Assembly (NCBI GenBank): GCA_030148745.1
Contig: JASBSV010000055.1
Location: 1 to 64,000 of the forward strand
DNA from: Paracoccaceae bacterium
GTDB taxonomy: Bacteria > Pseudomonadota > Alphaproteobacteria > Rhodobacterales > Rhodobacteraceae
Reading direction: 5' to 3'
Length of the DNA stretch: 64,000 nt
Part shown: piece by piece, positions 1-64,000 of the stretch
How positions within the stretch are numbered: the stretch's first letter is position 1
How the letters are laid out: each line of letters starts with the position of its first letter
The notes under the pieces: model-generated
What the model saw: the letters and a program-made list of their open reading frames with translations, nothing else
Database searches by the model: none
What the model was told of the DNA's origin: nothing
Position numbers and translations under genes: made by a program

Positions 1-410
1 TGGACCTTTTCGCGCCGCTCGTGGCGTTCCTGCGCCTCAAGCGACATGGTCGCGATCGGGCGCGCATCCAGACGTTTGAGCGAAATCGGCTCTCCGGTTT
101 CCTGGCAATAGCCGTATTCGCCTTCTTCGATGCGGCGCAGCGCGGCGTCGATCTTGGCCACCAGCTTGCGCTGGCGATCCCGGGTTCTCAGTTCCAGAGA
201 GCGGTCGGTCTCTTCACTGGCCCGGTCGGCGACATCGGGAATATTACGGGTGCTGTCCTGCAACCCTTCGATTGTGTGCTTGGTATCGTCCATCAGATCC
301 GCTTTCCAGTTCAGAAGCTTTCGGCGGAAATATTCAAGCTGGCGCTCGTTCATGAACGGCTCGCTCTCGGCGGGACGATAATCGTCGGGCAGAAAAACCT
401 CTGCTTTCAT
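1..410 (-). CDS. dksA: RNA polymerase-binding transcription factor DksA (partial, C-terminus runs off window)
   Basis: Reverse-strand translation MKAEVFLPDDYRPAESEPFMNERQLEYFRRKLLNWKADLMDDTKHTIEGLQ...EEGEYGYCQETGEPISLKRLDARPIATMSLEAQERHERREKV is typical DksA. Confidence 0.93.
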   Translation of the reverse strand, partial: MKAEVFLPDDYRPAESEPFMNERQLEYFRRKLLNWKADLMDDTKHTIEGLQDSTRNIPDVADRASEETDRSLELRTRDRQRKLVAKIDAALRRIEEGEYGYCQETGEPISLKRLDARPIATMSLEAQERHERREKV

Positions 411-589
411 ACCTGCTCCCTCTCGCAGGCCGGGGTCGATATGTGGTGCACTATATGACATCCGGCAGGTTCCGCCGCCCGAATACACCCGGCGGGGGGG
501 GATGTCACTCCCAATTCACACGAGGTTGAAGGGAAATTTCGATGTGATAGAAGCGCGTGAACCGATCCTGTGAGGCGCTTGTAAAAACC

Positions 590-1429
590 ATGAAATTTTC
601 CGGTACCGATGCCTATGTGGCAACCGAAGACCTGACCGTTGCAGTAAATGCCGCCGTGGCGCTGGAACGGCCCTTGCTGGTCAAGGGCGAGCCGGGGACA
701 GGCAAGACCGAACTGGCCCGGCAGGTGGCCGATGCACTGAAGCTGCCGATGATCGAATGGCACATCAAATCGACGACCAAAGCGCAGCAGGGGCTTTACG
801 AATATGACGCCGTCAGCCGGCTGCGCGACAGTCAGCTGGGCGATGAGCGGGTGCATGACGTGGCCAATTACATCCGCAAGGGCAAGCTGTGGCAGGCTTT
901 TGAAGCGGATGGCAAAAGCGTTTTGCTGATCGATGAGATCGACAAGGCCGATATCGAGTTTCCAAACGATCTTTTGCAGGAACTCGACCGGATGGAGTTT
1001 CATGTCTATGAAACCGGCGCCACGATCCGCGCGCGCCACCGCCCCGTCGTGATCATCACATCCAACAACGAAAAAGAACTGCCCGACGCATTTCTGCGCC
1101 GCTGTTTCTTTCACTATATCCGCTTTCCGGACATGGAAACGATGCGCAAGATCGTCGAGGTGCATCATCCGGGCATCAAAGAGGCGCTATTGACCACCGC
1201 CCTGACCCAGTTCTTTGAACTGCGCGAAACAGCAGGGCTTAAGAAAAAACCGTCAACCTCCGAGGTTCTGGACTGGCTCAAGCTGCTGCTGGCCGAGGAT
1301 CTGGGCCCCGAGGATCTCAGGCGCGATGGCAAGAACGCCCTGCCCCGGCTGCATGGCGCGCTTTTGAAGAACGAGCAGGACGTGCATCTGTTCGAGCGTC
1401 TGGCCTTTGCCGCGCGCGGCCAGCGCTAG
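590..1429 (+). CDS. MoxR-family AAA+ ATPase
   Basis: Walker A GEPGTGKT, Walker B VLLIDEIDKAD, MoxR-like architecture; ATG at 590 preferred over the ORF start at 557. Confidence 0.9.
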   Translation: MKFSGTDAYVATEDLTVAVNAAVALERPLLVKGEPGTGKTELARQVADALKLPMIEWHIKSTTKAQQGLYEYDAVSRLRDSQLGDERVHDVANYIRKGKLWQAFEADGKSVLLIDEIDKADIEFPNDLLQELDRMEFHVYETGATIRARHRPVVIITSNNEKELPDAFLRRCFFHYIRFPDMETMRKIVEVHHPGIKEALLTTALTQFFELRETAGLKKKPSTSEVLDWLKLLLAEDLGPEDLRRDGKNALPRLHGALLKNEQDVHLFERLAFAARGQR

Positions 1430-1584
1430 GCGCCGGCGGGGGCGGCTTTCACCGGCGGCGGGCGAAAACCGGCGCGCGGCGACAGGCGCCGCCGGCATGG
1501 GCCTTTAAAACCCCACAAAATGCCATAGTATCGACATGGAGGCGGGGCATCTCGTCAACAGATCACCCGCAGGAGCCTGACCGA

Positions 1585-2028
1585 TTGAGCCTTGAGATCC
1601 GACCGTTGCAGGCCAGCGACCAGCAGGACTGGCATCGCCTTTGGACGGCCTATCTGGAATTTTACGAAACCTCGGTCTCCGACGATGTCTATCGCCGTAG
1701 CTTTGCGCGGCTTCTGGGGGACGACCCACAGGATTTCAACGGTTTGCTGGCAGTGCAGGACGGGCGCGCGGTGGGCCTGGTGCATTACCTCTTTCATCGC
1801 CACGGCTGGAAGGTTGAAAACGTCTGTTACCTTCAGGATCTTTATGTCGATCCGGCAGCGCGCGGCGCGGGCATCGGCCGCGCCCTGATCGAGGCGGTCT
1901 ATGGTGCCGCCGACCGCGCCGGGTCGCCGGATGTCTATTGGCTGACCCAGGATTTCAACGCGAGCGCACGAAAACTTTATGATCGCATCGGTCGCCTGAG
2001 CCCATTTATCAAATACAATCGGAAGTAA
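1585..2028 (+). CDS. GNAT family N-acetyltransferase
   Basis: LYVDPAARGAGIGRALIEAVY acetyl-CoA binding motif. Confidence 0.88.
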   Translation: MSLEIRPLQASDQQDWHRLWTAYLEFYETSVSDDVYRRSFARLLGDDPQDFNGLLAVQDGRAVGLVHYLFHRHGWKVENVCYLQDLYVDPAARGAGIGRALIEAVYGAADRAGSPDVYWLTQDFNASARKLYDRIGRLSPFIKYNRK

Positions 2029-2029
2029 T

Positions 2030-3400
2030 GTGTTGAAGTTTTATTTTATTCCTCTGGCCCTTGGTCTGGCTGCCTGCGCCCCGGCGGCGGTGAACGAGCC
2101 TGCGGCGCGGCGGGTTCCCCTGCCCGCAAGCCTGCCGCCGATGAAGGTCTTTGCCGACACTGTCACCCAGCCTCCGGCGCGCTCGAACGCGGCGCTGGCG
2201 CAGGATTTTCTGGATCTTTCCTTTCGGATGGAAAGCGGGCGCGAGCTTCCGATACTGACCAGGTTCGAGGAACCGATCACCGTGCGCACCATAGGCCGAC
2301 CCGGACCCAGCCTGACCCCGGATCTTGAGCGGCTTCTGGCGCGGCTGCGGCGCGAGGCGGGCATCGATATCGCCAGCGTGCCGCCGCAGGATGCCAGCGC
2401 CAATATCACCATCGAGACGGTTCCGCGCGCCGAGCTTCAGCGGCTAGTGCCGCAGGCGGCCTGTTTCGTGGTGCCGCGCATCTCAGGCTGGGCCGAATAC
2501 AAAAGGCTCAGGCGCAACCGCGCCGTGGACTGGACCACCCTGACCCGCCGCAGCAAGGTCGCGATTTTTATCCCCCGCGAGGTGCCCCCGCAAGAGATCC
2601 GCGATTGCCTGCACGAAGAGCTGGCGCAATCCATCGGCCCGCTCAACGACCTTTACCGGCTGCCCGACAGCGTCTTTAACGACGATAACTTCAACGCCGT
2701 TCTGACCGGTTTCGATATGCTGATGCTAAAGGTCTATTACGCGCCCGAGATCCGCAATGGCATGACCCGCGATCAGGTGGCGGTGCTTTTGCCCGGTATT
2801 CTGGCGCGGCTGAACCCCGCAGGCCTGAACGGCGCGCCCGAATATCTGGGCCCCACGCCGCGCAGCTGGATCAATGCAATCGAAGCGGCGCTTGGCCCGC
2901 GCACGGCGACAAGCGAACGGCTGCGCGCGGCGCGGCGGGCGGTGTCGATCGCTCAGGCGCAGGGCTGGAGCGACGGGCGCTATGCCTTCAGCCTCTTTGC
3001 GCTGGGGCGGCTTTCGCTGCGTACGGATCCCGAAACCTCTCTGGCGTCCTTTCTTCAGGCCGGGCGCATTTATGCCGCGCGGCCCGATACCAAATTGCAG
3101 ACCGCCCATGTCGCCATGCAGATGGCCGCCTTTTCGCTCTCTGCCGGTCAGCCCAAGGAAGCCATCGCGCTGATCGACGCGCAGCTTCCCACGGTGGGGG
3201 CGGCTGAAAACGCCTCGCTTCTGGCGACGCTTTTGATGATCAAATCCGAAGCGCTCGACCTTCTGGGCCGCGACGCTCAGGCGCAGCAGACCCGTCTCGA
3301 CAGCCTTGGCTGGGCACGATATGGCTTTGGCTCAGAGCGGCGGGTGCGGGCGAGACTGTCGGAAATCTCGTCGCTCAATCCAAAACGCCGCGGGTCATAA
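2030..3400 (+). CDS. DUF2927-type lipoprotein
   Basis: Lipobox-like LALGLAACAP N-terminus; central region resembles DUF2927 (HEELAQSIGPLNDLYRLPDSVFNDDNFN). Confidence 0.75.
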   Translation: MLKFYFIPLALGLAACAPAAVNEPAARRVPLPASLPPMKVFADTVTQPPARSNAALAQDFLDLSFRMESGRELPILTRFEEPITVRTIGRPGPSLTPDLERLLARLRREAGIDIASVPPQDASANITIETVPRAELQRLVPQAACFVVPRISGWAEYKRLRRNRAVDWTTLTRRSKVAIFIPREVPPQEIRDCLHEELAQSIGPLNDLYRLPDSVFNDDNFNAVLTGFDMLMLKVYYAPEIRNGMTRDQVAVLLPGILARLNPAGLNGAPEYLGPTPRSWINAIEAALGPRTATSERLRAARRAVSIAQAQGWSDGRYAFSLFALGRLSLRTDPETSLASFLQAGRIYAARPDTKLQTAHVAMQMAAFSLSAGQPKEAIALIDAQLPTVGAAENASLLATLLMIKSEALDLLGRDAQAQQTRLDSLGWARYGFGSERRVRARLSEISSLNPKRRGS

Positions 3401-3416
3401 AGGGCAGATCGCAGAT

Positions 3417-3584
3417 ATGTATTTCGTCATGGCAGCAATGGTTCTGGGGGCCATTTTCGGCGCAGTTCGCGCAAAACGTCATGGCGGGCGCGGCCTTGAT
3501 ATGGCGCAATACGGCGGCAGCTATGCCATCTTGTTCGGGATTGTAACGCTGATTCTTGTGATCGTGCTTTTGCGCGTGGCCTGA
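3417..3584 (+). CDS. small membrane protein (55 aa)
   Basis: MYFVMAAMVLGAIFGAVRAKRHGGRGLDMAQYGGSYAILFGIVTLILVIVLLRVA; two hydrophobic helices, abuts the next gene. Confidence 0.7.
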   Translation: MYFVMAAMVLGAIFGAVRAKRHGGRGLDMAQYGGSYAILFGIVTLILVIVLLRVA

Positions 3585-4769
3585 ATGTTCCTGCCGTTCT
3601 TCGATAATTTACGCAGCGCCGGCATCCCGGTGTCTCTGCGCGAATATCTGGCCTTTCTCGAAGGGATGAAGCGCGGTCTGGTCACCTATGACGTCGAGGG
3701 GTTCTATTATCTGGCCCGCACCGCGATGGTCAAAGACGAACGCAACCTCGACAAATTCGACCGCGCCTTTGCCCAAAGCTTTGAAGGGCTGGAGAACATC
3801 ACTTTCGAGCAGGTGATCGAAGCGGTCGATATTCCCGCCGACTGGCTGACCAAAATGGCCGAAAAGCACCTGTCGGAAGAAGAAAAAGCCGAGATCGAGG
3901 CACTGGGCGGGTTTGACAAGCTGATGGAGACGCTCAAACAGCGTCTGGCCGAACAAAAGGGCCGCCATCAGGGTGGATCGAAATGGGTGGGCACCGCCGG
4001 CACCTCGCCCTTTGGCGCCTATGGCTACAACCCCGAGGGCGTGCGCATCGGTCAGGACGGCTCGCGCCACCGCCGGGCGGTCAAGGTCTGGGACAAGCGC
4101 GAATTTCGCAACCTCGACGACACAGTAGAACTGGGCACGCGCAACATCAAGGTGGCGCTCAAACGGCTGCGCCGCTGGGCCCGCGACGGCGCCGCCGAAG
4201 AGCTGGACCTCGACGGCACCATCCGCGCCACCGCCGAACACGGATACCTTGACGTGCAAACCCGCCCCGAGCGGCGCAATGCGGTCAAGGTGCTGCTGTT
4301 TCTCGATGTCGGCGGCTCGATGGATCCGCATATCCGCCTGGTGGAGGAGCTTTTCAGCGCCGCACGCGCCGAATTCAAACATCTTGAGTATTTCTATTTC
4401 CACAACTGCCTTTACGAAGGCGTCTGGCGCGACAACCGCCGCCGCTGGAACGCCCAGACCCCGACCACCGAGGTTCTGCGCACCTATGGGCCGGACTATA
4501 AATGCATCTTCGTGGGTGACGCCGCGATGAGCCCCTATGAGGTGGCCTATCCGGGCGGGGCCAGCGAGCATTGGAACCAGGAAGCGGGGCAAACCTGGCT
4601 GCAACGGGCGCGGGCGCAATGGCCCTCGCATCTGTGGATCAACCCCACGCCCGAGCGGCACTGGCAATATACCCAGTCAACCCAGATGATCCGCGACATC
4701 TTTGAAGACCGGATGGTGCCGATGACCCTTCAGGGGATCAAGGCCGGCATGCGCGAGTTGGGCCGGTGA
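3585..4769 (+). CDS. VWA domain-containing (CoxE-like) protein
   Basis: VKVLLFLDVGGSMDPHIRLVEELFSAARAEFKHLEYFYFHN, CoxE/VWA-like. Confidence 0.88.
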   Translation: MFLPFFDNLRSAGIPVSLREYLAFLEGMKRGLVTYDVEGFYYLARTAMVKDERNLDKFDRAFAQSFEGLENITFEQVIEAVDIPADWLTKMAEKHLSEEEKAEIEALGGFDKLMETLKQRLAEQKGRHQGGSKWVGTAGTSPFGAYGYNPEGVRIGQDGSRHRRAVKVWDKREFRNLDDTVELGTRNIKVALKRLRRWARDGAAEELDLDGTIRATAEHGYLDVQTRPERRNAVKVLLFLDVGGSMDPHIRLVEELFSAARAEFKHLEYFYFHNCLYEGVWRDNRRRWNAQTPTTEVLRTYGPDYKCIFVGDAAMSPYEVAYPGGASEHWNQEAGQTWLQRARAQWPSHLWINPTPERHWQYTQSTQMIRDIFEDRMVPMTLQGIKAGMRELGR

Positions 4770-5119
4770 TCGCGGGCCTCAGACGGCTCTGGCGGCATCA
4801 GCGTCTGGCGACGATCGGCTTTGTTCTGGCCAGCGCCGCAACCGTGTTTTTTGCCGTCCGCTTTATCGTCTTCACCCTCTACTGGTCGGATCCGGCACAT
4901 CAGAACCAGCCCCTGCAACCCTGGATGACCCTGCCTTATGTCGCCCATTCCTGGCAGGTCCCGCCCGAAGCGCTTTTGCCCGCTCTGGGGCTGACCCGGT
5001 TGCCGCCCCGCCGCACCAGCCTGGCCGAACTGGCCGCGCAAATGGGCATCTCCCAGCAAACGCTGCTGGACCGTATTTCAGCAGCGCTTGCAGGCGCACA
5101 GGACCGGCCCGCAAAATGA
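4766..5119 (+). CDS. hypothetical membrane-anchored protein
   Basis: N-terminal TM, 4-nt overlaps with both neighbouring genes. Confidence 0.75.
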   Translation: MIAGLRRLWRHQRLATIGFVLASAATVFFAVRFIVFTLYWSDPAHQNQPLQPWMTLPYVAHSWQVPPEALLPALGLTRLPPRRTSLAELAAQMGISQQTLLDRISAALAGAQDRPAK

Positions 5120-5727
5120 CAGAGGATCTTATCGCGCTGGTGCCGCTCTATGGCAGCTGGCTGATCGCGGTGGTGACCTTTCTCAGCTGTCTTGCCGTGC
5201 CGGTGCCGGCCTCGCTGGTCATGATCACCGCCGGCGGCTTTGTGGCCTCGGGTGATCTGGGGCCATTGCAGACCCTCGGCGCGGCGGCAGGCGGCGCGAT
5301 CCTTGGCGATCAGACAGGATATGCAATCGGACGCAAGGGCGGTCGCCATCTTCTGGCCCGGATCGGCCAAAGCCCGGCGCGCGCGCGGGTGATCGACCAA
5401 GCGACCGGCCTGCTGCGTGCGCGCGGCTGGCTTGGTGTCTTTCTCAGCCGCTGGCTTTTCAGCCCCCTTGGCCCCTGGCTCAATCTGGCCAGCGGCGCGG
5501 CGCCACTGGACTGGCGCGTCTTCACACAGGCCGGCATCGCGGGCGAGCTTTTATGGGTGACCATCTATGTCGGACTTGGCTGGTCCTTCTCGGCCCATAT
5601 ACTCCTGCTGGCCGACCTTCTGGGCAGCGCTTCGGGTTTTCTGGCCGCGCTGGCGGTTGCCATCGGCCTTGGATTTTGGCTGCGCCGCGCGCTGCGCAGC
5701 AACAACAGCCCGCCGCGCGGGCGGTAA
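5116..5727 (+). CDS. DedA family (SNARE-associated/VTT) membrane protein
   Basis: DedA-like multi-TM protein with GGAILGDQTGYAIGRKGG and FLSRWLFSPLGPWLNLASGAA. Confidence 0.88.
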   Translation: MTEDLIALVPLYGSWLIAVVTFLSCLAVPVPASLVMITAGGFVASGDLGPLQTLGAAAGGAILGDQTGYAIGRKGGRHLLARIGQSPARARVIDQATGLLRARGWLGVFLSRWLFSPLGPWLNLASGAAPLDWRVFTQAGIAGELLWVTIYVGLGWSFSAHILLLADLLGSASGFLAALAVAIGLGFWLRRALRSNNSPPRGR

Positions 5728-5768
5728 TTTCACTTGCCGCAACGCCGCCGGCGCCCCATATCCCCTGC

Positions 5769-6455
5769 ATGCTCAAATTCACTCCCGTTCTTCTGGCCGT
5801 TCTTTATGCCCTGGTGATGTACCGGTTCTCGACCTGGCGCACCGCGCGCGAGCTTGACGCCCGCTCGCAACCACTGAACGATCCGATCCTCAAGGCGCTG
5901 ACCGCCGATATGGCCCGCGCACTCGATCTGCCTGAAATTCACGTGCGCATCTATGAAATCGATCCCGTCAACGGGCTGGCCGCACCGGACGGGCGCATCT
6001 TCATCACCCGCGGTTTTTACCGCAAATTCCAGCAAGGTGAGGTGACCGGCGCCGAACTGGCCAGCGTCATCGCCCACGAGCTGGGCCATGTCGCCCTGGG
6101 CCATTCACGCCGCCGGATGATTGATTTCTCCGGCCAGAACGCCCTGCGCACCGCCCTTGCCATGGTGTTTTCCCGCTTTCTTCCGGGCATCGGCATGGTT
6201 CTGGCCAATACGCTGACATCGCTTCTGGCCGCCCGGCTCTCGCGCCGCGACGAATATGAGGCCGACGCCTATGCCTCGGCCCTGCTGATCAAATCGGGCA
6301 TCGGCACCGGCCCGCAAAAATCGCTCTTTGCCAAACTCGACGCGCTGACACAATCGCCCGGCGGCAGCACCCCGGCCTGGCTGCTCAGCCACCCCCGGAC
6401 CCATGAGCGCGTCAAGGCGATCGAAACAAATGAGGCAAACTGGTCACCACGCTAA
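5769..6455 (+). CDS. M48 family metallopeptidase
   Basis: HELGH zinc motif (VIAHELGHVALGHSRRRM), N-terminal TM. Confidence 0.9.
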   Translation: MLKFTPVLLAVLYALVMYRFSTWRTARELDARSQPLNDPILKALTADMARALDLPEIHVRIYEIDPVNGLAAPDGRIFITRGFYRKFQQGEVTGAELASVIAHELGHVALGHSRRRMIDFSGQNALRTALAMVFSRFLPGIGMVLANTLTSLLAARLSRRDEYEADAYASALLIKSGIGTGPQKSLFAKLDALTQSPGGSTPAWLLSHPRTHERVKAIETNEANWSPR

Positions 6456-6482
6456 GCGGGGATTTCTTCTTTGCCCAAATAC

Positions 6483-7049
6483 TCAGATCCCGCCCTGGCC
6501 CGCAGATCCCTGCGCCAGGGCCTTGCTGAGCCGCGGCAGCCGGGCCTTTTTCAGCAGCGCCCGCACCTGCCACGGCGCGCCCGACAGACGCTCGGCCTCG
6601 GCGCGCACCGCCTCTACCACCGCCACCATCGCCGCGCGGTCGGCCTTGTAAAACCCAAGCAGAACCGCATCGGGATCGGCCCGGCTCAACCCCTCTTCGG
6701 CAAGGATATTGCGCGGAAAATCCTGCGCGTTCGATGTGACAATCGCCTCGGCCGAACCGGCAATCGCTGCCGCCAGCACATGGATATCGGCCGGATCGGG
6801 CAGCCAGAGCCGGGCCAGATCGCCTTGCCGCGGCTCAACTGCCGCGCCGGGCCATGCGGCCTGCAACAGCGCGATCTCTCCGCGCGCGACCGCCTCGCCT
6901 TCGGGGCCCAGTTTTCGCGCCGCGCGGGCCCATTCCTCCAGCACCCGCTCCGACCAGAGGGGCGTGTAAAACCCCGCCTTCGCCGCGCCTAAAAGCACCT
7001 CGCGCATCACGGTGGGGAAAAGAACGCAAGCGTCCAGAAAAAGCTTCAC
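6483..7049 (-). CDS. PIN domain-containing protein (putative ribonuclease)
   Basis: MKLFLDACVLFPTVMREVLL...WLPDPADIHVLAAAIAGSAEAIVTSNAQDFP; GTG start overlapping upstream stop (GTGA). Confidence 0.83.
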   Translation of the reverse strand: MKLFLDACVLFPTVMREVLLGAAKAGFYTPLWSERVLEEWARAARKLGPEGEAVARGEIALLQAAWPGAAVEPRQGDLARLWLPDPADIHVLAAAIAGSAEAIVTSNAQDFPRNILAEEGLSRADPDAVLLGFYKADRAAMVAVVEAVRAEAERLSGAPWQVRALLKKARLPRLSKALAQGSAGQGGI

Positions 7050-8245
7050 GGCAAGAGCCTGAAGAACAGCGCCTTGAGGTATCCGCTTTCGGCCAGTTCG
7101 GGCATCTGCGGATGATCGGCCCCGGCAAAGCCTGTGTGGATCAGCTGGGCGCGGCGCCCAGCCCGGCCGATACCGCGCAGACAGGCGGCGCGGAATTTTT
7201 CCAGATCGGCGGCGTGCGAGCAGGAACACAGCACCAGATAGCCGCCCTCCTCCACCAGCGGGCAGGCCAGCTTTGCGGTTTTCTCATAGGCCCGCAGCCC
7301 TGCCTCAAGCGCCTGTTTTGACGGCGCAAAGGCCGGCGGGTCGCAGACCACCGCGTCAAATCTGCGCCCGGCATCGGCCAGTGCGGTCATCACGCCGAAT
7401 GCATCGCCCTTTTGGCTGGCAAAGCGCGCCCCCGCGCCCATCGCCCCGGCCCCCGCTTCGGCCAGCGCCAGCGCGGGCGCCGAGCCGTCGACCGCCAGCG
7501 CCGAGGCGGCACCGCCGGCCAGCGCGGCAAGACTGAAACCGCCGACATGGGAAAACACATCCAGAACCGAACTGCCTTTGGACAGCGCCTGAAACATCGC
7601 ATGATTGGGCCGCTGATCGTAAAACAGGCCGGTTTTCTGCCCGCCCAGAAGATCGGCCATATAGATGGCCCCGTTCATCGGCACCGCAACCGGCCCCTCC
7701 AACGCGCCCAGCGTGACCGCGCTCTGATCGTCCAGCCCCTCAAGCGCCCGCGCCCGGCCCGAGGCGCTTTTGACAATCGTCGAAACGCCTGTCACCGCCA
7801 CCAGCGCCGCGGCCAGATCGTCAAACCGTGCCTCGGCCCAAGCGGCGTTGGGCTGCACGGCGGCGACATCGCCGAAACGGTCGATCACCACGCCGGGCAG
7901 GCCGTCGGCCTCGGCATGGATCAGCCGGTAGAACGGGCGTTCAAACAGCCGCTCGCGATGCGCCAGCGCGGTGGCGATGCGCGCCTCAAACCAGCTTTGG
8001 TCAATTACCGTTTGCGGATCGCGCGCCAGCATCCGGCAAAAGATCCGCGAGGCGGGGTTGACCGCAACCAGCCCCAGCGCGCGCCCCTCGCCATCTTCCA
8101 GCCGCGCCAGCGCGCCGGGGGGAAGCGCGCGGGTGCGCCGGTCAGTGACCAGCTCGTTTGCGTAAACCCACGGAAATCCGCGGCGCAGACGGCGCGGATC
8201 GGTTTTCGGTTTCAGGCGGATCAATGGCAAAAGGGAGGGCGTCAT
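7046..8245 (-). CDS. class I SAM-dependent rRNA (cytosine-C5) methyltransferase, RlmI-like
   Basis: N-terminal PUA-like RRGFPWVYANELV, SAM motif VLDVFSHVGGFSLAAL, catalytic VVCDPPAFAPSK. Confidence 0.88.
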   Translation of the reverse strand: MTPSLLPLIRLKPKTDPRRLRRGFPWVYANELVTDRRTRALPPGALARLEDGEGRALGLVAVNPASRIFCRMLARDPQTVIDQSWFEARIATALAHRERLFERPFYRLIHAEADGLPGVVIDRFGDVAAVQPNAAWAEARFDDLAAALVAVTGVSTIVKSASGRARALEGLDDQSAVTLGALEGPVAVPMNGAIYMADLLGGQKTGLFYDQRPNHAMFQALSKGSSVLDVFSHVGGFSLAALAGGAASALAVDGSAPALALAEAGAGAMGAGARFASQKGDAFGVMTALADAGRRFDAVVCDPPAFAPSKQALEAGLRAYEKTAKLACPLVEEGGYLVLCSCSHAADLEKFRAACLRGIGRAGRRAQLIHTGFAGADHPQMPELAESGYLKALFFRLLP

Positions 8246-8310
8246 GCCCTCCCCTTAAGGAATATCCCGGGCCACGAAAAGGGCCGGTGCGGTATTTTTC
8301 GTCTGCCGCC

Positions 8311-8937
8311 CTAGCGCGCAGCGACCACTGTGCCTTGTGCGGGGGCCGGTGCCGGGACCGGCGCGGCCAGCTCGCGCTGGATGATCTTGGCAAGATGGGC
8401 GGTGATGCGCACCTTCTGGGTCTGGCCCTGACGCTCGGCCTCCATCGCGCGATAGCCGCCATAGCCGATAAGATCGGTGGAAACCTCACGCGTGGGCACC
8501 ACGACCGCGCCGGTTTTCGCATCCAGTACGGTCAGATCGAAACGGATCGAATGGGTTCCGCCGATGGTAAAGCGGGTCTTTTCGGTCAGCGAATGAAAGC
8601 GGCGAACGGTGATATCGACGATGACCGGGCGCCCCTTGGTCATGGCAGCGGTGCCGCGGCCCATGCCGTCTTCAAATATCTTGCGAACCTGCTGATAACG
8701 GTCGCCAAAGGGGTCGCCGCGCCAGACGATATCAGCGAAGGGATAAAAGACATTCGCCTCCGAGACCTTCAGGCTCTGGGGCACGTTGACGCGCAGTTGG
8801 GTGACATCAAGAGCCACCGCCGGTGTCGGCAGGACCGGCCCGTCAATCGGTGCCTCACGTGTTGCCAGATCGGGCGCGGCACAGGCCGCAAGCCCAAGGG
8901 CCAGCATTGTCATTGCGGTAAAACGGCGCATAATCAT
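8311..8937 (-). CDS. DUF6778-like lipoprotein
   Basis: Lipobox LALGLAACAAP; start chosen at MIMRRFTAMTM rather than the 498-aa extended ORF. Confidence 0.7.
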   Translation of the reverse strand: MIMRRFTAMTMLALGLAACAAPDLATREAPIDGPVLPTPAVALDVTQLRVNVPQSLKVSEANVFYPFADIVWRGDPFGDRYQQVRKIFEDGMGRGTAAMTKGRPVIVDITVRRFHSLTEKTRFTIGGTHSIRFDLTVLDAKTGAVVVPTREVSTDLIGYGGYRAMEAERQGQTQKVRITAHLAKIIQRELAAPVPAPAPAQGTVVAAR

Positions 8938-9100
8938 AATTAACATCCTCTTGGCTCGTGCCCCATTCGATTGCGCAAAGAGATGCCGTGAAATTACGGC
9001 GAATTTTCGCCCAATTTTGTCCAATTCAGGGGTGAATTCATGCTCTGCCCCGGCATTTGTGCCAAAATTTGTCCGGGCCCCGCCGGATACCGCTGGAATT

Positions 9101-9112
9101 GTTAGCGCTAAC
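9101..9112. promoter_or_regulatory. perfect palindrome GTTAGCGCTAAC, LacI-family-type operator upstream of edd
   Basis: 12-bp perfect dyad with central CG, 45 bp before the edd ATG. Confidence 0.6.
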
Positions 9113-9156
9113 GGATTAAGAAGCGACCAACACCCAAGGCGCAAGGAAAAGCACCC

Positions 9157-10962
9157 ATGGCACTGAACGGCAGACTGGCAGAGATCACCGGACGCATCGT
9201 TGAGCGAAGCGCGCCGACAAGAGCCCAATATCTGGACCGCATGAGGCGCGCCGCCGAGGATGGCCCGCGCCGGGGTCATCTGGCCTGTGGCAATCAGGCC
9301 CACGCCTTTGCCGCCATGGGCGACGACAAAGAGGCGCTGGTCGCCGGGCAGGCGCCCAATATCGGCATTATCACCGCCTATAACGATATGCTGTCGGCGC
9401 ATCAGCCGTTTCAGGGCTTTCCCGATCAGATCAAGGCGGCGGCGCGGGCGGCGGGCGGCACCGCGCAGGTCGCGGGCGGCGTTCCGGCGATGTGCGATGG
9501 CGTCACCCAGGGTCAGCCGGGGATGGAGCTTTCGCTGTTTTCGCGCGATGTGATCGCTTTGGCCGCCGGTGTGGCCCTGTCGCATAATACATTCGACGCG
9601 GCGATCTATCTGGGGGTCTGCGACAAGATCGTGCCGGGGCTGGTGATCGCGGCGGCCACTTTCGGCCATATCCCGGCGGTTTTCCTGCCGGCGGGGCCGA
9701 TGACCTCGGGCCTGCCAAATGACGCCAAGGCCAAGGTGCGCCAGCGCTTTGCCGCCGGTGAGATCGGCCGCGAGGAACTGATGAAAGCCGAAATGGCCAG
9801 CTATCATGGCCCCGGAACCTGTACCTTTTACGGCACGGCAAACTCAAATCAGATGCTGATGGAATTTATGGGCCTGCACCTGCCCGGCGCCAGTTTCGTC
9901 AACCCAGGCACGCCGCTGCGCGATGCGCTGACGGCCGAAGGCACGCGCCGGGCGCTGGCGATCACCGCCCTTGGCAATGATTTCCGCCCCGCCGGCGTGG
10001 TTCTGGACGAAAAGGCCTTTGTCAACGGGATGGTCGGGCTGATGGCGACGGGCGGGTCGACCAATCTGGTGCTGCATCTGCCGGCGATGGCACGCGCCGC
10101 CGGGGTGATCATCGAGCCGCAGGATTTCTCGGATATCTCCGACATCGTGCCGCTGATGGCCAAGGTTTATCCAAACGGTCTGGCGGATGTGAACCACTTC
10201 CATGCTGCCGGCGGTCTTGGCTTTATGATCGGTGAGCTGCTGGAGGCGGGGCTTTTGCATCGCAACACAAAAACCGTGGCCGGTGATGGTCTGGCCCATT
10301 ATACATCCGAGCCCAAGCTGACCGACGCCGGTCTGATCTGGCAACAAGGCGCGGGCAAGACGCTGAACGACAAGATCCTGCGCCCCTTCGCCGATGCGTT
10401 TCAGGACCACGGCGGGCTGAAGGAACTGAAGGGCAATTTAGGCAGCGGGGTGATGAAAATCTCGGCCGTGGCGCCCGAGCGTCATGTAATCGAAGCGCCG
10501 GTGCGCGTTTTCAGCGATCAGGAAGAGGTCAAGACCGCCTTTCGCAATGGCGAGTTTACCAGCGACACGATCGTCGTTGTGCGGTTTCAGGGCCCCAAGG
10601 CCAATGGCATGCCCGAGCTGCATTCCCTGACCCCTACCCTTGCTGTTCTGCAGGATCGGGGTCTGAAGGTCGCGCTGGTCACAGACGGGCGCATGTCTGG
10701 CGCCTCGGGCAAGGTGCCATCGGCCATCCATGTCTGCCCCGAGGCGGTGGACGGCGGCCCGATTGCGCGTCTGCGCGATGGTGATCTCTTGCGGATCGAT
10801 GCGGTTGAGGGCACCTTGGACATCCTGACCGAAGGGGTTCTTGAGCGTGCGCCGGAAACCCCGGACCTGAGCGCAAGTCACCATGGCATCGGACGCGAGA
10901 TGTTCGATCTTTTCCGCCGCTCTGCCGGGGCGGCCACAACCGGGGCCTGCTCTATCAACTGA
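9157..10962 (+). CDS. edd: phosphogluconate dehydratase
   Basis: Full-length IlvD/Edd family protein; Entner-Doudoroff partner eda follows directly. Confidence 0.95.
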
Positions 10963-11019
10963 TCCCTGCCGGGCTCGCCGCCGCCATCAACACAAGCACG
11001 ACAAAGGTAAAGAAACGTC

Positions 11020-11667
11020 ATGACACCCCAAGCAGCCAGCCGGAAATCAGAAGAAATCTGCCGTCTTGCCCCGGTGATCCCTGTTCTGGTGATCGATGAC
11101 GCCAGCATCGCCGCGCCGCTGGCCAAGGCGCTGATCGCCGGCGGCCTGCCGGCGCTTGAGGTCACGCTGCGCACGCCCGCCGCGCTGGACGCGATCCGCG
11201 AGATGGCCGCCGTGCCCGGTGGCCGGGTCGGGGCGGGCACGCTCTTGACGCCTCAGGATGTGCGCGCGGCCAAAGAGGCCGGGGCGACATTCGGCGTCTC
11301 GCCCGGTGCCACCGATACCCTGCTTTCGGCCTGCGAAGATGAGGATCTGCCGCTTTTGCCGGGCGCGGCCACGGCAAGCGAAGCGATGCGCCTGCTGGAG
11401 CGCGGCTATAGCGTTCAGAAATTCTTTCCCGCCGAAGCGTCGGGCGGGGCGGCGGCACTGAAAGCCATCGGCGCGCCGATCCCGCAGGTCCGCTTTTGCC
11501 CCACCGGCGGGGTGACGCTCAAAAACGCGCCCGATTACCTTGGCCTTTCCAACACGCTGTGCGTCGGCGGCTCATGGGTGGCACCGGCGGCCAAGATCGC
11601 CGCAGGCGACTGGTCGGGGATCGAGGCGCTGGCGCGCGAGGCGTCCTTGCTGACCTCTCAGGGCTGA
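11020..11667 (+). CDS. eda: 2-dehydro-3-deoxy-6-phosphogluconate aldolase
   Basis: KDPG aldolase motifs (LEVTLRTPAAL, FFPAEASGG, FCPTGGV). Confidence 0.95.
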   Translation: MTPQAASRKSEEICRLAPVIPVLVIDDASIAAPLAKALIAGGLPALEVTLRTPAALDAIREMAAVPGGRVGAGTLLTPQDVRAAKEAGATFGVSPGATDTLLSACEDEDLPLLPGAATASEAMRLLERGYSVQKFFPAEASGGAAALKAIGAPIPQVRFCPTGGVTLKNAPDYLGLSNTLCVGGSWVAPAAKIAAGDWSGIEALAREASLLTSQG

Positions 11668-11927
11668 ACCCGCGCGCGGCGCCCGCCGCGCCGGCCTTTG
11701 GCCTTGGGCTCTTTAAGCCCCTCGGTCAGAACCGTTGTCATCGGGTGATCGGGGTTTTGCGGCCCCAGCTGGTCCAGCAAAAACCGGATCTGCGCCTTGA
11801 CCTCTGCCTCGCCCCTGACCGAGATCAGCCAGTCGAGAAAGATCGAGCGGCATTCTTCGATCCTGATCCCCTCGATCCGATAGCTTTCGCGGATCACGCC
11901 CTTCCAGTCCACGTCGTCAATCTGCAT
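11658..11927 (-). CDS. hypothetical protein (89 aa)
   Basis: MQIDDVDWKGVIRESYRIEGIRIEECRSIFLDWLISV...; downstream of glnE on the same strand. Confidence 0.65.
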   Translation of the reverse strand: MQIDDVDWKGVIRESYRIEGIRIEECRSIFLDWLISVRGEAEVKAQIRFLLDQLGPQNPDHPMTTVLTEGLKEPKAKGRRGGRRARVQP

Positions 11928-11940
11928 CCATCCATCCTGT

Positions 11941-14748
11941 TCATTTGCCGCCCGGCACATCCGCCAAAGCCGTGGTAATTATCTCGTCCGCCCGGCGGGC
12001 CGAAGCATCAAGCCGCCGCTGCAGCGATGCAAGCGCGGTTTCCCCGAAACTTCGCAACACAAAGGCCTGTCCGCCTTCGCCCACATCCTCGGGATTGAAG
12101 GGCCGGTCGCTCAGCAATCGGGCCGAGGCGTTCAGCTTCAGAAAATCGCCATAGACCGCGATCAGCTCTTGGCTCTGCGCGTCCGTTAGCCAGCCGTAAG
12201 CGACGCCAGCGGCCAGTTGCCCTTCGATATCACGTCGCGGGCTGCCTGACAAAAGCGCCGCGGTTTCCGCCAGAAGCTCGATGTCCTGTATCCGCCCCGG
12301 GCCCAGCTTGGCCTCCCATGCGCCATCGCCGGGTTTTTCCTGCGCCAGACGGACGCGCATCGCCGCCACATCCGCCAACGTCTTTTGCGGCGCACCTGCC
12401 CGTTTCAGATGCGCGCGGCGAAAGCTTTCGACATCGTCAGCCAGTGCCCCCGCCCCCGCGCCGGCCCCCGCAACCGGGCGCGCGCGCGTCAGCGCCAGAT
12501 GCTCCCATGTCCAGGCCTCATTCTCCTGATAGGCGGTAAAGGCGCCAAGCGATGTTGCAACCGGCCCCTGCCGGCCCGACGGGCGCAGGCGCATATCGAC
12601 CTCGTAAAGCCGCCCCTCGGCGGTGGGCGCCGAGAGGGCGGTGACCAAAGCCTGTGTCAGACGCGCGTAATAGACCCGCGCGGGCAAAGGCCGGCGCCCC
12701 TCTGACGCCTCGGCCCCGGCGGGGTCGTAAATCACGATCAGATCCAGATCCGAGCCCGCGTTCAGCCGCCCTGCCCCAAGCGATCCCATGCCAAGAACGC
12801 TCGCACCGCGCCCCGGCGCGCGCCCGTGTTTAAGGGCAAAATTATCGGCCACCACCGGAAACAGCGCGCTCAGCACCGCCTGCGCCAGATCGGCATATTG
12901 GCGCGCTGCATCATCGGCATCGTTCAGCCCGCGCAGATGATGCACACCGATGCGGAAATGCCATTCCTTGGTCCAGCGCCGGGCAGTGTCGAGCTTATCT
13001 TCGTAATCCTCGGCCGCCTCCATATCGGCCGACAGCGCCGCCGACAGCCCCTTGGCCCCCGGCCAGTCGGAAAAGAACTCGCCCGCGATCACCGCATCGA
13101 ACACCCCGGCATTGCGCGACAGATAGCGCGCCAGACCGGGCGCCGTGGCAGCGATGTCGACGATCAGATCAACTAGCTGGGGATTGGCCTCGAACAGCGC
13201 GAAAAGCTGGGCGCCGGCGGGCAGAGCGGCCAGAAAACTGTCAAAGACCGCGATTGCCTGATCGGGCCGGTCGGCCTGTGCAAAGCGGCTCAGAAGATCG
13301 CCGCGCATCCGCCCGAAACTTTCCAGCGCCCGCGAGGATCGCAGCGCCGGGTAGCTGCGCCAGCGCTCGGTAATCTCGTCAAAGTCAAATTCGGCTGCCG
13401 CCTGACGGGGCATGGGCGCGGCCTGTGAGGGGGCAAGGAAATCCTCGGTCAACGCATGAACCCGTGTCAGACGCTCAAACACCGCCTTTTTCCACGCCCC
13501 GGTGTCTCCCTGCCCCATAAAACGCGCGATCCGGTCAAAGCCTTCGTCGGTGGCAGGCAGGCTGTGGGTCTGGGCGTCGTTGAGCATCTGCAACCTATGC
13601 TCGATCTCGCGCAGCGCGGTATAATCATCGCTCAGCACCTCGGCGGTGGCAGGCTCAATGCGCCCCTTTCGGGCCAGTGCCGCCAGCGCCGCAAGCGTGC
13701 CGCGCGGGCGCAGATCGGGATCGCGTCCGCCAAAGATCAACTGCCCGGTCTGGGCAAAGAACTCGATCTCGCGAATGCCGCCGCGGCCCAGTTTCACGTC
13801 ATGCCCCGGCAGGGTGATCGGCCCGGCCAGCCCTTTGTGATCGCGGATCCGCCGGGCCATGTCATGAGCGTCCTGAATGGCGGCGAAATCCAGATGCCGG
13901 CGCCAGACAAAGGGTGTCAGACGCTCAAGATAGGCCGCCCCCGCCGCCAGATCGCCCGCCGCCGCCCGCGCCTTGATATGCGCCGCGCGCTCCCATGTGC
14001 GGCCAACACTTTCGTAATAGCGTTCGGCGGCTGCCATCGCCATGCAGACCGGCGTCACCCCCGGATCGGGGCGCAGCCGCAGATCGGTACGAAAGACATA
14101 GCCCTCGCCGGTGATATCCGACAGCATCGCCGCCATCTTGCGCGTCACCCGCACGAAAGCCATGCGCGCCTCGCCCCAGTCATCGGGCCGAAAGCGGCTT
14201 TCATCAAAAAGGCAGATCAGATCTATATCGGAAGAATAATTCAGCTCGCCCGCGCCCATCTTGCCCATGGCAAGCGCCACCATCCCGGCGGTTCCGCCGC
14301 CATCGCCGATCACGGCGGGCAACTTGCCGCGCGCAATTTCGGCCCCGACAAGGGCGCGCAGCGACAGATCGACCGCCAGATCGGCAAATTCGGTCAGCGC
14401 CCCGGTCACCTCGGGCAGGTGCCAGACCCCGCCAAGATCGGCAAGCGCCACAAAAAGTGCCAGTTTTGCCTTGGCCCGGCGCAGGGCCACCGGCAGATCG
14501 GCCAGAGGGGCGCCCGCAAGGCTGGCATGAAGATCGGCCAGAACCTGCGGCGGCGGCGCGCAAACCGCCTTGCGCAGCCAATTGGCATGGCGCTCGGCCA
14601 GCCCGCCCAGATAGGGGCTGCTCCCCGCCGCCCCGGCCAGAAGATCACGCGCCGCGCCCGGCAGATCGGCAAAATCCTCCCGGGCCGCGGCGGCGCGGGC
14701 GGTATCATAGGGGATCGGCGCGCGGCCTATGGCGGCGTGAAAGCTCAT
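11941..14748 (-). CDS. glnE: bifunctional [glutamine synthetase] adenylyltransferase/deadenylyl-tyrosine phosphorylase
   Basis: Two nucleotidyltransferase motifs (GAGELNYSSDIDLICLFD; GSLGAGRLNAGSDLDLIVIYD), 935 aa. Confidence 0.95.
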   Translation of the reverse strand: MSFHAAIGRAPIPYDTARAAAAREDFADLPGAARDLLAGAAGSSPYLGGLAERHANWLRKAVCAPPPQVLADLHASLAGAPLADLPVALRRAKAKLALFVALADLGGVWHLPEVTGALTEFADLAVDLSLRALVGAEIARGKLPAVIGDGGGTAGMVALAMGKMGAGELNYSSDIDLICLFDESRFRPDDWGEARMAFVRVTRKMAAMLSDITGEGYVFRTDLRLRPDPGVTPVCMAMAAAERYYESVGRTWERAAHIKARAAAGDLAAGAAYLERLTPFVWRRHLDFAAIQDAHDMARRIRDHKGLAGPITLPGHDVKLGRGGIREIEFFAQTGQLIFGGRDPDLRPRGTLAALAALARKGRIEPATAEVLSDDYTALREIEHRLQMLNDAQTHSLPATDEGFDRIARFMGQGDTGAWKKAVFERLTRVHALTEDFLAPSQAAPMPRQAAAEFDFDEITERWRSYPALRSSRALESFGRMRGDLLSRFAQADRPDQAIAVFDSFLAALPAGAQLFALFEANPQLVDLIVDIAATAPGLARYLSRNAGVFDAVIAGEFFSDWPGAKGLSAALSADMEAAEDYEDKLDTARRWTKEWHFRIGVHHLRGLNDADDAARQYADLAQAVLSALFPVVADNFALKHGRAPGRGASVLGMGSLGAGRLNAGSDLDLIVIYDPAGAEASEGRRPLPARVYYARLTQALVTALSAPTAEGRLYEVDMRLRPSGRQGPVATSLGAFTAYQENEAWTWEHLALTRARPVAGAGAGAGALADDVESFRRAHLKRAGAPQKTLADVAAMRVRLAQEKPGDGAWEAKLGPGRIQDIELLAETAALLSGSPRRDIEGQLAAGVAYGWLTDAQSQELIAVYGDFLKLNASARLLSDRPFNPEDVGEGGQAFVLRSFGETALASLQRRLDASARRADEIITTALADVPGGK

Positions 14749-14823
14749 ACGCTCACCATGCCAGAGAGCAGGGCGGCGTCAACGCCTCTTGCGGGCAGGC
14801 GGGGTTTTGACAATAACCGGCGC

Positions 14824-15294
14824 ATGAGCAAAAGCCTAAAACGTGTCACAGCGGCCCTTGTGGCGGCAGAGCTTCCTGCCGATATCCTTGAGGTCGGACA
14901 GGCCCGCACCGCCGCCGAGGCCGCGCAAAGCGCCGGCTGCCATGTCGATCAGATCGCCAAATCGATCATCTTCCGGGGCGAGGACACGGGCCTTGCCCTG
15001 TTGTTCCTGACCGCGGGCGGTAATCAGGTCGACGCGCAAAAGGCCATGGAAGTGGCGGGCGAGCCTTTGGCCAAGGCCGATGCGGCGTTTATCCGCCAGA
15101 CCACCGGCTTTGCCATTGGCGGCGTTGCGCCCGTCGGCCATCTGAGCGCGCCGCGCTGCTGGGTGGATGAGCGGCTGAGCGACTTTGATCTGGTCTATGC
15201 CGCCGCTGGCACGCCGCGCCATATCTTTCCGATCCGGCCTGCAGATCTTGTCGCGGTGACCGGCGCTCTTCAGGCCGATTTTATCTGCCGCTGA
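14824..15294 (+). CDS. YbaK/EbsC (ProX-like) aminoacyl-tRNA deacylase family protein
   Basis: YbaK-like: QIAKSIIFRGEDTG, GGVAPVGH. Confidence 0.87.
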   Translation: MSKSLKRVTAALVAAELPADILEVGQARTAAEAAQSAGCHVDQIAKSIIFRGEDTGLALLFLTAGGNQVDAQKAMEVAGEPLAKADAAFIRQTTGFAIGGVAPVGHLSAPRCWVDERLSDFDLVYAAAGTPRHIFPIRPADLVAVTGALQADFICR

Positions 15295-15382
15295 ACGGGC
15301 CGGTTTCGCCCCGCGCCGGCACCTGAATGTAAAAATCCTTCACATCCCCTTGAAGCGGGGCCTGTCACTCCCCATCTCGGTG

Positions 15383-15401
15383 ATGTGAAAGACATTCACA
15401 T
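15383..15401. promoter_or_regulatory. 19-bp dyad ATGTGAA-AGACA-TTCACAT, plus upstream half-site TTCACAT at 15339-15345
   Basis: Perfect 7-bp inverted repeat with 5-nt spacer, 32 bp before the DUF2852 gene start. Confidence 0.5.
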
Positions 15402-15432
15402 AAGCCACTGTAACCCCATGACGGAGACCTGA

Positions 15433-15840
15433 ATGAACACCATTGCAACCTGGCCCACCCAAGCCGAAACCTGGCTCGATCAGCGCGGTAAAGGCGCGTG
15501 GATCATTGCCATGGTCCTGGGTTTTATCGTTTTCTGGCCTCTGGGCCTCGCCCTTCTGGCCTATATGATCTGGAGTAAACGCATGTTTTCCGGCAGCTGC
15601 GCCAAACGCGCCCACCACCGCAACCACAGCTTCAAATCCTCCGGCAATTCGGCCTTTGACGCCTATAAGGCCGATACGCTGCGCCGGCTGGGAGACGAAC
15701 AAAACAGCTTTGAAGCCTTTCTTCAGCGGCTGCGCGCGGCCAAGGATAAATCCGAATTTGATCAGTTCATGAACGACCGCGCCAAGGCCGCCCCGTCCGG
15801 CAATGACAGCGAGCCGAGTGACGACGCGCGTTCGAACTGA
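15433..15840 (+). CDS. DUF2852 domain-containing protein
   Basis: Single TM then WSKRMFSGSCAKRAHHRNHSFKSSGNSAFDAYKADTLRRLGDEQ. Confidence 0.8.
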   Translation: MNTIATWPTQAETWLDQRGKGAWIIAMVLGFIVFWPLGLALLAYMIWSKRMFSGSCAKRAHHRNHSFKSSGNSAFDAYKADTLRRLGDEQNSFEAFLQRLRAAKDKSEFDQFMNDRAKAAPSGNDSEPSDDARSN

Positions 15841-15848
15841 TAATATAA

Positions 15849-15887
15849 GGGCACCCCGGCCTTCCCTCGTGGACGGGGTGCCCATTT
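15849..15887 (+). terminator. putative Rho-independent terminator
   Basis: Perfect 9-bp stem GGGCACCCC...GGGGTGCCC followed by ATTTT. Confidence 0.6.
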
Positions 15888-15910
15888 TGCATTTGCAGGT
15901 GACAAGCGAC

Positions 15911-16366
15911 ATGACCCAATTCGACGTTCTTCCCGATCTGCCGGATCCCGATACCCAGGCCGAGTTTTATGCCGATGTGCCAACCAAACGTCTGGTGGCC
16001 TGGCTGATCGATATGGCCATTATCATCGCGCTGACGCTTCTGGCCATTCCGCTGACACTGTTCACCGCGTTTTTCTATCTTCCATTTCTGATGATGGTGA
16101 TCGGCTTTGTCTATCGCACATTGACCATCGCCAATCGCTCGGCCACGCCGGGCATGCGCCTTGTCGCGATCGAGTTCCGCACCCGGCGCGGCGAAAAATT
16201 CGACCTCTCGATGGCGGTGCTGCACACGCTTGGCTACAGCATCTCGATCGCCATGGTCTTTCCGCAGATCATCTCGGTCATTCTGATGCTGACCAGCGCC
16301 CGCAAACAGGGGCTGACCGATATGGTTCTGGGCACCGCTGCGATCAACCGCAGCGCCCGCAGCTGA
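15911..16366 (+). CDS. RDD family membrane protein
   Basis: KRLVAWLIDMAIIIALT...ATPGMRLVAIEFRTRRGE typical RDD. Confidence 0.87.
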   Translation: MTQFDVLPDLPDPDTQAEFYADVPTKRLVAWLIDMAIIIALTLLAIPLTLFTAFFYLPFLMMVIGFVYRTLTIANRSATPGMRLVAIEFRTRRGEKFDLSMAVLHTLGYSISIAMVFPQIISVILMLTSARKQGLTDMVLGTAAINRSARS

Positions 16367-16477
16367 CCGCCCCGCCGGCCCGCGCGCGCAATGCGGTAAC
16401 CTTCCTTCGCCGAGGGGGTTGGCGGGGCGCTATGTCCTTGCTAACCTTCACCTGAACGCCAACGGGACGCCCAGCTG

Positions 16478-17314
16478 ATGCGCCATACTCTGCCGCTTGC
16501 GCCACAGTTCTATGTGACCGCTCCGCAACCCTGCCCCTATCTTGAGGGGCGGATGGAGCGTAAGCTGTTCACTGCACTTCAGGGCGATCATGCCGAAATC
16601 CTGAATGACGCGCTCTCAAAACAGGGGTTCCGGCGGTCGCAGAATGTGCTTTACCGCCCCTCCTGCGCCGATTGCGCGGCCTGCCTTTCGGCGCGCGTGC
16701 GGGTGGCCGATTTCAAGCCCAGCAAAAGCCAGCGCCGCACCCTGCGCAAAAACAGTGACCTTGAACGCAACGCCACTGCACCCTGGGCCACCGAAAGCCA
16801 GTTCGAGCTGTTTCGCCGCTATCTCGACAGCCGCCACGCCGATGGCGGGATGGCCGACATGGATGTGTTCGAATTTGCCGCCATGGTCGAGGAAACGCCG
16901 GTCAAAAGCCGCGTTGTCGAATATACCACCGGCCAGACCGATACGCCGGGCAAGGATGCGCTCAGGGCGGTCTGCCTGACCGATGTTCTCGATGACGGGC
17001 TGTCGATGGTCTATTCCTTCTATGACCCCGATCTGGCCCATAAAAGCCTGGGCACCTATATCATCCTCGATCATATCCGCATCGCGGCCGAGGCCGGCCT
17101 GCCTTATGTCTATCTGGGATATTGGGTGCCGGGCAGCCCGAAGATGGGCTATAAATCAGGCTTCTCCGCGCTCGAGATCTATTCCGGCGGCCAGTGGAAA
17201 CCGATGGAACGCTCGCAGGGCTTTGCCGCCGACACTCACCCGCTTTCGGTCGATCCGATTTCCGAGCAGGTGGCGCGCATCAACCTGCCCGACACGATGG
17301 CCACAAAACCATAA
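16478..17314 (+). CDS. bpt: arginyl/leucyl-tRNA-protein transferase
   Basis: [33 protein letters not shown] and [21 protein letters not shown] of the Bpt/Ate family. Confidence 0.9.
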
Positions 17315-17593
17315 AGGGCCGCGCCCCAGACGGCCGGACGCCTGCGGTCTGCAAAACCCCGGCCAGCGGGCGCTGGCTATTCTCAGCAAATCATCCTGCC
17401 CCGAAACCGATCCCCGCGACCGGCCGCAGCCTCAGCGCCGGAGGCGCCCGCCCGTGGTCGCCCCTGCCCCGCTTCGGCGGCCAAAGCCAACAACGCGGGT
17501 AACTTCCCCCGCCCCGGGCCGGGTACCAGTTTGCATAGATGACGTGCGGGGGCCGCTGGCCCCCGCTCCTCTGGATCACAATCTCTGGCGGTG

Positions 17594-19948
17594 TCAGTTG
17601 CCCAAAAGGTTGGGCACGATCGTCACCACCCATGGGAAGAGCCAGAGCAACCCAAGCCCCAGAACCTGAATGCCGACAAAGGGGATGATCCCGCGATAGA
17701 TATGGCCCGTGGTCACCTCTTTCGGCGCAACCCCGCGCAGATAGAACAGCGCAAAACCGAAAGGCGGCGTCAGGAAAGAGGTCTGAAGGTTCACCGCGAT
17801 CATGATGGTCACCCATTTGGGATCCATCGTGCCGCCATAGATCACCGGCCCCACGATCGGGATGACGATATAAATGATCTCCAGAAAATCCAGAACAAAG
17901 CCCAGAAAGAAGAGCACCATCATCACGATCAGAAAGACCACCAACTCGTTGTCGAACGATTTCAGGAAGTCCTGAATATAGGTCTCGCCGCCAAAGGAAA
18001 TGACCACAAGGTTCAGCAGCTGCGAGCCGATGAGGATGGTAAAGACCATGCTGGTCACCTTGGCCGTCTCGCGCACCACGGGGGCCAGAACGCCGGTTCT
18101 GAACAGGGTCCAGCAGGCATAGAAAACCCCGAAAATCGCAAAGAGATAGGCACCCTGCGCCACGACAAAGGCAACCCAGTTTTCAAAACTGACATCGCCC
18201 TGATTGACCCGCAGGTCGAAATTGACGCCGATCAGGATCATGATGACCATCGCAAAGGTTGCCATGATGATGATCCGCCCGCTGCGGTGTTCGTCCTTAA
18301 GGCGCCGATAGGCGGCCAGCATGATCGCCCCGCCCGCACCCAGCGCCGCCGCCGGCGTGGGATTGGTGATCCCTCCCAGGATCGAGCCCAGCACCGCAAC
18401 GATCAGAACCAGCGGCGGAAAGACCACGCGCAAAAGCTCGTTCTGGCCCAGCAGGCGGGCGGCATGGCGCAGCCCGTAAAAGACCACGATCAGCGGGATC
18501 AGCAGCAAAAGGAAGGTCACCCCCGGCCCGGTGGTCGGCGCGATCAGGAAGGCATCGACCGCAAAGGCCAGAACCACACCGGCCATCCCAACTGCCAGAG
18601 GCCGCGGATCGGCCATCGGCGCGACGCCGCGCGCGGTGGTCAGCACCAGTGCGAACAGAAGGAACATCGTCGCGATACCGGTGCCGATGACCGGCGCCGA
18701 TGCGATCTTGTCCTTCAGCGCCGCGGCGCGCTCCTCATCGGTCAGCGCGCGCGATTGCTGCGCCCCGCCGGCGGCGTCGATCGCCGCCTGCTGTTTGACC
18801 GCAAGGTCCCATTTTTCCTGACCGTGCAGTTTGATCATCGAGGCCTTGCACTGCTCTGAGACATTGGTGCGCAGAACCGTGCTTTTGGTGGCGTCCGAAT
18901 AGCTGTCGACGGTGATGTCCTGACTGCCGACGATGCCGATCTGCGCCGACAGAACCACCACCGCGATCAGAGCAACCGGAACCCCCAGGAACCAGGTCAG
19001 CGCATCAGTGCGCGTGATCATCGATGTGCCGGTACCGTCACCCAGAACCGGCGGCGCCTTGGAGGGATTGAAGAGCGCAAAGACAAAGGCATAAAGCCCG
19101 TAGAGAAACGCCAGAAGGATCCCCGGCAGGATCGCCGCCTGAAAGAGCGTGCCAACCGACACAACCGCCGCCTGACCCAGATAGGTCAGCGCGTCAGAAC
19201 AACCTGCCGCCTGCGCGCGCGTCTCTTGCGCGGCGGAATAAAGATCGCCCGCCAGCGTTCCCAAAAGCACAATCACGATCGACGGCGGAATGATCTGCCC
19301 CAGCGTGCCCGAGGCCGCGATCACACCGGTCGCCAGCTCGGGCGAATAATTGTTGCGCAGCATCGTGGGCAGGCTGAGCAGGCCCATGGTCACCACGGTC
19401 GCGCCGACGATCCCGGTCGAGGCGGCAAGAAAAGCGCCCACGATCACCACCGAAACGGCCAGACCGCCCGGCAGGGGCCCAAAGACCCGCGCCATGGTGG
19501 TCAAGAGGTCATTGGCGATCTTCGAGCGTTCCAGCGTGATACCCATCAGAACGAACATCAGAACCGCCAGCAATGTCTCGATCGACTGGCCGGCCAGAAC
19601 GCGTTCGTTCATGCGGTTGACGATAAAGCTGATATTACGGTCCAGCGCGCGTTCCCAGCCGCCGGTCAGAACCTCGGTCGCGACGCGCGGAAGGTCGGGA
19701 TATCGGAATTTCGATATCATCGTCTCATTGACGCCCGAGGCGATCAGATCAGCATAGGCCTTGCTGTTGGTATCCACCATCTGATGAACCAGCAGGCCCG
19801 AACTATCGAGCGCGGCGATGATCCCGAATGAGATAACCGCCGAGCCGCCAATCGCGAAAGCCACGGGAAAGCCGGAAAGAATTCCGGCGAAAAGACATAG
19901 AAAGACGATGACCAGCCCGATCTCGACGCCATCAAGTCCAAACAGCAT
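17594..19948 (-). CDS. TRAP transporter large permease, unusually long (784 aa)
   Basis: DctM-like N- and C-terminal parts with a long central extension. Confidence 0.9.
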   Translation of the reverse strand: MLFGLDGVEIGLVIVFLCLFAGILSGFPVAFAIGGSAVISFGIIAALDSSGLLVHQMVDTNSKAYADLIASGVNETMISKFRYPDLPRVATEVLTGGWERALDRNISFIVNRMNERVLAGQSIETLLAVLMFVLMGITLERSKIANDLLTTMARVFGPLPGGLAVSVVIVGAFLAASTGIVGATVVTMGLLSLPTMLRNNYSPELATGVIAASGTLGQIIPPSIVIVLLGTLAGDLYSAAQETRAQAAGCSDALTYLGQAAVVSVGTLFQAAILPGILLAFLYGLYAFVFALFNPSKAPPVLGDGTGTSMITRTDALTWFLGVPVALIAVVVLSAQIGIVGSQDITVDSYSDATKSTVLRTNVSEQCKASMIKLHGQEKWDLAVKQQAAIDAAGGAQQSRALTDEERAAALKDKIASAPVIGTGIATMFLLFALVLTTARGVAPMADPRPLAVGMAGVVLAFAVDAFLIAPTTGPGVTFLLLLIPLIVVFYGLRHAARLLGQNELLRVVFPPLVLIVAVLGSILGGITNPTPAAALGAGGAIMLAAYRRLKDEHRSGRIIIMATFAMVIMILIGVNFDLRVNQGDVSFENWVAFVVAQGAYLFAIFGVFYACWTLFRTGVLAPVVRETAKVTSMVFTILIGSQLLNLVVISFGGETYIQDFLKSFDNELVVFLIVMMVLFFLGFVLDFLEIIYIVIPIVGPVIYGGTMDPKWVTIMIAVNLQTSFLTPPFGFALFYLRGVAPKEVTTGHIYRGIIPFVGIQVLGLGLLWLFPWVVTIVPNLLGN

Positions 19949-19960
19949 TCAACCGCCCCT

Positions 19961-20887
19961 TTAGTGTATGTTTGCAACCAGCTCGGCGTCTTCATCGCCA
20001 AGCAGGTCTTTATCGAGGTATTTGCCCTCGCTTTCGGGGCCTTCCTTCAGCTCAAGATAGGAGCGATAGAAAAAGGCCACGGCCTGTAACAGAACCATTA
20101 CCGTGAACACGACCAGAAGCACCTTGAACAGGAAATAGGCGTTAAAACCATTGGGCGAAAAGCCGATGGTTTCGACGTTCCAGCGCAGGGCGCGCGATTT
20201 CAGAAGCAGCCGCTCAAGCGTGTCCGAGGCCGAGGGTTTGGGCACCACCAGATGGCGCCACATGAAAAACCAGCCGTACATATAGGTCAGGATCGCCGCC
20301 GGCATCATCAGTACGATCGATCCGACCATATCGATGATCCGCTTGGTGCGATAGGAAACCGCAGAATAGACCAGATCGACCCGCACATGCCCGCCCTGCA
20401 CGAATGTGTAGGTGGCGCATAGCGTCACCACCAGCGCGTTATAGAACTTGAGCTCTTCGGACCACCAGCTGACATCGAAGGTCAGCGCGGTGCCGAAACC
20501 AAAGGTGATCGTGGCCTGTGCAAAGATGCGCTGAACAAAGACGATGACGATCTGCTGCAGCACCATCAAAAGCCCCGCCCATGCGAAAAAGCGCCCCACG
20601 CCGTTGGCGAACCCTTCCAGCGCCCGGACGCAACCCCACATGAAGCGGTTGTTCCAGAAGCCGATGACGGTGATGATCAGGAAAATTGTCAGGACGACAA
20701 AGAAAAGCTCGGACGAGGCGCCGTAATAGATGGTGCGCATCACCGCCTTCTTGTCCGACCAGTCAAGCCAGAGCGATGGATGGCTAAGCGCATATCCCAG
20801 ATTATAGAAGGCCAGCGCGATGTTGGTGATCAAATGGCTTAAGGCCGCTCCGATGAAGGTGACTATCCCTACAATCGTATCCAGCAT
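19961..20887 (-). CDS. TRAP transporter small permease (DctQ-like, 308 aa)
   Basis: Multi-TM, between substrate-binding and large permease genes. Confidence 0.85.
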   Translation of the reverse strand: MLDTIVGIVTFIGAALSHLITNIALAFYNLGYALSHPSLWLDWSDKKAVMRTIYYGASSELFFVVLTIFLIITVIGFWNNRFMWGCVRALEGFANGVGRFFAWAGLLMVLQQIVIVFVQRIFAQATITFGFGTALTFDVSWWSEELKFYNALVVTLCATYTFVQGGHVRVDLVYSAVSYRTKRIIDMVGSIVLMMPAAILTYMYGWFFMWRHLVVPKPSASDTLERLLLKSRALRWNVETIGFSPNGFNAYFLFKVLLVVFTVMVLLQAVAFFYRSYLELKEGPESEGKYLDKDLLGDEDAELVANIH

Positions 20888-21001
20888 CCCTGCCCCCCTG
20901 CTCTTTTGAAATCGTTCGGCGTCAAACGCCGATCAGGCCGGCCCCCGGTGCTTTTGCACAAGGGGCCGGCGAAGCTTCATATCTCAATACGAGATCCGGG
21001 C

Positions 21002-22084
21002 TCAGCCCAGTACGCGGTCACGCTGCGCACGGTACACGCCTTCGGATTTGGTCAGCCAGTTCGACGAGGCTTTCATCGAGCTTTCAACGCTGTTGAAGAC
21101 CTCTTTGAACAGATCGTCGCCCATGAACTCGTCATAGACTTTCTGGCTGGCGACGCCGAATGCATCCCAGACGCTGTTGGGGAATTCCAGAATTTTCACG
21201 CCACCGGCCTGCAGACGCTGCAGGGCGTTACCGTTGTTGTTCAGGAATTGCGCGAGGTTCCACTGATGGGTTTCAGCGGCGGCAACCTCGATCACCTTCT
21301 GATGCGCCGGCGACAGGCTGTTAAAGACGTCGCGGTTGGTCGCGAGGCTGAGGCCTGCGCCCGGCTCGTGGAAACCGGCGGTGTAGTAGAACTTGGTGAT
21401 CTCCTGGAAGCCGGCCTTTTCGTCAGCCCAGGGGCCAATCCACTCGGTCCCGTCGATCGCGCCCGAGGCAAGCGCCTGATACACTTCGGCGCCGGGCAGG
21501 TTCTGAACGCTGGCACCCATGAAGCCAAGTGCCTTGCCGCCAAGGCCCGGCATCCGGAACTTCAGACCGTTGAAATCCTCGGGGCTGGTGATTTCCTTGC
21601 GGAACCAGCCGCCGGCCTGTGCGCCGGTGTTCCCGGCCAGGAAGGATTTCAGGCCAAAGATTTCGCCCAGCTGGTCATGCATCGCATGGCCGTCGCCCTG
21701 ATAGTACCAGTTCACCAGTTCCTGTGCGGTCATGCCGAACGGAACTGCCGTGAAGAAAGCATAAGCGGGGTGCTGGCTTACGAAGTAGTAGTCAGCAGCG
21801 TGATACATATCGGCCTGACCCGAGGTGACGGCATCGAACACCTCAAAGGCACCGACCAGTTCACCGGCGGCCTTGATGTCGATGGTCAGCTGGCCATCGG
21901 TCATCGCGTTGATATTGTCGGCGCTGTGCTGTGCGGCATCAAAGACGCCGGCCAGGCCACGGCCCCAGGATGTCACCATCGTAAGTGTGCGCTTGCCCTG
22001 TGCATAGGCCGGTGCGGCCAGCGTCGATGCCGCAGCGGCACCACCACCCAGAGCGGACGTTTTCAAAAAAGAACGACGATCCAT
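21002..22084 (-). CDS. TRAP transporter substrate-binding protein, DctP/TakP-like
   Basis: Tat-like signal MDRRSFLKTSALGG; NTGAQAGGWFRKEI and FRMPGLGGKALG resemble TakP-type SBPs. Confidence 0.9.
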   Translation of the reverse strand: MDRRSFLKTSALGGGAAAASTLAAPAYAQGKRTLTMVTSWGRGLAGVFDAAQHSADNINAMTDGQLTIDIKAAGELVGAFEVFDAVTSGQADMYHAADYYFVSQHPAYAFFTAVPFGMTAQELVNWYYQGDGHAMHDQLGEIFGLKSFLAGNTGAQAGGWFRKEITSPEDFNGLKFRMPGLGGKALGFMGASVQNLPGAEVYQALASGAIDGTEWIGPWADEKAGFQEITKFYYTAGFHEPGAGLSLATNRDVFNSLSPAHQKVIEVAAAETHQWNLAQFLNNNGNALQRLQAGGVKILEFPNSVWDAFGVASQKVYDEFMGDDLFKEVFNSVESSMKASSNWLTKSEGVYRAQRDRVLG

Positions 22085-22320
22085 AGATTACTCCTCCCAT
22101 AGAAACAGCCCGCGTTTTTCACGGGCAGATCATTTCAAGTGCAGCGACCCTAGCGAACGGTGATCTTTGGTAAATACCCATTCCTACGCAAACAGCATGG
22201 CTTTTGGGGTCGCCTCACGGATAAATTCACCCGATTTACCGGCCTCGGGCAAGTCATTTGACGCCAGCGGCCCAAAACCGCATCTTCTGATGCGATCTGA
22301 GCACTGGGATAGAATCATTC

Positions 22321-23745
22321 GTGAAACGGCTTTTTGCGCGCCTCAAACGCATGTTCCGGCTGAGTTACGGACAGAAGATTTTTCTTCTGGCCACGATCCC
22401 GCTTATCGCCGCCGCCGCCATCGCGCTGCTTGTCGCCTTTCAGTCACGCCAGCTTGCCGAACGCGAGATCGCCGCGCTTGAGGCGCAACTGATCGCGGCC
22501 AAACGCAAGGAGATGAAAAATTACATCGCCCTTGCCCGCACCGCCTTTATCAACATCTATGGCCGCGCCGGGCCGGGCGATGAAAAGGCGAAACTGGCGG
22601 TGACGCAGATCCTTTCGGCGATGATCTATGGTCAGGACGGCTATTTTTTCGTCTTCGATTATGACGGCAATAATCTGGTCTCGCCGCGGCAGACCTATCT
22701 GATCGGAAAAAACTGGCGTGATCTCAAGGACATCAACGGCACTCCTATCACGAGCGAGCTGATCCGGCTGGCACGCAAGGGCGGCGGCTATCACAGTTTT
22801 GACTGGATCAAACCCTCGACCGGGGAGACCGCCCGGATGATCGCCTATGTCGCGGGCCTGCAGGACTGGAAATGGGCGATCGGCACGGGGATATTCATTG
22901 ACGATGTGTTGGAAACCGTGGCCGCCGCGCGCTCGACCACACAGGCGCGGATCCGCAGCACCTTTGTCTGGATCGGGGTGATCACCCTTGCCGCGCTTTT
23001 TATGGTCTTTCTGACCGGCCTCCTGATCACCATCCGCGAGCGGCGTCTGGCCGATGCCAAGCTCAAGGAGTTGACCCAGAGAATTTTTGACACGCAGGAA
23101 GAGGAACGCAGCCGCGTGGCGCGCGAGCTGCATGATTCCATCAGCCAGATCCTTGTCGGCGCGCGCTATGCGCTGGAACTGGCGCGGCGGCATCTGACCA
23201 ATGGCGATCAGCGCGCGCCCGGCAGCCTGAACAAGGGGATCGACGGGCTTTCGGGCGCGATTCAGGAGGTCCGCCGGATTAGCCGCGATCTGCGTCCCGG
23301 GGTGCTGGACGATCTGGGCCTTGGCCCCGCGCTCAAGGCCCTGACGGATGAATTTTCCACCCGCACCGGGATCGAAACCGATTTCGAGACCGTGGTGTTC
23401 AGCAACCGGCTGGACAAAGACAGCAAAATCGCGCTTTACCGCATCGCGCAGGAAGCCCTGATGAACATCGAGCGCCACTCGGGCGCCAGCCGCGTCTCGC
23501 TCAAACTGGGCGGGCACAAGCGCGGAGCGACGATGCGCATTCAGGACAACGGGTGCGGCATCGCCCCGCCCGATCAGCTGCGCATACATAAATCCGGTAT
23601 CGGGATCAGAAACATGCAGGAACGTATGGAACAGCTTGACGGAACATTACGTATCCTGTCCTCGCGCAGCGGCACCATCGTCGAGGCCGAAGTCCCGCTA
23701 AGCCATCTGTTGCCGCCCGAAAGCAAAAAGAAAGCAAGCGCATGA
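22321..23745 (+). CDS. cache domain-containing sensor histidine kinase (HisKA_3/NarX type)
   Basis: Two TMs flanking a cache-like region (MIYGQDGYFFVFDYDGNNLVSP); ERSRVARELHDSISQ H-box; HATPase region. Confidence 0.9.
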   Translation: MKRLFARLKRMFRLSYGQKIFLLATIPLIAAAAIALLVAFQSRQLAEREIAALEAQLIAAKRKEMKNYIALARTAFINIYGRAGPGDEKAKLAVTQILSAMIYGQDGYFFVFDYDGNNLVSPRQTYLIGKNWRDLKDINGTPITSELIRLARKGGGYHSFDWIKPSTGETARMIAYVAGLQDWKWAIGTGIFIDDVLETVAAARSTTQARIRSTFVWIGVITLAALFMVFLTGLLITIRERRLADAKLKELTQRIFDTQEEERSRVARELHDSISQILVGARYALELARRHLTNGDQRAPGSLNKGIDGLSGAIQEVRRISRDLRPGVLDDLGLGPALKALTDEFSTRTGIETDFETVVFSNRLDKDSKIALYRIAQEALMNIERHSGASRVSLKLGGHKRGATMRIQDNGCGIAPPDQLRIHKSGIGIRNMQERMEQLDGTLRILSSRSGTIVEAEVPLSHLLPPESKKKASA

Positions 23746-24386
23746 CCCAGCAGATCCGTGTCGTGATCGTGGATGATCACCCGATGGTCACCGAAGGCAT
23801 TCAGGCCATTCTGGAAACCTATGACGATATTCGGGTCGTGGGCACCCTTGCCAATGGCCGGGAGGCCATAGACGAGGTCAGCACGCTGGCCCCGGATGTG
23901 ATGCTTCTGGATCTCAACATGCCCGAGGTGGGCGGGCTCTCCGCCACCGAGATCATTCTTGAGCGCCGCCCCGGCACCCGCATCCTGATCCTGTCGATGC
24001 ATGACAGCGCCGAATATATCTCGACCGCGCTGTCGCATGGCGCGATGGGCTATATCCTCAAGGATGTGCCCACCGAAGAGATCCGCACCGCGATCGACAC
24101 CGTCATGCGCGGCGAGCGGTATCTTTGCACCGGCGCCACCGCCTCGCTGGCGCCAAAAACCGCGGACGGGCGCGAGCCGCTGACATCGCGCGAACAGACG
24201 ATCCTGCTTGAACTGGCGCAGGGCAAGACCAACCGCGAGGTCGCGGGCGAGCTTGATATCTCGGTGCGCACGGTCGAAACCCATCGCAAGAACATAAAAC
24301 GCAAGCTTGGCATCAGCTCGACCGCCGGGCTAACGCGCTATGCGCTGGAGCATGGGGTGCTTCAAGGCACCGGCGTTGGGTTTTAG
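23742..24386 (+). CDS. LuxR/NarL-family response regulator
   Basis: Receiver domain plus LTSREQTILLELAQGKTNREVAGELDISVRTVETHRKNIKRKLG HTH; overlaps the kinase gene by 4 nt. Confidence 0.93.
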   Translation: MTQQIRVVIVDDHPMVTEGIQAILETYDDIRVVGTLANGREAIDEVSTLAPDVMLLDLNMPEVGGLSATEIILERRPGTRILILSMHDSAEYISTALSHGAMGYILKDVPTEEIRTAIDTVMRGERYLCTGATASLAPKTADGREPLTSREQTILLELAQGKTNREVAGELDISVRTVETHRKNIKRKLGISSTAGLTRYALEHGVLQGTGVGF

Positions 24387-24473
24387 CGGGTGTTTGTTGC
24401 CGCCGCAGGCAGGGCGCGCGCAACATTGCAAAAGAATTACCGCGCCCAGAATAACTTTTTCACCAACGGCAGG

Positions 24474-24502
24474 TTGACGCCCCCTTTGACCCGCCATAAG
24501 GT
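24474..24502 (+). promoter_or_regulatory. putative sigma70-type promoter of the ilvB leader
   Basis: TTGACG - 17 nt - TAAGGT; predicted TSS only a few nt before the leader-peptide ATG. Confidence 0.55.
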
Positions 24503-24515
24503 CTCGCCCACGAAA

Positions 24516-24578
24516 ATGGGAGTATCCGGGGTGCAAAACCTTCTAGTCGTAGTGGAAACTTGGCGCATGGGCCGGTAA
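24516..24578 (+). CDS. ilv attenuator leader peptide MGVSGVQNLLVVVETWRMGR
   Basis: 20-codon ORF with consecutive Leu-Leu-Val-Val-Val codons, stop inside the 5' arm region of the antiterminator. Confidence 0.8.
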   Translation: MGVSGVQNLLVVVETWRMGR

Positions 24579-24629
24579 CGGACACCCGTTCGGTACCCCA
24601 TGCGCCCCCGTCCCGACGGGGGCTTTTTT
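24562..24629 (+). promoter_or_regulatory. ilvBN transcription attenuator (antiterminator 24562-24571/24597-24606; terminator 24604-24629)
   Basis: GGCGCATGGG/CCCATGCGCC perfect 10-bp pairing, alternative to GCCCCCGT-CCCG-ACGGGGGC + T6. Confidence 0.8.
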
Positions 24630-24663
24630 ATGTCGCACGGATGCGAAACTTGGAGAATGAAAG

Positions 24664-26421
24664 ATGACACGTCAAATGACCGGCGCGAAGATGGTGATCC
24701 AGGCTCTGAAGGATCAGGGCGTGGATGTCGTATTCGGCTATCCCGGCGGCGCCGTCCTGCCGATCTATGACGAAATCTTTCAGCAGAACGATATCCGCCA
24801 TGTTCTGGTGCGCCACGAACAGGGCGCGGTTCATGCCGCCGAAGGCTATGCGCGCTCGACCGGCAAGCCGGGCGTCTGCCTTGTAACTTCGGGGCCCGGC
24901 GCGACAAATGCCGTCACCGGCCTGACCGACGCGCTGATGGACAGCATCCCGATCATCGTTCTGACCGGACAGGTTCCCACCTTCATGATCGGCAATGACG
25001 CCTTTCAGGAGGCCGATACCGTTGGCATCACCCGCCCCTGCACCAAACATAACTGGCTGGTGCGCGAGACTGAAAAACTGTCGGATGTCATTCATCAGGC
25101 GTTTCACGTCGCAACCAATGGCCGGCCCGGCCCGGTTCTGGTCGATATTCCCAAGGATGTGCAATTTGCCAGCGCCGCCTATACCCCCCCGGGCAAGGCG
25201 CGCACCGCCCATTACGCCCCGCGCGTCAAAGGCGACATTCAGGCGATAACCGATCTGGCCGAGCTGATCGAAAAGGCCGAGCGCCCGGTTTTCTATACCG
25301 GCGGCGGTGTCATCAACTCGGGCCCCGGCGCAAGCCATCTGCTGCGCGAACTGGTGGGCGCCACGGGCTTTCCCATCACCTCGACGCTCATGGGTCTGGG
25401 CGCCTATCCCGCCTCGGGCGAGCATTGGTTGGGCATGCTGGGGATGCACGGGCTTTACGAGGCCAATCTGGCGATGCATGACTGCGATCTGATGATCAAC
25501 ATCGGCGCACGGTTCGACGACCGGATCACCGGCCGCGTCGACAGTTTCAGCCCCGGATCAAAAAAGGCGCATATCGACATCGACCCTTCGTCGATCAACA
25601 AGGTGATCCATGTCGATATTCCGATCATCGGCGATGTCGGCCATGTTCTGGAAGACCTTCTGAAGGTCTGGAAATCGCGCGGGCGCAAGACCAACAAAGA
25701 AGCGGTAGCCGCATGGTGGAAGAAAATCGGCGAGTGGAAAAAGGTCGATTGCCTGAGCTTTGATCAAAGCGGCAAGACGATCCTGCCGCAATATGCGCTG
25801 AGCCGTCTTGAGGCGCTGACCAAAGACCGCAAAGACCGCTTTATCTGTACCGAAGTGGGCCAGCATCAGATGTGGGCAGCGCAATACATGGGGTTTGAAG
25901 AGCCCAATCACTGGATGACATCGGGCGGTCTGGGCACCATGGGCTATGGGTTTCCCTCGTCGGTCGGGGTGCAGATGGCCCATCCCGACGCTCTGGTCAT
26001 CAATGTAGCGGGCGAGGCCAGCTGGCTGATGAACATGCAGGAGATGGGAACGGCGGTCCAATACCGCCTGGCGGTCAAACAGTTCATCCTGAACAACGAA
26101 CGGCTGGGCATGGTGCGCCAGTGGCAGGAGCTTTTGCACGGCGAACGCTATTCCCAAAGCTGGTCCGAGGCGCTGCCAGATTTCGTGAAACTGGCCGAGG
26201 CTTTTGGCGCCAAGGGCATTATCTGCAGCGATCCTGCCGATCTGGATGACGCGATCATGGAGATGCTCAACCACGACGGACCGGTGATCTTTGACTGTCT
26301 TGTCGAGAAACATGAAAACTGTTTCCCGATGATCCCCTCGGGCGAGCCGCATAACAAGATGCTGCTTGGCGCGGCCTCGACCCAGGACGCAATCGGCTCG
26401 TCCGGTGCTGTTCTGGTCTGA
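24664..26421 (+). CDS. ilvB: acetolactate synthase large subunit
   Basis: ThDP enzyme; MTRQMTGAKMVIQALKDQGVDVVFGYPGGAVLPIYDEIF. Confidence 0.96.
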   Translation: MTRQMTGAKMVIQALKDQGVDVVFGYPGGAVLPIYDEIFQQNDIRHVLVRHEQGAVHAAEGYARSTGKPGVCLVTSGPGATNAVTGLTDALMDSIPIIVLTGQVPTFMIGNDAFQEADTVGITRPCTKHNWLVRETEKLSDVIHQAFHVATNGRPGPVLVDIPKDVQFASAAYTPPGKARTAHYAPRVKGDIQAITDLAELIEKAERPVFYTGGGVINSGPGASHLLRELVGATGFPITSTLMGLGAYPASGEHWLGMLGMHGLYEANLAMHDCDLMINIGARFDDRITGRVDSFSPGSKKAHIDIDPSSINKVIHVDIPIIGDVGHVLEDLLKVWKSRGRKTNKEAVAAWWKKIGEWKKVDCLSFDQSGKTILPQYALSRLEALTKDRKDRFICTEVGQHQMWAAQYMGFEEPNHWMTSGGLGTMGYGFPSSVGVQMAHPDALVINVAGEASWLMNMQEMGTAVQYRLAVKQFILNNERLGMVRQWQELLHGERYSQSWSEALPDFVKLAEAFGAKGIICSDPADLDDAIMEMLNHDGPVIFDCLVEKHENCFPMIPSGEPHNKMLLGAASTQDAIGSSGAVLV

Positions 26422-26473
26422 CCCAAGGATTTAACAACGCCGCGCAATCTGCTGGTATTACAGGAAAGAACCC

Positions 26474-27046
26474 ATGTCCCCTCTGAAGCTCAAAAAAGGC
26501 TCGTCGAAACATTCCGCCTATGACCTGCGCTCAGGCTACGGCGATACGCAGGAGCGTCATACCATCGCCGTGGTGGTCGATAACGAGGCGGGGGTTCTGG
26601 CCCGTGTAATCGGGCTTTTTTCCGGGCGTGGTTATAACATCGAAAGCCTGACAGTGGCCGAGATCGACCATACCGGGCATATGTCGCGCATCACCATCGT
26701 CACCACCGGCACGCCGCAGGTGATCGAACAGATCAAGGCGCAGCTGGACCGGATCGTGCCGGTACATGAGGTGCATGACCTGACCGTCGAAGGCCGCCCG
26801 GTCGAGCGTGAGCTGGCGCTTTTGAAAGTGACCGGCACCGGCGACAAACGGGTCGAGGCGCTGCGCCTTGCCGATATCTTTCGCGCCAATGTCGTTGACA
26901 GCACCCTGACCTCTTTCGTGTTCGAGATCACCGGCACCTCGGAAAAGATCGACGCATTTGCCGAGCTGATGCAGCCTCTGGGCCTTGAAGAGACGGCGCG
27001 CACCGGCGTTGCGGCCCTGTCGCGCGGCAGTCGCCGCCAAGACTGA
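26474..27046 (+). CDS. ilvN: acetolactate synthase small subunit
   Basis: ACT domain HTIAVVVDNEAGVLARVIGLFSGRGYNIESLTVAE. Confidence 0.95.
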   Translation: MSPLKLKKGSSKHSAYDLRSGYGDTQERHTIAVVVDNEAGVLARVIGLFSGRGYNIESLTVAEIDHTGHMSRITIVTTGTPQVIEQIKAQLDRIVPVHEVHDLTVEGRPVERELALLKVTGTGDKRVEALRLADIFRANVVDSTLTSFVFEITGTSEKIDAFAELMQPLGLEETARTGVAALSRGSRRQD

Positions 27047-27069
27047 GCCCCGAGAGGGGGCAGGCATGT

Positions 27070-28512
27070 TCAGCCGCGCGGCGCATCCCCCGCTTTGGCG
27101 GGCGTGGCGCAGGGCGGCGCCTTCAGCCCCTGAACTGCCGCCACGCGAAAGCGTTCCAGAACCCGCCCTCCGGCGCTGCGCATAACCTCTTGTGGGGGGG
27201 CTGCCTGTGCAAAGGGCGGCCGGAACGGGCCGCTGCGCGCTGTGATCATCAGCGCCTTTTGCCCGCAAAGCGCGGCCGGAAACGGCGGGCGGAACAGATA
27301 GCGATTGGGCTGGGTCAGGTCGCGCACCGGCAGATCGGGCAGATACCATGACAGGATCGCCAGCGTTCCGTAATCGTCGGTTGCGATCCATTTGGCGGCT
27401 TCATCCCGGGCGATCCGTGACAGCGCGGCGCGCGTTTCGGCCCAGCCGCGGGTCTGGTTAAAAGGCGTATTGGCCCCGATCAGGGGCCTGCCCGGCCAGA
27501 AGCCCACGATCAGAACCAGCGCCGAGATCGCCAGCCCAAGACCCGCCGCAGCCCTTGCAAATCGCGCGCCTCGCTGCGCCGCGCCGATTCCGGCGGCAAC
27601 CGCCACACCGGCAAAGATCGGCACCAGCCAGTTGGCCTGAACCTGCGAATGCAGACTGTGCCAGATCATGTAGATCGGCAGAGGCAGCGTCAGCCACAAA
27701 AGCGCGCCGCGCCCCGGCGGCAGCATCCGCCCTGCCCCGGCAATGGCCGCCCAGCCGATCAGAGGCGTGATCAAAAGCGGCGTCACCAGAAGATATTCGG
27801 CCAGATAGCGCGCGCTCAGCCCCGGCTCGACCACGCGGCCGAACTGCCGCTCAAGCCCGACCCAGCCATGCGCGGCGTTCCACCACACCAGCGGCGCAAT
27901 GACCAACAAAGCCGCCCCCGCGCCCAGCCATGGGCCCGCATGGCGCAGCGCCTGCCGCCCCGGCCGGCTTGCCACCAGCCAGCCGACCATGCCCACACCC
28001 CAGAAGATATTGGTGAATTTCGACTGCACGCCCAGACCCGCCGCCAATCCCGCCAAAAGCCACCAGCGCCACGCGCCGCGGCGCGGGCCCTGCAGCGCCT
28101 CGACCAGCGCCCAGCTGGCCAGCGCCCAGAAAAAGAGCGAGGGCGCATCAGGCGTGGCGGTAAAGCCCAACACCAGAACCAGAACCGTCGCATTGTAGAA
28201 AAGCGCCCCAAGGTTCGCCGCGCGCCGCTGGCCGCCCGACAGGATCCAGCCCATGCGCCAGACCATCAGCGTGACCGAGGCCACCGACAGAACCGGCAAC
28301 AGGCGCACGCCCGCCCGGTTCACGCCAAACAGCCACTCGCCCGCGGCGATCCACCATGCGATCATCGGCGGGTGGTCGTAATAACCCCATGAGGGCACGG
28401 TTGCCCAAAGCGCGTAATAAGCCTCATCCTCGACCAGCGGCACGGCCAGCGCCAATGCGGCGTGCAGCAGCAGAAACACCGCCACCACCCATTCGATCCG
28501 CGGATTGCTCAT
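27070..28512 (-). CDS. glycosyltransferase family 39 (ArnT/PMT-like) membrane protein
   Basis: PLVEDEAYYALWATVPSWGYYDHPPMIAW motif, multi-TM. Confidence 0.88.
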   Translation of the reverse strand: MSNPRIEWVVAVFLLLHAALALAVPLVEDEAYYALWATVPSWGYYDHPPMIAWWIAAGEWLFGVNRAGVRLLPVLSVASVTLMVWRMGWILSGGQRRAANLGALFYNATVLVLVLGFTATPDAPSLFFWALASWALVEALQGPRRGAWRWWLLAGLAAGLGVQSKFTNIFWGVGMVGWLVASRPGRQALRHAGPWLGAGAALLVIAPLVWWNAAHGWVGLERQFGRVVEPGLSARYLAEYLLVTPLLITPLIGWAAIAGAGRMLPPGRGALLWLTLPLPIYMIWHSLHSQVQANWLVPIFAGVAVAAGIGAAQRGARFARAAAGLGLAISALVLIVGFWPGRPLIGANTPFNQTRGWAETRAALSRIARDEAAKWIATDDYGTLAILSWYLPDLPVRDLTQPNRYLFRPPFPAALCGQKALMITARSGPFRPPFAQAAPPQEVMRSAGGRVLERFRVAAVQGLKAPPCATPAKAGDAPRG

Positions 28513-28648
28513 CGCTTTATATCCGTTCCTGCCGGCAAAGTTTCGCTGCCCTATACCCTCTGTTGCCCCCGGCCCGCAAACGACTTGTCATTTCCCGCGC
28601 CCTGGTGCTTTAAGCGCCCCGAGCAGCGCGCGTGACAAAGGCACTCAG

Positions 28649-29752
28649 ATGACCCGGACTTTCTTTCCAGACCTGACCGTCGTCGTTCCCACCTATAACG
28701 AGCGTGGGAATGTCCGGCCATTGGTTGCGCTGTTGGAAAAGGCGCTTGAGGCGATCAACTGGGAGGTCGTCTTTGTCGATGACGACAGCCCCGATGGCAC
28801 GGCGCGCGAAGTGCGGGCCGTGGCGCGCGAAAACCCGCGCGTGCGGGTTTTGCACCGGATCGGGCGGCGCGGCCTGTCGGGCGCCTGTATCGAAGGGTTC
28901 CTGTCGTCCATCGCGCCGATTATCGCGGTAATCGACGCCGATCTGCAACATGACGAGACGCGCCTTGCGGTGATGTTTCAGGCGCTTGCCGACGATCCTG
29001 ATCTGGATCTTGTGGTTGGCTCGCGCAATGTTGAGGACGGCTCGGCCGGAACCGGCCTTTCTTCGCTGCGCAAATGGGGGTCGGACCGCGCCAATGGGTT
29101 GGCCCGGCGGCTTTTGAAGATCACCGTTTCGGACCCGATGAGCGGGTTTTTCATGCTGCGCCGATCCTCGTTCAACGAGATTGCCCTTGATCTGCAAAAG
29201 CAGGGGTTCAAGATTTTGGCCGATATGCTGTCGGCCTCGCGCGGGCGCTGGAAGGTGCGCGAGGTGCCCTATACTTTTCGCGAGCGTCACAGCGGCACCT
29301 CGAAAATGGACAGCACCACGACGGTTGAATTTCTGGGCCTTCTGATCTCGCGGCTCAGCGGTGGTCTTTTGCCGATCCGTTTCGTGCTCTTCCTGATGGT
29401 CGGGCTTTCGGGCGTGGTGGTGCAACTGGCGGCGGTGCGGCTGGCGCTGGCCCTGCCCGGTGTTGCGTTTTTCTGGGCCCAGATCGTCGGCGTCTTTGTC
29501 GCCATGACGACCAATTTCATTCTTAACAACAAACTGACCTATCATGACCGCACCTTGCGCGGACGCGAGTTTTTTCGCGGGCTTCTGTCGTTCTATGTGG
29601 TCTGTTCGCTGGGCGCGGTGGCCAATGTCGGCACCGCTCAGGCGATCTTTTCGGTCTGGCCGAACTGGGCGGTGGCCAGCCTTGTGGGCGCGGTGATGGG
29701 CGCGCTCTGGAACTTCTGGGCCAGCCTTCTGGTCACCTGGCGCGCGCGCTAA
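28649..29752 (+). CDS. GT2 (dolichol-phosphate mannose synthase-like) fused to C-terminal GtrA-like membrane domain
   Basis: TVVVPTYNERGNVRPLV, VIDADLQHDE; C-terminal 4-TM GtrA-like region. Confidence 0.9.
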   Translation: MTRTFFPDLTVVVPTYNERGNVRPLVALLEKALEAINWEVVFVDDDSPDGTAREVRAVARENPRVRVLHRIGRRGLSGACIEGFLSSIAPIIAVIDADLQHDETRLAVMFQALADDPDLDLVVGSRNVEDGSAGTGLSSLRKWGSDRANGLARRLLKITVSDPMSGFFMLRRSSFNEIALDLQKQGFKILADMLSASRGRWKVREVPYTFRERHSGTSKMDSTTTVEFLGLLISRLSGGLLPIRFVLFLMVGLSGVVVQLAAVRLALALPGVAFFWAQIVGVFVAMTTNFILNNKLTYHDRTLRGREFFRGLLSFYVVCSLGAVANVGTAQAIFSVWPNWAVASLVGAVMGALWNFWASLLVTWRAR

Positions 29753-29781
29753 GCTGAATTTCGAGAAAACGGCACATTAGG

Positions 29782-29813
29782 TGACGCAGGGCGGTGAGTG
29801 CCGCCCTGCGTCA
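29782..29813. terminator. strong hairpin between convergent genes (possible bidirectional terminator, no T-tract)
   Basis: TGACGCAGGGCGG-TGAGTG-CCGCCCTGCGTCA, 13-bp perfect stem. Confidence 0.4.
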
Positions 29814-29893
29814 TCACCGACGACCCCAAGAGCAAAGCCATCTGGGGAAAACTTTCCGGGGTGTCGATGGTTCCTGAGCCATCCGATGGGCCC

Positions 29894-30148
29894 TTAACCA
29901 GCCATCTGCGGCAGAACGCCGGCATCAACGGCGGCTTTGATCTCACCTTCAGTCAGATAACCGTCGCCGTTGAAATCCACCGCGTTAAAGGTCGTGCGAC
30001 CCAGATCGGGATAGGCCACCAGCAGCTCGTTGAATGAATACATTCCATTGCCGTCCGTATCGAGTTTCGACAGATCCGCAGCCATGACCGACAGCGCGAT
30101 CACCGAAGCGCCTGCCAGCGCCAGAACCACCATCGCTAAACGTGCCAT
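29894..30148 (-). CDS. secreted EF-hand domain protein
   Basis: Signal peptide plus two EF-hand loops DTDGNGMYSFNE and DFNGDGYLTEGE. Confidence 0.82.
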   Translation of the reverse strand: MARLAMVVLALAGASVIALSVMAADLSKLDTDGNGMYSFNELLVAYPDLGRTTFNAVDFNGDGYLTEGEIKAAVDAGVLPQMAG

Positions 30149-30463
30149 ATCAGATGAACTCCTTGTTGCAGGTCAGATGGCCTTGGATCCGGGGGCAGAG
30201 TTTCGCAATCGCCGCCGCTGTGCGAGCGGTTATTGGGCGAGCGGCCCTGCTGCGCAAAGCCCCGCTGATTCGCGCCCCGAGCACCCGCAAATTGGCGCCG
30301 AAAAACCCCCGCGCGCCCGGTGGTGGTGGTTTTCCGCGCGCGCGCCCTGCCCCGCCGCGCTGCCGAAATGTCGCCATGATGCCATCTGCGTCGCAGACTG
30401 GCGGGTCAGCGCCGCGCCCGCCCCCCCTATAATGATGCTGAGACAAGCAGGAGCGCATGCACC

Positions 30464-31621
30464 ATGGCCAACGACCTGAGCCCTACCGATCTGAGCGCTG
30501 TGCGCCGCCCGCTGCCGCAGGCGCAGGGCCTGCCCAACGCCCATTACACCGACCCCGCCGTCTTTGAAGAGGAAAAGCACGCCCTGCTCTTTTCGCAATG
30601 GGCCGGGCTGGCGGTGGGCGCCGATGTGCCCCAGCCGGGCGATGCCAAACCGATCAGCTTTCTGGGGGTGCCCCTGCTGCTTTTGCGCGACAAACAGGGG
30701 CAGGTCCGGGTGTTTCAGAACATTTGCCGCCATCGCGGCATGATCCTTGTCGAAGAGCCGCGCAAGATCGAGGGCGCGATCCGCTGCCCCTATCACAGCT
30801 GGTGTTATTCGACCGAAGGGCGGCTGGTCTCGACCCCGCATGTCGGCGGGCCGGGCCAGAACCTGCACCCGGGCATCGACCGCAGCACGCTGGGCCTGAT
30901 CGAGGTGCGCAGCCACATCTGGCGCGATGTGGTCTTTGTCAACATCTCGGGCGAGGCGCCGGATTTCGAGGTGATGCACGCCGATCTGATCGCCCGCTGG
31001 GCCGAGTTCGAGCAACCGCTGTTTCACGGCGGCGCCGACAGCCGCTTTGAACTGGCGGTCAAAACCAACTGGAAGCTGGCGGTCGAAAATTACTGCGAAA
31101 GCTATCATTTGCCGTGGGTGCACCCGGGGCTGAACAGCTATTCACGGCTTGAAGATCACTATCACATCGAACAGCCGGGCGCCTATTCGGGGCAAGGCAC
31201 GCTGGTCTATCGCCAACTGACCGGCGATGATGGTCAGACTTTTCCGGATTTCAAAGGGCTGGGCGAGAAATGGAACGAGGGGGCGGAATATGTCTCGCTC
31301 TTTCCCAATGTGCTTTTCGCCGTCCAGCGCGATCATTGCTATGCGATCCTGCTTGAGCCGCGCGGCCTGGATGAAACTGTCGAGCATATTCACATCTATT
31401 ACCCAAGCGCTGATACCGACCCGGCGCTGCGCCGCAAGAATACCGAACTGTGGAAGGGTGTCTTTATCGAAGATATCGGCGTTGTCGAAGGCATGCAGCG
31501 CGGGCGCCATGCGCCGGGGTTCGATGGCGGCCGGTTCTCGCCCGCGATGGACGGGCCGACCCATCTCTTTCACGACTGGGTTGCAGCGCAGGTTGAGGCC
31601 GCGCGCGCCAGATCGGCGTGA
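30464..31621 (+). CDS. Rieske non-heme iron aromatic ring-hydroxylating oxygenase, alpha subunit
   Basis: Rieske CRH...CPYH; NYCESYHLPWVHPGL mononuclear iron site. Confidence 0.9.
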   Translation: MANDLSPTDLSAVRRPLPQAQGLPNAHYTDPAVFEEEKHALLFSQWAGLAVGADVPQPGDAKPISFLGVPLLLLRDKQGQVRVFQNICRHRGMILVEEPRKIEGAIRCPYHSWCYSTEGRLVSTPHVGGPGQNLHPGIDRSTLGLIEVRSHIWRDVVFVNISGEAPDFEVMHADLIARWAEFEQPLFHGGADSRFELAVKTNWKLAVENYCESYHLPWVHPGLNSYSRLEDHYHIEQPGAYSGQGTLVYRQLTGDDGQTFPDFKGLGEKWNEGAEYVSLFPNVLFAVQRDHCYAILLEPRGLDETVEHIHIYYPSADTDPALRRKNTELWKGVFIEDIGVVEGMQRGRHAPGFDGGRFSPAMDGPTHLFHDWVAAQVEAARARSA

Positions 31622-31830
31622 AGGGTCTTGATGCGCGGCTTCTGGCGGCGCATGAGGCGGGGGATAAAAGCGCCCTCGTCACGCTTTACCAGCAGGCCGC
31701 GAAAGAGGCCGAAACCGAAGATGCGGCGGGCTTTTTTCTGGTTCATGCCTATGTTTTCGCGCTGGAGAGCGGGCACCGCGATGCCCCGGCCCTGCGCCGG
31801 CGGCTGGTTGCGCTGAAGCGCGAGGAATAG
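31618..31830 (+). CDS. hypothetical protein (70 aa)
   Basis: 4-nt overlap with the oxygenase gene; KGLDARLLAAHEAGDKSALVTLYQQAAKEAETEDAAGFFLVHAYVFAL helical. Confidence 0.7.
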   Translation: MKGLDARLLAAHEAGDKSALVTLYQQAAKEAETEDAAGFFLVHAYVFALESGHRDAPALRRRLVALKREE

Positions 31831-31837
31831 GCGCCGG

Positions 31838-31868
31838 CGAAAAGAAAAAGGGGGCCCATGGCCCCCCT
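31838..31868 (-). terminator. Rho-independent terminator of the nrdJ transcript
   Basis: Minus strand GGGGGGCCATGGGCCCCC followed by TTTTTCTTTT. Confidence 0.7.
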
Positions 31869-32080
31869 GAGTTTCGCTTATCAGGCTCATCATTCGTACC
31901 GCCCGGTTTCTGCCTGCGGCCTGATCCGCGTTAGGGGCGAGCGCACCCGCCCCGTGTCCGTTGAAACGCCTTGGCGTTTCGACCCGGCGAACAAGTTGGA
32001 TTTCTCAGAAATCCGCAGGTCCGCCTTTCGTTGGTCCGGGCGAAACCTGATGGTCCGCCCGGTCCTTTCCTTCAATTCCC

Positions 32081-35000
32081 TCAGCTACAGCCGCTGGTGC
32101 CCCCGCATGTGTTGCACTTCATGCAGGTGCCGTTGCGCACCAGTGTGTAGTTTCCGCATTCGCCGCAGGGATCGCCCTCATAGCCCTGCATCTTGGCCTT
32201 GCTGCGCGCGTCCATCGGTACCGCCCCGACCGCCGCAGCCGCCGCCGCGCTGGTCTGCGGCACCAGTGTCTGAAGCGCCGCCATCGGGTCGGTCGCCGCA
32301 TTCAGCGCCATGGCCGCATCGCCGGCGCCGCCCTGCAGCACCACCAGTTCCTGCGGAACACGTTTTCTAAGATAGCCGGTGGAGCTGATCTGTTTGAGCA
32401 CCTCAAGCGATTTTGACGCCGCCGTTTCCGAAACCTCGCCGAAATTGCGCTTGCCCTCTTCATCGCCCCGGCCCAGCGCGTCAAAGCTTTCGCCTTCGGG
32501 TTTGACATGCGCCAGATCGGTCCGATCCAGATAGCTGACCGCCAGTTCGCGGAAGATATAGTCAAGGATCGAGGTGGCGCTCTTGATGCTGTCGTTGCCC
32601 TGCACCATTCCCGCCGGTTCGAACCGGGTAAAGGTGAAAGCCTCGACAAATTCATCCAGCGGCACGCCATATTGCAGACCGACCGAGACGGCGATGGCAA
32701 AATTGTTCATCATCGCGCGGAAACCGGCGCCTTCCTTGTGCATGTCGATGAAAATCTCGCCCAGGGCGCCATCTTCATACTCGCCGGTGCGCAGATACAC
32801 CTTATGCCCGCCGACGACGGCCTTCTGGGTATAGCCCTTGCGCCGCTCGGGCAGCTTTTCGCGGTGCGATTTGAACACCTCTTTGATGATTACCTTCTCG
32901 ACCACTTTTTCGGCCAGAACGGCAGCCTTTTCATGCGCCGTACCGCTTTCAAGGATCTCGGCCGCCTCATCGTCATCCTCGACCAGTGCCGCCGCCAGAG
33001 GCTGGCTCAGCTTTGAGCCGTCGCGGTAAAGCGCATTGGCCTTCACGCCCAGCGACCAGCTTAGCTCATAGGCCGCCTGACAATCTTCGATCGTCGCGTC
33101 ATTGGGCATGTTGATGGTTTTCGAGATCGCCCCCGAGATGAACGACTGCGCTGCGGCCATCATGTGGATATGGCTGTCAACGCTCAGGAAACGCTTGCCT
33201 TTCTTGCCGCAGGGATTGGCGCAATCGAAGATGCAGTAGTGCTTTTCCTGCAGATGCGGCGCCCCTTCAAGGGTCATGGTCCCGCAGACATGATCGTTGG
33301 CAAGCTCGATCTCGGACCGGCTGAAGCCCAGCGACTGAAGCAGATCAAAGGAAGGATCGTTCAGCTTTTCGGCCGGAATGCCCAGCGTCTTGGTGCAGAA
33401 CTCCTCGCCCAGCGTCCATTGGTTGAACACGAAACGAATGTCGAATGCGCTGGGAAGCGCGGCTTCGATCTTGTCGATCTCGGCCTGACCGAACCCGTGA
33501 CCGACCAGCGATGTGTGGTTGATCCCGGGCGCATTGCCCAGCGTACCATGGCCGACAGCGAAGGAGACAATCTCTTCTATTTGGGCGGGAGAATACCCAA
33601 GCGTCTCCAACGCCGCCGGGACGGAGCGGTTGATGATCTTGAAGTAACCGCCTCCGGCCAGCTTTTTGAACTTTACCAGGGCAAAGTCCGGTTCAATTCC
33701 TGTGGTGTCGCAATCCATCACCAGACCAATGGTGCCGGTGGGTGCGATAACCGTGGATTGCGCGTTGCGATAGCCGTTCTTTTCACCCAGCGCCAGCGCC
33801 TCGTCCCAGGCCGATTTGGCCAGTTCGATCAGCTGCTGATCGGGGCACCCCTTATGGTCGAGCGCCACCGGGCGCACTGCCAGATCCTCATACCCCGTGG
33901 TTTTGCCATAGGCCGCGTTACGGTGATTGCGCATCACCCGCAGCATATGCGCGGCGTTCTTTTCATATTTGGCGAAGGGGCCAAGCTCCCCGGCCATTTC
34001 GGCCGAGGTGGCATAGGCCACACCGGTCATGATCGCGGTCAAGGCGCCGCAGATGGCGCGCCCTTCGTCGCTGTCATAGCCATAGCCCATATTCATCAGC
34101 AAACCGCCGATATTGGCATATCCCAGGCCCAGGGTACGGAAATCATAGGACAGCTGCGCGATTTCGCGCGACGGGAACTGCGCCATGGTGACCGAAATCT
34201 CAAGCGTTACCGTCCACAGGCGGGTGGCATGCATGTAATCTTCGGCCTGAAACTCACCGCCCTGATAGAAGGTCAGCAGGTTCATCGAAGCGAGGTTACA
34301 GGCGGTATCGTCCAGAAACATATATTCCGAACAGGGGTTCGAGCCGCGGATTTCACCATCTTCGGGGCAGGTATGCCAGGCGTTGACCGTATCGTGATAC
34401 TGAATGCCCGGATCGGCACAGGACCAAGCCGCATGGCCGATCTGTTCCCACAGATCGCGGGCCCGCACCGTCTTGGCAACCTTGCCGTCCACGCGGTTGA
34501 TCAGGTCCCAGTCTGCGTCTTCCTTGACCGCCTTGAGGAAGGCATCGGTCACCCGGACCGAGTTGTTCGAGTTCTGACCCGAGACCGAGTTATAGGCCTC
34601 GCTGTCCCAATCGGTGTCATAGGTCGGAAATTCGATACTGTCATAGCCCTGGCGTGCGTAATCCAGCACCCGCTTGACGTAAGTTTCGGGGATGGCGACC
34701 TTTTTGGCCTTGCGAATAGCACCCTTCAGCGTCTCGTTCGCCTTGGGGTCGGTGGCGTCTTCGGCCTTGCCGTCCCAGGATTTGATCGCGGCGAAAATCT
34801 CGTTCAGATGCGCCTCGTGCATTTTCGAGCCGGCGACGATGGCGGCGACCTTCTGCTCTTCGATCACTTTCCAGTTGATGAAATCCTCAATATCGGGGTG
34901 ATCGGCGTCACAGATGACCATCTTGGCCGCGCGGCGCGTGGTACCGCCCGATTTGATCGCGCCGGCCGCCCGGTCGCCGATTTTCAGAAAGCCCATCAGC

Positions 35001-35731
35001 CCCGAGGATTTGCCGCCGCCCGAAAGACCTTCGCCCTCGCCGCGCAGCGAGCTGAAGTTGGTGCCGGTGCCCGAGCCGTATTTGAACAGACGCGCCTCAC
35101 GCGTCCACAGATCCATGATCCCGCCTTCGTTCACCAGATCATCGCTCACCGACTGGATGAAACAGGCGTGCGGCTGCGGATGCTCGTAGGAGGATTTGGA
35201 TTTGGTCAGCTTGCCGGTTTTGTAGTCGACATAGAAATGCCCCTGTGCCGGCCCGTCGATGCCGTAGGCCCAATGCAGCCCGGTGTTGAACCACTGCGGG
35301 CTGTTTGGCGCCGCGCGCTGGGTGGCCAGCATATAGCGCATCTCGTCATAATAGGCGCTGGCGTCCTCTTCGGTCGAGAAATAGCCGCCCTTCCAGCCCC
35401 AATAGGCCCATGCGCCGGCCAGACGGTCAAAGACCTGCCGCGCCGAGGTTTCGCCGCCGCGCTCATCTGTTGCCGGCTCCGAGCGCCACAGAAATTCTGG
35501 CACGTCCTTTTCCTTGACGCGCTTAAGCTTGGGCGCCACGCCCGCCTTGCGGAAATATTTTTGTGCCAGAACGTCCGAGGCCACCTGACTCCAGCTTTTG
35601 GGAACCTCGATGTTTTCCAGCTTGAACACCACTGTCCCGTCTGGGTTGCGGATTTCAGACGAGGTCGTGGTAAAGGCCACGTCCGCATAAGCGTCCCGTC
35701 CTGCCTTGGTGAATTTACGTTCTATTTTCAT
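32081..35731 (-). CDS. nrdJ: vitamin B12-dependent ribonucleoside-diphosphate reductase
   Basis: 1216-aa class [27 protein letters not shown]-terminal [28 protein letters not shown]. Confidence 0.95.
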
Positions 35732-35929
35732 TGTTCAACTTCTGCCTCGTTGAATGGTCTCAATTTTGCGGTGTGAGGCTCTCAGGGCCACAGCTCCGCG
35801 ATTCCGGCACCACCGCTCACTCGCCAAGGTCAAAGCTTCCCCGTGTGGACAGGCGTTGCGCACCGTCCATGCAGCAATTGCCAATGCAATCGCATGTTTT
35901 CCTGGTAGTCTTCCGTCCCAGCACAGCTA

Positions 35930-35976
35930 CCACTATATATTGTGGCTTAGCGGTCAGTCTCCACAACTTGGCGTAT
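35930..35976. promoter_or_regulatory. candidate paired NrdR boxes
   Basis: CCACTATATATTGTGG (35930-35945) near-palindrome, second weaker site CCACAACTTGGCGTAT (35961-35976) 31 bp away. Confidence 0.6.
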
Positions 35977-36277
35977 AGTGGCATATCGGGTCAACGGAAA
36001 AATCAACGATTTTGTGACAAGTTTTCCTTGACCGATCGGGCAAATCATGGGCCGGCCTCCGGGCGGGTTATGACCGCCGCGCAACCATGCTTAAAAAGCC
36101 CTTAACTTCGGCGTCGTTACGGCGTGAAGTTTAACGATTAACAGAAGATGGACGGTTTCGGGGCGGATTTGGATTCGTTGCCCGCAGCAGGCCAAGGCCC
36201 GGCACATCCGTGACGTAACGGCAACGCAATTGCGAAAAGGCCACAGTTGGTCAGGCGGTTAATAATGCTTGAAAAAG

Positions 36278-36354
36278 TGGTCGGGGCGATAGGATTCGAA
36301 CCTACGACCTACGGTTCCCAAAACCGCCGCGCTACCAGGCTGCGCTACGCCCCG
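36278..36354 (-). tRNA. tRNA-Pro (anticodon TGG), CCA encoded
   Basis: CGGGGCGTAGCGCAGCCTGGTAGCGCGGCGGTTTTGGGAACCGTAGGTCGTAGGTTCGAATCCTATCGCCCCGACCA folds as cloverleaf. Confidence 0.95.
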
Positions 36355-36396
36355 AACAGCGATGTCTCTAGCGTCCCGGGGCGGCGTTGAAAAGAG

Positions 36397-36879
36397 CTAA
36401 CTCTCCGAACAGGGCCAAAGCGCCGCCGATTGGTCGAAACCGGGATGGCGGATCACGCTGCCAACCTCGATCCCCAGCCGCCTGGCCATGCCGCCGTTGA
36501 TCTCAAGCACCGCCAGAATCCCTTCGCCGCCGCTGATCGGGGTCAGATCGCCCGGCACCGCGTTTTCGTGGATCTTTGCCACCCGTCCCTTTTCAGTGAT
36601 AAACAGCATGTCCAGCGGGATGAGTGTGTTTTTCATCCAGAAGCTGACGCTTTGCGGCTTAGGAAAGAAAAACAGCATGCCCGCGAAACGGGCCATATTC
36701 TCGCGATACATAAGGCCGCGGGCGCGTGAGGCGGGGGTATCGGCAATCTCGACCGAAAACCGCGCCTGCCCCCAGTCGCCTTTCAGGTCCGCCCGCGCAC
36801 GCGTGCAATCGGTGCCGGCGGCCACCGGGCCCGCCAGAACAATGGCCGCACATAATCCCAGAACGATACGCCGGATCAT
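36397..36879 (-). CDS. DUF192 family protein
   Basis: Signal peptide; SVEIADTPASRARGLMYREN...FWMKNTLIPLDMLFI. Confidence 0.88.
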   Translation of the reverse strand: MIRRIVLGLCAAIVLAGPVAAGTDCTRARADLKGDWGQARFSVEIADTPASRARGLMYRENMARFAGMLFFFPKPQSVSFWMKNTLIPLDMLFITEKGRVAKIHENAVPGDLTPISGGEGILAVLEINGGMARRLGIEVGSVIRHPGFDQSAALWPCSES

Positions 36880-37425
36880 TTACCTTTCCCGGTTTGCCAC
36901 TTCCCAGGATGCCACGATCGTCGCCATCCGTCCACGCTTGCCGTCGGTCACACGCAGGCAGATCGCCTCGCCCGGCTGCAGATCGGCAAGGCCCGAACGG
37001 CGCAGAACCTCAACATGCACGAAAATATCCTCTGGGCAGCCAAAGACATTCGCAAAGCCGAACCCTTTGGTCTTGTCGAACCATTTCACGCGCGCCGGCA
37101 ACAGGGGCTCGGCGGCCAATTCTTCGGGCGTCAGAACATCGATATCCTCAAGCGCCACCGGTTCAACGTCCGGTGGATCGATTCTGAGAACTTCGGTGGC
37201 CTGCATCCCGCGCTCGGTTTCCTGCACCGTCAGCTCGATCGCCGAGGCATCGGCAACCGAACTTTGCCCAAAGTTACGCAGAACATTGGCATGCAGCAAA
37301 ATATCCGGCCCACCCTCGTCGGCAACAACGAATCCAAAGCCCTTGGTCGGATCGAACCACTTTACATGCCCCACGACACGCCGGCCCGATAATTCTTCTT
37401 CTTTTGTCATCACTTCAGCGCTCAT
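36880..37425 (-). CDS. cold-shock protein with two cold-shock domains
   Basis: [27 protein letters not shown] and [27 protein letters not shown]. Confidence 0.92.
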
Positions 37426-37528
37426 GGCGCTCCATCATCTTCCCCCGCAACCTTTTCGACCGGGAGAATGTCCGTTGCAAGTGAAAAGAACTGTCCAAAA
37501 GGTTAGTGCAACTCGCGCTTCGCGAATT

Positions 37529-38131
37529 TTAAGGCCACAACCTCTTGATATTCCAAGGCTTTGTTAATTCATCACGCGACCAGATAAATCTATCGTGCAG
37601 ACGAAACTCACCATCCGCCCAAAACTCCATCTGAAGCGGGCGAAGGCGGAAGCCGCCCCAGAAAGGCGGACGGGCGGGGTTCTCGCCCTGCTCGGCTTCC
37701 TGCCGGGCGACCTCGTCGATCATCTCCTGACGTGACGACAGCGGCTGTGACTGCCGCGAGGCCCATGCGCCCAGGCGGCTTTTGAGCGGCCGGGTGGCAT
37801 AATAGGCATCCGCCTGCGGGCCGTCCTCTTTCTCGATCAACCCGCGCGCGCGCACCTGACGGCCCAGCGACTTCCAATGCATCACCAGCGCCGCCTTGCC
37901 GCTTGTCATCAACTCGCGCGCCTTGGTGCTGTTGTAATTAGTATAGAAAACCAGCGCGTTATCCTCGATCTCTTTCAGCAGCATTATGCGCACATTGGGC
38001 ATGCCGGTTTCATCGACGGTCGCCAACGCCACCGCATTGGGATCTCGCGGCTCGGTCCGGGCCGCTTCGGCCAGCCAGCTGCGCGCAATCTCAAAAGGGT
38101 TGTCGCCAGCGAAAATTCCGTCACGTTCCAT
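37529..38131 (-). CDS. pdxH: pyridoxamine 5'-phosphate oxidase
   Basis: [22 protein letters not shown]..., C-terminal [17 protein letters not shown]; start chosen at MERDGIF. Confidence 0.92.
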
Positions 38132-38268
38132 GGGTGCCTCATCGGGTTGAAGGTCGCGCGCGCCTCCGGTCCGGATCATTCCCTGCAGCCGAGTTGATCT
38201 ACTGCACTTGATGGGGATCGGGGGATCGCCTAAACGTCTGGGACAGTTTCACTTCAAGCGAGGGGCAG

Positions 38269-39075
38269 ATGTCAACACAGCTTATGGATGGCAAGCGCGG
38301 TCTGATCATGGGATTGGCCAATGACAAATCGATCGCTTGGGGCATTGCAAAGGCCTGCGCCGAACAGGGCGCCGAACTGGCCTTTTCATATCAGGGCGAG
38401 GCGCTGAAAAAACGGGTCGGTCCGCTGGCCGCTTCGGTTGGATCGGATATCGTGCTGCCCTGCGACGTGGGGGACGAGGCGTCGATCGATGCGCTGTTTG
38501 CCGAGTTGGAAAAGCGCTGGGGCAAGCTGGACTTTATCGTTCACGCCATTGGTTTTTCGGATAAATCCGAGCTTCGCGGGCGTTATGTCGACACCAGCCG
38601 CGCCAATTTCCAGATGTCGATGGATATCTCGGTCTATTCCTTTACGGCCGTGGTGCAGCGCGCCGAAAAGATGATGACCGATGGCGGTTCATGCCTGACG
38701 CTCACCTATTACGGCGCCGAAAAAGTCATGCCACATTATAACGTCATGGGCGTTGCCAAGGCCGCGCTTGAGGCCAGCGTGCGCTATCTGGCCGAGGATC
38801 TGGGCAAGGACGGCATTCGCGTCAACGCCATCAGCGCCGGCACGATCAAGACGCTGGCGGCCAGCGGGATCGGTGATTTCCGCTATATCATGAAGTGGAA
38901 CGAATATAACTCGCCGCTGCGCCGGACGGTGACACAGGACGAGGTCGGCAAATCGGCACTTTATCTTTTGTCCGACCTCGGCTCGGCCGTGACGGGCGAG
39001 GTTCTGCATGTCGATGCCGGCTATCACGTTGTTGGTATGAAGGCGGTCGATGCGCCTGATATTACGAAGGAATAA
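38269..39075 (+). CDS. fabI: enoyl-[acyl-carrier-protein] reductase
   Basis: GKRGLIMGLANDKSIAWGIAKA, Tyr-x6-Lys motif region, GEVLHVDAGYHVVGM. Confidence 0.94.
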   Translation: MSTQLMDGKRGLIMGLANDKSIAWGIAKACAEQGAELAFSYQGEALKKRVGPLAASVGSDIVLPCDVGDEASIDALFAELEKRWGKLDFIVHAIGFSDKSELRGRYVDTSRANFQMSMDISVYSFTAVVQRAEKMMTDGGSCLTLTYYGAEKVMPHYNVMGVAKAALEASVRYLAEDLGKDGIRVNAISAGTIKTLAASGIGDFRYIMKWNEYNSPLRRTVTQDEVGKSALYLLSDLGSAVTGEVLHVDAGYHVVGMKAVDAPDITKE

Positions 39076-39078
39076 GGC

Positions 39079-39582
39079 ATGACCGACCGTTTGCCACATG
39101 AAAAGGGTTTTCACGTCAGCTGGGACCAGATGCACCGCGACAGCCGCGCGCTGGCATGGCGTCTGGATGGCAAGGGCCCCGATGACGGGGCGTGGAAGGC
39201 CGTCGTCGCGATCACCCGCGGCGGCATGGCGCCCGCGATGATCGTCGCGCGCGAGCTGGATATCCGCACGGTCGATACGATCAGCGTCAAAAGCTATGAC
39301 CATCAAAGCCAGACCAAGGCGCGGGTGCTCAAATCGCCCGATGCCGAAATGATGGGCGACGGCACCGGTATTCTGGTGATCGACGATCTCGTCGACAGCG
39401 GGAAAACGCTGGAACTGGTGCGCGATCTTTATCCAAACGCCCATTTCGCCACCGTCTATGCCAAGCCCAAGGGCGAGCCTCAGGTCGATACATTCATCAC
39501 CGGCGTCAGCCAGGACACCTGGATCTTTTTCCCCTGGGACATGGCCCTGCAATATGTCGAGCCCTACCGCGGCAACGACTAA
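39079..39582 (+). CDS. gpt: xanthine phosphoribosyltransferase
   Basis: PRTase motif [15 protein letters not shown]. Confidence 0.9.
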
Positions 39583-39590
39583 GGACCAGA

Positions 39591-40115
39591 ATGCCAGTCA
39601 CCGGATCCGAACGCTCGACGAAAGACCGGCTGCTGCACAGCGGCTTTCTTGCTTCTGTCCTGTTCAAACTGGGGCTAGGGCTGGCGCAGCTGGCGGCGGC
39701 GGCTGGTTTGGCGGTTACCTCGAAAAACAAAATGATCGCTCTGGTCGCAGAGTTGACGGCCGCTGAAACGCAGCAGGATCCGACGGACCCTCTGGCCAGC
39801 TGGCTGATGCACTCAGTCTCTGCCTTTTCGGTCGAGGCGCATACATTCTATGTCTTGTATTTTGCAGGCCATGGCGTGCTGAACGCGGTGATTGCACTTG
39901 CATTGCTCAAACGATGGCTCTGGTCTTATCCGGTCTCGATCATCGTTCTTGGCGCATTTGTCATTTATCAGTTCGTCAGGTTTTACCTCACGCTGTCGCC
40001 CGTCATGATATTTCTGTCGCTGTTTGATATCCTGATCATCATTCTGGTCTGGCGCGAGTGGATGCAGATCCGCCGGCAGGCGCCCGGCGCATCTGTGGAA
40101 GGCCCCGTAGGTTGA
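39591..40115 (+). CDS. DUF2127 family membrane protein
   Basis: LLHSGFLASVLFKLGLGLAQLAAAAGL; multi-TM. Confidence 0.8.
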   Translation: MPVTGSERSTKDRLLHSGFLASVLFKLGLGLAQLAAAAGLAVTSKNKMIALVAELTAAETQQDPTDPLASWLMHSVSAFSVEAHTFYVLYFAGHGVLNAVIALALLKRWLWSYPVSIIVLGAFVIYQFVRFYLTLSPVMIFLSLFDILIIILVWREWMQIRRQAPGASVEGPVG

Positions 40116-40144
40116 CCAAGCAGCCCCACCCTTTGAACCCGGCT

Positions 40145-41302
40145 ATGGCAGCAACCGAACGCCCGCCCGTGATGGAGGCGCGGCGCTGGATTGCCGAGGC
40201 GCATTTTTCGCCCGAGCGGCCCCTATTGAACGTCAGTCAGGCGGCGCCGGTGGATCCGCCGCCCGAAACCATGCGCCGCGCCATCGCCGACATCGTCATG
40301 AACGATGCCGAGGCGCATCTTTACGGGCCGGTTCTGGGCCTGCCTGAATTGCGTGCCGAAGTGGCGGGGCAATGGTCGGCGGCCTACGGCGGCGCGATCG
40401 AAGAGGCGCAGGTCGCCATCACCTCGGGCTGCAATCAGGGTTTTGCCGCCGTCCTGTCCACGCTGGCAGGTCCGGGCGATGAGGTGATCCTGCCCACGCC
40501 TTGGTATTTCAATCACAAGATGTGGCTGGATATGGCCGGGATCGCGACCGTGCCCCTGCCCTGCGGCGCCGGCATGATCCCCCAGCCCGAGGCCGCCGCC
40601 GCCCTGATCACCCCGCGCAGCCGCGCGATTGTTCTGGTGAGCCCCAACAATCCCACCGGCGCCGAATACCCGCCCGAGATATTGCGCGGTTTTTACGATC
40701 TGGCCCGCGCGCACGGACTGGCCCTGATCGTCGATGAGACCTACCGCGATTTCGACAGCCGCAGCGGCGCGCCGCATGATCTGTTCACCGATCCGGACTG
40801 GGCCGAGACGCTGATCCATCTTTATTCCTTTTCCAAAGCTTACCGCCTGACCGGGCACCGTGTGGGCGCGGTTGTGGCAAGCCGGGCGCGGCTGGCCGAG
40901 ATTGAGAAATTTCTCGACACCGTCGCCATCTGCCCCAATCAGATCGGCCAGCGCGCCGCCCTTTGGGGGATGCGTAATCTGGCGCAATGGCTGGCCGGTG
41001 AGCGGGCCGAGATTTTGCGCCGCCGCGCCGCGATCGGGGACAACTTCCCGCGGCTTGACGGCTGGCGCCTGTTGGGCTGCGGCGCCTATTTCGCCTATGT
41101 GCAGCATCCCTTTGACGAGCCTTCCGACAGGCTGGCCCAGCGGCTGGTGGATGAGGCGGCGGTTCTGTGCCTTCCCGGCACGATGTTCACCCCCGCCGGC
41201 GATCCAGGCGGGCAGCGCCAGCTGCGCCTTGCCTTTGCCAATGTCGACAGCACCGGGATCGCGACGCTTTTCGATCGTCTCTCATCTGTGAAAGAACGCT
41301 AG
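40145..41302 (+). CDS. PLP-dependent class I/II aminotransferase
   Basis: VSPNNPTGAEYP, SFSKAYRLTGHRVG. Confidence 0.92.
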   Translation: MAATERPPVMEARRWIAEAHFSPERPLLNVSQAAPVDPPPETMRRAIADIVMNDAEAHLYGPVLGLPELRAEVAGQWSAAYGGAIEEAQVAITSGCNQGFAAVLSTLAGPGDEVILPTPWYFNHKMWLDMAGIATVPLPCGAGMIPQPEAAAALITPRSRAIVLVSPNNPTGAEYPPEILRGFYDLARAHGLALIVDETYRDFDSRSGAPHDLFTDPDWAETLIHLYSFSKAYRLTGHRVGAVVASRARLAEIEKFLDTVAICPNQIGQRAALWGMRNLAQWLAGERAEILRRRAAIGDNFPRLDGWRLLGCGAYFAYVQHPFDEPSDRLAQRLVDEAAVLCLPGTMFTPAGDPGGQRQLRLAFANVDSTGIATLFDRLSSVKER

Positions 41303-41371
41303 CGCGGCGCCTCTTGCCCCCCTGCCTGCAACCGCCTATTGATCGCTTCGACATTCGAACGGAGGCGAGAA

Positions 41372-43222
41372 ATGGCAGGCGCAGCAAAGGGCAAGGCATC
41401 ACAGGCGATCGTCTGGATCATACTTGGCCTTCTTATCGTGGGTTTGGCCGGTTTCGGCACCGCGAATTTCGGCGGATCGTCGCAAGCGGTGGCCACCGTC
41501 GGCAAACGTGAAATTACGGTTCAGGATTACGCCCGCGCGCTTCAGGACGAATTGAACGCCTTTCAGGCGCAGACCGGCAAGCCCCTGCCACTTAGTCAGG
41601 CTCTGGCCTTCGGGCTGGACAAGCGGGTGCTGCGCAGCCTTCTGGTCAAAGCCGCGCTTGACAATGAAACCCAGCGCCTTGGCGTTTCGGTCGGCGATAC
41701 CCGGGTGCGCGATCAGATCGTACAGATCCCCGCCTTTCAGGGCACCGATGGCAAGTTCGACCGCGAGGCCTATCGCTATGCGCTTGAGCGGGCCAACCTC
41801 AAAGAGGCCGGGTTCGAAAGCGTAATCCGGGACGAGGCCGCGCGCAGCCTTTTGCAGACCGCCGTGATGTCGGGCGTGGTCGCACCGGGCACCTTTACCA
41901 GCACGCTTCTGGACTATGTCAAGGAAGCGCGCAATTTCACCTGGGCCGCGCTGAAGCGCGCCGATCTGGTCACCGCGCCCGGCGCCCCGACGCAGGCCCA
42001 GCTGGAAGAATATTACAACGCCAACAAGGCCGAGTTCACCCTGCCCGAGGCGCGGGACATCACCTATGTCTGGATGACCCCCGACATGATCGTCAATACG
42101 ATCAAGATCGATGAGGAAACGCTGAAAGCCGCCTATCAGGACCGGATCAGCGAATTCAACCGCCCCGAGCGGCGGCTGGTCGAGCGGCTGGTATTCGCAG
42201 ATGAGGCCGAGGCCGCCGCGGCGATGGCCCGGCTGAAGGATGGCAAGATCACATTTGACAAACTGGTCGAGGAACGCGGCCTGACACTGACCGATGTCGA
42301 CATGGGCGATGTCACGGTCGCGGATCTGGGCGATGCCGGCAAAGCAGTTTTCGCACTGAAGGCGCCGGGGCTTGTCGGGCCTCAGCCCACTGTGCTTGGC
42401 CCGGCAATTTTCCGGGTCAATGCGATCCTGCCGGCCGAAACCACCAGTTTCAAGGATGCCCGCAAACAGCTTTTCACCGAAATCGCCGCCGAACGGGCGC
42501 GCCGCAAGATCACCGATGAGATCACCGCAGTCGACGATCTGCTTGCCGGTGGCGCCACGCTGAAAGAAGTTGCTGCCGAAACTCCGATGGTTCTGGGCAC
42601 GATCAAATGGACCCCTGCCTCGGAAGGCGGCATCGCCGGCTATCAGGCATTTCAGGATGCCGCCGCAAGCGCCAAGGTGGATGATTTCCCGGCGGTGAAC
42701 GAGTTGAACGATGGCGGGATTTTCGCGCTGAAGCTTAACAAGATCATCCCGCCGCAACTGCAGCCGCTGGATCAGGTCAAGGATAAGGTCGCCGCCGGCT
42801 GGGAGCGCGCCGAGGTCACCAAACGGCTGATGGAACTGGCCAATTCGCTGGTGCCTTCGGTGAAACAGGGCACGCAGATGGCCGCGCTTGGCCTGACCGC
42901 CACGGTGGAAGAGGGCCAGACCCGCGATGCCTTTATCGAAGGCACGCCAAGGGATCTTGTGTCTCAGGTCTTTGACATGAAAGAGGGCGAGGTGCGCGTG
43001 CTTCAGGGCGACGAGGCGGCCTTTATCGTGCGGCTGGACAAGATCGTTCCGGCCGATCTGGGCGATGCCGAAACCGCCGCCGTGCGCACCGCGATCGAAA
43101 AGCAGACGGCGCAGCTTTTGTCGCAGGATATCTTTGATTCCTACGCCGCCGCCATTCAGTCGACGGCCGGGATCACCATCAATCAGACGGCGATCAATGC
43201 CGTTCACACTCAATTCCCCTGA
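41372..43222 (+). CDS. PpiD/SurA-like peptidylprolyl isomerase
   Basis: N-terminal TM anchor, SurA_N-like region, parvulin-like region. Confidence 0.88.
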   Translation: MAGAAKGKASQAIVWIILGLLIVGLAGFGTANFGGSSQAVATVGKREITVQDYARALQDELNAFQAQTGKPLPLSQALAFGLDKRVLRSLLVKAALDNETQRLGVSVGDTRVRDQIVQIPAFQGTDGKFDREAYRYALERANLKEAGFESVIRDEAARSLLQTAVMSGVVAPGTFTSTLLDYVKEARNFTWAALKRADLVTAPGAPTQAQLEEYYNANKAEFTLPEARDITYVWMTPDMIVNTIKIDEETLKAAYQDRISEFNRPERRLVERLVFADEAEAAAAMARLKDGKITFDKLVEERGLTLTDVDMGDVTVADLGDAGKAVFALKAPGLVGPQPTVLGPAIFRVNAILPAETTSFKDARKQLFTEIAAERARRKITDEITAVDDLLAGGATLKEVAAETPMVLGTIKWTPASEGGIAGYQAFQDAAASAKVDDFPAVNELNDGGIFALKLNKIIPPQLQPLDQVKDKVAAGWERAEVTKRLMELANSLVPSVKQGTQMAALGLTATVEEGQTRDAFIEGTPRDLVSQVFDMKEGEVRVLQGDEAAFIVRLDKIVPADLGDAETAAVRTAIEKQTAQLLSQDIFDSYAAAIQSTAGITINQTAINAVHTQFP

Positions 43223-43226
43223 AGCC

Positions 43227-44738
43227 ATGCAGCTGATCCCGGAATTCGAGGCCTTCAAGGCAGGCCATGCCGAGGGGCGCAATCAGGTCGTCTATGCCCG
43301 GCTTGCCGCCGATCTTGATACGCCGGTATCGCTGATGCTGAAACTGGGCGGCGGCGCGCGCGATGCTTTCATGCTGGAATCTGTAACCGGCGGCGAGGTG
43401 CGCGGGCGTTATTCGATCATCGGTCTGAAACCCGATCTGATCTGGGAATGCCGCGGTGATGTCAGCCGGATCAACCGGCAGGCCCGGTTCGATCCCGAAG
43501 GCTTTGAGGAGCTTGAAGGCTCTCCCCTCGATACCCTGCGCCAGCTGATCGCGGAAAGCCGTATTGATCTGCCCGACGACCTTCCGGCCTCGGCCGCCGG
43601 GCTTTTCGGCTATCTGGGCTATGACATGATCCGGCTGGTCGAGCATCTGCCGAACGTCAATCCCGATCCTCTGGATCTGCCCGATGCGATCATGCTGCGC
43701 CCTTCGGTGGTGGCGGTTCTGGACGGGGTCAAGGGCGAGGTGACGGTCGTCTCGCCGGTCTGGGCGGGCGACAATCTGTCGGCGCGGGCGGCTTACGCTC
43801 AGGCGGCCGAGCGGGTGATGGATGCGGTGCGTGATCTTGACCGCGCCCTGCCCGGCGAAACCCGCGATCTGGGCGAAGCCACGCAGATCGGCGAGCCGCA
43901 GTCGAATTTCACCAAAGCGGGTTATCTTGCTGCGGTCGAAAAGGCCAAGGAATACATCCGCGCCGGCGATATCTTTCAGGTCGTCCCGGCTCAACGGTGG
44001 TCACAAAGCTTCACGCTGCCGCCGTTTTCGCTCTATCGCTCGCTGCGGCGCACCAACCCCTCGCCCTTCATGTTCTATTTCAATTTCGGCGGTTTTCAGG
44101 TGATCGGCGCCAGCCCCGAGATTCTGGTCCGGGTCTTTGACAAAGAAGTCACGATCCGCCCCATCGCCGGCACCCGTCCGCGCGGCGCCACGCCGCAGGA
44201 GGACCGCGCGCTTGAGGCTGATCTTCTGGCCGATCAGAAAGAGCTGGCCGAACATCTGATGCTGCTGGATCTGGGCCGCAACGATACCGGCAAAGTGTCG
44301 AAAATAGGCACCGTCCGCCCGACCGAGAAATTCATCATCGAACGCTACAGCCATGTGATGCACATCGTCTCCAACGTGGTGGGTGAGCTGGCCGATGATC
44401 AGGACGCGCTGTCGGCACTGCTGGCGGGGCTTCCGGCGGGCACCGTCTCGGGCGCGCCCAAGGTGCGCGCGATGGAGATCATCGACGAGCTAGAACCGGA
44501 AAAGCGCGGCGTTTATGGCGGCGGTGTCGGCTATTTCGCGGCCAATGGCGATATGGATATGTGCATCGCGCTGCGCACGGCGGTCATCAAGGATGAAACG
44601 CTTTACATGCAGGCCGGCGGCGGCGTCGTTCACGACAGTGACCCCGAGGCCGAGTTTCAGGAAACGGTCAACAAGTCCAAGGCGATCCGCATGGCCGCGC
44701 AGGATGCCGGCCGTTTCGCCGGCCGCTCGAACGGCTAG
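43227..44738 (+). CDS. trpE: anthranilate synthase component I
   Basis: Chorismate-binding motifs: IAGTRPRGATPQEDRALEADLLADQKELAEHLMLLDLGRND. Confidence 0.95.
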   Translation: MQLIPEFEAFKAGHAEGRNQVVYARLAADLDTPVSLMLKLGGGARDAFMLESVTGGEVRGRYSIIGLKPDLIWECRGDVSRINRQARFDPEGFEELEGSPLDTLRQLIAESRIDLPDDLPASAAGLFGYLGYDMIRLVEHLPNVNPDPLDLPDAIMLRPSVVAVLDGVKGEVTVVSPVWAGDNLSARAAYAQAAERVMDAVRDLDRALPGETRDLGEATQIGEPQSNFTKAGYLAAVEKAKEYIRAGDIFQVVPAQRWSQSFTLPPFSLYRSLRRTNPSPFMFYFNFGGFQVIGASPEILVRVFDKEVTIRPIAGTRPRGATPQEDRALEADLLADQKELAEHLMLLDLGRNDTGKVSKIGTVRPTEKFIIERYSHVMHIVSNVVGELADDQDALSALLAGLPAGTVSGAPKVRAMEIIDELEPEKRGVYGGGVGYFAANGDMDMCIALRTAVIKDETLYMQAGGGVVHDSDPEAEFQETVNKSKAIRMAAQDAGRFAGRSNG

Positions 44739-46126
44739 CGCGGACCAAGCGTCAGAACCGCCGACAGGGGCGCCAGCGCCACGGTTGTCGCCCGGCCCTG
44801 CACGCCCCATTCCACCAGTGTCTGGATGGTTTGCGCCCGCGCATGCCCCACAACGATCACGCCGTTTTCCTGCCCGGCGCGAAAGGCCGCCTGATCCAGA
44901 AAGCGCCGCATCACGACCGGGGTTTCGCCATTGCTGTCAAAGCTGCGAAAGACCGGCTGCGCCGGAACCCCCTGCCGCTGAGCGATCTGAAGCGCAGTAT
45001 TGAGCCCTTGGGGATAGCTGACAAGCCCCATGCCGCTGTCTTTCAGGATCGCCATAACCTCGCCCAGAAGGGCGCGGTTTGTCTGGGCGGCGCTGTCTTT
45101 GGCATCCATAAGCGCGACCGCCTCGGGCAGCACACGCTTGTAGATCTCGAAATTCACCTCAGCGTCCTTGGCCGTCATTTCAGCGGGCAGCGTGACCAGC
45201 ATGGCCACTTCGAACCCCGCGCGCCGGTAAAGCGCCATCGCCTCACCCGCATCAGGCTGGGCCGGATCGACCGCAAAGGTCACCGGAAAGGGAAACTCGG
45301 CCAGTTGCCGGGGCGTCGGGCGCGGCTTGACGTCGATCAGAACAATGCTCATCAGCGGCTTGGCATCGGGATTGGAAAAGGGGGCGGCAAAAGCCTCGAT
45401 CCAGGGGATCTTGCGGGCGGGCGCGGCGGCTTCGGCGGGCGGCAGATCACCGATTCGCGGCAGCCGGTCGGTGGTCACCCCCGCCACGTCGGCATTTCCG
45501 GCCTGACCGATCTGTAGCGTCTGCGGCAGCTGCGGCGCGTCAGGCGCCGGGCCGGGCGCCTGAGCCTGAGACGGTGCAACCGATGGGGCAGCAGATGGCG
45601 TGGCAGGTGCCGGCGCGCCTGCCTCGGGCGCCGGTTTTGCCGGCGGGCTTTGCGGCGCGGGCGGCAAGGTGGCCGCGGATGCCGACGGCGCGCTATCGGC
45701 GCCGGGCGCCTTGGGCGCCATCGATTGCGGGTTGGGCAGAACCGGGCTTTCCCCGCCGATCGCTACGGCGCCGGGCGCATCAGAGGGTTGCGGCGCGGGG
45801 CCCGTGGACTGGGGCAATGCGCCGGCCTCGGGCTGGGCCGGGGTTGCGGTATCGGCATTTGGAGCATAGGGCGCCTCGGCCTTGGGCTGGGCCACTACGG
45901 GCGCCTGCGTGGTGGCGATGTTCTTATCAGTGGCGGGAAGCGCCGCCGGCCCTTCGGGCGCGTCGCGGTTAAAGCTGGATCCGGCGGGCACTTCGACCTC
46001 GGGCGTGCCGGCAGAAACCGGCTTGTCCGGCAGATGCCCCAGCACCGAAGCCCCGGCCAGAACCACGACAGAAACGACCAGCCCCCAGAAGACACCGGAC
46101 AGAAAACCACGCAACATGGAGGTCAC
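44735..46126 (-). CDS. divergent polysaccharide deacetylase family (YibQ-like) protein with Pro/Ala-rich linker
   Basis: N-terminal TM, PA-rich low complexity, C-terminal divergent deacetylase-like domain (FPFPVTFAVDP). Confidence 0.82.
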   Translation of the reverse strand: MTSMLRGFLSGVFWGLVVSVVVLAGASVLGHLPDKPVSAGTPEVEVPAGSSFNRDAPEGPAALPATDKNIATTQAPVVAQPKAEAPYAPNADTATPAQPEAGALPQSTGPAPQPSDAPGAVAIGGESPVLPNPQSMAPKAPGADSAPSASAATLPPAPQSPPAKPAPEAGAPAPATPSAAPSVAPSQAQAPGPAPDAPQLPQTLQIGQAGNADVAGVTTDRLPRIGDLPPAEAAAPARKIPWIEAFAAPFSNPDAKPLMSIVLIDVKPRPTPRQLAEFPFPVTFAVDPAQPDAGEAMALYRRAGFEVAMLVTLPAEMTAKDAEVNFEIYKRVLPEAVALMDAKDSAAQTNRALLGEVMAILKDSGMGLVSYPQGLNTALQIAQRQGVPAQPVFRSFDSNGETPVVMRRFLDQAAFRAGQENGVIVVGHARAQTIQTLVEWGVQGRATTVALAPLSAVLTLGPR

Positions 46127-46244
46127 CCCCTCTTTTTCCTGCTTATCCGCGGGCGGTCAGACCTTGACCACACCCCGCGCCTCGTCTCATGTATACCGCG
46201 ATCCGGAGGTGTCTCCCACCCCTCCCTCTCACATGGGTGCATAA

Positions 46245-46826
46245 ATGCTGCTTTTGATCGATAACTACGACAGTTTCACCTATAACCTTGTCCATTATCT
46301 GGGCGAGCTGGGCGCGGATGTCGAGGTGCGGCGCAACGATGCGCTGAACGTGCAGGAGGCAATGGCCATGCGCCCCGAGGCGATCCTGCTGTCGCCGGGC
46401 CCCTGCGATCCGTCACAGGCCGGTATCTGTCTGGCGCTGACACAGGCCGCCGCCGAAACGCGCACGCCGCTTTTGGGGGTCTGTCTGGGCCATCAGACCA
46501 TCGGACAGGCCTTTGGCGGCAAGGTCGTGCGCTGTCATGAGATCGTGCATGGCAAGATGGGCGTGATGCATCACAAGGGGACCGGGGTTTTCGCCGGCCT
46601 GCCCTCGCCCTTTCAGGCGACGCGCTATCATTCGCTGATCGTCGAACGGCAAAGCCTTCCTGATGTGCTTGAGGTCACGGCCGAGTTGGAGGATGGCACG
46701 ATCATGGGCCTGCGCCACCGCGAACTACCGATCGAAGGGGTGCAGTTTCACCCCGAAAGCATCGCCTCGGAACATGGGCATAAATTGCTCGAAAATTTCC
46801 TCAATTCCACGAAAGTACCGGCATGA
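46245..46826 (+). CDS. trpG: anthranilate synthase component II (glutamine amidotransferase)
   Basis: [40 protein letters not shown]. Confidence 0.95.
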
Positions 46827-47836
46827 GCGATGCAATCAAACCGCTGATCGGCGCCGCCGCCGACCGCCCCCTGACCCGCGCCGAGGCCGAGGCGGCCTTT
46901 GAGATCCTGTTCGAGGGTCAGGCCACGCCCAGCCAGATCGGCGGGCTGCTGATGGCGCTGCGCACAAGGGGCGAGACGGTCGAGGAATACGCCGCCGCCG
47001 CCGCCGTGATGCGCGCCAAATGCAAACCGGTGCGCGCGCCGCAAGGGGCGATGGATATCGTCGGCACCGGCGGCGATGGCATGGGCACGCTCAATATCTC
47101 GACCGCGACCGCCTTTGTCGTGGCCGGCGCGGGCGTGGTGGTGGCCAAGCATGGCAACCGCAACCTGTCGTCAAAATCGGGGGCTGCCGATGCCCTTGGC
47201 CAGATGGGGATCGAGGTGATGGTCGGCCCCGAGGTGGTGGAACGCGCGCTGGCCGAGGCCGGGATCGGCTTTATGATGGCGCCGATGCACCATCCGGCGA
47301 TCAAACATGTGATGCCCACCCGGGCCGAGCTGGGCACCCGCACGATTTTCAACATTCTGGGCCCGCTGACCAACCCCGCCGGGGTCAAACGCCAGTTGAC
47401 CGGCGCGTTTTCGCGCGATCTGATCCGGCCCATGGCCGAAACGCTGTCCGAACTGGGAAGCGAGCGCGCCTGGCTGGTGCATGGCAGCGACGGCACTGAT
47501 GAGTTGTCGATCTGCGGGGTCAGCTATGTTGCCGATCTGAACGATGGCACGGTGAGCGAGCGTGAGATCCACCCCGAGGATGCCGGCCTGCCCGAACATC
47601 CGTTCGAGGCGATCCTTGGCGGCACGCCGCAAGAAAATGGCAAGGCTTTTCGCGCGCTGCTGGGCGGCGAAAGCTCGGCCTATCGCGATGCGGTTCTTCT
47701 GAACGCTGCGGCGGCGCTGGTTGTGGCCGGCAAGGCCAGCAACCTGAGCGAGGGGCGCGAGATGGCGGAAGAGGCGATCGACAGCGGTAAGGCACTGGAA
47801 AAAGTCGAACTTCTGGCCCAGATCACGTCGGGCTAG
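46823..47836 (+). CDS. trpD: anthranilate phosphoribosyltransferase
   Basis: [37 protein letters not shown]. Confidence 0.96.
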
Positions 47837-47941
47837 ACCTGCATGGGCGCGCCGGGGCGCGACCTGAAATCGATGCGTTATCCGGCCCCGGGCCGCCGGT
47901 CATCCCTTTTCATCGGACGCCACACAAGATAGGTGTTTTTC

Positions 47942-48751
47942 ATGAGCACAATTCTGGACAAGATCAAAGCCTATAAGATCGATGAGATCGCCGCCCGCAA
48001 GGAAGAGCGCCCGCTCGCCTCGCTTGAGGATGCAGCCCGCGCCGCGCCCGCGCCACGCGGATTTGCCAGACGTCTGATCGATGCCACGCGCGAAGGATAC
48101 GGGCTGATTGCCGAGATCAAGAAGGCCAGCCCCTCCAAAGGGTTGATCCGGGCCGATTTCGATCCCCCCGCTTTGGCCAAAGCCTATGCCGAAGGCGGCG
48201 CCAGCTGTCTTTCGGTGCTGACCGATGGCCCCTCGTTTCAGGGCGATGACAGCTATCTGACGGCGGCGCATGAGGCGGTCGATCTGCCCTGCCTGCGCAA
48301 GGATTTCCTTTATGACCCCTATCAGGTGACCGAGGCGCGCGCGCTGCATGCCGATTGCATCCTGATCATCATGGCTACCGTCAGCGACGCGCAGGCCCAT
48401 GAGCTGGAAGAGGCCGCGATCGGCTGGGACATGGACGTTCTGGTCGAGGTCCATAACGAGGCCGAGCTTGAGCGCGCCCAGCTTCTCAAATCGCCGCTTC
48501 TGGGGATCAATAACCGCGATCTCAATACATTCGAGACCAACCTCGACACGACACGCAAACTGGCACGGATGGCGACGGCGGACCGGGTCATCGTATCGGA
48601 ATCGGGTCTGAACACGCCCGAGGATCTGGCCGATCTGGCCCGCTACGGCGCACGCGCCTTTCTGATCGGCGAAAGCCTGATGCGGCAGGAGGATGTGGCC
48701 GGTGCGACCCGCGCGCTTTTGGCCAACCCGCTGACCGCCGGGGGCATCTGA
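47942..48751 (+). CDS. trpC: indole-3-glycerol phosphate synthase
   Basis: [32 protein letters not shown]. Confidence 0.96.
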
Positions 48752-49227
48752 TGACCGGGCTGACGCATTTTGACGCCAAGGGCGATGCCCATATGGTCGA
48801 TGTGTCGGATAAATCGGTGACAGACCGGCTTGCCGTGGCCGAAGGCTACGTGAAGATGTCGCAGCAAACTCTTGAAATTGCGACGAAAGGTGAGGCAAAG
48901 AAGGGCGATGTCATGGGCATTGCCCGCATTGCCGGCATCACCGGCGCCAAAAAGACCAGCGATCTGATCCCGCTCTGTCATCCTTTGCCGATCACCCGTG
49001 TCGCGGTCGATCTGGTGCCCGATCCCGCCCTTCCCGGCATCCGCATTTCGGCCACCGTCAAGACCACCGGCCAGACCGGCGTCGAGATGGAGGCGCTGAC
49101 CGCCGTGTCGGTGGCGGCGCTGACGGTCTATGACATGCTCAAAGCGGTCGAGAAATCCATGACCATCGGCGAGATCCGCCTGAAACTGAAAGAAGGCGGA
49201 AAATCAGGGCGTTACGAGGCGCCATGA
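48751..49227 (+). CDS. moaC: cyclic pyranopterin monophosphate synthase
   Basis: [47 protein letters not shown]. Confidence 0.95.
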
Positions 49228-50396
49228 TCACCGTCGACGAGGCACTGGCGGCGCTTTTGGCGCTGGTTGACCCGCTTGAGCCAGAAGAGCTTGCGCTGCA
49301 GGAAGCGGGCGACCGCATTCTGGCCGAACCGGCCCGCGCCACCCGCGACCAGCCGCCTTTCGCGGCCTCGGCGATGGATGGCTATGCCCTGCGCGCCGAT
49401 CAGGTGCAGCCGGGGGCGCGGTTCACCGTGATCGGCGAATCTGCCGCCGGTCACGGGTTTTCCGGTACCGTCGGCCCCGATCAGGCGGTGCGGATCTTTA
49501 CCGGCGCGCCGGTGCCCCAAGGCGCGGACCGGATCGTGATACAAGAGGATGTCACCCGCGAGGGCGATCAAATCACCCTTGGTGCGCGTCTGGACAGCGC
49601 CCATTACCTGCGCCCCGCCGGCGGCGATTTCTCCAAAGGCACCGCCCTTGAGGCGCCGCGCCGGCTTGGCCCGTCCGAGATTGCCCTGCTGGCGGCGATG
49701 AATGTGCCGAAGGTGCGCGTTGCACGCCGCCCGGTGATCGCCATTTTGGCCACGGGCGATGAATTGGTGATGCCGGGCGAAAACCCCGGCCCCGATCAGA
49801 TCATCGCCTCCAACTCCTTCGGGCTCAAGGTTCTGGCCGAACGCGCAGGTGCACAGGCCCGGCTTTTGCCGATTGCGCGCGACACCCATGGCTCGCTGAC
49901 GACTGCCTTTGGTCTGGCTCAGGGCGCGGATCTGATCGTCACGATCGGCGGCGCCTCGGAGGGCGATCATGATCTGGTGGGCGAGGTTGCCGCCAGCCTT
50001 GGGATGGAACGCGCTTTCTATAAGGTCGCCATGCGCCCCGGAAAGCCGATCATGGCCGGACGGCTGGGGCAAAGCGCGCTTTTCGGCCTGCCGGGCAATC
50101 CGGTTTCGGCGCTGGTCTGCGGACAGGTCTTTCTGATCCCGATGATCCACAAGATGCTGGGCCTTGGCGGCGCGGCAATGCCCCGAAAAACCGCGGTGCT
50201 AAGCCGCGATCTGCCGGCCAATGGCCCGCGCGAGCATTATATGCGCGCGCTGCTGGATGCTGAGGGCATTCATGCCTTTGAGCGTCAGGACAGCTCTCTT
50301 TTGACCGTGCTCAGTGCGGCCAATGCCCTGCTGATCCGCCCCGCCGGCGACGGGCCCCGCAAATCCGGCGAGAGGGTGGAATACCTGCCGCTCTAG
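49224..50396 (+). CDS. moeA: molybdopterin molybdenumtransferase
   Basis: [32 protein letters not shown]. Confidence 0.94.
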
Positions 50397-50417
50397 GCCG
50401 CGCGGCTCAGGCCAGAG

Positions 50418-50457
50418 TTGACACAAACCGGGAACATGTTAAGAACATGGGCAGAAC
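50418..50457 (+). promoter_or_regulatory. lexA promoter with two overlapping alphaproteobacterial LexA boxes
   Basis: TTGACA (50418-50423); GAAC-N7-GAAC at 50432-50446 and GAAC-N7-GAAC at 50443-50457 sharing the middle GAAC. Confidence 0.82.
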
Positions 50458-50497
50458 GCGCAAATGCGCGCAACCCGATGGGGTGGAGGTTTGACAG

Positions 50498-51187
50498 ATG
50501 CTGACCAAGAAACAGCTGGAACTTTTGGAATTCATACACAAGCGCGTCAAACGCGACGGGGTGCCGCCCTCGTTCGACGAGATGAAAGAGGCGCTTGATC
50601 TGCGGTCGAAATCGGGCATTCACCGCCTGATCACCGCGCTGGAAGAGCGTGGGTTCATCCGCCGGCTGGCGCATCGCGCCCGCGCGCTTGAGATTATAAA
50701 ACTGCCCGATGCGATGGAAAAAGGTGGCGGCTTCACCCCGCGCGTCATCGACGGTGATCGCAGCGCCCCGCCACCGGCGGCGATGGCGGTCGAGGCGGTG
50801 CATGCGATGGAACTGCCGGTGATGGGCCGGATCGCCGCCGGCACCCCGATCGCCGCGATCAGCGAAGTGTCGCATAACATCGCCGTGCCGGGATCGATGC
50901 TCAAAGGCTCGGGCCATCACTATGCGCTTGAAGTCAAAGGCGATTCCATGATCGAGGCCGGGATCAACGACGGCGATGTCGTGGTCATCCGCGAAACCTC
51001 GACCGCCGAAAACGGCGATATCGTTGTGGCGCTGGTCGAAGGCCATGAGGCCACATTGAAACGGTTCCGGCGCAAAGGTTCGGCGATCGCCCTTGAAGCG
51101 GCCAACCCGGCCTATGAAACACGGGTGTTTCATGGCGATCAGGTCAAGGTGCAGGGCCGTCTGGTCGGGTTGATCCGCAGCTATTAG
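50498..51187 (+). CDS. lexA: LexA repressor
   Basis: [34 protein letters not shown]24 peptidase [13 protein letters not shown]. Confidence 0.96.
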
Positions 51188-51208
51188 ACCGGGTTTGCCC
51201 GCCCGCCC

Positions 51209-53284
51209 TCAGTCAGAGCGGCGCGCGCGCCGCGCTCCGGCGCGGTTCCAGAGCCTGTCGCCCGAGCGTTCGCGCGCGGTTTCGATGCGCAGGCCCTCGC
51301 TGCCTTCATAGATCGCAATTGCGCCGGTCTGGCGCAGGCGCGTCTGATCCCAAAGCCTGCAATCGCGCGCCGGGCCGGCGCGAGCGGCCAGAATGATCCA
51401 GACACCCGGGCGGCAAAGCGCGGCAAGGCGGTCCGGCGCCGATTTGCCCGAAAGATGCACAAACTCCTGACCGGACAGCGAAAATTCCAGCGCCCCTTTC
51501 TGGCCGCCGATCCCCGCGCGCTCAAATGCCACGGGCTGCGGCGCGGTGTCGCCGTCGTTTTCCAGCCAGCTTTTGGTGACAAAGCCCTGTCCGCGCGGTT
51601 TACTGATCGCCCGGCCCGCCCCGGTCATCAGGCCGAACACCTCTCCGCCATCCGAGATCAGCAGCGCAGGCCGGTCCGAGACCGCCCAGATCGCAAAGCC
51701 AAGCGCCATGACCGGCAGGCCCAGAAACCGCGCCCGGCTCTGCCAGATGATCACCCCCACCCCGCCAAGGGCGATCAGCGGCAAAACCCAAGGGCCGGGC
51801 GTGGGCACATGCGATGTGGCCCCCTCAAGCCCGGACACCCAATGCGCGACGCCCAAAATCCAGCTGATCGCCAGCGCCATGACCTCAAGCGCGATCTGCG
51901 ACAGGCCCAGCGGATAAAGAAGCGCGCCCAGCACCGCGGCGGGGATCACCACCGTGCCCATGACCGGCACCGACAGAAGATTGGCTATCAGGCCGAACTG
52001 CGCGATCTGGTTGAAATGCACCGCCGCGATCGGCGCGGTCGCCGCCCCCGCCACTGCCGAAGAGATCACCAGCGCCAGCACCGGGCGCAGCCAGCCGGGC
52101 AGACGCGCCTGCACCCCCGGATGATCGCGCAGCCAGCCAAAGACCGCCACCAGCGCCGCCGTGGCCGCAAAAGACATCTGAAAACCGGGGCCGGTCAGCG
52201 CCTCGGGTCGCAGGAGCAGCACGATATAGGCGGCCAGCGCCACCGCCCGCAGGGTCATCGCCTTGCGGTCAAGCAGCACCGCGATCAGCATCACCGACAC
52301 CATGATAAAGGCGCGCTGGGTGGCGATATTGCCCCCCGACAGCGCCAGATAGATGGCCGCCGCCACCATTGCCACCACTGCCGCCAGCTTTTTCACCGGC
52401 CAGCGCAGCGCGACATAGGGGATCGCCGCCAGACCAAAGCGCAGGGCGGCAAAGACAAAGCCTGTCAAAAGCCCCATATGCAGCCCCGATATCGCCAGAA
52501 GATGCGCAAGGTTCGAGCGCCGAAGCGCGCTTAGCGTCTCGGCCCCGATACCGGCGCGGTCGCCGGTCAGGATCGCGGCGGCGAATGCGCCCGCCTCGCC
52601 GGGGATGCGCGCCTGAATGCCCTGCGACAGGGCAATGCGGATGCGGTGGATCCACAGGCCCGGCTGCCCCGGCGCCGCCGGCGCCAGCGCCAGCGCCGGC
52701 GATCGGGTATAGCCCACCGCGCCCAGCCCTTCGAACCATGCCTTGCGCCGGAAATCGAAACCGCCCGGCTCTACCGGGCCCTGAGGCGGCGCCAGATGAC
52801 CGGTCATCATAACGATCATGCCCGGTTCGGGGCGCAAAAAGCTTTGATCGCCATGCAGCGACACGCGCACCCGCGCCGGCGTGCGCGCGGGGGATGTATT
52901 TTCCAGCCGCACCCGGTCCAGCGTCAGACGCGGGCGGTCGGACTGGCTTCGGTCGATATAGACGATGCGCCCCTCGATCGGCCCGTAATAGCGAAACGGC
53001 AGCTGCGGCGCGGCGACCCAATGGGCCCGTGCGCCCGCCAGAACCAGACCGATCAGAACCAGCGCCAGCGCCGTGGCCAGCGGACGCAGCCCTTCGGGCA
53101 GGGCCCGCCCCGCCACCAAGGCGCCGCCCGCACCGGCCAGCATCAGCCCATAGGCCCAGACCGGCGGCTCAAGTTTCAGTGTAAAATACCCCCCAATGCC
53201 AAGCGCCAGAAACACCGGTCCCCATGGAAAGAGATGCCCGCGCTCTGCCGCTAGCGCATTGGCGAGAGTTGTCACAGGCCGCAC
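51209..53284 (-). CDS. comEC: ComEC/Rec2 family competence membrane protein
   Basis: [27 protein letters not shown]; multi-TM. Confidence 0.9.
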
Positions 53285-53361
53285 CCTTGTTCTCTCCCGC
53301 CCTTACCGGTATCGGTCTCAAACCTAGGCCCCACATGGTTTCCAGAAGGTTAACAAAGCAG

Positions 53362-54765
53362 ATGTCCGAGCGCCCCGTCGTCACCCGTTTCGCCCCCTCG
53401 CCCACCGGCTATCTGCATATCGGCGGCGCGCGCACCGCGCTGTTCAACTGGCTTTACGCGCGAGGGCGGGGCGGAAAATTCCTGCTCAGGATCGAAGACA
53501 CCGACCGCGAACGCTCTACCCCCGAGGCGACGGCGGCGATCCTGCAAGGGCTGGATTGGCTGGGGCTGGATCATGACGGCGAAGCGGTCAGCCAGTTCGA
53601 CGGCGCTGCGCGTCACGCCGAGGTTGCGCATCAGATGCTGGCCTCGGGCCATGCTTATAAATGCTTCTCAACCCAGGAGGAGATCGCGGCCTTCCGCGAG
53701 GCGGCAAGGGCCGAGGGCCACTCGACCCTGTTCCGCTCACCCTGGCGCGACACGCCCCCCGATCAGCACCCCGATCAGCCCTATGTCATCCGCCTTAAGG
53801 CCCCGCGCGAGGGTGAGACGGTGATCGAGGATCAGGTGCAGGGGTGCGTTGTCTGGCAGAACGATCAGCTGGATGACATGATTTGTTTACGTTCCGACGG
53901 TACCCCCACCTATATGCTGGCTGTTGTTGTCGATGACCATGACATGGGCGTGACCCATGTGATCCGGGGGGATGACCACCTTGCCAATGCCGCGCGCCAG
54001 ACACTGGTCTATCAGGCCATGGGCTGGGACGTTCCGGTCTGGGCGCATATCCCGCTGATCCACGGGCCGGACGGCAAGAAACTGTCCAAGCGGCACGGCG
54101 CGCTGGGGGTCGGCGAATATCAGGTCATGGGCTATCCGGCGGCGGGGATGCGCAATTATCTGGCGCGGCTGGGCTGGAGCCATGGGGACGATGAGTTTTT
54201 CACCGATGAGCAGGCGAAATCATGGTTCGATTTCAACGGTATCGGAAAATCCCCGGCACGGCTCGACTTCAAAAAACTGGAAAATCTGTCGGGCCAGCAT
54301 ATCGCGGCGGCCGATGATGCTGCGCTGCTGCGCGAGATTGAGGCCTATTTGCAAGCCGCCGATAAAAAATCTTTGACGCCAGCACAAAAAGACGGGCTGC
54401 TGCGGGGAATGTATTGCCTCAAGGAAAGGGCGAAGACATTTCCTGAACTTCTTGAAAAGGCGCATTTTATTCTGGGATCGCGCCCGTTCGAGCCGGATGA
54501 GAAGGCAGCGAAGGCATTGGATACTGTATCCCGTAGTATACTGCGCGAATTGACGCCGCAGATGCAAAATGCTAGCTGGAACCGCGACACGCTGGAGGCG
54601 ATCGTGACCCAGGTTGCCGAGGCTCATGACCTCAAACTGGGCAAGCTCGCCGCGCCGCTTCGCGCCGCTCTTGCTGGCCGGGCTGTTACTCCCAGTGTTT
54701 TCGACATGATGCTCGTCATCGGTCAGGCCGAGACCATCGGCCGGCTGAATGATGCGACACAGTAA
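53362..54765 (+). CDS. gltX: glutamate--tRNA ligase
   Basis: [39 protein letters not shown]. Confidence 0.95.
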
Positions 54766-54790
54766 AAAAGGGCACCGGCCCTTTTTAATT
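54765..54790 (+). terminator. Rho-independent terminator after gltX
   Basis: AAAAAGGG-CACCGG-CCCTTTTT AATT. Confidence 0.7.
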
Positions 54791-54818
54791 GATCCCTGGT
54801 CAGTGATGGCCGGGTACC

Positions 54819-56135
54819 ATGAAAGGGACGATGATGCAGGATAACGCCACAACCAAAACCGCCCGCCTTACCATAGACGGGACCGATTACGAGCTGCCGA
54901 TGTATTCGCCCACTGCGGGCCCCGATGTGGTTGATATCCGCAAGCTTTACGCGCAGGCGCAGGTCTTTACTTACGATCCCGGCTTTACCTCGACCGCCGC
55001 GACCGACAGCTCGATCACCTTTATCGACGGCGACAAGGGCGAGCTGCTGCACCGCGGTTACCCGATCGATCAGCTGGCCGAGAAATCGCATTATCTTGAG
55101 GTCTGCTATCTGCTGCTTTACGGTGCCCTGCCGACCGCAGAGGAGCTTGAGGATTTCGAGCTGCGCGTGACCAGCCATACCATGCTGCACGAACAGATGA
55201 TGTATCTGTTCCGCGGCTTCCGCCGCGATGCACATCCGATGGCGATCATGGTCGGCGTGGTCGGCGCGATGTCGGCCTTTTACCACGACAGCACCGACAT
55301 CACCGACCCATGGCAGCGCGAGGTTGCATCGGTGCGTCTGGTCGCGAAAATGCCGACGATTGCCGCAATGGCCTATAAATACTCGATCGGCCAGCCCTTC
55401 GTTTACCCGCGCAACAACCTCGACTATGCGTCGAACTTCCTGCAGATGTGTTTTTCGGTTCCTGCCGAGGATTATGAGGTCAACCCGATCCTCAGCCGCG
55501 CGATGGACCGGATATTTACCCTGCACGCCGATCACGAGCAGAACGCCTCGACCTCGACGGTGCGGCTTGCGTCGTCGTCGGGGGCCAACCCCTTTGCCTG
55601 TATCGCCGCCGGCATTGCCTGTCTCTGGGGCCCGGCGCATGGCGGCGCCAATCAGGCCGCGCTTGAGATGCTGCGCGAGATCGGTACGGTGGACCGCATC
55701 CCTGAATATATCGCCCGCGCCAAGGACAAGAACGACCCGTTCCGCCTGATGGGCTTTGGTCACCGGGTCTATAAGAACTTCGATCCGCGCGCCAAGGTCA
55801 TGAAACAATCGGCGGATGAGGTTCTGGACCTTCTGGGCATCCACGACAACCCGACGCTTCAGGTCGCCAAGGAGCTGGAGAAGATCGCAACGCATGACGA
55901 GTATTTCATCGAGAAAAAGCTTTACCCCAACGTCGATTTCTATTCCGGCATCATCCTTGACGCGATGGGCTTTCCGACCTCGATGTTCACGCCGATCTTT
56001 GCGGTAGCCCGCACCGTCGGCTGGATTTCGCAGTGGAAGGAAATGATCGAGGATCCGGCGATGAAAATCGGCCGCCCGCGGCAGCTTTATTGCGGCGCCT
56101 CGCGGCGTGATTATGTGGATGTCGAAAACCGCTGA
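54819..56135 (+). CDS. gltA: citrate synthase
   Basis: Type I citrate synthase; [20 protein letters not shown]. Confidence 0.96.
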
Positions 56136-56158
56136 TCGCCCAGCCATTCGGTAAAACG

Positions 56159-56188
56159 AAAAATCCCGCCTCTCTGGCGGGATTTTTT
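56159..56188. terminator. bidirectional Rho-independent terminator between gltA and the convergent hydratase gene
   Basis: AAATCCCGCC-TCTCT-GGCGGGATTT followed by T-tract and preceded by A-tract. Confidence 0.8.
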
Positions 56189-56220
56189 ATGCGCGGGTCG
56201 CACGGCGAAGGGGGCGGCGT

Positions 56221-56997
56221 TCAGCGGCCCTCGTATTCAGCGGGGCGCTTTTGCAGAAAGGCCAGAACACCCTCTTTGAAGTCGCGGGTCTGGCCGCATT
56301 CACCCTGAAGCCGCGCTTCCAGCGCCAGCTGCTCTTCAAGGGAGTTGGAAAATCCCTGACGCAGGGCGGTTTTGACATTGCGATAGGCAACGCCGGGGCC
56401 TTTGGCCAGATGCATCGCCCGGCCCATCCAATGGGCGGCAAATGCCTCATCCGGGACCGCCTCCCAGATCATGCCCCAGTCCGAGGCCTGAGTTGCCGTT
56501 ACCTTTTCAGCGAAAAGCGCGGCGCCCATGGCCTTGGCAAAACCCACCTGACGCGGCAGCCAATAGGTGCCGCCAGCATCGGGGATCAGGCCGATGCGGG
56601 TAAAGGCCTGAAGGAAATAGGCGCTTTCGCTTGCGATGACGACATCGGCGGCCAGCGCCAGATTGGCCCCCGCCCCCGCCGCCGGCCCGTTGACCGCCGA
56701 AATGGTGGGAATGGGGCAGTCAAAGATCGCCTGCAGCATCGGCGTGTATTCGTCGCGCAGCGTGCGCTCCAGATCCAGATTGGCCGCCGTCGCCCGGTCG
56801 CCCAGATCCTGCCCGGAACAGAAACTGCGTCCCGCACCGGTGATCACAAGGGCGCGGGCGCTCTGGCCGGCCTCGCGCACGGCGTGGGTGATCTCGGCGC
56901 GCATCTGCGTGTTCAGCGCATTCATAACCTCGGGCCGGTTCAGCGTCAGAACCGCCAGCCCTTCGTCAATCGTCAGTGAAATCGTTGAATAATCCAT
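56221..56997 (-). CDS. enoyl-CoA hydratase/isomerase family protein (PaaG-like)
   Basis: LNRPEVMNALNTQMR; ISAVNGPAAGAGANLALAADVVIASESA. Confidence 0.88.
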   Translation of the reverse strand: MDYSTISLTIDEGLAVLTLNRPEVMNALNTQMRAEITHAVREAGQSARALVITGAGRSFCSGQDLGDRATAANLDLERTLRDEYTPMLQAIFDCPIPTISAVNGPAAGAGANLALAADVVIASESAYFLQAFTRIGLIPDAGGTYWLPRQVGFAKAMGAALFAEKVTATQASDWGMIWEAVPDEAFAAHWMGRAMHLAKGPGVAYRNVKTALRQGFSNSLEEQLALEARLQGECGQTRDFKEGVLAFLQKRPAEYEGR

Positions 56998-57066
56998 CTC
57001 GGCCCTCCGCGAACGCTTTGGCGCCAAGATACTGAACTGATCGGTTTGAGAAAGTGGAACCGCGCG

Positions 57067-57522
57067 TCACTCTTGCAGAATTTTTTGCAAACGCTCGGTT
57101 TCGGCCTGTGAAAGGGTGTCATCACCCGCAATCGACCGGCGCCGGCGCAGATAGACAAAAGCTACCAGAAGCGCCGTTCCAAAGATCACCGGCCCCGCCG
57201 CCCAGAGGATCAGGGTCGAGCCATTGGGCCTTGGGTAAAGCAGGACATATTCGCCATAGCGGTTGACGATATAGGCCACCGCTTCTTCGTTGGTGTCGCC
57301 CTTGGTCAGCCGCTCGCGCACCAGAAGCCGCAGGTCCCGCGCCAGATCGGCGTTGGATTCGTCAATGCTCTCATTGCGGCAGACCAGACAGCGAAGGCCT
57401 TTGCTGATCTCTCGGGCCCGCGCCTCAAGCACCGGATCGGGCAGAACCTCATCGGGCAGAACGGCATAGACCGGAAGGGCCAGAAGCAGCCACAGAACGG
57501 CGGATCGCAGCAGAGTCCTCAT
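57067..57522 (-). CDS. ccmH: cytochrome c-type biogenesis protein CcmH
   Basis: GLRCLVCRNESIDESNADLARDLRLLVRERL LRCxxC motif region. Confidence 0.93.
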   Translation of the reverse strand: MRTLLRSAVLWLLLALPVYAVLPDEVLPDPVLEARAREISKGLRCLVCRNESIDESNADLARDLRLLVRERLTKGDTNEEAVAYIVNRYGEYVLLYPRPNGSTLILWAAGPVIFGTALLVAFVYLRRRRSIAGDDTLSQAETERLQKILQE

Positions 57523-59492
57523 TCCGCCGGCACCGCTTTGGCCGGTGCTTTGCTCGCCCCTGCCGCCACGCGATAGCGCCGGTCGGAAAGCGACAGGAAC
57601 CCGCCAAGCGCCATCAGGATCCCGCCGCCCCAGATCCAGTTGGCAAACGGCTTGACATAGCTGCGCATCGCCCATGATCCATCGGGCTGCGGATCGCCAA
57701 TGGTGACATAGACATCGCGGATCGGCCCGCTGAGGATACCGGATTCGGTCGTCGGCATCCCGGCAAAAGGATAAAAGCGGCGCTCAGGCTCTACCGTGGC
57801 CAGTTTCACGCCATTCCTGAAAACATCCACTTCGGCCATGTTCGAGGTATAGTTGGGCCCGCGCACATCATGCACCGCATTCAGGGTCAGTTGATAGCCG
57901 CCCATTTCGAAACTGTCGCCCGGTTTGACGGCGCGGATATCCTCGACCTCCCAGGCTAGCAGCGCCGAGATCGCAAAGACCGTAACGCCAAATCCGCCAT
58001 GGGCGACCGCCTTGCCCAGATCGGCGCGCGGAATGCGCGTCAGCCGGCCCAGGCGCGTGCCCAAGCTGCCACGGCCCGTGCGCATCGCCAGATCGACCAC
58101 CGCCCCGACGATCAGCCAGACCCCCAGCATCACGCCCAGCGGCGCCAGCGCGGTCTTCTCGTTCTGCATCGCCCAGATCAGCGCCGCCACGGCAACCGCC
58201 AGTATAGCGGCCGGAACAAGGCGGCGCACCACACGGCCCAGATTTCCGCGCTTCCACGGCAGGATCGATCCGATCGGAAGGATCACTCCAAGGGCAAGGA
58301 AAAAGGGTGTCGCGGCAAGGTTGAAGAACGGCGGGCCGACCGAAAGCTTGCGCCCGAAGGTCAGCTCGGCCACCAGCGGCCAGACAGTGCCGACAAAGAC
58401 CACGAAACAGGCCACCGCCAGCAGGATGTTATTCAGAACAAGCGCCGATTCCCGGCTGACCATGCCAAAGGCGCCCTTGGCCTCCATCGCATTGGCCCGC
58501 GCGGCATAAAGCGTCAGCGCGCCGCCCATGAAAAGCCCGATGATCCCGAGGATAAAGAGGCCCCTTTCAGGATCGCTGGCAAAGGCATGGACCGAGGTGA
58601 TGACACCCGAGCGGACGATGAATGTTCCGATCAGCGAAAAGCCGAAGGCCATGATCGCCAGAAGGATGGTCCAGCTTTTCAGCGACTCGCGTTTTTCCAC
58701 CACGATGGCCGAATGCAGCAGCGCCGCCGCCAGAAGCCATGGCATGAACGAGGCGTTCTCGACCGGGTCCCAGAACCAGAAACCGCCCCAGCCAAGCTCG
58801 TAATAGGCCCACCAGCTGCCCATGCCGATGCCGATGGTCAGGAAAATCCACGCCGCCAACGTCCAGGGCCGTACCCAGCGGCCCCATGCGGCATCGACCC
58901 GCCCTTCGATCAGCGCGGCAATCGCAAAGCTGAAGGTCAGCGAAAGCCCGACATAGCCCAGATAGAGAAACGGCGGGTGAAACGCCAAACCGGGGTCCTG
59001 CAACAGCGGGTTGAGATCTTCGCCGTTAAAGGGCGGCGCGGCAAGGCGCAAAAACGGGTTCGAGGTGAACAGGATAAAGGCCAGAAAGGCGGTTGCGATC
59101 GACGATTGCACCGCCAGAACCCGCGCCTTCAGCGTGGCCGGCAGGTTGCCGCCGAACCATGCCGCACAGGCGCCAAACAGGCTCAGGATCATCACCCAGA
59201 GCAAAAGCGAGCCCTCGTGATTGGCCCAGACCCCGGCGACCTTGTAAAGCATCGGCTTTAAAGTGTGCGAGTTCAGAACCACCAGCCTGAGCGAGAAATC
59301 CGAGCCCACAAAGGCCACGGTCAGCGCGGCAAAGGAAAAGGCGACAAGGATCAGCTGAAGCACGGCCGCCGGTCCGGCCACGGCCATCCATCGGTCCCAG
59401 CCTTTGGCGGCGCCGATCATGGGAACAACAGTATTCACCACAGCAATGGCGAAGGCGAGGATAAGGGCAAAGTGGCCGAGTTCTGTAATCAT
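57519..59492 (-). CDS. ccmF: heme lyase CcmF/NrfE family subunit
   Basis: WWD-type motif GWGGFWFWDPVENASFMPWL; multi-TM. Confidence 0.94.
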   Translation of the reverse strand: MITELGHFALILAFAIAVVNTVVPMIGAAKGWDRWMAVAGPAAVLQLILVAFSFAALTVAFVGSDFSLRLVVLNSHTLKPMLYKVAGVWANHEGSLLLWVMILSLFGACAAWFGGNLPATLKARVLAVQSSIATAFLAFILFTSNPFLRLAAPPFNGEDLNPLLQDPGLAFHPPFLYLGYVGLSLTFSFAIAALIEGRVDAAWGRWVRPWTLAAWIFLTIGIGMGSWWAYYELGWGGFWFWDPVENASFMPWLLAAALLHSAIVVEKRESLKSWTILLAIMAFGFSLIGTFIVRSGVITSVHAFASDPERGLFILGIIGLFMGGALTLYAARANAMEAKGAFGMVSRESALVLNNILLAVACFVVFVGTVWPLVAELTFGRKLSVGPPFFNLAATPFFLALGVILPIGSILPWKRGNLGRVVRRLVPAAILAVAVAALIWAMQNEKTALAPLGVMLGVWLIVGAVVDLAMRTGRGSLGTRLGRLTRIPRADLGKAVAHGGFGVTVFAISALLAWEVEDIRAVKPGDSFEMGGYQLTLNAVHDVRGPNYTSNMAEVDVFRNGVKLATVEPERRFYPFAGMPTTESGILSGPIRDVYVTIGDPQPDGSWAMRSYVKPFANWIWGGGILMALGGFLSLSDRRYRVAAGASKAPAKAVPAE

Positions 59493-59627
59493 GGGCGACA
59501 CACTAGTCGCAGTCCCGTGATCGGCCAATAGAAAACACCTGTCGAAATTGTCGCGGTGTCCTCACATTTTCGTTGGGTCGGTTGCGGCCCTGCCCACAAG
59601 GTCAGTTGGGGCGACGCAAAACCGCCC

Positions 59628-60053
59628 TCAACCGCTCAGCGCCCAGACCGCGACCGAGATCAAGGCCGCCGCGCCGACCGGCACCCATGAAAGGTTGCGC
59701 GGCAGCGACATCGCCTGCTGAATGACCCGGAAATGCATGACGGCCCCGACGATATAAAGCGACAGAAAGATGAACAAAACACGGCTGTCGCGCATCGCCT
59801 CGGGCCGGCCCAGAAGGTTGAAACTCCACCACCACCCCATCACCAGGCCCGATCCGGCCCAGGAAAACGCCATGCCCAAGGCCAGCGGTGTCGCCCGCAC
59901 CCACCAGAGCCACAGAAACGTCAGCGATATGCCGATGCCCATGGTCGCGATCATCCCGTATCCGACCTTATAGGCCGAGGAATAGCCCAAAGTCTCAAAC
60001 ACAACTTCAAAGGCCACAAGCAGGCAGGCGAAAAATACCAAAGCCCTTTTCAT
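59628..60053 (-). CDS. hypothetical multi-TM membrane protein (141 aa)
   Basis: MKRALVFFACLLVAFEVVFETLGYSSAYKVGYGMIATMGIGISLTFLWLWW; ATGA overlap with upstream small ORF. Confidence 0.7.
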   Translation of the reverse strand: MKRALVFFACLLVAFEVVFETLGYSSAYKVGYGMIATMGIGISLTFLWLWWVRATPLALGMAFSWAGSGLVMGWWWSFNLLGRPEAMRDSRVLFIFLSLYIVGAVMHFRVIQQAMSLPRNLSWVPVGAAALISVAVWALSG

Positions 60054-60181
60054 CGTTCCAAAACCTCTCTGAGGGCTGCATCCAACGCCTTGGCCGCCTC
60101 GCTATGGCGCTGCATGGCGCGCCGCAGGCCGCGACCGGCAAGATAATCCCTGATAAATGATCGAAAATGACGCCATCCCAT
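60050..60181 (-). CDS. small ORF (43 aa), putative
   Basis: MGWRHFRSFIRDYLAGRGLRRAMQRHSEAAKALDAALREVLER; ATGA overlap with downstream gene and 3-nt gap from upstream gene; below the supplied ORF-length cutoff. Confidence 0.5.
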   Translation of the reverse strand: MGWRHFRSFIRDYLAGRGLRRAMQRHSEAAKALDAALREVLER

Positions 60182-60184
60182 CGC

Positions 60185-60368
60185 CTAGCCCCCCCGCGGC
60201 AGGCGCTCTTTGATGAGCGTCGTCAGCTCGACCAAAATGGTCGAGCTTTTGTTCAGCGCCTCGCGGATTGCCGCCTCTTTCTGAAAATCGCGCCACAAAA
60301 GATAGAAAACCAACAAGGCCCATGGGCCGTTTTCGGCCAGAAGTGTGGTCCAGACACTGTTGCTCATG
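60185..60368 (-). CDS. 60-aa single-TM protein, BhlA/UviB holin-like in layout
   Basis: MSNSVWTTLLAENGPWALLVFYLLWRDFQKEAAIREALNKSSTILVELTTLIKERLPRGG; overlaps the holin gene. Confidence 0.6.
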
Positions 60369-60939
60369 CCCCCTCCCGCCATTCCTCCAGCGCCGCATTG
60401 GGGCCAGATTCCCCCTGCCCCGCTATCGCCTGGGGCCGCAACGCGGCCTTTGCGCCCCCCTCCGCCCGCGCGCCCGACAGCGCCCGCAGAGCGGCGATAT
60501 TGTCACTGACCTGACCGGTGCGCAGCATGGTTTCGGCGATCGAGCGCTGGAATACCTGCCCTTTCACCTGATAGCGGGCGCCGAAATAAAAGGTAACAAT
60601 CGCCCCCAGAAGCCACCACAAAGGCTCGGGCACAAGGGCGATGCCCTGCATCCGTGCGGCAAACCAGATCGGATCGACCATCGCCGAGACGAAAAGCCCA
60701 AGCGTGCCCAGCGCCAGAGCCGGACGCGGCAGCCGGTTCACCCCGTCCATGATCCTGTCAAAGCGCCCCGGCGCGGGGATCACGAATTCATCGCCGAACT
60801 GGCTTAGTGCGGCGCGCTGGCGCGCTGCCTCGCGCATGGCGGCGCCTTCGGCGTTCTGGCGAAAAACCTCGACCGTTTCCTTTACCGCGTTGCGCCCGTT
60901 GCCAAAAACCGCCGCCAGAACCCGCCCGATCAGGCCCAT
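60365..60939 (-). CDS. holin family protein (3TM holin-like)
   Basis: MGLIGRVLAAVFGNGRNAVKETVEVFRQNAEGAAMREAARQRAALSQFGDEF... with two/three TM helices, adjacent to endolysin. Confidence 0.8.
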
Positions 60940-61541
60940 GCCGACACCCGGGCGCCATGCTCGGCCTCCGACAGATGGAACCGGGACGAGATAAAAGCCT
61001 CGGCCCGGGTGATCCAGCCGCCCTTGCCGCCGTTCCGGCGCCGCGCGAATTTGCGCAGCCGCGGGTTGGCATCACCAAGCGCGTAATAGTAGTTGCGCCG
61101 CGCAATGCCATAGGCATCGTTCAGATGACCGGGCGCACGCGCCGCCGCCAGTTGTGCCGCTTCGATGGTCTGCGGCCCGATTACCCCGTCGATGGTCAGC
61201 GACAGCCCCATGTCGCAAAGCAGCCGCTGCAGGATTTTCACCGCGTTGTTGCCGGCATTGACATACATATCGAACAGGCTTGCCTGAAGGGCATCAGGAA
61301 GTTTGCCAATGCCCGGACGCTCGAAATAATGGGTGATAAAGATCCCGACCGCATCGGCACGCGTCAGCGCCCGCACGTCGCGCGCCGTCACCTGCCCATC
61401 GCCGTCCGGGTCAAGACCCAGCCGTCGCATGGTTTCGATGGTCACGCCGTATTTCGTCGCCCCGCCGGGATCGTCGCGGTCATTTACATAGCCGCCTTCG
61501 CGGGCCACGATCTCTTCTGCAATGCTGCGGACCGACTGCAT
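60930..61541 (-). CDS. glycoside hydrolase family 108 endolysin (N-acetylmuramidase-like)
   Basis: IVAREGGYVNDRDDPGGATKYGVTIETMRRLGLD; C-terminal peptidoglycan-binding-like region. Confidence 0.9.
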   Translation of the reverse strand: MQSVRSIAEEIVAREGGYVNDRDDPGGATKYGVTIETMRRLGLDPDGDGQVTARDVRALTRADAVGIFITHYFERPGIGKLPDALQASLFDMYVNAGNNAVKILQRLLCDMGLSLTIDGVIGPQTIEAAQLAAARAPGHLNDAYGIARRNYYYALGDANPRLRKFARRRNGGKGGWITRAEAFISSRFHLSEAEHGARVSAWA

Positions 61542-61621
61542 CGCCGCGGCCTCCTATGCGCTGTTATCAACGCATCGAAGGCTCTGCAAAACTGGTTAAA
61601 TTGTGCCTGCGCCTGCGTTCG

Positions 61622-62065
61622 CTACTTGGCCGAGGCTTTGTACATTCCCTGTTCTTTCAGGGCGTCGATCACTTCGCGCGGCATATAGGTTTCATCGTGT
61701 TTTGCAAGAATTTCAGTAGCTTGGAACGTTCCCGCACGATATTGGCCAAGCGCGATCATCCCTTCACCCTCTTTGAAGAGGTCGGGCAAAAGCCCGGTAT
61801 AGGTGACCGGAATAACCGCATTGCCGTCGGTGACGCTGAATTTCACCTCACCGCCGCCCAGCTTGACCAAAGTTCCATCCGCCACCAGACCGCCAATGCG
61901 AAACACCTCGCTTGGCGCCGGCGGCGCCTCGGCGACCTGAGTGGGGCTTCGGAAAAAGTTGATCCCATCGCGCATGGCATAGCCAATCAGAGCCGTCGAA
62001 CCGATCAGAGCGACAGCAGCCAGAAGGATGATCTGTATCCTGCGTTTCTTTTTCAGACCCTTCAT
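61622..62065 (-). CDS. ccmE: cytochrome c maturation protein CcmE
   Basis: FRIGGLVADGTLVKLGGGEVKFSVTD; VTYTGLLPDLFKEGEGMIALG; AKHDETYMPRE. Confidence 0.94.
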   Translation of the reverse strand: MKGLKKKRRIQIILLAAVALIGSTALIGYAMRDGINFFRSPTQVAEAPPAPSEVFRIGGLVADGTLVKLGGGEVKFSVTDGNAVIPVTYTGLLPDLFKEGEGMIALGQYRAGTFQATEILAKHDETYMPREVIDALKEQGMYKASAK

Positions 62066-62075
62066 GGCGTTCCTT

Positions 62076-63104
62076 TCAGGGAAATACCGGCGCCAGCATC
62101 AGGCCGGCCGACTCATTTTCGCCCAGCATTAAGTTGGCATTTTGCAACGCTTGTCCAGAGGAACCCTTGGTCAAGTTATCGAGTGCGGCCATGATGACCA
62201 CCCGCCCCGGGGTCCGGTCGGCCACGACCGAGACATGCACAAAGTTCGATCCGCGGATGTGCCGGGTCGAGGGCAGATCGCCCATCGGCAGCGTTATGAC
62301 AAAGGGCTCATCGGCATAGGCCGCGCTCAGGGCGTCATGGATCGCCCCGGCATCGCCTTTGACATAGACAGTCGCCAGAATACCCCGGTTTGCCGGGATA
62401 AGATGCGGCGTGAACTGAACCTGAACCGGCCGTCCCGCAAGGCGCGAAAACTCCTGATCGAACTCGCCCAGATGCCGGTGTGTGCCGCCCGCCGCATAGG
62501 GATGTGCGCCCTCGGACAGCTCGGCGTGCAGCAAGTTTTCCTTCAACGCCCGCCCCGCCCCGGACACGCCGGTTTTAAGGTCAATGATGATATCGTCCAG
62601 ATCAATCAGACCGGCCTTGATCAGCGGCACCAGCGCATATTGCCCTGTGGCCGCATTGCACCCGGTGCCGGCAACCAGCCGCGCACCCCGGATTTCCTCG
62701 CGGTAAAATTCGGTCAGGCCGTAAACCGCCTCACCCTGCAACTCGGGCGCCGAATGCGGCTTGCCGTACCATTTTTCATAGGCGGCAGGATCGCGCAGCC
62801 GGAAATCGGCCGACAGATCGACAATTTTGACGTCTTTAGGCAACTCGCGGATCACCGCCTGACTTGTGGCGTGCGGCAAGGCGCAAAAGACCAGATCGAC
62901 CGCATCAAACGCGATATCCTCGATCTTTTGCAGAACGGGCAGATCGAGGTGCCGCAGATGCGGAAAGACCGCGCCCATCTGCTGGCCCGCCTTGCGGTCG
63001 CCCGACAGGGCGGTGATTTTTATTGACGGGTGGGTTGCAATCAACCGCACCAGTTCGGCGCCGGTATATCCCGATGCCCCAAGAATGGCGATATTATGGG
63101 TCAT
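62076..63104 (-). CDS. argC: N-acetyl-gamma-glutamyl-phosphate reductase
   Basis: [40 protein letters not shown]. Confidence 0.95.
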
Positions 63105-63159
63105 CTCCTGACCTCCTTCAGTTCTGTCGCGACATAAAGAAAAATTCGGGCCACCACAA

Positions 63160-63972
63160 TCAGGCGGCGATAAACTCGATTTTTCGTCGCAGGAACTGTG
63201 TGGCCTTGTCCGAGACCCGCTGCGGATCGCCCGAGGTCAGAAATGAGCTTTGCGTGCCCGGCCCCAGCATTTCGGGGTGGCGGATCAGATAATCGGCAAG
63301 GCTTTCGGCAACCAGAGAGGCCTGCGAGTATACCTTCACCTCCTCGCCCAGCGCTTTTTGGAACACATCTTCCATCAGCGGGTAATGGGTACAGCCCAGA
63401 ATGGCCGCCTGCGGATGCGGCATCCGCCGCCCCAGCGCCTCGACATGCGAGCGGATCAGCGCCTCGGCCAGAATCAGATCGCCATCCTCGATCGCATCGA
63501 CGACACCGCCGCAGGGCTGCGCCTCGACATCCACGCCGATTGCCCGAAAGGCCAGCTCGCGCTGAAAGGCGCGGCTGGAAACGGTCGCGGGGGTGGCAAA
63601 AAGCGCCACATGTTTGACCGCAACCTCGCGCGGCGGCGAATTATCGCCCCAATGCCGCTCAGTCAAAGCCTCAATCAGCGGCACAAAGACGCCCAGCACC
63701 CGTTTGCCCGGGGGAATCCAGCTTTCCTGCATCCGGCGCAGTGCAGCAGCCGAGGCGGTGTTGCAGGCCAGAATGACCAGATCACAGCCTTCGTCCCACA
63801 GCCGCTCAACCGCTTTGCAGGTCAATTGGTAAACATCATCGGCGTCGCGCACCCCATAAGGCGCATGGGCGCTGTCGCCGAAATAGACGAACGGCACCTC
63901 GGGCAGGCGCTTCTGGGCCGCATTCAGCACGGTCAACCCGCCCAAACCACTGTCAAAAACGCCGACCGCCAT
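63160..63972 (-). CDS. murI: glutamate racemase
   Basis: [47 protein letters not shown]. Confidence 0.94.
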
Positions 63973-64000
63973 GTGCTTACGCCTTGTAACGTTCCTCGAA

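Follow-up and report, generated by a model that had tools for sequence, protein, structure and literature searches.

The window analysed here, a stretch of 64,000 nucleotides from a Paracoccaceae bacterium, carries on its forward strand ilvB, encoding the large subunit of acetolactate synthase (24664-26421, ATG at 24664; NF006581, TIGR00118), followed by ilvN, encoding the small subunit (26474-27046; NF008864, TIGR00119). Both genes scored above the curated NCBIfam cut-offs. Inspection by eye placed two genes directly upstream, one for a sensor histidine kinase (22321-23745) and one for a LuxR-type response regulator (23742-24386), the latter ending ~90 bp before the ilvB promoter.

Between the regulator gene and ilvB, and on the strand of ilvB, direct reading confirmed a set of elements that an earlier note had listed at this locus. 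The promoter consists of a −35 box TTGACG (24474-24479), a 17-nt spacer and a −10 box TAAGGT (24497-24502). It is followed by a short open reading frame containing the run CTT CTA GTC GTA GTG (Leu Leu Val Val Val, 24540-24554), by a pairing which we call helix A, between GGCGCATGGG (24562-24571, codons Trp-Arg-Met-Gly) and CCCATGCGCC (24597-24606), and by an intrinsic terminator T, made of GCCCCCGT (24604-24611), ACGGGGGC (24616-24623) and six T residues (24624-24629), which a separate terminator detection also found. A further element, hairpin S (24572-24581, CCG-GTAA-CGG), was found in the minimum free energy (MFE) fold of the inner stretch of helix A and holds the stop codon of the frame in its loop. 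A generic consensus promoter scan made no call at 24474-24502; a TTGAC plus TAnnGT element is repeated at the promoter position in relatives. Transcription would start near 24509-24510.

To ask how often such parts arise by chance, the region 24440-24663 was shuffled 5000 times with dinucleotide composition preserved. A short ORF with at least five consecutive Leu, Val or Ile codons appeared in 6 shuffles, a 10-bp inverted repeat in 44 and an 8-bp terminator in 3; the three parts together were never obtained (0/5000). The fold of the free RNA had a z-score of −1.1, which is uninformative for an attenuator. An Rfam search at the gathering threshold returned only a tRNA, and no convincing further copy of the leader was found in the genome of the window (best E-values 0.04 and 0.34).

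The start codon of the leader had to be reassigned. The earlier note had proposed a 20-codon ORF starting at ATG 24516 (MGVSGVQNLLVVVETWRMGR), on a transcript that may have next to no 5′ leader. This frame is present, but its start is not supported. In most of 74 relatives, leaders of 15 codons ending in RMGR align without gap at GTG 24531, and the sister species, the sole genome of the same genus that was searched (CACGAAACAAGGAGTATCCCGAATG), has an ATG at the position of this GTG and no counterpart of ATG 24516. A Shine-Dalgarno sequence GGGAG (24518-24522) lies 8 nt 5′ of the GTG, with AAGGAG at the same position in relatives and CAAGGAG in the sister species. Given the alignment and the ATG of the sister species, the most likely start of the leader, ilvL, is therefore GTG 24531, giving the 15-codon peptide MQNLLVVVETWRMGR and a TAA stop at 24576-24578 (ORF 24531-24578), and the in-frame, non-conserved ATG 24516-24518 falls within the ribosome-binding site. 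Since this ATG overlaps the ribosome-binding site and is absent from the sister species, the leader is not leaderless. The conserved Shine-Dalgarno sequence and a 5′ UTR of ~20 nt before GTG 24531, as measured from the inferred start site, speak against an attenuator of the leaderless type, like that of trpL in S. meliloti.

The earlier note had taken the lack of a Leu/Val-rich ORF and of the two stems upstream of orthologous ilvB genes as evidence against its reading; they are not lacking. Among the 80 closest ilvB loci, the genome of the window excluded, nearly all are titled Rhodobacteraceae or genera of that group; the leader anchor was found at 74, where the ORF and the stems are present. 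These relatives are not independent of each other, and some of the leader-alignment counts given below include the window itself. A covariance model of the leader, R1, was then searched against 150 genomes of the family, one per genus. Matches were found in 132 of them, ~129 lying just upstream of ilvB when coordinates were compared by eye (ilvB itself was found in 149 genomes). Most of the non-matching loci that were inspected carry a diverged but analogous leader, which keeps the Leu/Val/Ile run, helix A, hairpin S and terminator T with new sequences; no recognisable leader was found at seven.

The usual leader has 15 codons, in the order M-x-x, five Leu/Val/Ile, G-x-x, RMGR and stop; nearly every relative has one of these three branched-chain residues at each of codons 4 to 8. 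The segment CGCATGGG is unchanged in 74/74 leaders while the remainder varies. The Arg codon is always CGC, and the codon before it has G as third base in 73 of the 74, with a variable amino acid. Lastly, in leader L053 a stop codon occurs ahead of RMGR, and the RNA arm is nonetheless kept. The invariance, the constant CGC, the third-base G and the case of L053 therefore point to selection on RNA pairing rather than on the end of the peptide.

Alignments were also examined for covariation. Helix A showed 3 double changes and a pairing score above that of all shuffles (0/500 as high), on scant variation. Terminator T was paired in 95% of cells, with 17 double changes, and again 0/500 shuffles scored as high. 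A hairpin S pair encloses the stop codon in 70 of 74 leaders (MFE of the inner stretch), with covariation not beyond that of shuffles among close relatives. Other stop-codon hairpins occupy its place in diverged leaders, such as GGGGC-TAG-GCCCC (L295) and GAACCC-TGATT-GGGTTC (L289). Past the terminator stem, the spacing G−10 Y−1 G+1 formed by the last G of the stem, the U-tract and an NTG (24622-24632; G24622, T24631, G24632) is kept in 62 of 77 relatives, and it resembles that of the consensus elemental pause. A pairing of the conserved ATGCG after the U-tract with the 5′ arm of helix A was considered and discarded, as it showed no covariation and is absent from diverged leaders; the conserved NTG is better explained by the pause spacing.

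Folding was then computed with a ribosome placed at different positions on the leader (partition functions, 72 leaders). A ribosome sitting on the stop codon or on codon 8 left the base of the terminator paired with a probability of ~1.0; at codon 8 the modelled ribosome already covers the helix A arm. With the ribosome at codons 4 to 7, the mean dropped to 0.61-0.74, the difference being taken by helix A. In the window itself, the value at codons 4 to 7 was ~0.45-0.5, the remainder again going to helix A. In most leaders the terminator was still favoured at equilibrium with a stalled ribosome. Under Leu/Val shortage, the modelled shift in folding would thus favour antitermination, if only weakly at equilibrium.

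Conservation, and folding with the ribosome at different positions, strongly support a ribosome-mediated attenuator responding to branched-chain amino acids, and we put the probability that the ilvBN leader is a ribosome-mediated transcription attenuator at about 85%. The earlier note had named the attenuator translational; its ribosome-mediated, branched-chain character stands, but the control should be called transcriptional. The following sequence of events can be proposed. Transcription would begin ~20 nt before the 15-codon ORF, which has its own Shine-Dalgarno sequence. When charged tRNA-Leu and tRNA-Val are plentiful, the ribosome would reach the stop codon, where it would open hairpin S and cover the first arm of helix A; helix A being blocked, the terminator would fold and the transcript would end ~120 nt from its start. 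When Leu or Val is scarce, the ribosome would stall at codons 4 to 8 and leave this arm free, so that helix A, enclosing S, could form beside the terminator and polymerase could read into ilvB. Helix A might hinder T through the 2-3 nt overlap, which would detach the terminator stem from the U-tract, through crowding at the RNA exit, or both. We infer stalling, read-through and the effect of helix A on the terminator from the parts described above. The operon would very probably be off when valine, leucine and isoleucine are plentiful.

How helix A acts is the less settled part of this reading. The earlier note had the upstream stem block the terminator, and the slightly more probable of two accounts, to which we give somewhat less than an even chance, is the classical one of mutually exclusive structures, in which helix A sequesters the 5′ side of the terminator. 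The two structures do overlap in the window, by 3 nt only (24604-24606); in the MFE fold of the stalled state, helix A is extended and T is 3 bp shorter and away from the U-tract; and the pairs C64-G604 and G63-C605 are almost invariant. Close relatives show an overlap of 2-3 nt in 61 of 73 cases, which supports the blocking stem only in part. In the rest, however, the overlap is 1 nt or none, and in eight diverged leaders (L285, L293-L298 and L300) helix A and T are separated by +3 to +6 nt. In the folds made for diverged family members with such a gap, the two helices were compatible, each being able to form in full. Several sister lineages thus have no overlap at all, so that simple mutual exclusion does not hold throughout.

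A second account, slightly less probable, is that overlap is not needed, and that the rigid helix formed by A and S, abutting the base of T, hinders the zipping of the terminator in the RNA exit channel. Such crowding is conceivable because A stays next to T even without overlap: helix A is retained despite changes in its sequence and in the overlap, and across diverged and transporter leaders (see below) the distance from the end of A to the start of T stays between −4 and +8 nt, and that from stop codon to T between 26 and 41 nt. Coaxial stacking of the two helices, on the other hand, could stabilise T just as well. One branch may get by with a few shared bases while another uses a different mechanism; alternatively, the abutting helix is itself the obstacle. 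The natural variants with overlapping, abutting and separated helices offer a way to learn how an antiterminator acts without competing for terminator bases.

Attenuators of this kind are already known upstream of ilvB. One was reported in 1994 for ilvBN of Caulobacter crescentus by Tarleton, Malakooti and Ely, as cited in PMC4117421. It resembles the window in belonging to an alphaproteobacterial ilvBN operon and in having tandem branched-chain codons and a Rho-independent terminator, the likeness being one of description; read-through upon starvation is described for Caulobacter, whereas it is inferred for the window. Alphaproteobacterial ilv attenuators were also predicted by Vitreschak et al. 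in 2004 (cited in PMC1273637 and PMC2573895). They have, like the window, a branched-chain leader peptide and a terminator before an acetolactate synthase operon, and the prediction is called 'ilvB leader peptide' in PMC1273637. The leader of the window is one more attenuator of this kind, well supported and with its start codon corrected.

Beyond the family, the leader was met in another gene context. A search of Alphaproteobacteria with R1 yielded strong matches in other families (64-76 bits) that are not at ilvB, and these precede a gene for a Bcr/CflA-type transporter (TIGR00710). Since E-values of home-made models are rough, they are to be read as such; class-wide matches above E 1e-5 were left out of the interpretation. 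About ten further families of Alphaproteobacteria have such transporter leaders, as do four members of the family of the window. The peptides are MHILIVVVGERRLDR, MNPKSVVVVVSRRCMVR, MTVTTVVVGAWRLDR and alike. Using only ten transporter leaders, without ilvB leaders or members of Rfam family RF02502, we built a second model, R2. It matched ilvB leaders at 60-90 bits and two RF02502 members at about 1e-5, and yielded five more leaders, all before the same transporter type. The association occurs sporadically: in the family of the window, the leader is missing from most of the Bcr/CflA homologues that were examined, and the Bcr/CflA gene of the window's own genome has no such leader.

Both contexts occur among named replicons of Rhizobiaceae and relatives, which resemble the genomes matched by RF02502 (see below). 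The leader precedes acetolactate synthase in Sinorhizobium meliloti Ak57 (pSymB, as annotated) and in Shinella sp. PSBB067, whose enzyme is 68% identical to the product of ilvB in the window, and it precedes the transporter in Rhizobium gallicum, Phyllobacterium and Rhizobium etli, the R. etli gene being annotated as a Bcr/CflA subfamily drug resistance transporter. From the two loci of the first kind (L366, L367) set against the three of the second (L365, L370, L371), the control element has apparently been exchanged within this group. In two Burkholderia records, the leader of the window matched MKTTCFIVVVHRRRVR and MKTACFIVVVHRRRVR, again before a Bcr/CflA-type gene, which suggests transfer between classes, Burkholderia being Betaproteobacteria. 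Wherever the gene downstream of a strong match or in a named record was examined, it belonged to one of these two types. A weaker R1 match (E 7e-6) in the family of the window, L282 (G415:C6:280180-281900), is the exception: it lies away from ilvB, and its downstream gene was assigned to neither type.

We read the ilvB and transporter leaders as sharing ancestry; convergence is unlikely because the non-coding parts are shared. This suggests that ilvB and the transporter are under a common branched-chain amino acid signal, the purpose at the transporter being a matter of conjecture.

RF02502 (Atu_C8), filed in Rfam as a 'Rhizobiales sRNA', appears to belong here too. Its model aligned over its full length with window positions 24533-24637, at 26.5 bits (E 0.001-0.003), below its gathering score of 50, and reached 98.8 bits on a transporter leader (L255:1329-1448). 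The consensus contains a frame encoding MIILVVGPRMGRAV, then UAA, and the transporter gene lies downstream in all six genomes of that taxonomic order that scored above the cut-off. Atu_C8 and the window have in common, in the same order, an ORF of the form [I/L/V]VVG-(x)-RMGR, a GCGCAUGGG/CCCAUGCGC helix, a stop-codon hairpin and a terminator. Unlike in the window, a gap of 8 nt separates helix A from T in the Atu_C8 member checked (L255), and Atu_C8 is filed as an sRNA and not as an attenuator. On these grounds Atu_C8 is likely a leader-peptide attenuator homologous to the ilvB leader family, which would give a likely function to an unexplained Rfam family. In the A. tumefaciens sRNA literature that was searched, C8 is nowhere described as a leader; nor did the literature searched more widely report the transporter link or Atu_C8 as an attenuator, which is not proof of absence.

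We give roughly even odds to a single family of (V/I/L)VVG-x-R-M-x-R attenuators, Atu_C8 included, exchanged between acetolactate synthase and Bcr/CflA-type transporter genes across Alphaproteobacteria and Burkholderia. If this is true, both genes would answer the same Val/Leu-tRNA signal, and the transporter might import branched-chain amino acids or their precursors, or export compounds, such as inhibitors of acetolactate synthase, by which the cell would be deprived of them. The recurrent association with the leader gives this transporter a physiological role that can be tested, one connected with branched-chain amino acids.

The transporter leaders also bear on what is sensed. Some of those found before Bcr/CflA-type genes are poor in Leu, Val and Ile (L120, MYLSNTAGVGARRPGR), as would be expected if the leader responded to any slowing of translation, by antibiotics for example, and not to Leu/Val supply. 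We hold this to be improbable, as the Leu/Val/Ile run is found at ilvB in nearly every relative, which fits amino acid sensing. Equally improbable is that the terminated RNA or its peptide acts mainly in trans, as rnTrpL/peTrpL does (PMC7298713): the related RF02502 is catalogued as an sRNA, but the leader keeps its position directly before ilvB or the transporter gene, and its conservation resides in the attenuator helices. The S. meliloti trp attenuator is, like the proposed ilvBN attenuator, a leader-peptide attenuator, and it releases a small RNA; it differs by its Trp codons, by being leaderless, and by the trans functions shown for its products.

Outside the family of the window, ilvB is preceded by other short ORFs. 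One of these, different from the leader described here and ending like IFxFIRxFLLT, recurs before ilvB in many other alphaproteobacterial families, and is possibly another type of leader.
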